The translations under genes and the position numbers were made by a program. A stretch of DNA of 35,969 bases from a virus. Below the pieces are notes generated by a model, which was not told the DNA's origin, searched no databases, and saw only the letters and a program-made list of their open reading frames with translations. The stretch spans positions 1 through 35,969 of the IMG/VR virus record IMGVR_UViG_3300044798_000139; one strand, 5' to 3'. Shown here piece after piece: positions 1 to 35,969 of this stretch (position 1 is the first letter of the stretch; the number at the start of each line of letters is the position of its first letter).

Positions 1-112
1 TTACAGACAGCACCGGTATCACGGGCATAGGTTGTGTATGGCTTATATCGTCTTTATCGCCTATGCAACCGCAAGAGACCGGCTTATTAAAATTAAATGA
101 TAGTTGAGTCAT
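1..112 (-). CDS. N-terminal part of an unidentified gene running off the left edge
   Basis: A minus-strand frame opens with ATG at 112-110 and stays open to the window edge (37 codons, beginning MTQLSFNFNKPVSCGCIGDK). An AGGAAAAT ribosome site sits directly upstream (complement of 113-120). The peptide has a closely spaced Cys pair (CGC) but no family I recognise. It is divergent from the plus-strand small genes, with only 87 bases between the two start codons. The start is well supported by its spacing; function is unknown and the C-terminus is outside the window. Confidence 0.55.
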   Translation of the reverse strand, partial: MTQLSFNFNKPVSCGCIGDKDDISHTQPMPVIPVLSV

Positions 113-119
113 ATTTTCC

Positions 120-147
120 TTGCATATTTGTTTATATGTGTTATACT
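120..147 (+). promoter_or_regulatory. Probable sigma70 promoter for the first small-gene operon
   Basis: TTGCAT at 120-125 and TATACT at 142-147 are separated by 16 bases, in an AT-rich divergent intergenic region. The expected start near 154 would give a leader of about 45 nt ending in AGGAGG (187-192) before the ATG at 200. Confidence 0.45.
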
Positions 148-199
148 ATAATCAGTAGAAGATGAACAAGTCAATACAAATAAAGTAGGAGGATTAAAA

Positions 200-361
200 A
201 TGTATCGAGTTAACGAATTTATCGATGGCCGTAAATGCAATCTGGCCGTTGCAACCTTTGAAACACAGGAAGAGGCCGAAGAATATGTTATCAAGAACAA
301 TGGTCAGCCAGGCGGGAATGTTTACGGTATTGACCCCCAAGATTTTAAGGAGAAGAAATAA
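200..361 (+). CDS. Small phage protein of unknown function (53 aa)
   Basis: The start ATG has an AGGAGG site 8 bases upstream, one of the best ribosome sites in the window. The product (MYRVNEFIDGRKCNLAVATF...) is small and charged, with an acidic central helix-like stretch and a Lys-rich C-terminus. It has no signal peptide or membrane segment. Its stop overlaps the next ATG (TAATG), so the two are probably translationally coupled. I do not recognise a family. It is the first gene of a three-gene operon that ends at the terminator at 708-740, the typical place and size of early host-takeover genes. Confidence 0.7.
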   Translation: MYRVNEFIDGRKCNLAVATFETQEEAEEYVIKNNGQPGGNVYGIDPQDFKEKK

Positions 362-519
362 TGGACGCAATACATAGCACACCATTTACGGCGAAAGACT
401 ACTGCGACCACCACGCAGAGCTTATGCACCTATACCCAGTTACGCTATGGACTAATGATACGATTATTAAATGCGTGGACTTAATGCTAAATAGATTCGT
501 TAAGACTTTTGAGGAGTGA
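361..519 (+). CDS. Small phage protein of unknown function (52 aa)
   Basis: The ATG overlaps the previous stop by one base, which indicates coupled translation. The product begins MDAIHSTPFTAKDYCDHHAE and carries a Cys-x-His-His cluster, then an amphipathic C-terminal half (WTNDTIIKCVDLMLNRFVKTFEE). Nothing identifies a family. Support comes from the tight packing between two other well-placed small genes. Confidence 0.6.
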   Translation: MDAIHSTPFTAKDYCDHHAELMHLYPVTLWTNDTIIKCVDLMLNRFVKTFEE

Positions 520-523
520 AAAG

Positions 524-646
524 ATGATTAAGACAATTAAGCATATCTGGCTCTGGCTTACAGACAGCGCATATCGCTGGTATTGCCGTCAAGAGCGAGG
601 TTTAGGAGGACAGCACGCCCGCAAATTACGATGGCCAAATAGTTAA
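524..646 (+). CDS. Small basic phage protein (40 aa)
   Basis: The frame starts four bases after the previous stop, and the tail of the preceding gene (GAGGAG, 511-516) can act as its ribosome site. The peptide is rich in Trp, Arg and Lys (MIKTIKHIWLWLTDSAYRWY at the N-terminus) and may be nucleic-acid or membrane associated, but this is only composition. It is the last gene before the terminator. No family recognised. Confidence 0.5.
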   Translation: MIKTIKHIWLWLTDSAYRWYCRQERGLGGQHARKLRWPNS

Positions 647-707
647 GGCTCTACATTTGTCGGTGAATTAGTTTCTAATCATCTTCTCCAACAGCTACTC
701 TGGCTGT

Positions 708-740
708 CAGCCGTCTCAATCACAAGGGACGGCTGTTTTT
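708..740 (+). terminator. Intrinsic terminator of the first operon
   Basis: CAGCCGTC (708-715) pairs perfectly with GACGGCTG (728-735) across a 12-base loop and is followed by TTTTT (736-740). Only the plus strand has the T-tract, so it ends the small-gene operon and not the converging minus-strand genes. A smaller hairpin, ACAGC/GCTGT, lies just upstream (691-707). Confidence 0.8.
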
Positions 741-767
741 ATTGAAATAACGCAGAGTCCTATAAAC

Positions 768-1097
768 TTAATGTCCAAAGACGATTTTTATTTGATTTAT
801 GACGTAAACTACTTGCCAATTTAATCCAAGCTTCTTAAGAATTTCAGCCATTCTTTTTTGTGCTGGATTAAGCCTTTTCCCCGTTTTGTCCTTCGATTTT
901 ACCTCTAAAAACACAGCCTTATTTTCCGAAGCCTTATAAAGAAGAAAATCTGGCCAACCAGAGCGTAAAACCTCATAGCCTTTATCAATTGCAAGCTTTT
1001 TAATATGAGCTTCTCGTGGATTATGTCCTCGATGACCCCGACAAACCCCCTTACCTTTTCCTTCGTATGAGTTTCTTTGTTTTATTCTATCAATCAT
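768..1097 (-). CDS. VRR-NUC domain nuclease, PD-(D/E)XK fold
   Basis: The 109-residue protein matches a stand-alone VRR-NUC nuclease: a basic N-terminus, then G-W-P-D-F (about residues 47-51), then F-L-E-V-K-S-K (about 63-69). The Asp and the E-x-K are the expected metal-binding and catalytic residues. A conserved LNPAQKRMAEIL helix and a final VV strand follow. Such phage nucleases act on branched or nicked DNA and may serve in packaging or recombination. It lies 13 bases downstream of the small terminase in the same transcript, which suggests a role in processing concatemers for packaging. That role is inference; the fold assignment is firm from the motif set. Confidence 0.85.
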   Translation of the reverse strand: MIDRIKQRNSYEGKGKGVCRGHRGHNPREAHIKKLAIDKGYEVLRSGWPDFLLYKASENKAVFLEVKSKDKTGKRLNPAQKRMAEILKKLGLNWQVVYVINQIKIVFGH

Positions 1098-1110
1098 TTA
1101 ATAATAATAT

Positions 1111-1557
1111 CTATGCAGTTTGTTTGCGGTATTCTTCAAGAATAACAGTTGTGGCTTTATCGGCTTTATCTTTGAGTTTTTTCTCAATTTCAGCGGTTTT
1201 AGCGGTTGTATCGGCTGTATTGAGGTTATCAGAATAAATTCCCATTGTTCTGCCGATAGCGATGATATTAGCTGTAGCGGTTGTTCCGTCTTTGCGTTCA
1301 CGAGCTGAATTTAATTCAAGAATATGCTGCTCGACACACCATTCTTTTGAAACTTCGACCCTTGATTTTCGCTCTAAAAGCAGTCTTTCTATTTCTCTTT
1401 TAACATTAGGTCGGTTTAGGGCTTTGCAGGCTTGAATATTTGCAGTTTTATAATTTGTGTTATAACCTGCTGCTTTATAAGCACTTATAGCGGAAATCAT
1501 TCCACCATTTACATATTCTTGACAGAATTTTCTTTGTGATTCATTTAGTTTTCTCAT
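1111..1557 (-). CDS. Terminase small subunit
   Basis: The N-terminus is the classic small-terminase helix-turn-helix region: LNESQRKFCQEYVNGG, AISAYKAAGY, then QACKALNRPNVKREIERLL. It matches the Terminase_2 family, which binds the packaging site and recruits the large subunit. At 148 residues the length is usual for the family, with a Lys/Glu-rich C-terminal region probably used for oligomer or large-subunit contact. A perfect consensus promoter lies about 65 bases upstream on the same strand. The gene is well separated from the rest of the virion genes, and no large subunit is present in the window. Confidence 0.85.
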   Translation of the reverse strand: MRKLNESQRKFCQEYVNGGMISAISAYKAAGYNTNYKTANIQACKALNRPNVKREIERLLLERKSRVEVSKEWCVEQHILELNSARERKDGTTATANIIAIGRTMGIYSDNLNTADTTAKTAEIEKKLKDKADKATTVILEEYRKQTA

Positions 1558-1621
1558 AATTCACGCCCTCGGCAAAGGCACAGTTTTGCTGCGCTAAAAG
1601 ACTTATAAGGCGCTGAAGGGG

Positions 1622-1651
1622 ATTATAACAACTGCTTTTTGAATTTGTCAA
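1622..1651 (-). promoter_or_regulatory. Consensus sigma70 promoter for the small terminase operon
   Basis: On the minus strand TTGACA (1651-1646) and TATAAT (1627-1622) are both perfect, with an 18-base spacer. Transcription would begin near 1615 and run into the small terminase and VRR-NUC genes. Confidence 0.8.
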
Positions 1652-1682
1652 GAGAAATTTTGGAATTTTTTCATTTTTTTTC

Positions 1683-1710
1683 TTGACGCAGCGTTTTTTG
1701 TGTTAATAAT
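1683..1710 (+). promoter_or_regulatory. Probable sigma70 promoter for the replication genes
   Basis: TTGACG (1683-1688) and AATAAT (1705-1710) are 16 bases apart and preceded by T-rich tracts that could act as an UP element. It diverges from the terminase promoter about 30 bases away. The transcript would start near 1717 and cross the structured leader at 1749-1830. Confidence 0.6.
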
Positions 1711-1748
1711 GCTGATTTATGAAGAAATCATTATCAAATCGTGAAGAT

Positions 1749-1830
1749 AATCCCCTCGCCCAGGCTTCTAATTCCGTGAGGGTTAGATGCGCCTATAATG
1801 AGCGCCTTCCTGCCTGGGTGGGGATTTTTT
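1749..1830 (+). terminator. Structured leader with intrinsic terminator (possible attenuator)
   Basis: AATCCCC (1749-1755) pairs with GGGGATT (1820-1826) and CCCAGGC (1759-1765) with GCCTGGG (1812-1818). These enclose two further hairpins: TCTAATTC/GGGTTAGA (1767-1774 with 1780-1787) and GCGC/GCGC (1789-1792 with 1802-1805). The basal stem runs into TTTTTT at 1825-1830, so the fold is a three-way junction that doubles as a terminator. It lies between the promoter and the initiator gene, the position expected for attenuation or antitermination control, or for a short RNA of about 115 nt. It matches no riboswitch class I know. Confidence 0.7.
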
Positions 1831-1875
1831 GAGGTATAATAATGGCAAGGATACGCTATTTGAAAGGATTTGAAT

Positions 1876-2646
1876 ATGGAAGGATACACAAAGCTCTTTG
1901 GGACGATTATCACAAGTTCGATATGGAGCGAGGACGACAAGACAAGGCTCGTTTGGATTACGCTGCTCGCCCTTGCGGATAAATACGACAATGTATCTGG
2001 CTCGATACCAGGTTTGGCGGATATTGCAAGGGTATCAAGAGAGGACTGTCGCAAGGCTGTTGACAAACTACTTGCCCCCGACCCTGATAGTCGTTCACAG
2101 GAGTTTGAAGGGCGGCGAATAGAAGAAATAGACGGCGGCTGGCACATTCTTAACCGTAAAAAATACAGGGATATAGCAAACCAAATTGAAAGAAGAGAAT
2201 ATTTAAGAATTGAGCAAGCCAAACACCGGAAAAAAGTGAAAGAACGTCAACAAAATGTCAACAAAGCGTCAACACCTGTCAACAATCCATCAACACATAT
2301 AGATATAGATGTATATAAAGATGTAGATAAAGATAAGTCTTTAAATAATAATAAGTCTTTAAATAGGGATAAGAAAATACATACGCCGTTAAAAGATGAA
2401 TTTATAAAATATATTCAAGACAACAGCCTTTTAATATCTAACCCTGAAAGTCTTTGGCGGGGATATGAGGATGGTGGCTGGATAGACACACAAGGCAAGC
2501 CTGTCAAAAACTGGAAGCTTAAACTGCGAACACTGCATAATATCGCACAATCAAAACAGCCGGCTATTAAGCCTGTCGAGCGCAATGCCGCTGGCCTGAC
2601 GGCAAGGGAGCAATATCTAAAGGAGCAAAATGAAGCCCAAATATGA
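1876..2646 (+). CDS. Replication initiator-like protein (lambda O / DnaD-type helicase loader analogue)
   Basis: The start is ATG at 1876, with GAAAGGA 7 bases upstream, and not the upstream in-frame TTG. The N-terminal ~100 residues (beginning MEGYTKLFGTIITSSIWSED) have the layout of phage replication-protein winged-helix domains: KTRLVWITLLALAD, then SIPGLADIARVSREDCRKAVDKLL. A basic helix and a low-complexity linker (about residues 125-170) follow, and then a C-terminal domain containing a W-x-x-Y motif and a WKLKLRTL helix. The gene overlaps the helicase gene by 17 bases. It probably binds the iterons embedded in its own linker coding region and delivers the helicase. The exact family is uncertain; the role rests on position, architecture and the repeats. 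Confidence 0.7.
   Translation: MEGYTKLFGTIITSSIWSEDDKTRLVWITLLALADKYDNVSGSIPGLADIARVSREDCRKAVDKLLAPDPDSRSQEFEGRRIEEIDGGWHILNRKKYRDIANQIERREYLRIEQAKHRKKVKERQQNVNKASTPVNNPSTHIDIDVYKDVDKDKSLNNNKSLNRDKKIHTPLKDEFIKYIQDNSLLISNPESLWRGYEDGGWIDTQGKPVKNWKLKLRTLHNIAQSKQPAIKPVERNAAGLTAREQYLKEQNEAQI
2246..2365. other. Candidate replication origin: iterons plus AT-rich unwinding region inside the initiator gene
   Basis: Five copies of (G/A)TCAACA start at 2246, 2257, 2268, 2278 and 2289, a spacing of 10-11 bases or one helical turn. A very AT-rich stretch follows directly, including a 15-base direct repeat ATAAGTCTTTAAATA at 2333-2347 and 2351-2365. Iterons within the initiator coding sequence followed by an AT-rich region is the arrangement of the lambda O origin. 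The layout is seen directly; origin activity is inferred. Confidence 0.55.
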
Positions 2647-3949
2647 CCTTCGGAATTTACCGCAGGATAAAGCAGCAGAAGCGGCTGTCATAGCCTCAAT
2701 GATAATCCAGCCGGCTTGTGTGCCGCATATAATCGAATTTATTGAGGCCGACTCTTTCTTTTGTGAGGAGGCAAGGGTATTTTTCGAGATTATTAAAGGC
2801 TTATGGCTTAATAAGCAGCCGATTGACGCTGTTGTTATCCGTAACAAGCTGGCATCGGGACAACAAGTTGAATGCACAACCTATCTCGTCAATGCGATAA
2901 ACAGCGTGCCGTCCGCCGCTAACGCCCTTTACTATGCAAAAATAGTAAGGCAGAAAAATATCGAGCGAAAACTGATTTGCGAGATTGAGGCTATCGGCAG
3001 GGAATTGGCCGAGCCAAACTTGACACTTGACGATAAAATTGCCCTTGTCGGCAAACTGCCCGCTCTTTATGCTAACCGAGAACCGCAACAAACCGATGAA
3101 ATTGCAAAGCTTATCGCCAATCACCTTGCCGAATTACAGGATACTGGCGGGCTGACTACCGGATTTGCAACATTAGACCGTATGACGAGCGGATTTAAGA
3201 ATGGCGACTTGATATTATTGGCCGGCAGGCCGTCAATCGGCAAAAGCTCTCTTATGCTCGATTTTTACTTGCAGGCCGCCCGTATCGGCGGACGACCTTA
3301 TCTTTACAGCCTTGAAATGACAAGCGACAAGATAATTCAGCGACTTCTTAAAAACCTGTCCCGAACAGGGGGTAATTTATATAGTGTGCAAAACGATTAT
3401 GTCAAAGAGGCGGCAAGGCTATTATCTCTTTATCCGGCGTGGATTGCAGATAAGGCAGACCCATCTGTCGAGAAAATCGCTGCTAATATCTTAATCCAAA
3501 AAGAAAAACGCGATATAGGTATAGTATTTATCGATTATATCCAGCTTATCGAGGCAAAAGGAAAAGACCGATACGAGCAGATAACAGGTGTTTCGAGGTT
3601 TATTAAGCAGGTTGCTGTTAAGGCAAATATTCCGATTGTCGCCCTTTGCCAGCTTAATCGCAAGTGTGAGGAGCGCAGAGACCACCGACCATATCTCTCA
3701 GATTTAAGAGACAGCGGCAGCCTTGAGCAGGATGCGGATTTGATTATATTCCTGCATCGAGACGATTATTACAGATTAAAAGAGAATCCGCAGGCCGAGC
3801 AGGATGGCCGTGCGCAGTGTATTATCGCCAAAAACAGGGACGGTTGCTGCGGCGATGTCGAAATGGTATGGCTGCCGGAATGCTTTACTTTCGGCGAATT
3901 AAACCTGCAATCGGTTAGACAGGATAAACAGGGCGACCTGCCGATATAA
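2630..3949 (+). CDS. dnaB-like: Replicative DNA helicase, DnaB family
   Basis: The protein (439 aa, the usual DnaB length) has the N-terminal DnaB domain (AAEAAVIASMIIQP..., about residues 14-110). The RecA-type helicase domain follows, with Walker A GRPSIGKSS near residues 198-206, the LEMTSDKIIQRLL helix of motif H1a, and Walker B IVFIDYIQLI near 297-306. It ends with the LSDLRDSGSLEQDADLIIFL segment typical of the family. It unwinds the phage fork as a hexamer. An AAAGGAG site precedes the ATG, which lies inside the end of the initiator gene. That overlap fits coupled production of loader and helicase. Confidence 0.95.
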   Translation: MKPKYDLRNLPQDKAAEAAVIASMIIQPACVPHIIEFIEADSFFCEEARVFFEIIKGLWLNKQPIDAVVIRNKLASGQQVECTTYLVNAINSVPSAANALYYAKIVRQKNIERKLICEIEAIGRELAEPNLTLDDKIALVGKLPALYANREPQQTDEIAKLIANHLAELQDTGGLTTGFATLDRMTSGFKNGDLILLAGRPSIGKSSLMLDFYLQAARIGGRPYLYSLEMTSDKIIQRLLKNLSRTGGNLYSVQNDYVKEAARLLSLYPAWIADKADPSVEKIAANILIQKEKRDIGIVFIDYIQLIEAKGKDRYEQITGVSRFIKQVAVKANIPIVALCQLNRKCEERRDHRPYLSDLRDSGSLEQDADLIIFLHRDDYYRLKENPQAEQDGRAQCIIAKNRDGCCGDVEMVWLPECFTFGELNLQSVRQDKQGDLPI

Positions 3950-4013
3950 CCGCTATATTCGTTATTTTGCAAAACGGTTTGAGTAAATATTTTTAATTTG
4001 TCGATATTTTTGT

Positions 4014-4041
4014 TTGACAATATGATTGAGAATGCTATAAT
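4014..4041 (+). promoter_or_regulatory. Perfect consensus sigma70 promoter for the accessory block
   Basis: TTGACA (4014-4019) and TATAAT (4036-4041) are 16 bases apart. The -35 box overlaps the right half of an inverted repeat, TTGTC (3998-4002) and GACAA (4016-4020), which could be an operator. The leader is about 60 nt and ends with GAGG before the ATG at 4109. This promoter uncouples the following genes from the replication genes. Confidence 0.8.
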
Positions 4042-4108
4042 TTATGTAGTCTGCAAGGACGCCACAGGAAAAAGAGGATGAATCAATAATAAAAAAGAGG
4101 ATTTAATA

Positions 4109-4405
4109 ATGCCAAAAAACCAAGACATTCTTTTTGTCTCTCTACGAGACGCCAAGCCTAATAAACTGTTTACAGAAGAACACCGGCAATCAATACCAAT
4201 ACTATTTCTTGTTTATAATAAAACTATTCCCTGCGCCGAATGCGGAAAAAAGAAAAAAGTAATGTGGACGATGTTATGTCAATTCAAATCGCCTTCGAGG
4301 GGAGCGTCTGTGGTTAAGGAAAGCGGCAAGAGCCACTTACCGTTGACGCCTGTTTGTCAGGAACATTTATTAGCTCCCGATTTTTCAAAAGAAGCGGGCG
4401 ATTGA
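4109..4405 (+). CDS. Small zinc-finger-like protein of unknown function (98 aa)
   Basis: First gene behind the consensus promoter, with a GAGG ribosome site. The central part has C-A-E-C (about residues 43-46) and later C-Q-E-H (about 83-86), which together could bind one zinc. Between them is a basic segment, KKKKVMWTM. There is no signal peptide or membrane segment. I recognise no named family. Its place at the head of a strongly transcribed block suggests an early accessory function, but nothing shows which. Confidence 0.6.
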   Translation: MPKNQDILFVSLRDAKPNKLFTEEHRQSIPILFLVYNKTIPCAECGKKKKVMWTMLCQFKSPSRGASVVKESGKSHLPLTPVCQEHLLAPDFSKEAGD

Positions 4406-4420
4406 AGCGGGAAAGATGAA

Positions 4421-4687
4421 ATGCCGATAATAAAATATAAAGACTTTAATTTTCGCTCCGCATCTCTTTCGGTAATTGAACTGGCAAATTCCATCATCGC
4501 CGAATATCAGGCGCAAGGGTATGACCTTACTTTGCGGCAGTTGTATTACCAATTCGTTGCGAGGGGTATTATCCCGAACAGTGATGCGGAATATAAGAAA
4601 CTCGGTTCTGTCATAAATGACGGGCGGCTTGCTGGTTTAATTGACTGGGATTCGATTACCGACCGGACAAGACTTGCATCGAAATAA
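4421..4687 (+). CDS. N-terminal domain of a phage protein usually found in a longer form (88 aa)
   Basis: The segment LRQLYYQFVARGIIPNSDAE, followed by LGSVINDGRLAGLIDWDSI and TDRTR, is a recognisable N-terminal domain. I recall it from longer (about 300 aa) phage and plasmid proteins in which a Toprim-like C-terminal part follows the D-R-T-R motif. Here the frame stops four codons after that motif, and I see no continuation downstream. The gene therefore looks like a truncated or single-domain version. The ribosome site is weak (GAAAGATGAA). Function is unknown, and the comparison with longer relatives is from memory. Confidence 0.65.
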   Translation: MPIIKYKDFNFRSASLSVIELANSIIAEYQAQGYDLTLRQLYYQFVARGIIPNSDAEYKKLGSVINDGRLAGLIDWDSITDRTRLASK

Positions 4688-4735
4688 TATATTGAAGGTT
4701 GCAAAAAATTGGGACAAAGTCGTAAAGAAGATTAA

Positions 4736-4888
4736 ATGAAAACTAAAACCGATTTATGCCGATACGTTTACGGGCCGAAATGCTGCTGGTATCGTCCGAA
4801 ATACAGGGGCAGTCCGCAACAGTGCGGCAGAATGCAGAAAGGGCTTAAGGGTAAACCTTGCGAGGCGTGCGGGAAAAGACATTGTTAA
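4736..4888 (+). CDS. Small Cys-rich zinc-ribbon-like protein (50 aa)
   Basis: The frame begins MKTKTDLCRYVYGPKCCWYR and ends CEACGKRHC, with about eight cysteines arranged so that one or two metal sites are plausible. A weak AAAGAAG ribosome site precedes the ATG. It is followed within seven bases by a strong terminator, which supports it as the last gene of this transcription unit. No family recognised. Confidence 0.6.
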   Translation: MKTKTDLCRYVYGPKCCWYRPKYRGSPQQCGRMQKGLKGKPCEACGKRHC

Positions 4889-4894
4889 AAATCG

Positions 4895-4944
4895 GGCAAG
4901 GTCAGGACATTCCACTTTCTCCTCCTCGCCTGGCCTTGCCTTTT
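4895..4944 (+). terminator. Intrinsic terminator
   Basis: GGCAAGGTCAGG (4895-4906) pairs with CCTGGCCTTGCC (4929-4940) with one internal mismatch and is followed by TTTT. It closes the three-gene unit driven from 4014. The Cys-repeat gene starts only 17 bases later, so it may also attenuate read-through into that gene. Confidence 0.75.
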
Positions 4945-4961
4945 AGAAAAGGAAATGAAAA

Positions 4962-5717
4962 ATGAAAGCTAAAGAAGAAATTCTGAAAATGACCAAAGCG
5001 GAATTATCGTCTTACAAGTGGTCGTCAGATTTAAAGATAAACTCTGGCTGCTCTGACTGCTCTGACTGCTTTGACTGCTCTGACTGCTCTCGCTGCTCTG
5101 ACTGCTCTCGCTGCTCTGACTGCTTTGGCTGCTCTGACTGCTCTGACTGCTTTGACTGCTCTGACTGCTCTCGCTGCTCTGACTGCTTTGGCTGCTCTGA
5201 CTGCTCTGGCTGCTCTCACTGCTCTCGCTGCTCTCGCTGCTCTCGCTGCTCTGACTGCTTTGGCTGCTCTGACTGCTCTGACTGCTTTGACTGCTCTGAC
5301 TGCTCTGGCTGCTCTGACTGCTTTGGCTGCTCTGACTGCTCTGGCTGCTCTGACTGCTCTGACTGCTTTGACTGCTCTGACTGCTCTCGCTGCTCTGACT
5401 GCTTTGGCTGCTCTGACTGCTCTGGCTGCTCTCGCTGCTCTCGCTGCTCTCGCTGCTCTCGCTGCTCTGACTGCTTTGGCTGCTCTGACTGCTCTGGCTG
5501 CTCTGACTGCTTTGGCTGCTCTGACTGCTCTGACTGCTCTCGCTGCTCTCGCTGCTTTGGCTGCTCTGACTGCTCTGACTGCTCTCGCTGCTCTCGCTGC
5601 TCTGACTGCTTTGGCTGCCGAAACATAAAAGAAAAAAGCCAATATCTTATCTGTAACGTTCAGGTCACAAAAGAGGAATACGAGTTAAAAATGAAGGAAT
5701 TAAAAAATGAAAGCTAA
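4962..5717 (+). CDS. Cys-triplet repeat protein (251 aa)
   Basis: A 29-residue N-terminal segment (MKAKEEILKMTKAELSSYKW...) leads into about 64 consecutive C-(S/F)-(D/G/R/H) triplets (residues 30-219). A short C-terminal part follows, containing QYLICNVQVTKEEYELKMKEL. I recall both end segments from uncharacterised phage proteins with similar C-x-x arrays, some mislabelled in databases. A period of three with a Cys every third residue suggests a solenoid or fibrous, disulphide- or metal-linked structure. That is inference. AAGGAAA precedes the ATG, and the end overlaps the next start. Confidence 0.8.
   Translation: MKAKEEILKMTKAELSSYKWSSDLKINSGCSDCSDCFDCSDCSRCSDCSRCSDCFGCSDCSDCFDCSDCSRCSDCFGCSDCSGCSHCSRCSRCSRCSDCFGCSDCSDCFDCSDCSGCSDCFGCSDCSGCSDCSDCFDCSDCSRCSDCFGCSDCSGCSRCSRCSRCSRCSDCFGCSDCSGCSDCFGCSDCSDCSRCSRCFGCSDCSDCSRCSRCSDCFGCRNIKEKSQYLICNVQVTKEEYELKMKELKNES
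5049..5618 (+). repeat. 9-bp tandem repeat array (about 64 units)
   Basis: The unit is TGC-TYT-NNC. The Cys codon never changes, the second codon alternates TCT/TTT, and the third is mostly GAC, GGC or CGC, once CAC. The array lacks stop codons in the other frames too, so the antisense and shifted frames look open over hundreds of bases; those are shadows. Such a short perfect-period array should vary in length by slippage or recombination. Confidence 0.9.
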
Positions 5718-6306
5718 CATCTTGTTTCTAACGATAATATTCTTATTATTTTGCTCCTGCGGACAGGGGGGTATGACGGAGTTTCACACAGACGCCACAA
5801 TCAACGGCGCTTACGACCAAGTGGGCGCTTTTAATACCGCAAAGATTACGATGTCAGGTGGAGAAATCAACGAGTTGTTTACTTTTGACAACAGCAAATT
5901 CGATATGTTTGCCGGTAAAATAATTATGGGGATGTATATCGAAGGTCATAGCATCGTCAATATTTACGGCGGAGAATTAAGTCTATTCGACATTCTTTTT
6001 ATGAAAAATTCCAGCGTCCTGAATCTTTACGGCGGAAATGTCCATATAGATTATCCTGCTGTCGAGGGCGTTACCGCAGCCATAAATATTTACGGTTACG
6101 GCTTCAGCCAGTGGCCGGCAACTAACCTTACAGGTTTTTTATCGGATTCCACACCTTTCGTATTTACTAATCTGTATCCGCTTGGCAATATCCATTTATT
6201 TACTATTCCCGAACCTGCAACAGTTTTGCTTTTGGGATTAGGCGGGCTTGTGCTGCTCGCCCGAAGGCGAAGTCTCGCCGAAGGCGGATTAAGGAGCAAA
6301 AAATGA
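5707..6306 (+). CDS. PEP-CTERM sorted exported protein
   Basis: The N-terminus is a signal sequence (MKANILFLTIIFLLFCSC) with a marginal lipobox-like F-C-S-C. The body has repeated strand-turn units (VNIYGGELSLF, LNLYGGNVHID, INIYGYGFSQW) that suggest a small beta-helix. The C-terminus from about residue 167 is a complete PEP-CTERM signal: P-E-P, then the hydrophobic ATVLLLGLGGLVLL, then ARRR, with an extra 11 residues after it. In bacteria this signal is cut and anchored by an exosortase, so the phage must use host machinery. The style resembles planctomycete surface proteins, which suggests capture from the host. It could alter the infected cell surface. Confidence 0.85.
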   Translation: MKANILFLTIIFLLFCSCGQGGMTEFHTDATINGAYDQVGAFNTAKITMSGGEINELFTFDNSKFDMFAGKIIMGMYIEGHSIVNIYGGELSLFDILFMKNSSVLNLYGGNVHIDYPAVEGVTAAINIYGYGFSQWPATNLTGFLSDSTPFVFTNLYPLGNIHLFTIPEPATVLLLGLGGLVLLARRRSLAEGGLRSKK

Positions 6307-6932
6307 AAACACTTAAACTGCTTTTAATCTTGTTTATGGCCTGTCCGTGTTTCGCTCGTCCACCTCGCTATCTTTCTCTCACATTAGGGATAAACGTAGT
6401 GAATGATTACTGCAACGACCCCGACTGGAATTGCCAGATAAATACCTACGGGAATGTGAATCAAAAATATGTACTGACGAGAATTTCCGGCGATGAAGAG
6501 GATTATTGCTGGTTCACCCTCACAAGAAGTGATGCGAGCATATACAGCACACGATTATTGGCGGGCAGCCAAGAGCAGGAAACTGCATCCGGCGTGGATA
6601 TGAGTGTAAATGTAAATCTCATATCACGCCAAGTCAAGGTTTGCGTATCATCGACAAAGCCAATCGGCAACGATTTGGGCTATTGCGAGTATTATTATGC
6701 AGTCTTTACCAGCGACTGGTTGATTGATGTAACCGCTGGCAACCAGCTTCACGGGTGCGGTTGCACGCCCTGCTGGGGCATACCGCCCTGGACTGCGGGC
6801 ATAGGCGGGACAGCAAGGATAGAGAGCCGTGCCGATATGCCGATGTTCTCCTCGCTTGCAAAAGATTGGCAAAGCAGTTTTGATATGCAGGGACTTGCGG
6901 ATTTCTGCGAGCAGTGGAAAGGAGAAGAATGA
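6303..6932 (+). CDS. Secreted protein of unknown function (209 aa)
   Basis: A signal peptide is clear (MKTLKLLLILFMACPCFARP) with a likely cut after C-F-A. The mature part is Cys-rich (including DYCNDPDWNCQINTYGN, DYCWFTL and GCGCTPCWGIPPW) and predicted mainly beta, which suits an extracellular disulphide-bonded domain. The ATG overlaps the stop of the PEP-CTERM gene and has GGAG upstream, so the two exported proteins are co-translated. I recognise no family. Its coupling to the PEP-CTERM gene implies a shared job at the cell surface or periplasm. Confidence 0.7.
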   Translation: MKTLKLLLILFMACPCFARPPRYLSLTLGINVVNDYCNDPDWNCQINTYGNVNQKYVLTRISGDEEDYCWFTLTRSDASIYSTRLLAGSQEQETASGVDMSVNVNLISRQVKVCVSSTKPIGNDLGYCEYYYAVFTSDWLIDVTAGNQLHGCGCTPCWGIPPWTAGIGGTARIESRADMPMFSSLAKDWQSSFDMQGLADFCEQWKGEE

Positions 6933-7357
6933 AAATAGAAAAGAAGAAGGAATTATCGCTCAATTTTATTTGGCAAATAAGATTAACTCTGTGGGCAGAG
7001 GGCGACAAACTGCGGGCAGAGGGCGACAAACTGCGGGCAGAGGGCGACAAACTGTGGGCAGAGGGCAACAAACTGCGGGCAGAGGGCGACAAACTGTGGG
7101 CAGAAGGCGACAAACTGTGGGCAGAAGGCAACAAACTGCGGGCAGAGGGCAACAAACTGTGGGCAGAGGGCAACAAACTGTGGGCAGAGGGCAACAAACT
7201 GCGGGCAGAGGGCGACAAACTGCGGGCAGAGGGCGACAAACTGTGGGCAGAGGGCATTCTTGAAGTTTATGGCAATATTAAGTTGGAATGGATTCAGCGA
7301 GAAAATAAACCAGCTTATGCCTGCAAACTTGAAACAGGTGAAATATTTGAGCCTTAA
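6929..7357 (+). CDS. Heptad-repeat protein (W/R-A-E-G-D/N-K-L), 142 aa
   Basis: The start is ATG at 6929, overlapping the previous stop (ATGA) with AAAGGAGAAG upstream; the GTG at 6914 is an unlikely alternative. After about 20 residues come 12 full copies of the seven-residue unit L-(W/R)-A-E-G-(D/N)-K and one partial. A C-terminal segment, LEVYGNIKLEWIQRENKPAY, follows and ends in TGEIFEP. I recall similar repeat proteins with related tails from phages, all uncharacterised. The heptad with Leu at one position favours a helical rod or coiled coil. Function is unknown. Confidence 0.75.
   Translation: MKIEKKKELSLNFIWQIRLTLWAEGDKLRAEGDKLRAEGDKLWAEGNKLRAEGDKLWAEGDKLWAEGNKLRAEGNKLWAEGNKLWAEGNKLRAEGDKLRAEGDKLWAEGILEVYGNIKLEWIQRENKPAYACKLETGEIFEP
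6989..7257 (+). repeat. 21-bp tandem repeat array (12 full units plus one partial)
   Basis: The unit is CTG-YGG-GCA-GAR-GGC-RAC-AAA. All differences between copies fall at three positions (C/T giving Arg/Trp, G/A silent in Glu, G/A giving Asp/Asn) and all are transitions. The array is in frame, so copy-number change would lengthen or shorten the protein without a frameshift. Confidence 0.9.
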
Positions 7358-7375
7358 AAAGTTCCTCCTCGGAAA

Positions 7376-7413
7376 GCGGCGGCAGTGTTTCGGGTGTGTT
7401 TCATTGCCGCCGC
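7376..7413 (+). promoter_or_regulatory. Strong RNA hairpin in an operon gap
   Basis: GCGGCGGCA (7376-7384) pairs with TGCCGCCGC (7405-7413), and the helix can be extended inward by about three pairs. No T-tract follows, so it is not an ordinary terminator. It lies between the heptad-repeat gene and the next start at 7431 and could stabilise or process the upstream mRNA. Confidence 0.5.
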
Positions 7414-7430
7414 ATATTTGAAAGGTAAAA

Positions 7431-7583
7431 ATGAGCAACGGCGATTGGGATGAAAATCAGAAGTTGAAACACAGAGCCGATAAGAGCCGCAAGATTGGCG
7501 GCGAGAAAGCCCAACGGCTGCTGAATATCAAAAAGACTATAGAGGCTTTAATGGCAGAGGCTAAAATATTGGGTGGAAAATGA
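7431..7583 (+). CDS. Small basic protein of unknown function (50 aa)
   Basis: An AAAGG site precedes the ATG. The product (MSNGDWDENQKLKHRADKSR at the N-terminus) is Lys/Arg-rich and likely helical, with EALMAEAKILGGK at the end. Its stop overlaps the next start as ATGA. No family recognised. Packing and the ribosome site support it as a real gene at the head of the recombination module. Confidence 0.6.
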   Translation: MSNGDWDENQKLKHRADKSRKIGGEKAQRLLNIKKTIEALMAEAKILGGK

Positions 7584-7894
7584 GCATTGAAAAAACAATT
7601 AAAAAAATAAAAGCAATAATAGATATGTCTGTTAATATTGATAATGTTCCCGACTTGCGGGAAGATATGCGGTTAATTGCTAAAATTATTGGCGAATTTT
7701 CTGCCGAACTCCAGAAACAACCTGACTGCCAAAAGCCAGAAAGAATCGAGCCAGACCCTACAGGATTTCAGGCTGGTTTTTCGACTGAAAGTTATTGTCT
7801 AAATTGTGATAAATGCTTTGGTATTCACGATACAAAGATTCTTAAATCAATGTGGAGAAAACATAAATGTAAAAATAATGAGGGAATATGTTAA
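7580..7894 (+). CDS. Protein with C-terminal zinc-finger-like motif (104 aa)
   Basis: The N-terminal half is helical (KTIKKIKAIIDMSVNIDNV and then ELQKQPDCQ). The C-terminal part has CLNCDKCF with a later H-K-C, a probable single zinc site (about residues 73-99). There is no secretion signal. It overlaps genes on both sides within a polycistronic unit leading into YqaJ and RecT, so an accessory role in phage DNA metabolism is plausible but unproven. Confidence 0.6.
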   Translation: MSIEKTIKKIKAIIDMSVNIDNVPDLREDMRLIAKIIGEFSAELQKQPDCQKPERIEPDPTGFQAGFSTESYCLNCDKCFGIHDTKILKSMWRKHKCKNNEGIC

Positions 7895-8127
7895 TAATCC
7901 AAATCCACGATGAGTTTGACCCTGAAACTGGCGACTATGTTTTGGTCGAGGAAAAGAGCGAGATATTTCCCGACCCTGAAAATACGATTGAGAAGTGGAA
8001 ACGAATTATTGATGCGGCAATTCGCAGAGTCGATGAAAAGCGGATAGCGGAATTGGCGCAGACAGCAATACATACGGGCAGCCCGAAGGATTTGAAGAAA
8101 TATTTAGATGTTAGGAGGCTTATATGA
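7888..8127 (+). CDS. Unknown acidic protein (79 aa)
   Basis: The gene begins inside the end of the previous one with GAGGG upstream, and its stop overlaps the YqaJ start (ATGA). The N-terminal half is strand-like and acidic (MLIIQIHDEFDPETGDYVLV); the C-terminal half is helical and charged, ending YLDVRRLI. I recognise no family. Tight coupling to the exonuclease gene suggests a partner or regulator of recombination. Confidence 0.6.
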   Translation: MLIIQIHDEFDPETGDYVLVEEKSEIFPDPENTIEKWKRIIDAAIRRVDEKRIAELAQTAIHTGSPKDLKKYLDVRRLI

Positions 8128-9008
8128 TAACAAAAGAGCAGTTAAAAAAGCGTAGTGAGCATCTCGGCAGCAGCGACATCGCCGCTATCTTAAATTTAGA
8201 CCCTTTCAAAACGCCTTACGATGTCTGGCTTGAAAAGACCGGCAAGCTTGTCGAGGAAAAGGAGACGCCCGCTATGACGAGGGGTAATTTCCTTGAGCCT
8301 GCCCTGCTCAATTTTGCCGAAAGCGTTTTAGGTAAACTGATTCGCAGAGCGCCCGAGCGAGTATCTAAAGAGCTTAATGGACTAATCATTGACCATCCTG
8401 ACGCTATCTTGAAGGCGAAGGGAGAGCCTGTCGAAGGTAAATCACAGGGCGCCTACTCCAAAGAGATTTGGGGTGAGCCTGGCACAGACCAAGTGCCTGA
8501 CAGGGTAGTCATACAGAGCGAGGTTCATATCCTTTGTTACGAGGCTGAAATCTGCCATATTCCGGCGTATTTATCCTATCGTGAGTTCCAAATGTTTGCT
8601 GTGCAACGAGATAAGGATATTATTGACGCAATTCTTGAAGCGGCGGCATCGTTCTGGAGGCTCAATGTGCTGGCCGATAGTCCACCGGCAGGGGTTACGC
8701 CGAGTTTATCGATTGTGCGGCGAATTAAACGCCTTCCTGATGTTATTACGATACTCCCCGATGAGGTTGTAGCCGCCTATCAAAAGGCCAATGAGATATT
8801 CAAGGCGGCGGAGGAAGAAAAGAATAAAACGAAGGCAAGGCTTGAGACCACTCTTTGGGACGAGCAAAAGAAGCAGTATGTCGAGGCCGGTCGTTGGTCT
8901 GGCGGTATAGTTACGTTCAAAGAGCAAGTTCGTGTTGACCCTCCACGCCTTGAAGAACGGATAAGCAAATTCAGGGTTTTAAGATTCTTAAAGGAGAACA
9001 ATAAATGA
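8124..9008 (+). CDS. YqaJ-type viral exonuclease (lambda Exo-like)
   Basis: The protein has the YqaJ motif set: HLGSSDIAAILNLDPFKTPY with a following W (about residues 13-34), RGNFLEPALLNFAE (about 53-66), then DHPDAI (about 89-94). Next come V-E-G-K-S (about 102-106) and later VIQSEVHILCYE (about 129-140). These supply the Glu, Asp, Glu-x-Lys and Gln of the PD-(D/E)XK active site. It degrades one strand of duplex ends to load the RecT annealing protein encoded next. AGGAGG sits just upstream, and the stop overlaps the RecT start by four bases, as expected for an Exo/annealase pair. Confidence 0.9.
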   Translation: MITKEQLKKRSEHLGSSDIAAILNLDPFKTPYDVWLEKTGKLVEEKETPAMTRGNFLEPALLNFAESVLGKLIRRAPERVSKELNGLIIDHPDAILKAKGEPVEGKSQGAYSKEIWGEPGTDQVPDRVVIQSEVHILCYEAEICHIPAYLSYREFQMFAVQRDKDIIDAILEAAASFWRLNVLADSPPAGVTPSLSIVRRIKRLPDVITILPDEVVAAYQKANEIFKAAEEEKNKTKARLETTLWDEQKKQYVEAGRWSGGIVTFKEQVRVDPPRLEERISKFRVLRFLKENNK

Positions 9009-10177
9009 CAGAAGAACAAGGGCAAATTCAAAAGGCAAAGATGCCGACGGCGTTAGCAAAAATACAGGAATATGTCAATAATCCCGATGTCAGGACTCGG
9101 CTCAAAGAAATGTTGGGTGAGCGAGCAGGCGCATTCGGCAACAGTATTATCAATGTTTTTCGGAATACCGCAGCCCTGCAAAAGTGTGAGCCTTCGACAG
9201 TTATGAGCGCAGCTATGGTAGCGGCCTCTATGAATCTGCCGATAGACCCTGCTCTCGGATACGCGGCCATTGTCCCTTACGGCAATTCTGCACAATTCCA
9301 GATAATGTATAAGGGTTTAATCCAGCTTTGTATTCGTTCTGGCCAGTATGCCCGAATCCACAATACAGAGGTTTACAAAGATGAATTAAAAAGCTATAAC
9401 CCGCTTACAGGCAAGGTCGAATTTAACGACCTCTCTACATTCAAAATGAGAGACGAGAAGAATATCGCTAATGTCGTAGGGTATTATTCTTATTTCAAAT
9501 TGGTAAGCGGCTTTGAAGGCGAAAACTTCATTACGACCGCAGAGGCTATGGCACACGGCAAGCGATTCTCGAAGGCTTATCAATACGACATTCAACAGGG
9601 CAAGAAAGCCTCTCTGTGGACGTTAGACCCTGTCGCTATGGGCAGGAAAACCTCGCTTAAAATGCTGTTGAGCAAATACGGAATTATGTCCCTTGAGATG
9701 CAAAATGCCTTTATAGAGGAGAGCGAAGATTTCAACGATGAATTACAGAGCAACGAACCTCAAACGGGCGTTGCGGCTGTTAAGGAAAAAATTGCAAGAG
9801 GCCGAAAGGTCGGCTCAAAGAATAAGGCAAAGCCTGTGGAATCTACAGAGGTTCAAAAGGAGACAGTCGAGGCAATATACCATTGCTCCCAGTGCGAAAA
9901 GGATATTCCCGAAAAAGAAGTAGTTACGGACTCAAACAATCTCAAGTGTTGCCCCGACTGCAACAACATTGTTGAGGTCAAAGCGATTAGCGAAACTCAA
10001 ACTAACGCCGCACCCGAAACAACGTCAACAGAAAAGAAGGAGAGCAAATTTGTCTATCGTTGTAGCAAAGGACACGATTTCGATGTTCCAGTCGGAAAAG
10101 AAAAATTGAGACTTTGCCCGAAATGCCTGACGCATTTGGTTTATTATGCCGAAACAGGAGAGCCGGTAAACGGATAA
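9005..10177 (+). CDS. recT: RecT-family ssDNA annealing protein with two C-terminal zinc ribbons
   Basis: Residues 1 to about 250 form a normal RecT domain: SIINVFRNTAALQKCEPSTV, AAMVAASMNLPIDPALGYAA, then VPYGNSAQFQIMYKGLIQLC. After a Lys-rich linker there are two further Cys-pair modules. One is C-S-Q-C from residue 294 with a later C-C-P-D-C. The other is C-S-K-G-H from residue 353 with C-P-K-C. Ordinary RecT proteins end near residue 270-300. The ribbons could bind ssDNA, the exonuclease or a host factor; that is inference. An AAAGGAG site precedes the ATG. Confidence 0.9.
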   Translation: MTEEQGQIQKAKMPTALAKIQEYVNNPDVRTRLKEMLGERAGAFGNSIINVFRNTAALQKCEPSTVMSAAMVAASMNLPIDPALGYAAIVPYGNSAQFQIMYKGLIQLCIRSGQYARIHNTEVYKDELKSYNPLTGKVEFNDLSTFKMRDEKNIANVVGYYSYFKLVSGFEGENFITTAEAMAHGKRFSKAYQYDIQQGKKASLWTLDPVAMGRKTSLKMLLSKYGIMSLEMQNAFIEESEDFNDELQSNEPQTGVAAVKEKIARGRKVGSKNKAKPVESTEVQKETVEAIYHCSQCEKDIPEKEVVTDSNNLKCCPDCNNIVEVKAISETQTNAAPETTSTEKKESKFVYRCSKGHDFDVPVGKEKLRLCPKCLTHLVYYAETGEPVNG

Positions 10178-10181
10178 AAAT

Positions 10182-10526
10182 ATGAAACCAATCGAAGAAA
10201 TAAAATCGTTTTTCAAGGGTTCAGTAAACAATGAGGGCGAAGATGGATTTACCGCATCCTATTGGTCGCAAGGCATACAATATATTCTTCAAGTTAGCTG
10301 GGGTTTAAATTGGGAACACGCAAGCATAAGCGTTAATAGCCCTAAACAAAGAATCCCCACTTGGCAGGAAATGTGTATATTCAAAGAAATGATTTGGCGT
10401 GATGATGAATGTGTTATGCAGTTACACCCGCCGAAATCAAATTATGTTAATACTTGTAAATATTGTCTGCATTTGTGGCGGCCAATAGATAAGGAAATTC
10501 CACAGCCATCAATAAGTTTTGTATGA
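10182..10526 (+). CDS. DUF7694-like phage protein (114 aa)
   Basis: The segment with W-E-H-A-S-I-S, then PTWQEMCIFKEMIW, then QLHPPKSNYVNTCKYCLHLW matches a small family common in phage replication and recombination modules, which I know as DUF7694. There is no known biochemical role. The ribosome site is poor, so translation may depend on coupling to RecT four bases upstream. The end overlaps or abuts the RusA start. Confidence 0.75.
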   Translation: MKPIEEIKSFFKGSVNNEGEDGFTASYWSQGIQYILQVSWGLNWEHASISVNSPKQRIPTWQEMCIFKEMIWRDDECVMQLHPPKSNYVNTCKYCLHLWRPIDKEIPQPSISFV

Positions 10527-10533
10527 GATTGAT

Positions 10534-10992
10534 ATGAGAATCGCATTTTTTGTTCCAGGAAACCCTAAAGCATTAAAGCGGCACAGAACCTACAAAGGAA
10601 AGAATATGAAGTTTCCTGTCGAAACCGACCCGTCTGTTGGCGACAAGCAGGATTTTTTGGCGAAGTGTATGGAGCATAGACCCAAATCGCCTTTCCTTAA
10701 ACCTCTTTCCCTTAATTGTATTTTTGATTTTAAGAGACCAAAGAATCATTACAATTCAAAAGGATTTCTTAAACCAAACACTACTGTATGGAAAACATCA
10801 CGTCCCGATATTGATAACTTGGTAAAATTCATTCTTGATGCCCTTAATGGAATATTTTGGAACGATGATACTCAAGTAGTTTTGTTGTCTGCAACAAAAT
10901 CCTATATAACCACTGGCGCACCAGGCGTCTATATAGTTGTAACGGAAATTGATGAGATTGAGAAAATTATGAACGAAGATAAGGAGAAGTAA
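10534..10992 (+). CDS. rusA: RusA-family Holliday junction resolvase
   Basis: P-G-N-P-K-A-L-K-R-H-R at the N-terminus and R-P-D-I-D-N-L-V-K (about residues 88-96), with a following LDALNGIFWNDDTQVV, are the RusA hallmarks. The Asp residues in D-I-D-N and D-D bind the catalytic metal. It resolves four-way junctions made by recombination or replication. I chose ATG at 10534; the in-frame TTG at 10519 would add five residues and overlap the previous gene. Neither has a clear ribosome site. With the VRR-NUC protein, the phage has two candidate branched-DNA nucleases. Confidence 0.9.
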   Translation: MRIAFFVPGNPKALKRHRTYKGKNMKFPVETDPSVGDKQDFLAKCMEHRPKSPFLKPLSLNCIFDFKRPKNHYNSKGFLKPNTTVWKTSRPDIDNLVKFILDALNGIFWNDDTQVVLLSATKSYITTGAPGVYIVVTEIDEIEKIMNEDKEK

Positions 10993-10993
10993 A

Positions 10994-11605
10994 ATGAGGC
11001 ATCGTAATTGGTATTTAATGGAGTGGCTCGGAGTCATATTGATTGTTCTATGCGTTTGTTTATGTTGCAATGAGCAGAAAAAACTTGAGCAGACATCTCC
11101 TCCTAAAACTGTCGAAGAAGCTAAAGCACAGGCGGTTAAAGAAGGGGATATAAAGATAGCGGTAGAAAAGGCAAAGGGTATAGCAAAGATGGAAAATATA
11201 AGGATGTATTGTGCTATCGGAGCGATAGCATCCATCTTTGCTTTTATTATGGGGACATCGGGAATCAAGGCGTTTGCAATCGCTGGATTTATTGCCTCTA
11301 TTGCAGGCGGTTGTCTTGCCCAACTTAATATCGATTACCCGATATGGTATGTTTACGGCGGCCTGATACTCCTGTCGATTGCTGTTTTATATGCCGTGTT
11401 CCTTATCATCAAGGAATTGATTTTAACCGTAGAAAAAACTAAAGTCGCATTGCCTACTAAAGACAAACTTGAATTATTCGGCGGTGATGTTGTTTCTTCG
11501 GACGATAAAATCGAGCAAGTTGATGGCACAATCAAAACCGATGTTCAAAGTCCGTCAACTACAAGGGTTGTTAAGTTAATAAGGAAGGTAGCGAAAATTA
11601 AATGA
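10994..11605 (+). CDS. Multi-spanning membrane protein of unknown function (203 aa)
   Basis: An AAGGAG site precedes the ATG. Likely membrane segments are at about residues 11-25, 71-87, 91-110 and 117-139. A charged Ala/Lys/Glu-rich helix lies between the first two, and a hydrophilic C-terminal tail of about 60 residues ends the protein. Residues 18-25 contain several cysteines. It is the last gene of the plus-strand unit and is followed by a strong terminator. A holin, a superinfection-exclusion protein or a replication-membrane tether are all possible; none is shown by the sequence. Confidence 0.65.
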   Translation: MRHRNWYLMEWLGVILIVLCVCLCCNEQKKLEQTSPPKTVEEAKAQAVKEGDIKIAVEKAKGIAKMENIRMYCAIGAIASIFAFIMGTSGIKAFAIAGFIASIAGGCLAQLNIDYPIWYVYGGLILLSIAVLYAVFLIIKELILTVEKTKVALPTKDKLELFGGDVVSSDDKIEQVDGTIKTDVQSPSTTRVVKLIRKVAKIK

Positions 11606-11616
11606 CCGAAAATAAA

Positions 11617-11647
11617 AACTGGCGGCGAAGCTAAAAGACCGCCAGTT
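11617..11647. terminator. Bidirectional intrinsic terminator between convergent operons
   Basis: AACTGGCGG (11617-11625) pairs perfectly with CCGCCAGTT (11639-11647). Reading minus, the stem is followed by TTTTATTTT, a good terminator for the virion operon. Reading plus it is followed by a shorter C-TTT. It therefore ends both the recombination and the late transcripts. Confidence 0.8.
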
Positions 11648-11677
11648 CTTTAGGAGGAGGGTGATGAAATTCTTATA

Positions 11678-11869
11678 TCATTTTACGCTAATAAATCCTA
11701 CAGCTAAACCCAAGAAAAAAGTCAATAAAGAGATTACAAGAGTTCCCCATACTGGCAACCTGTTTTGCAATCTCTCAATCGCCGTCCACTGCTTTTCATC
11801 ATTGGCTTCAAGAGTTTCTATTTGCTTTTCAACGCCGCTATGAAATTCACACACTTTGCTTTCCGTCAT
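11678..11869 (-). CDS. XhlA-like small membrane protein, probable holin or lysis accessory
   Basis: The 63-residue product has a soluble, coiled-coil-prone N-terminal half (EKQIETLEANDEKQWTAIER) and one C-terminal membrane segment (VWGTLVISLLTFFLGLAVGF). This is the plan of haemolysin XhlA/holin-associated proteins. It is the last gene of the late operon and overlaps the previous gene by 23 bases. A membrane-permeabilising or lysin-release role is likely by size and position. No endolysin gene is recognisable nearby. Confidence 0.7.
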   Translation of the reverse strand: MTESKVCEFHSGVEKQIETLEANDEKQWTAIERLQNRLPVWGTLVISLLTFFLGLAVGFISVK

Positions 11870-12179
11870 TGTTTTTGCCTTCTAATAAATCGTATGCCTG
11901 ACCAACAATAAGAGGAACATATAATTTTCCTATATGTCCTTTTATTTTCACTATTTCATCCGTTGATAAATCCTGCTCGCCGCCTTCATTCAGCTTCAGG
12001 GCAAGCTTATATCGGGCAGCCTTGCTTTCTCCTGTCTCCCTGCTATCGTCTTCATTCATTCCCAAAAGCGCATTAACACATACAGATTTCAGTTTTATGG
12101 GGATTACTTTGTCTTTGATTTTTTCCTCAAGCACTTCCCCATTGAGTGTTACTAAAAAAGTTTCCAAATTGATTTTCAT
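11847..12179 (-). CDS. Probable short isoform from internal start (110 aa)
   Basis: The ATG at 12179-12177 lies in frame within the 231-residue ORF and has a better ribosome site (AAAGGAG, 6 bases before it) than many true starts here. It begins exactly where the coiled coil ends and the C-terminal domain begins. The likeliest reading is one gene producing a long and a short protein sharing the C-terminal domain, as in some phage assembly proteins. Confidence 0.4.
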   Translation of the reverse strand: MKINLETFLVTLNGEVLEEKIKDKVIPIKLKSVCVNALLGMNEDDSRETGESKAARYKLALKLNEGGEQDLSTDEIVKIKGHIGKLYVPLIVGQAYDLLEGKNNDGKQSV

Positions 12180-12542
12180 AATTAGCTCCTTTCGGCGAGG
12201 TGTTCCAGGTTTCTGGGTTTTCTGGAACATTGCCTGTTGAGTTTCTTCTGGCAATACTAACCGATACATTGCCTCCTGTCCAGCATCAGGATTTATTGCA
12301 CCATTATCTACCATCTGTTGAATGAGGTCAAGTTGTTTACGTTGAGTAGATATTTTCATTTTAATAGAATCATATTCCTGTTGTAATTCTGTAATATGAC
12401 GATTATAATCTGTATCAGTTAAGGGAGTATTTTTAAGACCCTGTTCCTGTTTGGAATAAAAATCCCACACATTGTTAAGTTGGTCATCTAATATCGAATA
12501 CGGTGTAGTTTCTTTTGCTGGTAATTGTGTTATATCCGGCAT
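11847..12542 (-). CDS. Unknown late protein with an internal in-frame start (231 aa)
   Basis: The N-terminal ~120 residues are helical and coiled-coil-like (containing HITELQQEYDSIKMKISTQR). The C-terminal ~110 residues form a separate compact domain with LETFLVTLNGEVLEEKIKDK and LKSVCVNALLGMNEDD. The domain boundary carries AAAGGAG and then ATG at 12179-12177 in the same frame, so a 110-residue short form is probably made too. AGGAG precedes the main ATG. It sits after the tail fibres; a fibre chaperone or baseplate assembly role is possible by position only. Confidence 0.65.
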   Translation of the reverse strand: MPDITQLPAKETTPYSILDDQLNNVWDFYSKQEQGLKNTPLTDTDYNRHITELQQEYDSIKMKISTQRKQLDLIQQMVDNGAINPDAGQEAMYRLVLPEETQQAMFQKTQKPGTPRRKELIMKINLETFLVTLNGEVLEEKIKDKVIPIKLKSVCVNALLGMNEDDSRETGESKAARYKLALKLNEGGEQDLSTDEIVKIKGHIGKLYVPLIVGQAYDLLEGKNNDGKQSV

Positions 12543-12559
12543 ATTATACTCCTATCTGG

Positions 12560-14155
12560 TTATAACCAATAACCCACTACTTGAATAACCACATAAACAT
12601 TAGTTCCTGCTCGCACCTTAAAACTTATCTTATTATTAACCAAAGGAACATCTACGGTCAAACACGAAAATCTGGAAAGAACAAGAGCCTTCAAATATTG
12701 TTCTGACCCTACAGCCCAAGTTGACGTAGGATGGACAATCATATCCTCATTAGCCCCCAACCTTGTTTGTTCCATCAACAGTATTTCTAACTTGAGTCCG
12801 GTAGCAGTAACAGGAATCGCAGGATTAGAATTTGTAATCATATCAACATCAATATAAGTATTTCCCACCGTTTGCGACAGCAAAGTTAGAGAATCATTAT
12901 TAGCCCAGGCATCGGTTGTCGATACGGTTGTCATCGTATTCGTAGTTTTATTGATTGCCGATACTAATCTACTTGTTCCTCTTGTGATATTATACACAAC
13001 CAGCAACCCAAGTCTGGCGGCAGTCCAGTCCATCTCGTTTGCTTCAGTATCATATACTACACTGGTTGCTGTTGGATTGCCATTGATAAGACAGGTCATA
13101 GGTGTAGTAGCTCCGGCAGTGATTTCAACGTGGGCAGCAGTTTGGGACAAAAAGTGAAATCCAGTATAACTTCCTGTATCTATTGAAATCACACCACTTG
13201 CATCTGTTTTTACAAATCCTGCGGTCGGATATTCGGAAAGTGTAACAGTTCCGTCAATCATACATCCGCCAGTTCCACCTATTTCAAAACCAGTAGCATC
13301 TGCATAGTATAACCATCCGGCGTTATCGCCTGTCCCATCAAATGTCAATGAACAGGCAGCCCCCGAAAGATAGATGTTTTTACCGTTGCTCAAATATAAA
13401 TCGGCATTAGTCAAGGTAAATTTGGGGACAGTCATCGAAGGGGTATATGTTATAAATGCGTCCGATGCACCATCAAATTTAATAGTTAAATCAGAATTTT
13501 GACCACTACCTAAAACTAAAACGTTTCCTGTTCCCGTTAGAGTTAAACCTGCAAATGAGGGACTATCCCCTGATTCGTAAAATTCTGATGCGTGTTGTCC
13601 ATCGAGAAGGTCGGCGTTGAGATTCGTATTTAGTGTAGTCGAATTGCAGGCATAAGGTTGACTGCCTGTTGCAAGATTGGACGCAAAACTTGATGCACTA
13701 ATGCCAGAGTCTAAATTTAAATCCCCAGCAACATAAACATTCCCATTTGCTTTAATACTAAAAACACAATCACCTTTAGTTCTTACAGCAAGTGCATAAC
13801 CATCTTCGGAATACCCACTTGCCGATGGGTCAATTAAAACTGTTGCATCAGCCATACTTGCGGACGTATATGCTCTCTTGTGAGCATAAAGTTGACCGGA
13901 AACATCAAGACCAGTTGTTAAATCTGTTAATGTCAGAGATGCAAAGGAAGGACTATCTCCTGATTTATAATAAGTATTAGTATCGAGGGTAAATGTATCT
14001 GTTCCTGTTAATTTGACAAAGGCTGGAGCAGCATAAGTAAGACCCAAAGTATCCTGACCTAAAGTGCCTGCATCGCCGCCACCGGCAATTCTTTTGGCTT
14101 GCATTAAATCGAAATCGCCCGAAGGCACAAACATTCCTGTAATTGGTATAGACAT
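12560..14155 (-). CDS. Tail fibre protein (531 aa)
   Basis: The sequence has repeated fibre-type units: YYKSGDSPSFASLTLTD and FYESGDSPSFAGLTLTG, plus the common trimeric fibre segment NADLLDGQHASEFY. The C-terminal ~190 residues lack these repeats and end in the beta-rich GTNVYVVIQVVGYWL, likely the receptor-contact tip. AAGGAG precedes the ATG. It follows directly after another fibre-like gene and shares the S-P-x-x-A-G-L-T style with it. The N-terminal part is probably a short adaptor to the tail or to the first fibre. Confidence 0.8.
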   Translation of the reverse strand: MSIPITGMFVPSGDFDLMQAKRIAGGGDAGTLGQDTLGLTYAAPAFVKLTGTDTFTLDTNTYYKSGDSPSFASLTLTDLTTGLDVSGQLYAHKRAYTSASMADATVLIDPSASGYSEDGYALAVRTKGDCVFSIKANGNVYVAGDLNLDSGISASSFASNLATGSQPYACNSTTLNTNLNADLLDGQHASEFYESGDSPSFAGLTLTGTGNVLVLGSGQNSDLTIKFDGASDAFITYTPSMTVPKFTLTNADLYLSNGKNIYLSGAACSLTFDGTGDNAGWLYYADATGFEIGGTGGCMIDGTVTLSEYPTAGFVKTDASGVISIDTGSYTGFHFLSQTAAHVEITAGATTPMTCLINGNPTATSVVYDTEANEMDWTAARLGLLVVYNITRGTSRLVSAINKTTNTMTTVSTTDAWANNDSLTLLSQTVGNTYIDVDMITNSNPAIPVTATGLKLEILLMEQTRLGANEDMIVHPTSTWAVGSEQYLKALVLSRFSCLTVDVPLVNNKISFKVRAGTNVYVVIQVVGYWL

Positions 14156-14164
14156 ATTACTCCT

Positions 14165-15979
14165 TTATGCCGTTAATAAAACAAAGCCTGTATAAGTCTG
14201 CAAATTTGTTGACCTGAAAACGTTATAATTTTCCTGAAAGCCGCACGCATTCGTTATAGTTACAACCTCTGGGCTTTGCATATCAACGGCAAAACCAGTG
14301 GCATTATCCTTAAAGGTTGGCGTGCCGAGCCTTGTTGGAAAAGCAATCAGGATATACTCATTACTCAAAGTCTGTGCTGTCCAGACCCTTGCAAGAGTAT
14401 TGCTCGATATTACCTGAACACTTAATCCCTCTACATCCGATTCGGTATAACTGCTTGCCTTTGAAGTCTTTCCGTAATATAGATAATTCTGTGGAGTTGA
14501 CGAAGCCGAGGTAATGAATGTTGTAGAATGTGCATCGATGTTTTGCAGTTTACTGCCATAAACATAAAAGTTTTCCACCTTCCCGTTTGCGTTTGTATGT
14601 TCGACAGTTTCTTTTAATGGGGCAACGGCAGTAGCATCATTTTTATTCATAGCCACTGTTATCACATCATTGCCTGTTCCGCATTGAACCTGTGCAACGG
14701 CAGTATCACCCGTCCTGTGTGAGAAGCAAAGATAATTACTTACCCCGATAGATAAAGTAAAACTTCGTGCGGTTGTGCTGCTTATAACTTCGTGCTGTGC
14801 CGCCATAGCAGCTATATCGGCGTTGTTAAACCCGCTATTATGGTCTAAATCATAATAGACAAAGTGATTGTAGAAATACATACTATAAATAGTGTTGTTG
14901 CTTGTTTCCGCTCCTGCCTGTGCATATAGAGTAAACGTAATCCTGCCGCCGTTTGCAGAAGGCCAGTTTATTGCCTCTGGGTTAGTTGTTGCCCCTTCGT
15001 ATCTATGGGTATCCGGTGCAGCAGGGGTCATATTGATATTCGCAGGACTATTACCCGCTCCTGATATAGCCACATAGGGGGTCGGGTCGGCATAAGGATT
15101 ATTATAAGTTGCTGAAAAAGACAATGCCCCTATTGCCTTCCAGGCACCTGTCCCAATCAATGCCGTTGTTGTTCCGGCACTTTGGCTGAACGTGGCGATA
15201 CTAAATGTGAATGTAGTTCCCGAAGCAGCCCAGACAGGGCTTGAGCCATTATACATCAAGACATAATTTTTAGTCGGACTGCCAACAGCAGCGACTATCC
15301 CCGAAGTCGCTTTTAAGGCATCTGTTATACTGCCAATAGTTAAAGCACCTACGGTTACTGCCGCATTTAATCTCAAGGTCTGATTTGCAGGGTCAACGGC
15401 AGAAACCCCGTAAATCATAGCATTGGTTATCTCGTTGGCATAAGAACCTCTATCTACATTATCGATAATTATAATCTTGCTTTGTGTAGTATGCCAACAA
15501 CCCGAAAAAGGCCCGAAAAAGGCATTTTGTCCGCCCGTTGTAAGAAGCTCCCCTGAATGATAACCATAACAGGTATCAAGCTCTGCCTGGAGGATATTTG
15601 TTCCTGCCAATGCCCCAAATAAAGTATGCCGTCCGCCTAATAAGCTTGCCCCAGCAAAGTAACCTCCTGCTGTATTGTATTCGCCGGATATAAGGTCGTG
15701 AAGGCAATAATCACCAAACCCTGCGTTATAATTACCATCCTGACAGGAATAGAGAACACGCTGTCCAAAACCAAAATTTTGCTTGCCGGTAGTAAGAGAA
15801 TGTAAGACATACATTCCAAACCCAGCATTTTTATTGACAGTATCTACAAAAAGCTGATTTGTTACCGTTAATCCTGCAAGGACAGGCGAATCAGTCCATT
15901 GCAAATCCGTGCCGTTATTTGTGAGAAGCTTGTTAGTCTCAAGCGGCGGAATGGGTCTATAAACGGTATTAAGAATCAT
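14165..15979 (-). CDS. Tail fibre or adhesin-like protein with head-type Gly repeats (604 aa)
   Basis: After an N-terminal segment of the NKLLTNNGTDLQWTDSPVLAG type, residues ~40-170 contain Gly-rich repeats (NAGFGMYVLHSLTTGKQNFG, then NAGFGDYCLHDLISGEYNTA and similar). These resemble the trimeric YadA-like head repeats found in phage fibres. The remaining ~430 residues are beta-rich and Ser/Thr/Ala-rich with no motif I recognise. The start overlaps the end of the ATP-grasp gene by four bases (ATGA), so the two are translated together. Its role is host attachment; the exact place in the virion is inferred. Confidence 0.8.
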   Translation of the reverse strand: MILNTVYRPIPPLETNKLLTNNGTDLQWTDSPVLAGLTVTNQLFVDTVNKNAGFGMYVLHSLTTGKQNFGFGQRVLYSCQDGNYNAGFGDYCLHDLISGEYNTAGGYFAGASLLGGRHTLFGALAGTNILQAELDTCYGYHSGELLTTGGQNAFFGPFSGCWHTTQSKIIIIDNVDRGSYANEITNAMIYGVSAVDPANQTLRLNAAVTVGALTIGSITDALKATSGIVAAVGSPTKNYVLMYNGSSPVWAASGTTFTFSIATFSQSAGTTTALIGTGAWKAIGALSFSATYNNPYADPTPYVAISGAGNSPANINMTPAAPDTHRYEGATTNPEAINWPSANGGRITFTLYAQAGAETSNNTIYSMYFYNHFVYYDLDHNSGFNNADIAAMAAQHEVISSTTARSFTLSIGVSNYLCFSHRTGDTAVAQVQCGTGNDVITVAMNKNDATAVAPLKETVEHTNANGKVENFYVYGSKLQNIDAHSTTFITSASSTPQNYLYYGKTSKASSYTESDVEGLSVQVISSNTLARVWTAQTLSNEYILIAFPTRLGTPTFKDNATGFAVDMQSPEVVTITNACGFQENYNVFRSTNLQTYTGFVLLTA

Positions 15980-17253
15980 AGTTCACCTTCAAAAAGACTC
16001 AAACTCTTTAGGTTGTCTATTCGCTCCATCGCATTTTCGTAAACATCAGTTCGATATTGAACATCAGGTATGGTAACTATTCGGGCAAGGTCATAAATAC
16101 CTTCCCAAAGAACAGACAAATCAGGATGCGAATCTGTTATCTCAAGGATTACTCCGTCAAAACCGCTGCATACAAGTTTGTTTTTATTCATCATAACATC
16201 TAATGGCCAGTAGTGGTCATATTCATCTATATTGCTAATCGGAATACCTTTGTTTTCGTTTGTTTCATTCTCATTTATAAGCGGATACGGCGGAATTGTC
16301 AATCTTAATGCGCCCGCCCATTCATCGGAAGGCTCAATATCAGGAATCTTCCCTTCTGCTATCGTTGCAATAAACTCGCTGATAGGCATATCAAGAAGGG
16401 CGCAAAAGGCGTAAATAGCGGAGTAGCCCATCCGAGCCGTCCATTCCAGCATATAGGGCGTTCCCTCGTAATCGATAATGCAGTTAATATCGAGCGCACC
16501 TGTATATTTGTGAAGCTTTAACCAGGGTGCAAGCTTCTTAAATGTTTTATCGAAAAGTTTCGGACAGGCGTTGAATTTTACGATAGACGACATACAGCCT
16601 GTATTGCAGGATAAGTCATCATTCATAAATCGCTTCGTTTCCCAAGTATTGTTGTAGCTGTCTGGGATATATTCACCGTTTACGAACCACGCCTCCGAGG
16701 AAACCTCTATCCCATCGACAACCTTCTGCAATATGAAATCTACGCCGTCTGTCCAAACTTCGGCAAAGTAATCAAGCATACCAATTATTTCATCGAGGTT
16801 TTTAGAAACAAAAGTCTTAATTCCTTCTTTATTTTTTTCAGGCTTGAATACCCATCCGGCATCATCTTCCTGCTTTTCAAGAAACTCTTTTGCTTTTTCG
16901 TAATCCTGAAAATCCTCGCTGTGCGGAATTTCTATATCAACATCGCTGGCAATATCGAGGCCGAATCCCCTGTCAAGCTCAAGGTTGTCTGCAATTTCGG
17001 ATGCACCAAATATTCTATAACCCTGCTTTTTTAATTCATCGGCCTCTTTGCCCATACCGACCATATCCCAGACGAGAATCATTTCCTTGCTTATTCCCTT
17101 GCGCCAGTCATCGACTCTCGGCAATATCCCTTCGTAAAGATGCTTGCCGTGTTCATCTTTGAGATAGAAATCGCAAGAATGCCCCTCCTGTTGGATTCTA
17201 TATCCTATAGCCACCCCGTCTCCACTTTTTGAAATAATTCTGTATTTGGCCAT
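15976..17253 (-). CDS. ATP-grasp enzyme related to phosphoribosylamine-glycine ligase (PurD-like)
   Basis: The fold signatures are: a nucleotide-binding Lys in GWVFKPEKN (about residues 133-141), a central strand pair ILQKVVDGIEVSSEAWFVNG (about 174-193), and the Mg-ATP site GALDINCIIDYEGTPYMLEW followed by T-A-R-M-G (about 249-273). These correspond to PurD and other carboxylate-amine ligases. Such enzymes join a carboxyl group to an amine through an acyl phosphate. True PurD should not be needed within a virion operon. Placement immediately before the fibres suggests it modifies a virion component, a host surface molecule or a nucleotide; the substrate is unknown. The ribosome site is weak. 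Confidence 0.75.
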   Translation of the reverse strand: MAKYRIISKSGDGVAIGYRIQQEGHSCDFYLKDEHGKHLYEGILPRVDDWRKGISKEMILVWDMVGMGKEADELKKQGYRIFGASEIADNLELDRGFGLDIASDVDIEIPHSEDFQDYEKAKEFLEKQEDDAGWVFKPEKNKEGIKTFVSKNLDEIIGMLDYFAEVWTDGVDFILQKVVDGIEVSSEAWFVNGEYIPDSYNNTWETKRFMNDDLSCNTGCMSSIVKFNACPKLFDKTFKKLAPWLKLHKYTGALDINCIIDYEGTPYMLEWTARMGYSAIYAFCALLDMPISEFIATIAEGKIPDIEPSDEWAGALRLTIPPYPLINENETNENKGIPISNIDEYDHYWPLDVMMNKNKLVCSGFDGVILEITDSHPDLSVLWEGIYDLARIVTIPDVQYRTDVYENAMERIDNLKSLSLFEGEL

Positions 17254-17281
17254 TGACTTTATAAGTCCAATATCGTATATT
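17253..17281 (+). promoter_or_regulatory. Promoter of the first HNH endonuclease gene
   Basis: TTGACT (17253-17258) and TATATT (17276-17281) are 17 bases apart. The predicted start is within a few bases of the HNH ATG at 17289, so the mRNA may be leaderless or nearly so; no ribosome site is visible. The -35 box overlaps the start codon of the divergent ATP-grasp gene. Confidence 0.5.
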
Positions 17282-17288
17282 GTTTATT

Positions 17289-17810
17289 ATGAAAAAGAAA
17301 CGATGCTATATTTGCAAAAAGATAAAACTGTTTTCGGAATTCTATTCTGATAAACGAAAGAAAAATGGCATAAGATGTGAGTGCAAAACCTGTTCTAAAA
17401 AAGAACAGGCTATATTTAGGTCTTCTCCTGACTACCATAAATACAGAATTGCATATCAAAAAAGCCCAAATGGTAAAAAGGCAAACTACAAATATAATCG
17501 AACCGAAAAAAGAAAACTTGCAAGCAAGCGATATAAACAAAGCAAAAAAGGCAAATTGACTAATCATCAATGCTATCTTCGATTCAAAGCAAGGCATCCC
17601 GACAAAATAAAGGCTCGGAATGCTGTTAGCAATGCAATTTCGTCTGGCAAAATTCCTCCGCCCACTAAATGCCAATGTGCCTATTGCCATAGTGGGGCGC
17701 AGCAATACCATCATCATCTTGGCTATGAACCTAAATATCATCTTTCCGTTGTTCCTGTTTGCAGAAAATGTCATAAAATTATTCATTCCTCTTCAATATC
17801 GGCCTCGTAG
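17289..17810 (+). CDS. HNH homing-type endonuclease (173 aa)
   Basis: The N-terminus has a zinc motif, C-Y-I-C (about residues 7-10), with a later C-E-C-K-T-C. The C-terminal ~60 residues form the HNH core: C-A-Y-C, then YHHHLGYEPKYHLSVVPVC and R-K-C-H. I chose ATG at 17289 over the upstream TTG. It reads against the surrounding late genes, carries its own promoter, and its last 28 bases overlap a small ORF on the other strand. It is a paralogue of the gene at 23768. Free-standing HNH genes of this kind spread by cutting lacking alleles; the cleavage site is presumably the same gene junction in relatives. Confidence 0.85.
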   Translation: MKKKRCYICKKIKLFSEFYSDKRKKNGIRCECKTCSKKEQAIFRSSPDYHKYRIAYQKSPNGKKANYKYNRTEKRKLASKRYKQSKKGKLTNHQCYLRFKARHPDKIKARNAVSNAISSGKIPPPTKCQCAYCHSGAQQYHHHLGYEPKYHLSVVPVCRKCHKIIHSSSISAS

Positions 17811-17860
17811 CTTTCTACAGGATTAAACTCAACATCAAATTCTATAGGCGTATCATTCAT
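17783..17860 (-). CDS. Tiny acidic ORF at the HNH insertion point (25 aa)
   Basis: The ATG overlaps the stop of the large internal virion gene by four bases (ATGA), the usual coupling in this operon. The peptide (MNDTPIEFDVEFNPVESYEA then DIEEE) is strongly acidic. Its end lies within the antisense overlap with the HNH gene. It may be a genuine small gene or the remaining front part of a gene cut by the HNH insertion. Confidence 0.4.
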   Translation of the reverse strand: MNDTPIEFDVEFNPVESYEADIEEE

Positions 17861-20800
17861 TCTTCTGTTCTTTCTATAGCCTTATCTATCGCATCCGCCG
17901 AATCATCTGTCCATTCATCCTGCAACTTTTCGATAACAGTTTGCTCGGCAGGGGTAAACTGGTCAAGGAAATCGCCCCTGTCCCTTTGTGCAACGTGGCC
18001 TAAAGGCGAATGCAGTTCCATCGACCTTCTTATACTTTCTATCGCATTTTGACGGTCGGGGGCATCCCTTAACTTTTGTGCCAGATATTTTGAAGCGGCA
18101 TCGGTATCTCTGACAACGAGCGATTGAGCTGCATATTTATATTGCAGGTCTGCCTCGTATCGGACTTTTTCCTTCAAATAATCTTTGGCCTTCATCAAGA
18201 CGCCTGGATGTTCTTTATTATATTTCCATTCAAAACCCCTGTCTCTTGTTCTTTGATAGTCGTAATATCTCGTATCGCCCGTCCAGAGTTCTTCTGTTCG
18301 CTTATATAGACCGTATCCGGTTCGCAGAATAGGTGATTCCTTGACTACGAAATCACGAATTGCGGTAAGAGGATGGTCGAGTTTCGGGACAGTTCCTAAA
18401 ACATTCGTAATACTCGATACTGCTGGTATGACGGCATAACTGCCGAACCCGATTGCCATATCAACCATCTTGCCAGGCCCACCCATAACCATATCCCAAC
18501 CGAGCTTTTTAAGAACATCGAGCGTATTTCTTTTTTCCGGCTTATCGAGCATTGTCATAGTCAAAGACTTATCTCCGCCATAGATAAGGTCTTTCGTTAA
18601 TTGATATACTTCACCTGTTAAAGCAAAATAAAGAAGCGATTTTACTATAGGAGCAAAAGTCCCTTTTGCCGCATTTGTAACGCCTTCATCCCAGACTAAT
18701 CTTGTCATATTCAGGGCATAATTTTTGAATAACATTCCCGTTCTTGCCCAAGGACTTGTCTGAACAGGTATTGGCAAGGAAGCGATAGTCCTTAAAAATT
18801 GCGTGTTTGTCAGTGTGGTATAAATTATATGGTCGTATTCATCAGGCGTTATAGTCCCCCCTGTTCGCAATCTGTCTATCAATTCCCTGTAATTTTCATC
18901 GGTCATCGGATTCGGAAATGCCCTTTTTTGAATCTTATCCTGAAGGTATTTTTCAGGATTAACAGACAGGTTTTTTATAGATGATACTATCCTTCTTAAA
19001 TTTCCACCTTCCTCTAATCTTATCAATTCATTTATATCCTGCTCAAAACCGTATCTTGATATTATTGCTGCCCTGATTCTGCTTCTCTTGAGACCCTTCT
19101 TGAGCCATTGTAAACCCCTGCCAGTGCTTTCGAGCGTGCTGGGAATATCCTGACGAATATCCATAACGCCAGGCGCACGAAGTGCCTGTTGATATATCTT
19201 TCTCGCTTCGGGAAAGAAGAGGCGTATTAGGGGATTCATTACTGCTCTTGCTTTTAAGTGTGCAGATATAGGGGCTGAAAAAGTATTCGTATCACCCTGC
19301 ATATAGTGAAGTGCGGCAACCGGAATATTGTATCCGATTTTCAGCGTAGTCTCCATTCGATTAACAGCACTTAATGTTTTAGAGAGGGCATCGGGGACAT
19401 CGCCGGCAAGTCCGAATTGTGTTCTTATAAAATTAGTCAGCATATTGGTATCTCTGCTGCCATACTGGTCTCGTATCTGTGCAAGCAATGTTCGCAATCT
19501 AATAAACTCGACAGGCCGTTTCGCTTCTTCAACACCCCATTGTGTCGGTTCGAAATTCCAACGGCGGGCAGCCTCTATTTGTAAGGTCAGTTTGTTTATC
19601 AAAGGCGGAAGCGCTTTTTCAGGGTCTTCGAGCCATTCAATATCAGGCTCAAAAGTCCTGAATTTCTCAAAGTAAGGGACAGGGCCTCGCAAACTATATT
19701 TATTCCAGTCGAGCATACTTGTAAGGGCCTCTTCGACTGAATTTGCCTTGCCTTCCTCGACCATCTTTTCTGCTTTTGCTCGAACAAAAGGATTACCTAA
19801 ACCTTCTTCTTCAGCAGATTGAAAGAAATCTTTGCCTGCTTTATTCAGTATATTAGGATAATAAGCGCCAGAACCTTTTAACTCAAGTTCGCCACGTTTG
19901 AAACCTACATCGCCAGCCTGTGTCATCAAGTCGTCCATCGTATCTCGAAGTTCATTGTGGACTTTTGTTAGTTTGATTTTCTGTTCTATAGAAAGATTCG
20001 GATTATCTCTTATGTGGGTGTTTATACGTTCAGGATAACGACCTGTTGCTACTATAATCCTTTTTTCGGCAGGCGTAAGACCTTCTACGGCATCCAGAAC
20101 AGCGTTGATATGCTTGCTTGCGCTTATCGCAGAATCAGTGGTTATATCTCTTAAATCTTTCCCTATCTCTGCACCTGCATCACCGTAGTTTTTCTCGATT
20201 GTATTAGCGGCCTTGCCGAGATATTGCCTTGCGAGGGCAGGAAGATTTTTTCTGATGGAAGCTATGTCTCCCGCTAATGCTTTTGCGGTTCGTAGAGCCT
20301 CACCTACTGTTGATTGTGCCAATTTAGCGGCGGGTTCAGTGCTTATTGCGCCCGACATTCTGCCGCCTGGCAGTTTGCCTTCGCCAACCAATTCTGGAAC
20401 AGGTCTTTCAGCACCAAATTCAGGCTCTTGCGCCTCTCTTTCAACAGCCAATTCGTGCATTTTGATTCGCATTTCGGTTGCTATTTCTTCTGGGGTTTGA
20501 CGAAGTTTAGGGACTTCTGCTGCCAGTTCGGCAGGTTCGGCGGCCACTTTGGCAGGTCTTCCAAATTCGGCTGTTAGCGGTCTATATCCTGTCAGCATAA
20601 AACCCATAATAGTCTGAATCGCCATATCCTCTCCCGATTGTTTGTCAAGTGCCGCTGTCGCTCCTAATGTCGTTGCTCCGAGAGTTCGTCTTATCGCAAG
20701 ATTCTTTATTCCTGAATAATAGTCGAGTAACTTTCCGAGAATAGCTCTTTTCGCACCCTCGTAAACAGCGCCACCTAAAGCGGATTCTCCGACCTTGTGC

Positions 20801-21417
20801 GCCTCTGCCGCACCTGCTGCCGCCGCAAACGGCACACCTGCTTTCCATTCCAAAATACCAACAGGCAGTCCACCCCCGACTGTTCCTATCAATCTGTCAA
20901 CACCATCTGCTCCTTCGTTTCTCAAAATGTTTTCCCAGTATGGGACATTACTGTTAATGACATCGGCACACTCTTTGAAAAAGGTAAATTTATGTTCTTT
21001 CTTTATCCCGATAGAATTAGCTATGTCATCTAACCCTGTTCCAATGTCATTCATAGTTTGAAAAAGTCTTGCGGTAGCCTCCAATGCCCCCTTTGATACA
21101 GCCGCAATCTGCATCTTGCCGAAAAAAGTTTTATATCCTTCCGGCATAGATTCTCTCATCATCACGTTTTCATTTATGAGTTTATCGGATAATAACTGTC
21201 GTGCAGATTCCATACCAATCATCTGTTCAGTTGATAGGCTGAGTTCTTCTTTTGCCCTTTTGCGGGTTTCTGATGGTGTTTCGGAAAAAGTCGGTTGCTC
21301 CTCTTTTGGCAGAGCAGTCTCTTTCGGCTCTTCCAAATCGGCAAATCGATTAGTCGAGGTTAGTTCTAATGCCGGAGTATTGGCATCCAGAAGGTCTGCG
21401 AATCTATCTTGCGGCAC
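17857..21417 (-). CDS. Large internal virion protein (T7 gp16-like position), 1186 aa
   Basis: At 1186 residues it is by far the longest gene, in the place where podoviruses encode the large ejected core protein. The N-terminal region is acidic and Pro-rich. The centre is helical, with long charged segments and Ala/Gly-rich hydrophobic stretches (about residues 195-215 and 240-290). I see no transglycosylase motif (E-S, G-x-x-Q) as found in some relatives, so any enzymatic activity is unproven. The start overlaps the previous gene by 14 bases. The assignment rests on length, order and composition; such proteins form the DNA-ejection channel in the host envelope. Confidence 0.6.
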   Translation of the reverse strand: MPQDRFADLLDANTPALELTSTNRFADLEEPKETALPKEEQPTFSETPSETRKRAKEELSLSTEQMIGMESARQLLSDKLINENVMMRESMPEGYKTFFGKMQIAAVSKGALEATARLFQTMNDIGTGLDDIANSIGIKKEHKFTFFKECADVINSNVPYWENILRNEGADGVDRLIGTVGGGLPVGILEWKAGVPFAAAAGAAEAHKVGESALGGAVYEGAKRAILGKLLDYYSGIKNLAIRRTLGATTLGATAALDKQSGEDMAIQTIMGFMLTGYRPLTAEFGRPAKVAAEPAELAAEVPKLRQTPEEIATEMRIKMHELAVEREAQEPEFGAERPVPELVGEGKLPGGRMSGAISTEPAAKLAQSTVGEALRTAKALAGDIASIRKNLPALARQYLGKAANTIEKNYGDAGAEIGKDLRDITTDSAISASKHINAVLDAVEGLTPAEKRIIVATGRYPERINTHIRDNPNLSIEQKIKLTKVHNELRDTMDDLMTQAGDVGFKRGELELKGSGAYYPNILNKAGKDFFQSAEEEGLGNPFVRAKAEKMVEEGKANSVEEALTSMLDWNKYSLRGPVPYFEKFRTFEPDIEWLEDPEKALPPLINKLTLQIEAARRWNFEPTQWGVEEAKRPVEFIRLRTLLAQIRDQYGSRDTNMLTNFIRTQFGLAGDVPDALSKTLSAVNRMETTLKIGYNIPVAALHYMQGDTNTFSAPISAHLKARAVMNPLIRLFFPEARKIYQQALRAPGVMDIRQDIPSTLESTGRGLQWLKKGLKRSRIRAAIISRYGFEQDINELIRLEEGGNLRRIVSSIKNLSVNPEKYLQDKIQKRAFPNPMTDENYRELIDRLRTGGTITPDEYDHIIYTTLTNTQFLRTIASLPIPVQTSPWARTGMLFKNYALNMTRLVWDEGVTNAAKGTFAPIVKSLLYFALTGEVYQLTKDLIYGGDKSLTMTMLDKPEKRNTLDVLKKLGWDMVMGGPGKMVDMAIGFGSYAVIPAVSSITNVLGTVPKLDHPLTAIRDFVVKESPILRTGYGLYKRTEELWTGDTRYYDYQRTRDRGFEWKYNKEHPGVLMKAKDYLKEKVRYEADLQYKYAAQSLVVRDTDAASKYLAQKLRDAPDRQNAIESIRRSMELHSPLGHVAQRDRGDFLDQFTPAEQTVIEKLQDEWTDDSADAIDKAIERTEE

Positions 21418-23155
21418 TTTGCAACCTCCTCAAAACTTCCGACTTCTTTGATTCGTTATTGCTTCGCCAGATTCTTGTAATAGACTGTTTTTCTTCCGAT
21501 GATAAATTACCCCAGTAACCTTCGAGGTCTGTTGTAGGTGCATAGTCAAGCGAACTTATCGATGTCCCTTCTGCTGCTACCGGATGCTCTCTGCCGCTTT
21601 TTTTCAGATACTCCTCGAATTTTGCGATATGGTCATCGGTTATCGTTTCGGACTTTCCGACAATATTTTTAATGGCTTTTACATCTTCGAGAGTCCATTC
21701 CCTGTCCGGCTTCTCTAATGCCTGCCAATACCAGCCTCTTACTTTGGCCTTCGATAGATTTAGCAGGTCTGCCTTCTTCTGCTCTACAGGCTTTTGATAC
21801 CACAAAATCGGTTCACGTTTTTCCGCCTCCATCTTCATCATTATAACAGTTTCTTCTTTGGGAATTTTCTTATAGAAAGCCGCCGCTACCCTCGACTCTT
21901 CAAATATCTGCGCCGTATTCCATTCAGGGTGTTGCTCAACCATCTTATCCATAGCCTGATGATAGATAAACTCCAATTCTGGGGCATTTCTTTTCTCTTT
22001 TACATCGGCCTTAAAATCTGAAACGGCTTCGGAAATTACCTTATGGCGAACATCGAACTCTGCCGTTTTCAATCTTTTGCTCATAGTCTGGTATTTTTCG
22101 GCAACGGCTTTTCCCCTTTTTCCGAAAGCACCATCTAATTTCGCACTGTTAATATCAGCGGCAAGTGTCGGGTCTTGGTCGCCTGATTGCTTGATATGGT
22201 CGATTCGCTCATTCAGACCGTTAAGTCTTTCGTAGTCAATCTCGCCTTCGCCTCTTTGCCAGCTTCGGACTTCTTTTAACAACTTCATTTTTTGTTCGCC
22301 AGGCAAAGTGCTGCCTATAATTTCCTTTTCGAGAGAATCGGCAGAATTGCGTAATTCGAGAGGTGATGGGTCTTTCTGGTCAATCGCTATCATCTTATCG
22401 TTCATTGTGTTTTCAAACTGCTGCATTTGATGAGTGGCTTCCTGCCTTGTATCCGTTAGTAATTGGTCTTTGTAGTCCAACTGTTTGCCGGATAAATCTT
22501 TCAGACCTTCGAGTTTGGTAATTGCCTCCTGATAATGACCGTTGCCGACATCAATTCTTGCTCGATGAAGCATTGAGGTATTATCGTAATCGTCTATCTT
22601 TTGCTTTGTTACCTCCGAACCCTGTGCGCCTGTAGCCTCAAGACTATGTTGCAATGTAACAAAGGCTTTTTTATCGCCTGTCTCGTAATAGTGCATTTCG
22701 GAGGCTTTTTGCTCATCTTCTGCTTTTTCGGCTTTTCGCTGTAAAAGCTTGCCCTTGAAGGTCGTGTCCCAGCGTGCGAAATCCTGATTGTATTCGGCGG
22801 CAAGATGATTATTCACATCATTGTATTTTGACTTGAAGTTCTGGCTATCTGTTTCAGCCTTTTCTCTTATCTTTTGAACGGCCTCATCGTTGTTGACATC
22901 GAAGCCAGGTGTTTTTAAGGCAGTTAAAGCAGCGCTTTGAGCCATCTCTCTTTGACGCCTGCCCTTTGACAGGTCGAGAATCTTATTCGTATTCTCTATC
23001 TTTTGGCTGATTTCATATAAAGCCCCGCCAAGCTCACCGATACCTTTTGCTATAGACTCCGCTCCTGTAGAAACATCCATATGCATAGGGACATTTCGCC
23101 CTCTGCCGGAAGGAACTGCTGTTGAATAGTCTATTTGAAATGGAAATTTAGCCAT
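21404..23155 (-). CDS. Internal virion protein (T7 gp15-like position), 583 aa
   Basis: After an N-terminal segment (MAKFPFQIDYSTAVPSGRGR) the protein is almost wholly helical and rich in Lys, Glu and Gln, with many heptad-like stretches. That is the usual character of the middle ejection-core protein. ATG follows directly after the stop of the gp14-like gene. It lies between the small and the large core proteins, as gp14-gp15-gp16 do in T7-like phages. No catalytic motif is visible. The name is by order and composition. Confidence 0.6.
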   Translation of the reverse strand: MAKFPFQIDYSTAVPSGRGRNVPMHMDVSTGAESIAKGIGELGGALYEISQKIENTNKILDLSKGRRQREMAQSAALTALKTPGFDVNNDEAVQKIREKAETDSQNFKSKYNDVNNHLAAEYNQDFARWDTTFKGKLLQRKAEKAEDEQKASEMHYYETGDKKAFVTLQHSLEATGAQGSEVTKQKIDDYDNTSMLHRARIDVGNGHYQEAITKLEGLKDLSGKQLDYKDQLLTDTRQEATHQMQQFENTMNDKMIAIDQKDPSPLELRNSADSLEKEIIGSTLPGEQKMKLLKEVRSWQRGEGEIDYERLNGLNERIDHIKQSGDQDPTLAADINSAKLDGAFGKRGKAVAEKYQTMSKRLKTAEFDVRHKVISEAVSDFKADVKEKRNAPELEFIYHQAMDKMVEQHPEWNTAQIFEESRVAAAFYKKIPKEETVIMMKMEAEKREPILWYQKPVEQKKADLLNLSKAKVRGWYWQALEKPDREWTLEDVKAIKNIVGKSETITDDHIAKFEEYLKKSGREHPVAAEGTSISSLDYAPTTDLEGYWGNLSSEEKQSITRIWRSNNESKKSEVLRRLQSAAR

Positions 23156-23653
23156 TTACATCATACCTCTGTCGTATCTTGACGCAGCAGATTCGGTCTC
23201 ACCAGGCATTCTGCTAAATCCGGTTAAGAGCGTGCTGCCTGCACCAATAAAGCCGCCTATCATTGCAGAGCGTCCCCTTTGTCTCGCATATTTACCAGCC
23301 ATCCGATAGCCTTCCGCCTCGCTTCTCGCCCTTGCCGCTTCTTCTGCACCCTCGTAGCCAATCATAAGATTATCAAGCTCAAACTCGGATGCCTGTTTAG
23401 CCTGAATCAGCAAAGGAGTTCCGGTAGTTGTAACAAAGCCGCCCGCACCCATCCTCGCCTCCATTGCGGACATTCGCCGGTCTGCTTCTTCGGCTTCCTT
23501 GCGTTGTTGAAGGGCAGTCCTTTGCTCGATAGCCTTTGCCTCCTGCTCTTTAACGGCGGCGTTGTAATTTTGCATAGCCTGCTCTGATTTAGCTTCCTGT
23601 GCAGCAGCAACGCCACCGTATATTTGACTGCCTGCAATTGCGCCTAATGCCAA
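23156..23653 (-). CDS. Internal virion protein (T7 gp14-like), start codon uncertain
   Basis: The sequence has the typical gp14-like plan: GAIAGSQIYGGVAAAQEAKS, a Gln/Glu/Arg-rich helix, then GGFVTTTGTPLLIQAKQASE. A later RQRGRSAMIGGFIGAGSTLL is a possible membrane-inserting segment. No ATG begins the frame. TTG at 23653 has no ribosome site in range, whereas ATT at 23668-23666 has GGGAG nine bases upstream and would give 170 residues (adding I-G-L-E-L). The region just upstream is occupied by the HNH gene and its promoter, so the original start may have been lost. Identity is well supported; the start is not. Confidence 0.75.
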   Translation of the reverse strand: MALGAIAGSQIYGGVAAAQEAKSEQAMQNYNAAVKEQEAKAIEQRTALQQRKEAEEADRRMSAMEARMGAGGFVTTTGTPLLIQAKQASEFELDNLMIGYEGAEEAARARSEAEGYRMAGKYARQRGRSAMIGGFIGAGSTLLTGFSRMPGETESAASRYDRGMM

Positions 23654-23669
23654 AAGTTCAAGACCAATG

Positions 23670-23698
23670 TTGAAATTCTCCCTTCTTCGCTATATAAT
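23670..23698 (+). promoter_or_regulatory. Promoter of the second HNH endonuclease gene
   Basis: TTGAAA (23670-23675) and TATAAT (23693-23698) are 17 bases apart, giving a leader of about 63 nt before the HNH ATG at 23768. It runs antisense to the late operon and lies exactly over the presumed ribosome site of the gp14-like gene. Confidence 0.7.
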
Positions 23699-23767
23699 AA
23701 ATGAGCCACACACAAGGATTGGTTTTGTGAATGGCTCTGACCAAACTCGTTTGCGAAAGGAACGAAT

Positions 23768-24178
23768 ATGGCTGATAAAATCATACTTAAACATTGTTGG
23801 GATTGCAAACAATTCAAACCAACCTCTGAATTTTCTAAAGATAAAAGTCGTCATAAAGACGGGCTTCATCATCGCTGTAAACAATGCTGCAAAACCTATA
23901 ATAAAAATTATTTTCAAACCGAAAAATACAAGCAATACAAAAGACGATATGGAAAACAAAACAATCTTCGTTTTAGTAAACGGCATAAAGCACAAAGAGC
24001 TATTTGGAAGGCTATTTACGCCGGAAAAATCAATCGCCCATCTTCTTGCAATTGTTCTTGTTGCACCGAAAAAGCAAGAGATTATCATCACCCAAACGGA
24101 TACGATAGTTCGCATTATTTTGATGTCATTCCTGTTTGTCGCAAGTGTCATTTGAAACTCCATTCTCTTTCACGATAG
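23768..24178 (+). CDS. HNH homing-type endonuclease (136 aa)
   Basis: It begins MADKIILKHCWDCKQFKPTS, with an N-terminal zinc motif C-W-D-C and C-K-Q-C. The C-terminal HNH core is C-S-C-C, then DYHHPNGYDSSHYFDVIPVC and R-K-C-H. AAAGGAACG gives a good ribosome site. The C-terminal half is clearly related to the HNH protein at 17289 (shared AI-x-x-GKI, YHH, VIPVCRKCH), so the two are paralogues. It runs antisense to the late operon and its last 53 bases overlap the end of the GNAT gene. It is probably a mobile endonuclease inserted at the GNAT/gp14 junction. Confidence 0.85.
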   Translation: MADKIILKHCWDCKQFKPTSEFSKDKSRHKDGLHHRCKQCCKTYNKNYFQTEKYKQYKRRYGKQNNLRFSKRHKAQRAIWKAIYAGKINRPSSCNCSCCTEKARDYHHPNGYDSSHYFDVIPVCRKCHLKLHSLSR

Positions 24179-24590
24179 AAAATATGAAGCAGTCAATTTT
24201 ATCTGCCGTATGTTTTCTCATTTTGCCTTCTTTCTTAAAGCCTACATATTCCGCAAGTCTTATTGCCCGCTCAAAGTCAACACGAATAACCGATTGAAGC
24301 CTGTGCAGGCCAAGCTCCTTAAATGCTAAATCTATAATGCTTTTTATGCAACTTATCATTTCAAGCTTGTGGTCGGCGGCCTCTTTGCTCAAACAATAAA
24401 AGCCCTCGCCAACACCCTTCCAAAATACTATAACTCCGCCAAATCCGAGAATCTTGCCGTCAAGAAGGGCGGTTTTTACCCAACCCGAAAGCTTCAAATC
24501 CGTAAACTCCTTGACAACCTTCGGGTCGATAGGGTTATTTCTGACGTAATCGAGGTCAGATTGAACAGAATCTCTTATCTCAATAGTCAT
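24126..24590 (-). CDS. GNAT-fold protein, internal virion protein A-like (154 aa)
   Basis: The sequence follows the small GNAT-like family of podovirus cores: an N-terminal SVQSDLDYVRNN, a strand pair around ALLDGKILGFGGVIVFW, a Cys-bearing helix, LHRLQSVIRVDFERAIRLAE, then Y-V-G-F. It resembles T7 gp13-type/DUF2833 proteins that sit between the tail and core genes. An acetyl-CoA loop (Q/R-x-x-G-x-G/A) is not evident, so it may be structural and not enzymatic. The last ~17 residues overlap the antisense HNH gene and may not be the ancestral C-terminus. Start: ATG overlapping the stop of the small gene upstream. Confidence 0.75.
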   Translation of the reverse strand: MTIEIRDSVQSDLDYVRNNPIDPKVVKEFTDLKLSGWVKTALLDGKILGFGGVIVFWKGVGEGFYCLSKEAADHKLEMISCIKSIIDLAFKELGLHRLQSVIRVDFERAIRLAEYVGFKKEGKMRKHTADKIDCFIFSIVKENGVSNDTCDKQE

Positions 24591-24793
24591 TACTTTATGC
24601 CATAACGAGACCGTCTATCCCAATGTCTGCCACGATTAGTCGGAATAAACAATGTCCGAAAAAATTGTTTAACTGTAATTATAGATTTAATAATTTCCGC
24701 CTTAATACATCACCGATACAAAAGCCGATATGACCATTCATCAACAACTTTAGAATAACACCATCCAAAGACCCAATTATACATATATTTCAT
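24590..24793 (-). pseudogene. Small late gene interrupted by an in-frame TGA
   Basis: AGGAGG five bases upstream of ATG at 24793-24791 gives an excellent start. The frame runs 27 codons (MKYMYNWVFGWCYSKVVDEW...) to TGA at 24712-24710. It continues open for another 39 codons (including LFIPTNRGRHWDRRSRYGIK) to a TAA that overlaps the GNAT start as TAATG. Both the start and the end have the coupling expected of one 67-codon gene, and the second half has no ATG, GTG or TTG of its own near the break. TGA is used as a normal stop elsewhere here. It could be a nonsense mutation, a sequencing error, or read-through. Confidence 0.55.
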
Positions 24794-24794
24794 T

Positions 24795-26792
24795 TTAACC
24801 TCCTGTAACCTCCATCTTTGGCACTAAACACCTAATAACGCACGGCAACGGCGAGTCGGTCGATATAATAAGCGGCGTCTCAAGCGAGAATCCACCATCT
24901 CTCGATACAACCACAGTGCCGGTAAACAAACCCTCAATATCTGACAAATTAACCCATCGTTCATCGGAAAAGTTTATATCAAAAAGATTGTCGTCTGAAG
25001 CGCCGAATTTCACACCCGCTGAATTTAAGAAGCTAATTCCAACCTCTGCGACCGATGCGATACTTGCCGCCGATGAACCCATACGGGTATGTATTACAGG
25101 CTTCAAAGGCTCTAATTTAGATTTGAACAGCAAACCTACCTGAACTTTCCTTGCCTCAGTATCGAGAGTTATCTGGCCGTCCCCATTAACATCTTCAACA
25201 ACCTTCGATGCCTGAACAATGCCATCAGCCAGAATAGCAACGGTTTCGCCGATTAAATGTCCGAGTCCTGTTACTGTTGTTGTCGGTGTAGCAGATTCAA
25301 AGGTAATCCCGCAATCGACAAAGAAGGCGTCTTTAATATCTGTCCCGAAATCTCTCAACGCAAATTTCTCGATATAAATTACATCTGCGCCGTTGATTGT
25401 TCTTTGGACGGCAATATAAATTTCATCTTCATCTTCGATTCCGCCTATACAAACAGACTGGACAAAACCATCTATTGGGACTTTGAACCAGCCGACAACA
25501 TTTTGCTCCCTTTTATAGGCCATAGCAATCAAATCGCCGTTATCAAGATGACACCATAAAATCTGGTCAGGGGAATACTGCATAGCCATACCAACAATCC
25601 CTGATAACGTGATATGCTCCGACAAAACAGTTAAATCCGGCGAAGTGGATTTCCCTTCATCTTTGTATGGTATCTCATAGACCTTTCTGCCAACGTAATC
25701 AACAAAAAGGATTGCCTCATCACCTTCCGCAGGCTGAATATCCTTGCTTCCATAGGCCGAGCGTTGCTTGCACGTGGCATTAGTCGGCGTAATAGGTGTA
25801 TCAATATCGTTGCTCTGCAATATCCATTCATCGCCCCAAGTCCCGATTACAAGAAAATCCAGCGAAGCAATCCAGGCTAACTCGTTTGTCGTAGTAAGAA
25901 CCCTTGAGAATGAATCAGCGTCCTTTACGCCCTCCTCGAAATTATCGTAATCGCCCGTCCTTCCGAGCCAGATAGTCAATTCTCTGCCTTGTCTTGAGCC
26001 TTGTAAAGCACCGACAGTTGTAAAGGTTCGGGTCTCGCTTTCAAATTCATCGCCATCTACAACTGCGACAACCTTCCAAGTATATTCAGTTACCGCAACG
26101 CAGTAGTCGCCGACAGGCCATTCTAATTTAGGCGCACCGTCATAGACCTTCAAGCCGTTGATATAAAGTTGAACCGAATCGATAGTCAGGGCGCCGAGAT
26201 TATCTATTTGAGCTTGCAGCGTATCGTTCAATTCGACATCATCCGCATCATCGGCAGGAGAAATAAGCGTAACAGTCGGCACATCACCATACACCTTGAA
26301 ATTCCGAGTTATGTGTTCATTCTGATAATCTACGGCACAAGCCCAGGGCGGATAATTTGCACAAGTTATTCCTCCTCCGGTCATATTAGGTTGTCCCGCT
26401 TGGTTATACATCCATCTCATTTCTTTCCAGGGAGCTGAACTCGGTCTGCCTGCACACACTTCTGATTCTGGAATTAGAACAATAGCATATTCAACATCTG
26501 GCGAAATAATATAGTCCAAGCCCGTAAAAGGAATCCATTCAGGAGTAGTTGTTAAATCGCCGTCAGTAACTTGACCTATTGTCAAAAGAGGCGTGCCTGT
26601 GGGCTTATGATTAGCATCAACGGCGTATAAATATATATTTACGCTTACAGCCGTTATATCAACGTATTTGGCCAACTGTAATTGAATTTCTGTAAGAGTT
26701 CCAAGCGAAGATGGCCTGAAGGTTTGATATTCTTTACAATAAATATCTCCGTAATCTGTTCCACCCGTATAATTTGCAAGCAAAGTTGACAT
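24795..26792 (-). CDS. C-terminal part of a split tail nozzle protein, with an N-terminal beta-domain insertion (665 aa)
   Basis: From about residue 272 the sequence is that of podovirus nozzle/gp12-like proteins: L-T-I-W-L-G-R-T-G-D-Y-D-N-F, then the LAWIASLDFLVIGTWGDEWI propeller strand and ILFVDYVGRKVYEI. After these comes the LSGIVGMAMQYSPDQILWCH region. Residues 1 to ~165 instead look like an exported-type beta-sandwich domain (containing TFRPSSLGTLTEIQLQLAKY). Residues ~170-268 look like a fibronectin/Ig-like domain beginning PTVTLISPADDADDVELND. It follows the middle fragment by eight bases with its own GGTGA site. The parts presumably assemble into one nozzle. Confidence 0.7.
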   Translation of the reverse strand: MSTLLANYTGGTDYGDIYCKEYQTFRPSSLGTLTEIQLQLAKYVDITAVSVNIYLYAVDANHKPTGTPLLTIGQVTDGDLTTTPEWIPFTGLDYIISPDVEYAIVLIPESEVCAGRPSSAPWKEMRWMYNQAGQPNMTGGGITCANYPPWACAVDYQNEHITRNFKVYGDVPTVTLISPADDADDVELNDTLQAQIDNLGALTIDSVQLYINGLKVYDGAPKLEWPVGDYCVAVTEYTWKVVAVVDGDEFESETRTFTTVGALQGSRQGRELTIWLGRTGDYDNFEEGVKDADSFSRVLTTTNELAWIASLDFLVIGTWGDEWILQSNDIDTPITPTNATCKQRSAYGSKDIQPAEGDEAILFVDYVGRKVYEIPYKDEGKSTSPDLTVLSEHITLSGIVGMAMQYSPDQILWCHLDNGDLIAMAYKREQNVVGWFKVPIDGFVQSVCIGGIEDEDEIYIAVQRTINGADVIYIEKFALRDFGTDIKDAFFVDCGITFESATPTTTVTGLGHLIGETVAILADGIVQASKVVEDVNGDGQITLDTEARKVQVGLLFKSKLEPLKPVIHTRMGSSAASIASVAEVGISFLNSAGVKFGASDDNLFDINFSDERWVNLSDIEGLFTGTVVVSRDGGFSLETPLIISTDSPLPCVIRCLVPKMEVTGG

Positions 26793-26800
26793 TATTCACC

Positions 26801-28120
26801 TTATTCTGGCTCTGCTAAAACGGCCTGCGTAGGAATAGTCGCCATACCGCCGTAAATACACCTGTCCTCGAAAAACGTAATTGTCGAAGGCCAGCCCCTG
26901 TAATCACTCCAAGCCCCTTCTGCCCACCGTTTAGTCGGAAGCCCCGCCGGTAATTCCTGCGTTTCTCCTGCGTTACTGGCAAGCTTCGTCACAATTATCA
27001 CCGTTGCCGTATATCCATCGGTTACATCCATTACTCGAACAATCCCTTCCTCTATTTGATTATCTAAAGTCAAGGTAGCGCCAGCGCCAGCCATAATATC
27101 GCCGACTGCGCTGCTTGCCAAAATTTTATATTGAACATTGTCCGAATCCTCCGTAAAGGCGAAACTGTCGTTTCTCGCATTATAAGTCAGTCCCGTAAAG
27201 ACCTTGAAATTTTCCCAATCGCTGCCGTTCTCGCTTCTCTGCAATGTGAATGTCCCCTTCCAGCTTCCTGTAGTAACGAATCTTGCCGTTCCTTTGACAT
27301 AAATAGCAGAGCTTTCCCCGCTGCCTAATCGAGATATGCTCATTTCTACTCTCGGATGGACAAGTTTGAATAAAGCCCCTATATGCCCTTCAACAAAGAA
27401 CCCGCTGTCTCCGTCAAAGGTAAGTGTCCCTTCTTCGCCTACATCAACCTCATCGCAGGCCATAGTGGCCGTTGCCGATACAGTCGGGTCGATAAGGTCG
27501 TTCCTTGTCATAAACGGGCCTTTAGCGAAGGGAATTTTATCCAGCGAAAACGATACGGCACTTGTTCTCGTTAATGTTCTTGGTGCATATTTTGAATGAA
27601 CTAATCTCATCACGTTACCGACTTGATAATATTGAATCTGATACAAATCCTCGGTTAGATATGGGACTACAGGATTGCCGTCATCATCATTACCGTATAA
27701 TTCAAAGACGACCTCATCGTTATTGAAGAACCGCATATATTGATTGCCAACTTCAATCATATAAATAACGGTCGATGAATAAGCAAACGGGATAAGCCGG
27801 ATTTTTCTCGGTGTTATTTCCGGTTCGGCAACCAATGTAACGGCAGAAAGCAGGATATAGCCATACCAATATCCGTCTGGATATTCAGCGAGATTGATAA
27901 TTATAATTGCACCGACATCGGGTATAAAAGTCCCCTCTGTCAGCATTGTCATTATGATTGTGCAAACACCATCGGCAACACCTTGCGAAACTACCGTATA
28001 TGTTGGGTCAACAGGTTCGCCGCTAACATCGTCCGTTGCCGACAACACCATATCGGTAAAATCCGGCACTTCAGGTGGCAAATCGCCAAACGAACAGGTA
28101 TATGTTTGTCCTACAGCCAT
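26801..28120 (-). CDS. Middle part of the split tail nozzle protein (439 aa)
   Basis: Residues from about 105 onward match the central nozzle region: R-K-I-R-L-I-P-F-A-Y-S, VIYMIEVGNQYMRFF, and near the end WAEGAWSDYRGWPSTITFFE and D-R. The first ~103 residues (MAVGQTYTCSFGDLPPEVPD...) are a separate small domain resembling the beta modules found in phage fibres. The ATG overlaps the stop of the N-terminal fragment (TAATG). The C-terminus stops just where relatives run straight into the W-x-x-R-T-G-D segment, which here lies in the next cistron. Confidence 0.7.
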   Translation of the reverse strand: MAVGQTYTCSFGDLPPEVPDFTDMVLSATDDVSGEPVDPTYTVVSQGVADGVCTIIMTMLTEGTFIPDVGAIIIINLAEYPDGYWYGYILLSAVTLVAEPEITPRKIRLIPFAYSSTVIYMIEVGNQYMRFFNNDEVVFELYGNDDDGNPVVPYLTEDLYQIQYYQVGNVMRLVHSKYAPRTLTRTSAVSFSLDKIPFAKGPFMTRNDLIDPTVSATATMACDEVDVGEEGTLTFDGDSGFFVEGHIGALFKLVHPRVEMSISRLGSGESSAIYVKGTARFVTTGSWKGTFTLQRSENGSDWENFKVFTGLTYNARNDSFAFTEDSDNVQYKILASSAVGDIMAGAGATLTLDNQIEEGIVRVMDVTDGYTATVIIVTKLASNAGETQELPAGLPTKRWAEGAWSDYRGWPSTITFFEDRCIYGGMATIPTQAVLAEPE

Positions 28121-28308
28121 TATGAAGGTTCTTCCGATTTATACACGAATCGCAAACCAGGTCGCCGCTCTGCACCACCATATATTTCAGGAATCATATT
28201 TTCAAGATGACGACAGAGAGACGGATACTTTTCCGTATCGCTTCTTGCGTCAATTTTAGGGCTTGCCTCGCCGCCATTGAACGAAATTATGGGAATATTT
28301 ACAGCCAT
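28120..28308 (-). CDS. N-terminal part of the split tail nozzle protein (62 aa)
   Basis: This is the characteristic nozzle N-terminus: S-F-N-G-G-E-A-S-P, then KYPSLCRHLENMIPEIYGGA, then E-R-R-P-G-L-R-F-V. In relatives it continues directly into the R-L-I-P-F region, which here starts at about residue 105 of the next cistron. The frame ends with a stop that overlaps the next ATG. The stretch is too well conserved to be chance, so it is a genuine separate cistron or the result of splitting one gene. Confidence 0.75.
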   Translation of the reverse strand: MAVNIPIISFNGGEASPKIDARSDTEKYPSLCRHLENMIPEIYGGAERRPGLRFVYKSEEPS

Positions 28309-28310
28309 AA

Positions 28311-28682
28311 TTATAAGTTTTGAAGAATAACCACCTTTTCAGGCTTAACGCTTTGGTCAACATTGACTTTTTGAATCATCTGTGCCGAAAGTATCAAATC
28401 AAGTTTTGCCTCTATATCGACTAAATCAGCAGATAGCTCGCTGTTAGGCGGTTGATATTCTCCGCCCGCTAACGTTATTGTCGGAGAGCCTGTATCATAA
28501 GCTCGGACATCATCACCGGCCACGATATTAGCCGAAGCTCCAATATAAACCCCTGTAGTCCCTTTTTCTGCAAGAGTAAGGTCAGGATTTTCGTGTCTTG
28601 TGCCATCTTTAGCATATACAGACATTCTCAAGGTTGTCAAACCCAAGCCTGCCGTATGATGAACATAAGCAATATAAACCAT
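28311..28682 (-). CDS. Small beta-type structural protein (123 aa)
   Basis: The first ~80 residues (containing LGLTTLRMSVYAKDGTRHEN, then LAEKGTTGVYIGA) resemble the beta modules found in phage tail and head fibre proteins. They also resemble in type the extra domain at the front of the middle nozzle fragment. The C-terminal ~40 residues are helical (SELSADLVDIEAKLDLILSA). It lies between the adaptor and the nozzle in the late operon. A tail-associated structural role is likely; no exact family recognised. Confidence 0.55.
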   Translation of the reverse strand: MVYIAYVHHTAGLGLTTLRMSVYAKDGTRHENPDLTLAEKGTTGVYIGASANIVAGDDVRAYDTGSPTITLAGGEYQPPNSELSADLVDIEAKLDLILSAQMIQKVNVDQSVKPEKVVILQNL

Positions 28683-28699
28683 CGGCGAATCCTTTAACT

Positions 28700-29521
28700 C
28701 TAATAAATATGAGTAGGGTCAAGAGGGGATACTTTGCCGCTTCCATACCTCGCAAGTAACCAATCGCTCCTGCCAGTCGTGTTAGTCTCTGCTCCACATA
28801 CTGCCCTTGCTCGGCTCATTGCTGTTGCAAGTTCCTGTTTCAAATCCTGCTTGAGCGCTTGCGTTCCTACACCGGCAAGGGGATTAACTAATTTTAAAGC
28901 AAGTTGTAAAATCAGGACTTCCGTAAACAGCGGGTCGAAATCCGCTGGGTCTGTAATCTTTTTTATGTAGTGAATATGAAAAGTGCTTTCGTCTGTCAGA
29001 AGCCTTTTACCCTCTATTGTGTAACGATGATAATGTCTGCTCTGGACAAGCCGCAGGAAATCTGTCGGCAGTTGATATTGATGCTCCCAATAAGTATTGT
29101 CGGGCGTATCTTCGGCAACGACAGGATAGCCTGCCCCGCAGTCTCGGCTGTAAGTGCCGTTTGAGATTATCTCGCCATCTGTAAAAGTCCCGCTTAAATA
29201 TGCAACAACATAAACAGTTGTCGATGTAACCTCAAGAATCGTGCAGGTAACTCCGCTTGATGCCCCGGTTAAGGTATCACCGACAGCCCAGGCACCTGAA
29301 GGGGTAGAATCGAGCGCCAAAGTATTTATCAAAACTAAATCTACCCTTGCTTTTGCCCAATACCATTCAAAACTGCGAAGTAAGGCGTCTCTTGTCTGTG
29401 AATAATGGCGAATGCACTTGAGAGCTTCGTTTGTAGTTTGCAGGGCATAGGTGAATACAGCAGCGCCTAATTTGTCGAGCGATTGGTTACAGACAGTTAC
29501 TTCTGCGGCAGTCAGAGACAT
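28700..29521 (-). CDS. Head-tail adaptor (tail tubular protein A-like) with an inserted domain
   Basis: The ends match the podovirus adaptor family: ALQTTNEALKCIRHYSQTRD and LLRSFEWYWAKAR near residues 27-59. Later come WEHQYQLPTDFLRLVQSR (about 145-162), F-D-P-L-F and a helical C-terminus. Between residues ~67 and ~143 sits an extra beta module (GDTLTGASSGVTCTILEVTS, then LSGTFTDGEIISNG) that the usual proteins lack. AAGGAGAAAAT precedes the ATG, which overlaps the previous stop. It joins the portal to the nozzle. Confidence 0.85.
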   Translation of the reverse strand: MSLTAAEVTVCNQSLDKLGAAVFTYALQTTNEALKCIRHYSQTRDALLRSFEWYWAKARVDLVLINTLALDSTPSGAWAVGDTLTGASSGVTCTILEVTSTTVYVVAYLSGTFTDGEIISNGTYSRDCGAGYPVVAEDTPDNTYWEHQYQLPTDFLRLVQSRHYHRYTIEGKRLLTDESTFHIHYIKKITDPADFDPLFTEVLILQLALKLVNPLAGVGTQALKQDLKQELATAMSRARAVCGAETNTTGRSDWLLARYGSGKVSPLDPTHIY

Positions 29522-29682
29522 TATATTTTCTCCTTAAATTCCCCGCACACATCGTCTTTGCTTACAACAGGAAATTTTTCTGTATCGTTTTTGTGCAATA
29601 TTGGAGGATACCTTCGGCAGTTGCCTCTTAAGTCATCAGTTTTATCGTAATGTTCACATTTTTTGCATTTAGATTCGGCCAT
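29521..29682 (-). CDS. Small zinc-site protein (53 aa)
   Basis: GAGGTGA precedes the ATG at 29682-29680. The product begins MAESKCKKCEHYDKTDDLRG and continues N-C-R-R-Y-P-P, then V-C-G-E-F. The four-Cys pattern C-x-x-C ... C ... C is typical of a small zinc protein often seen among phage structural genes. The stop overlaps the adaptor start as TAATG, so it is coupled to it. Function unknown; the Cys set and spacing are convincing. Confidence 0.75.
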   Translation of the reverse strand: MAESKCKKCEHYDKTDDLRGNCRRYPPILHKNDTEKFPVVSKDDVCGEFKEKI

Positions 29683-29690
29683 AAATCACC

Positions 29691-29897
29691 TCAATCATCA
29701 ATTAAATTACCCTTCTCATCTCTCGCCCAGATATTAAGTTTTACTTTGCCGCAAGGCACAGATTCCATAATTTTCGTGCGGCCAAGTGGCTCGCCAGAGC
29801 GGGAACAATAGCCCGCTCTGGCTGCTCGCTTATTTGCTTCATCACGAACATCGTTTTCTGATACATAATCAGGAATTATTTCGCCACCTTTTTGCAT
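29691..29897 (-). CDS. Unknown small late protein (68 aa)
   Basis: The ORF starts only one base after the stop of the preceding decoration-like gene. The sequence (ENDVRDEANKRAARAGYCSR, then SVPCGKVKLNIWARDEKGNL) is basic with two cysteines and no membrane segment. I recognise no family. It is placed between head and tail-adaptor genes, so a minor head or adaptor-assembly protein is plausible. Confidence 0.55.
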   Translation of the reverse strand: MQKGGEIIPDYVSENDVRDEANKRAARAGYCSRSGEPLGRTKIMESVPCGKVKLNIWARDEKGNLIDD

Positions 29898-29898
29898 T

Positions 29899-30681
29899 TT
29901 ATGTGCTGCACATCAGGTAGAACAACGGCCCCGATGTAAGACCTTCATTAACGAAGTAACCGGCATACTGCGTGGAAGTAACACCAGTAGCAGCGGCAGA
30001 ATCAATCGAACCATCGTGTCGCCAATAACCTGCACGCAAGTAAGTAGCGGCTTGAAAATTGGCGATTTGCGGAGCGACCCAGCACAGTCCCCACGTCTGA
30101 AGCCAAAAATTCTTATTGGCGGCAGTAATTTTTGTCGCAGGTATTCCTAACTTCGATGTAAGTATGTTATTACCATCAGCCCCTGTTGCAACCAGTTTAG
30201 CATAAGGGTTGTAGAAAACTTCAACGCCAGTAGAGGCAGCAACAAGAAGAACCGAAGTTGGTGCATCCAGATAAACGGTAAAATCAGCATTTGCTTCTGC
30301 GGCGTCATTGCCGACAATGTATCTGATTTGGTTATTGGCGGTATACATTAAAATAAATCCGCCAATCAACTCGTCTTTAGCAAGTGCGGCGTGCGTTCCG
30401 CCATTTACCCGAAGTTGCGTGCTGCCAATGGCTACATTAGAAGTTGCATCTAAAGTGCCATAAGTCTGAACTTCATCTTCGGCAGAACCTACACCTAAAT
30501 CATTGTCGAGAACACCGCCTGATTTGCCATATTTGAAAATGCGACCATCGAAAGTAAGCATACGCTTGCCATAGTAAAACAACTGGTCGTCGGTTTGTTT
30601 GTAAAGGCCGTTATCTATCGGCCTGCCTGCAAGTTCCAAATCGAGACCTAAACTCAATCTTGATGGAGTTAATTCAGTCAT
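29899..30681 (-). CDS. Probable head decoration or head-fibre protein (260 aa)
   Basis: It follows the major capsid gene directly, with AAGGAG before its ATG. The protein is beta-rich: an N-terminal QLFYYGKRMLTFDGRIFKYG, a central strand-rich module with VAIGSTQLRVNGG and DELIGGFILMYTANNQIRYI, and a C-terminus with YLRAGYWRHDGSIDSAAATG. The centre resembles modules of phage decoration proteins that contain 'GGY/F-x-x-x ... YRI' strands. No enzyme motif is seen. The call is by position and fold type. Confidence 0.5.
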   Translation of the reverse strand: MTELTPSRLSLGLDLELAGRPIDNGLYKQTDDQLFYYGKRMLTFDGRIFKYGKSGGVLDNDLGVGSAEDEVQTYGTLDATSNVAIGSTQLRVNGGTHAALAKDELIGGFILMYTANNQIRYIVGNDAAEANADFTVYLDAPTSVLLVAASTGVEVFYNPYAKLVATGADGNNILTSKLGIPATKITAANKNFWLQTWGLCWVAPQIANFQAATYLRAGYWRHDGSIDSAAATGVTSTQYAGYFVNEGLTSGPLFYLMCST

Positions 30682-30721
30682 ATATAATCTCCTTAAAAAA
30701 GATTTTCAATTTTCAAAACTA

Positions 30722-31684
30722 CTACGACTGTGTAAAATCCACTGCTGGAGATTTAAGGAGCGGGATTAGAACAACACCAGGCCCTTGTAATCTGACAGCG
30801 CCGACAAATGTTTCAGCCTGCGCCAAAACGCTGTTGGTCTTTTGCGGAATTGTATCAACGGTAGTAGTAACATCTTTGTTTATTCCAAGCAGCATTGCGC
30901 TCTTTTGATAAGCAACGCAGTTATACGCCGGATAAGTGGTATAAACAGAGTTCGTAGCGAACCTGTCCGAAGGAAGCCACTTGAAATTGAATCCGAGGTA
31001 GGTGTTCATTTCGCCGTTGACGAGAGCCTTAACGTTGTTGTAATCATAGCTGCCTGCCTTTGTCGAACCGAGCAGATACCACTTCTGGTCGGTATTAGCG
31101 ACAATATACCTGTCGTTTTTCGGAACACTTTTGTCATCCATCAATTTGCCGATAGTGGCAATCTTGGCAAGCGTAAGGCCGGTAGATACAGTGCCGGCAG
31201 TAGTGAAGTCTGAACCCGCCGTAATCACTGTGCCATCACTTGCTATAAGACGGCATTCACCGACATCGTAATAATTGATGGCAACATCGCCGTCTTTGCC
31301 CGTGTAGGCTGTAGCATAGGCCGCCTGCAAGATTCGCTCATCATAAGCCCTGTTAATTGCGGCAACAGCCATCTTGATTGTGTCGCTTGTAGGGTCTTTG
31401 AGCATCTTGATTTTATCCCAGGTGTCAATATATTCCCCCCAATTTGCCCTGTGAAGGACGTTTTTCCTGCTGGTATAAGGGGTAGGAATATTCGGCGTAT
31501 CGGAATTTCTCGGCAAGTCCCATATAACGCTGGTCTCACCAACGAAATTCCACATCTTCATTTCGCCTTCCTGAAACTCATTCCTTACAGTCGAGCGTAG
31601 TTCGGATACTGTCTGTTGGAAAACATACTCAAAGACATCCGAATACGTGCGTTTGAATGCAGTATCAATTGTGATTGGTAGCAT
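30722..31684 (-). CDS. Major capsid protein
   Basis: I place the start at ATG 31684-31682 (MLPITIDTAFKRTYSDVFEY) because AAGGAG lies seven bases upstream; the longer frame from 31714 has no such site. The 320-residue protein has the phage capsid pattern: an N-terminal arm with FEYVFQQTVSELRSTVRNEF, a central KNDRYIVANTDQKWYLLGST and a C-terminal FNFKWLPSDRFATNSVYTTY. The family resembles the BPP-1 type podovirus capsid (HK97 fold). The scaffold gene upstream and decoration-like gene downstream support it. Confidence 0.85.
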   Translation of the reverse strand: MLPITIDTAFKRTYSDVFEYVFQQTVSELRSTVRNEFQEGEMKMWNFVGETSVIWDLPRNSDTPNIPTPYTSRKNVLHRANWGEYIDTWDKIKMLKDPTSDTIKMAVAAINRAYDERILQAAYATAYTGKDGDVAINYYDVGECRLIASDGTVITAGSDFTTAGTVSTGLTLAKIATIGKLMDDKSVPKNDRYIVANTDQKWYLLGSTKAGSYDYNNVKALVNGEMNTYLGFNFKWLPSDRFATNSVYTTYPAYNCVAYQKSAMLLGINKDVTTTVDTIPQKTNSVLAQAETFVGAVRLQGPGVVLIPLLKSPAVDFTQS

Positions 31685-31826
31685 AGATAATCTCCTTAAA
31701 AACAGTTTATTCAATTGTTCAAACCATTTTCAGGAGATGAGCTTTGTGCGACTCCCTGCGTTTTACATCCGGTCGATGTTGTGTTTTAAGGCCACGTGCC
31801 TGCCGGTCTCTTTGCAGAGGTAACGG

Positions 31827-32816
31827 CTATGTAGGGAACATTCTTTTGTAAAGTATGTCCCTTGCTTTCAATAATTCATCATATTTCGCCCTGTCTTTAC
31901 TGTCAAGAGACGATTTCAAGGCAACATTTTCGTTTACTGCCTTACTCGCATCTTCAAGTTGTTGCTGCAAGCTCAATCTCGGCTGGCCTGCAACTTCCGT
32001 ATCGAGAGCCGAACCTTCTACTCCGTATTTTTCCTCAAGTTCCGCAAATAAGTCGAGCAGTAAAGGCCGGAGCGGCGCAAAATCTGGGTCGTTAATGCCA
32101 CCCTCTCTTGTTATCTCTGTAGTGCCGTCAGCGTTTAGGATTTTTATCTCTCTGCCAAATAGCTCCTCGTATTCTTCCTTGTTCATTTGGCTTGTCATTT
32201 TTGTAATGAACGCCTTTGCAAGATTAGTTTTTGCCTCCATTTGGTCGCCCCACTTCGCCTCAAGGCGATTTGTAGCGTCCGATACCTTCTTTGCAAGCTC
32301 CTCATCAACCGCTTTTTCGACAAGTCGCAGGTGATTCGTATAAAGGTTCATCACTGTATCGACCTGTCCCTGTGTATGATGTGATTTATTAAGGGCGTCA
32401 AAGGTTTCCTTCATAAATTGAGGCGATAAATCTTCGGAAGAAATATCCTCTGGCGGCGTATATTGATAGCCCGTCCCATCCTTCGGAACACCTAAAGCCG
32501 TCCTGAATGCCTCTATTTCTGTAGGTGAGGACTTTTCATTTATTGGCAGAACGCCTTTGCCAGCCCTGTATTTGCCAAGTTCTATTTCTTTATGTCCTGC
32601 CGCCTTCAAAATACCCTGAACATCCTGAAAGAGGGCGTAGAATTTGCTTGTCTGAAGGTCTTCAGGAAGAAGTGCCTTTTGCCATCCCTCCTTGAATTTC
32701 CCGTCCGGCTCGATGAATCTTGAAATATCGAGCGATTCTGTCGTTGCAGGAGTCGAGGCCGGCCCTGTTCCCGCCGCTGCGGGGATAGTGGATGAGGCTG
32801 CTGCTTGTTCTGCCAT
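31827..32816 (-). CDS. Capsid scaffolding protein
   Basis: The 329-residue product begins with an Ala/Thr/Pro-rich disordered stretch, then helices rich in Glu, Lys and Gln (RLEAKWGDQMEAKTNLAKAF, QQQLEDASKAVNENVALKSS). It is acidic and non-hydrophobic, and is directly upstream of the capsid gene, the standard place for scaffold. No protease motif is seen. The 142 bases between it and the capsid gene hold no ORF or clear signal other than the capsid ribosome site. Confidence 0.8.
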   Translation of the reverse strand: MAEQAAASSTIPAAAGTGPASTPATTESLDISRFIEPDGKFKEGWQKALLPEDLQTSKFYALFQDVQGILKAAGHKEIELGKYRAGKGVLPINEKSSPTEIEAFRTALGVPKDGTGYQYTPPEDISSEDLSPQFMKETFDALNKSHHTQGQVDTVMNLYTNHLRLVEKAVDEELAKKVSDATNRLEAKWGDQMEAKTNLAKAFITKMTSQMNKEEYEELFGREIKILNADGTTEITREGGINDPDFAPLRPLLLDLFAELEEKYGVEGSALDTEVAGQPRLSLQQQLEDASKAVNENVALKSSLDSKDRAKYDELLKARDILYKRMFPT

Positions 32817-32859
32817 TTTTTTATTCTCCTATAACTTTTTTATATATTTTTAGCTTCTT

Positions 32860-33141
32860 TCAAATATAGTTTTTATCTTCTTCTTTTACCGGTTCAGGTT
32901 CAGGCTCGGTCTTTACCAAATCCTTCGCCATTTGCGTCAGTATATGAATTATGACAGAACGTTGACCTTCATTTCGCAAGAGCCTGTTGACGTCTATATG
33001 CTCATCACCGCCTATCGGTATTACAGATACATCAAATTTGAAAACCCTTTTCAGGTCGACCAAAACTATCTTGCCTGAATCGCTTGCAAAGCAATTCTGA
33101 TAGGCGAGTATCAAATTCGCATCTTCTTCGGTGTAAGCCAT
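32860..33141 (-). CDS. Bbp19-like phage protein (93 aa)
   Basis: The central sequence AYQNCFASDSGKIVLVDLKR and the later LRNEGQRSVIIHILTQMA match the small Bbp19-type proteins that precede the scaffold in many podoviruses. The C-terminal Glu/Pro-rich tail is variable. Function is not established; location suggests a head-assembly role. It is separated from the next genes by only a few bases. Confidence 0.75.
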   Translation of the reverse strand: MAYTEEDANLILAYQNCFASDSGKIVLVDLKRVFKFDVSVIPIGGDEHIDVNRLLRNEGQRSVIIHILTQMAKDLVKTEPEPEPVKEEDKNYI

Positions 33142-33142
33142 A

Positions 33143-33364
33143 TTATCTTACCTTAACCTGTCCAAGTTCTTCCATAGACATATCGAAATAGCTCTTTTTC
33201 TTTCTTGTTGCCTTAACGAGCCGCTTCAAGGCGCTGCCCTTCTTTTTCTTTTCGGCAATAGCAGCAGGAGCTAAAATGCGGCGAAGAGCTAAAGGTCTCA
33301 ATTTATGTTCTTGTGCCGCTATGTCGGCTATATCTGCTTCTGAACCTGCTTTACCATTCGCCAT
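33143..33364 (-). CDS. Small basic late protein (73 aa)
   Basis: AGGAG in the gap gives a ribosome site before the ATG. The protein has an Ala-rich front (beginning MANGKAGSEADIADIAAQEH) and then a Lys/Arg-rich half, K-K-K-K-G-S-A-L-K-R, ending E-E-L-G-Q-V-K-V-R. It shares the K-G-S-A-L-K-R motif with the neighbouring 59-residue gene, in an approximate direct repeat of DNA. Its start codon lies in the loop of the 20-bp inverted repeat described separately. A DNA-condensing or head-internal role is possible from composition; not shown. Confidence 0.55.
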   Translation of the reverse strand: MANGKAGSEADIADIAAQEHKLRPLALRRILAPAAIAEKKKKGSALKRLVKATRKKKSYFDMSMEELGQVKVR

Positions 33365-33407
33365 AATATTCTCCTTTATTTTTTATATCTTCGCCGCATT
33401 TTAGCTC
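33268..33407. repeat. Perfect 20-bp inverted repeat spanning two small genes
   Basis: GAGCTAAAATGCGGCGAAGA at 33268-33287 is the exact reverse complement of 33388-33407; the arms are 100 bases apart. One arm lies in the end of the 59-residue gene (reading ...AKMRRRY) and the other in the body of the 73-residue gene. In mRNA it would form a long hairpin whose loop contains the ribosome site and start codon of the 73-residue gene. Confidence 0.85.
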
Positions 33408-33555
33408 GGCGTTTCAATGCACTGCCTTTAGATTTTCTTGCCTGTGAAAAAGCTATTGCACCAGCTTGTCCGTGTCCATCAGGATAACCAGCACGAACAA
33501 GTTCCGATATATTTGCTGATATTGTTGCTTGGGATGAACCTTTTTTAAGAGGCAA
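33376..33555 (-). CDS. Small basic phage protein with TTG start (59 aa)
   Basis: The start I support is TTG at 33555-33553, with AGGAGG six bases upstream; the product begins [20 protein letters not shown] and continues R-A-G-Y-P. This N-terminus is typical of a widespread small phage family that begins M-P-L-x-K-G-x-S and has I-S-x-N-I-x-x-L. The upstream GTG frame would read through the ribosome site. The C-terminus is Lys/Arg-rich. The end of the LAGLIDADG gene overlaps its first bases. Confidence 0.7.
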
Positions 33556-33997
33556 GAGACACCTCCTTTCCACGTTTATTCAATTTATGTATATTTTCAA
33601 GAAGCAATTTATTTTCAATAAAATCCGCTTCTGTCATTATTCCTTTAATCCTTCCCAATTTATCACGACTTTTTGTTTCAAATCTTTTTAGAGATAAAAC
33701 CAACATTGCCTGCGGCTTTTTAATTCTTAAATAAGGATATATCGTTTTTATGCAATCAATAGCTTTTTGTCCAGCTACTGTCCAATGGTAACTATCCTTA
33801 CGAGTAGGACGAAAATCTTTATTTAGATATATTCCTCCTCCAAACAAAGACGCCAACCAATCAAGCACTTCTTTATTACAATTAGTTACTTCAATACTTG
33901 GAGTAAGATACTTTTTTGCACGAGTTCGACAACTTATACAACCTTCACCATCAACAAAACCAGCTATATATCCTTTTTCGTATTTTGTAAGCAGCAT
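33545..33997 (-). CDS. LAGLIDADG homing endonuclease (150 aa)
   Basis: Near the N-terminus is the LAGLIDADG helix: [11 protein letters not shown] (about residues 10-20), with the catalytic acid Asp/Glu in D-G-E. A basic DNA-contact region follows ([16 protein letters not shown], later [16 protein letters not shown]). At 150 residues with a single motif it should act as a dimer. AGGAGGTG precedes the ATG, which overlaps the portal stop as TAATG. It lies between the portal and the next structural gene, in line with the operon, and carries the ribosome site and start of its downstream neighbour in its own 3' end. It is an intron-less, free-standing invader. Confidence 0.85.
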
Positions 33998-35643
33998 TAT
34001 GCACCTCCTGTTAAAGCGCCTTGCAACTGCTCTGCTGGTGAGCCGGCCTCTGCCTTTTGGCTCGTATCAGAATATGCTTTACTGCCGACTTGAGCAACCT
34101 GCAAGGCTTTCTGCTGCGCCACTTCCTGCGCACGTTGTTTTCTGATTGCGGCCTTCTCTTCCGGCGTATTAAGATGCTCCATTTTCATTCCATAATTTAT
34201 CAATATATCGGGGATAGCCCTGTCCAAATTTATTTCATCTCTAACTTCAGGAAATACGGCAGACATATTACTTATCAATGCTATGCCCCGCTCGAAGCCA
34301 CGAGCCTGTAAGTCTCGCATTGCCATAGCCAATTCGCCCATATACTCGATACCGTAATTCTGACCTCTTAATTCCGTAGGCGGTGCAGGAATTTTCCCTT
34401 TGCGAATAAGAATATTTATTACTCTCGTAAGCTGCGGTGTGAAATGTTCGTTTTCTATTCTTGATACCGGCGATATGAGGTCTCGCATAGTCTCCTTGTA
34501 TCGCAGCTCTATCTCTGTCGTTGTGCGCCTATCGCCCTTGAGATTTGCAAATTGTGCAAATATATCGATATAAAAACCCTCTTTTATTATATTTCGCATA
34601 TCTTCGAGAGCTTCTTTTGTAATCGGGATATTGCCGTTTAGCTGCGGGTGAACAGGATTTATCGAGCCTCTTTCATAGACATCCGTCCTGCCGTCAGGCT
34701 TCATATTGACTTCGCCTTCGACATTATTTTTGACAACCTCGTAAGGAGAATGATTCCATCTGTTGCAGGCTTCCATATAGTCCTTGCGCATCTGCTGCAA
34801 TTCTTTTATGAAAGACAGCATTGCAAGCCCCCTGCCTCTGCCCCACTTTTCGCAGGATGCCTGCTCCCATCGAGAAACGGCAAACGGAAATTCCTCATAA
34901 CCATCTTCCAGCATAATCTTTTGCTCTTTAACATTAACCCAAACGGATTCGTAGGGCATATTGAGCTTGCTGATTAGCTTAAAGGACTTTCGGTATCTCG
35001 GCCTGACGATGTGAATAATAGAGAAAAGTTTGCTTTCGGTCTCAAGTTTTTCAACGGCCTTAACGACTTCATCGCCAGGGTCGGCGTATTTATCGGCAAG
35101 CTGGCGGGCGGTTCGGTCATACTGCAAAATCATAGTATCGACCATACCTTCCTCGTCCTGCTTAAAGGTATAAGTCGAGATATGCCAGTCCCGAAAAATC
35201 AGTTTCATCTTTTTATCAGACCATTCACAATATGAATTGCCTGTTCCAAAGCCGAGGTCGGCCTTGATTGTATTCTGCAATTGCATCATATAATTGCTGG
35301 CAAAGAGATAATCGTGGACAATTTCGACCGCCCTTGCGCACCATCGTTTTGCATCGCTCGTCTGGCCTCTTTGCGGGTCTTGGACTTTTATACCGAAGAA
35401 AAATCTCTCTCTCGGTATTGTTGCGCCGATGTAATTGCTCGTTGCCTTGTCGAGGGCGAATACTGCGGTTGGGTCTCTTATATCTAAAGATTTATCCTCG
35501 CCAGGCGTTCTTTTTGTTGTGATTTGGTTTTCAACGGGGTAGCCTAAATCTGCGAATTGTTGGTAGAGGTTCATAAAATTGGTGGCTTTTGCTTTTTCCG
35601 TCTGCGCTTCACGAATTATCATTTCAGCTTTTTCGTCCGGCAT
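33997..35643 (-). CDS. Portal (head-to-tail connector) protein
   Basis: At 548 residues it has the podovirus connector plan of the Head-tail_con family: N-terminal helices around NLYQQFADLGYPVENQITTK, LDKATSNYIGATIPRERFFF, then FPFAVSRWEQASCEKWGRGR (about residues 250-270). RRTTTEIELRYKETMRDLIS and a C-terminal Gln/Ala-rich tail follow. Portals form the twelve-subunit ring through which DNA is packaged and ejected and on which the tail is built. The stop is overlapped by the LAGLIDADG start. Confidence 0.9.
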   Translation of the reverse strand: MPDEKAEMIIREAQTEKAKATNFMNLYQQFADLGYPVENQITTKRTPGEDKSLDIRDPTAVFALDKATSNYIGATIPRERFFFGIKVQDPQRGQTSDAKRWCARAVEIVHDYLFASNYMMQLQNTIKADLGFGTGNSYCEWSDKKMKLIFRDWHISTYTFKQDEEGMVDTMILQYDRTARQLADKYADPGDEVVKAVEKLETESKLFSIIHIVRPRYRKSFKLISKLNMPYESVWVNVKEQKIMLEDGYEEFPFAVSRWEQASCEKWGRGRGLAMLSFIKELQQMRKDYMEACNRWNHSPYEVVKNNVEGEVNMKPDGRTDVYERGSINPVHPQLNGNIPITKEALEDMRNIIKEGFYIDIFAQFANLKGDRRTTTEIELRYKETMRDLISPVSRIENEHFTPQLTRVINILIRKGKIPAPPTELRGQNYGIEYMGELAMAMRDLQARGFERGIALISNMSAVFPEVRDEINLDRAIPDILINYGMKMEHLNTPEEKAAIRKQRAQEVAQQKALQVAQVGSKAYSDTSQKAEAGSPAEQLQGALTGGA

Positions 35644-35647
35644 TGTA

Positions 35648-35881
35648 TTACCCTAACTGGATTTTCTTTCCTGTATTCATCGGTGCAAGCTCTCCGCCCA
35701 TTGTTAAGGCCGACTTAAAACCTTTTCTTCGCCTGACTTTTCTTATAGCGGCTTCCGGCGTTTCCTGTCCTACTTCCGGTATTGCGGCAGGCGGAGGGGG
35801 AGGTAGTGGTTTAGCACCGCCCTTGAATCTCCAAAATGGATTTTCGTAATCGACCTGAAAACCTCTGATTTCTTTTATCAT
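35648..35881 (-). CDS. Small Pro-rich late protein upstream of the portal (77 aa)
   Basis: The ORF has a Pro run (PLPPPPPAA), a basic stretch (IRKVRRRKGFKSALTMGGEL) and a Gly-x-K-x-x-L-G end. I recall comparable small proteins ending 'G-K-x-x-L-G' next to the portal or internal virion genes of podoviruses; their role is not known. A GGTGAG site precedes the ATG. Confidence 0.6.
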   Translation of the reverse strand: MIKEIRGFQVDYENPFWRFKGGAKPLPPPPPAAIPEVGQETPEAAIRKVRRRKGFKSALTMGGELAPMNTGKKIQLG

Positions 35882-35897
35882 ATCTCACCTTTAACTG

Positions 35898-35969
35898 CTA
35901 TTTGTTAAATAACAGATATTTGCTGCCTGCTTGTTCAATAAAAATCAAACAAACAGGACAGAACAAGTT
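35898..35969 (-). CDS. Possible C-terminal end of the next upstream late gene
   Basis: A minus-strand frame is open from the edge to a TAG at 35900-35898 (24 codons including the stop, reading ...LIFIEQAGSKYLLFNK). The gene before the portal in such phages is usually the large terminase, but the visible residues are too few and not diagnostic. It could equally be non-coding sequence before the 77-residue gene. Confidence 0.25.
   Translation of the reverse strand, partial: NLFCPVCLIFIEQAGSKYLLFNK

Follow-up and report, generated by a model that had tools for sequence, protein, structure and literature searches.

The phage tail nozzle is a conserved gate for DNA ejection, and the solved nozzles found here are each built from one chain. 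It is encoded by one gene in epsilon15, Carin1, HTVC010P, vir555 and a spring phage. The closest described systems are the single-chain nozzles of PHROG 376, including Carin-1 gp36 (structure 8CK1), epsilon15 gp12 and T7 gp12; P22 gp10 is a more distant single-chain counterpart. Phage proteins also carry accessory domains, which are usually appended or inserted within one chain. Both such domains and gene fission are thus already known. In T7 gp12, three strands of the platform barrel, which the C-terminal domain otherwise forms, come from the N-terminal 45 residues, an arrangement read by its authors as a possible circular permutation (PMC6702177).

Here we describe a nozzle locus on a 35,969-base virus contig (hereafter the window, meaning the whole stretch of DNA that was analysed), a metagenomic IMG/VR record of an uncultured short-tailed phage. 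Whereas the phages named above use one gene, the window distributes the nozzle over three cistrons, with 103 and 269 extra residues. We consider it likely that the nozzle gene has been split at two loop positions, and that each downstream fragment starts with an extra domain decorating the virion at the break. The features discussed below are as follows.

28700..29521, minus strand: adaptor (tail tubular A-type) protein, upstream of the nozzle ORFs (PHROG 394, E 2e-36)
28120..28308, minus strand: ORF N, 62 aa; N-terminal nozzle segment (platform strands and first propeller strand)
28118..28122, minus strand: junction 1 (J1), TAATG stop/start overlap of N and M
26801..28120, minus strand: ORF M, 439 aa; insert 1 followed by the central nozzle segment (propeller start, part of the nozzle tip, return strand)
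27812..28120, minus strand: insert 1, the first 103 aa of ORF M, outside the nozzle family (the PHROG 376 match starts at residue 101)
26793..26800, minus strand: junction 2 (J2), 8 nt from M stop to C start, with AAGGTGA across the stop
24795..26792, minus strand: ORF C, 665 aa; insert 2 followed by the C-terminal nozzle segment (rest of the propeller, dock, platform)
25986..26792, minus strand: insert 2, the first 269 aa of ORF C, a beta-sandwich plus an Ig/FN3-like part
24126..24590, minus strand: GNAT-type acetyltransferase-like ORF (Acetyltransf_4, E 1e-4, below the Pfam cut-off; PHROG 4177)

Three nozzle ORFs and their inserts

A PHROGs profile search placed all three ORFs on one tail protein family, PHROG 376 (712 positions). 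ORF N matches positions 2–59 (E 5e-15), residues 101–430 of ORF M match positions 60–316 (E 4e-40) and residues 270–664 of ORF C match positions 315–711 (E 1e-97). Positions 2–711 are covered by N, M and C in order, and, judged by these profile matches, the N–centre–C order is far beyond chance. The ORFs also tile 8CK1, the single-chain cryo-EM nozzle of phage Carin-1: its residues 16–61 match ORF N (E 5.6e-5), and, with the family profile, residues 72–352 match ORF M and residues 353–828 match ORF C (E 2e-62). The usual one polypeptide per protomer is not what the window encodes, as stops lie between its three ORFs. For PHROG 376 nozzles, a single polypeptide is usual and not defining, many relatives being cut too.

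The nozzle fold (propeller, platform and dock) was assessed on an unsplit relative of 751 aa, L098, and not on the window complex. AlphaFold (AF2) modelled L098 from a 53-row alignment with a pLDDT of 91.4 and a pTM of 0.84. The model compares with 8CK1 at Z 45.8 (rmsd 1.8 Å over 643 residues) and with T7 gp12 at Z of about 28. On this model, J1 corresponds to loop 56–63, between strands 50–55 and 64–69, and J2 to loop 361–367, between strands 356–360 and 368–371. Both breaks thus sit in inter-strand loops of the family fold as modelled on L098.

No homologue of insert 1 was found in viral contigs. Insert 2 comprises a beta-sandwich (about residues 16–110) and an Ig/FN3-like part (about residues 172–260), the latter with a weak Pfam match to Big_7 (ORF C residues 172–217, E 0.028). 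It shares homology with the insert that L107 carries at J2 (E 3e-10) and, weakly, with the one that L126 carries at J1 (E 0.0017); hhalign relates it to the J1/J2 inserts of L126/L148 (E 9e-7). Its direct hhalign match to the M1/M2 inserts of L006/L024 is weak (probability 5, E 0.0075), so that the link to these runs through L126 as intermediate. Used as a sequence query, insert 2 returned three weak viral matches; its family was therefore established from the inserts of the collected loci. In AF2 models, pLDDT is mostly 67–87 across ORF C residues 21–110. ORF C modelled alone was poor (pLDDT 60.7), and the fold matches of that model were set aside for this reason.

An earlier, sequence-only reading had taken the consecutive ORFs of 62, 439 and 665 codons to carry successive regions of a T7/P22-type (podovirus) nozzle, interrupted by ~103 and ~270 foreign residues. 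The PHROG 376 tiling confirms the succession, and the same tiling, that of 8CK1 and the fold of L098 agree with the type of nozzle. Residues 1–100 of ORF M and 1–269 of ORF C do lie outside PHROG 376. Of the proposed domains, the Ig/FN3-like one is weak by Pfam alone; the cassette of beta-sandwich and FN3 is supported by the homologues in related phages.

The gene order in the window is adaptor (PHROG 394), a 123-aa ORF, N, M, C, the GNAT-like ORF and an internal virion protein (PHROG 418). The three ORFs share the gene slot of single-chain nozzles, after the adaptor and before the GNAT-like ORF and internal virion protein. The order adaptor, nozzle, internal virion protein is common to epsilon15 and vir555, and a GNAT-like gene comes next after the unsplit nozzle in epsilon15 and the spring phage (MW202898). 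The adaptor itself carries an inserted domain of ~70 aa: its residues 67–136 share 63% identity with the insert that L001 carries in frame at J1. A free-standing endonuclease ORF is also located close to the nozzle genes.

Cuts and inserts among relatives

Similarity searches with the M ORF, with the C core and with the N segment gathered viral loci, in which N, M1, M2 and C were then mapped by profile scans. The resulting survey holds 119 non-redundant loci, 107 of them with all segments; as the loci were retrieved by similarity, counts are not population frequencies. Bacterial genomes yielded five distant relatives and no more. Among the all-segment loci, J1 is cut in 25/107 and J2 in 14/107, and six loci are cut at both (the window, L002, L096, L118, L126 and L148).

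Cuts and inserts go together at both junctions. At J1, extra coding sequence is present in 23 of 25 cut loci against 2 of 82 uncut loci; L001 and L156 are the uncut loci with in-frame J1 inserts. At J2, the corresponding figures are 10 of 14 and 0 of 93. Uncut linkers measure 7–18 residues at J1 in 80 of 82 loci and at most 19 residues at J2 in all 93. At cut J1, by comparison, the extra distance corresponds to 113 residues or more in 23 of 25 loci, whole ORFs included in some of them, and 10 of 14 cut J2 linkers have at least 206 residues. With loci treated as unrelated, the insert–cut association gives Fisher p values of 6e-19 (J1) and 3e-11 (J2). Phylogenetically independent pairs at J1 point the same way in five of six cases and the opposite way in none (p 0.06, few pairs).

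Across the surveyed loci, this coupling is strong, not absolute. Six of the 39 cut junctions have no insert (L002 and L004 at J1; L096, L101, L118 and L148 at J2), so a cut can exist or persist without one. M1/M2 insertions of at least 60 residues occur in 29 loci and are never cut; insertion can thus take place without a break. The sequence-only reading, in which inserted domains brought their own start codons, gives one possible order of events.

Breaks also occur in a third region, close to the propeller's end (L065, L090, L111, L077, L130, L151 and L164). On a tree of a 102-row core, built by a quick method, the fewest changes required are 8 for J1, 5 for J2, 6 for the C breaks (the L110 break counted among them) and 5 for duplication of N. 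A tree of the N segment was set aside (53 columns, few supported forks). The breaks within M1 of L081 and near the C end of L110, mid-domain and with no insert, are probable sequencing errors. No close relative of the window was found for measuring selection on its own three chains.

Extra domains are attached at several positions: after N (L004, L005, L020, L137 and L153), before M (the window, L089, L096, L126, L148 and the L012 group), after M (L008) and before C (the window, L001, L015, L017, L091, L107, L126 and L136). In L002, the extra domain is a separate ORF. At J1, the inserts of L126 and L148 are related (3e-28), and that of L126 also has relatives among in-frame M1/M2 inserts, in L006 (4e-13) and L024 (1e-8). 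Pfam identifies GLUG repeats at J1 (L004, L106) and J2 (L015), and sequence relatives of GLUG repeats were found at J1, J2 and a C break. By these similarities, related cassettes (beta-sandwich/FN3; GLUG) occupy different sites, namely J1, J2 and M1/M2, in frame or cut.

The gaps can also hold ORFs of recognizable type. L025 has a pectate-lyase-like tail-spike ORF in its N–M gap, L090 has another between two C pieces, and the gap ORF of L013 matches tail fibre families. A duplicated N segment (~55 residues) occurs alongside M and C in eight loci (L004, L005, L019, L020, L025, L106, L137 and L153), usually with one copy decorated. C-terminal (platform) segments are duplicated in L130, L151 and L164.

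Taken at the level of these sequences, the nozzle is cut and decorated repeatedly at the same few sites among relatives. The existence of unsplit relatives had previously been put forward from family knowledge; the search of related phages bears it out. The coincidence of both breaks with insertions, also proposed before, holds in the window and, family-wide, in the counts at J1 and J2.

Nature of the breaks and a proposed nozzle of three chains

At J1, the open frames of N and M overlap by 16 nt, and the ribosome site ahead of ORF M (GGAAGAA) is weak. At J2, GGTGAATA lies between the M stop and the ATG, and the ribosome-site-like stretch AAGGTGA spans the M stop. The sequence-only reading had assigned a ribosome site or TAATG to each junction. 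TAATG at J1 and AAGGTGA at J2 bear this out.

The TAATG overlap at J1 and the closely spaced stop and start at J2 would also suit ORFs joined in translation, by programmed frameshift, readthrough or termination–reinitiation, with part of the nozzle made as a fusion. In some other phage tail proteins, domains such as Ig-like ones are added by frameshifting. We nevertheless regard such joining as unlikely. No slippery heptamer was seen by eye at J1 or J2 of the window, the C frame at J2 is closed by a stop before the ATG, and relatives with N more than 1 kb from M could not be fused in this manner.

The breaks could instead be sequencing or assembly frameshifts in a single-chain nozzle gene with two in-frame insertions. 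The window is a metagenomic IMG/VR record, a single indel within the 16-nt overlap could on paper fuse N and M, and the breaks in L081 (within M1) and L110 (near the C end) do resemble errors. These probable errors, however, lack an insert and fall inside conserved domains, which sets them apart from J1 and J2. The 8-nt gap of J2 has closed frames on either side, and a single indel could therefore not join M to C. Moreover, start/stop overlaps and own starts recur at J1 and J2 in many independent contigs, and other ORFs separate N from M–C in about 9 loci. This recurrence at the same sites, together with the ORFs between N and M, makes a real break much the likelier, and error a very improbable source.

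A further account is decay: the 62-aa N ORF, another of the pieces, or both would be remnants, and the nozzle would function in truncated form. We judge this highly unlikely from the conservation of N. In cut loci, N keeps the core of the family motif CR.LEN..P.IYG..ERRPG with few exceptions, and it is conserved even in the loci where other ORFs separate it from M–C. Comparison of L116 and L134 gives a dN/dS of about 0.12 for split N, which indicates purifying selection, and 0.15 for M–C. The corresponding 45 residues of T7 gp12 belong to the platform barrel (PMC6702177). Finally, it is extremely unlikely that the inserts are mobile intervening sequences (introns or inteins), removed to restore one chain. 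Endonuclease ORFs do occur, an HNH one within the J1 gap of L016 and the free-standing one near the window's nozzle genes. The inserts, however, read in frame as beta-sandwich, FN3 or GLUG domains, are joined to nozzle fragments and have their own starts; no Rfam intron family matched the window or six loci at the gathering threshold, and no intein family is among the Pfam matches of the window ORFs.

For a nozzle gene split at two loops, we propose the following mechanism. The three chains would be translated separately from one message, by coupled initiation at the TAATG and at the AAGGTGA site. From conservation and fold, we infer that the N, M and C chains associate non-covalently into one nozzle protomer, six per virion. 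Owing to the place of the N-terminal strands of T7 gp12 in its platform barrel, the 62-aa N chain would be expected to complete the barrel by strand complementation, and it would also contribute the first propeller strand. Each break would free one loop end, allowing a bulky domain to be attached by one end only, to either fragment. Such one-ended attachment may explain why a large insert at either J1 or J2 is rarely seen without a cut. The extra domains would be displayed at the breaks, and their surface exposure is plausible. They most likely help in host-surface contact, since ORFs of tail-spike or tail-fibre type occupy the corresponding gaps in some relatives.

A more tentative extension, which we think possible but rather doubtful, is that fission made nozzle segments interchangeable, so that duplicated N or C segments, decorated and plain, could share the six positions in mixed nozzles. 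If true, domains for receptor binding or adhesion could be displayed on the DNA conduit itself in combinations that can be tuned. The same system would then exist in simpler form in the window, which has a single N copy and decorations at both breaks.

Comparison with known systems

With respect to single-chain nozzles, the window covers the whole sequence and fold. A nozzle that is repeatedly cut, yet keeps all its pieces together with add-on domains, would show that an essential conduit tolerates fission. Fission would serve the nozzle family as a means to gain surface domains, and it would explain some short orphan ORFs beside phage nozzle genes. The recurrent sites also suggest natural split points in the nozzle fold. 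In the open-licence literature searched, which does not include the Carin-1 paper, we found no published description of a split, repeatedly redecorated nozzle with duplicated N.

Ig-like and GLUG accessory domains on phage virion proteins are likewise promiscuous beta domains placed on structural proteins. Here, by contrast, domains are added where the acceptor core chain is itself interrupted, and this recurs at several sites. The closest concept we met is the insertional fission of mitochondrial cox2 in Campsomeris into complementary genes, for which a nuclease ORF is suspected (PMC5374615). In both systems, complementary fragments are, or for the nozzle would be, expressed separately, with extra coding sequence lying in between, and the HNH ORF in the J1 gap of L016 may be compared with the suspected nuclease. 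They differ in that cox2 is an unrelated protein from an unrelated organism, whereas the nozzle cuts need at least 8 and at least 5 changes and one of the nozzle fragments is duplicated.

A domain common to adaptor and nozzle

A ~70-aa inserted domain is present in two different tail proteins, the tail tubular A-type adaptor of the window (PHROG 394) and the nozzle of a related viral locus, L001:

Window 28700..29521, residues 67-136: copy 1, within the adaptor protein
L001 5770-5982: copy 2, at the N/M junction (J1) of the nozzle, in frame

The copies share 63% identity in sequence comparison, indicating that these inserted domains also move between different tail proteins. Between adaptor and N, the window carries a further ORF:

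Window 28311..28682: 123-aa ORF, no family match

L001 has a 116-aa ORF at the equivalent position.

Doubled segments and repeats in related nozzles

Three related loci contain two copies of the nozzle C-terminal (dock/platform) segment, one copy bearing an N-terminal extension of 380-480 aa:

L130 9289-11606
L151 9609-11752
L164 9058-11534

The nozzle loops of L004, L005 and L006 carry insertions of short acidic repeats with a VTYEDE(I/V)VTYE-type sequence; these lie in the C region of all three and, in L005, also in M2, a subsegment of M.

Endonuclease ORFs and insert-free breaks

Endonuclease ORFs lie near nozzle genes in two loci:

Window 23768..24178, +: small endonuclease-like ORF (PHROG 2340, E 8e-15)
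L016 3480-3977: HNH endonuclease ORF (PF13392, E 5e-11)

The former, possibly a free-standing homing endonuclease, is encoded on the other strand from the structural genes, in overlap with the GNAT-like ORF (24126..24590); the latter lies inside the gap separating the split nozzle cistrons N and M-C.

Two loci are broken inside a conserved domain, without an insert:

L081 5325-8209
L110 2471-4968

These breaks look like sequencing frameshifts, and provide a useful contrast with those at J1 and the M/C junction, J2.
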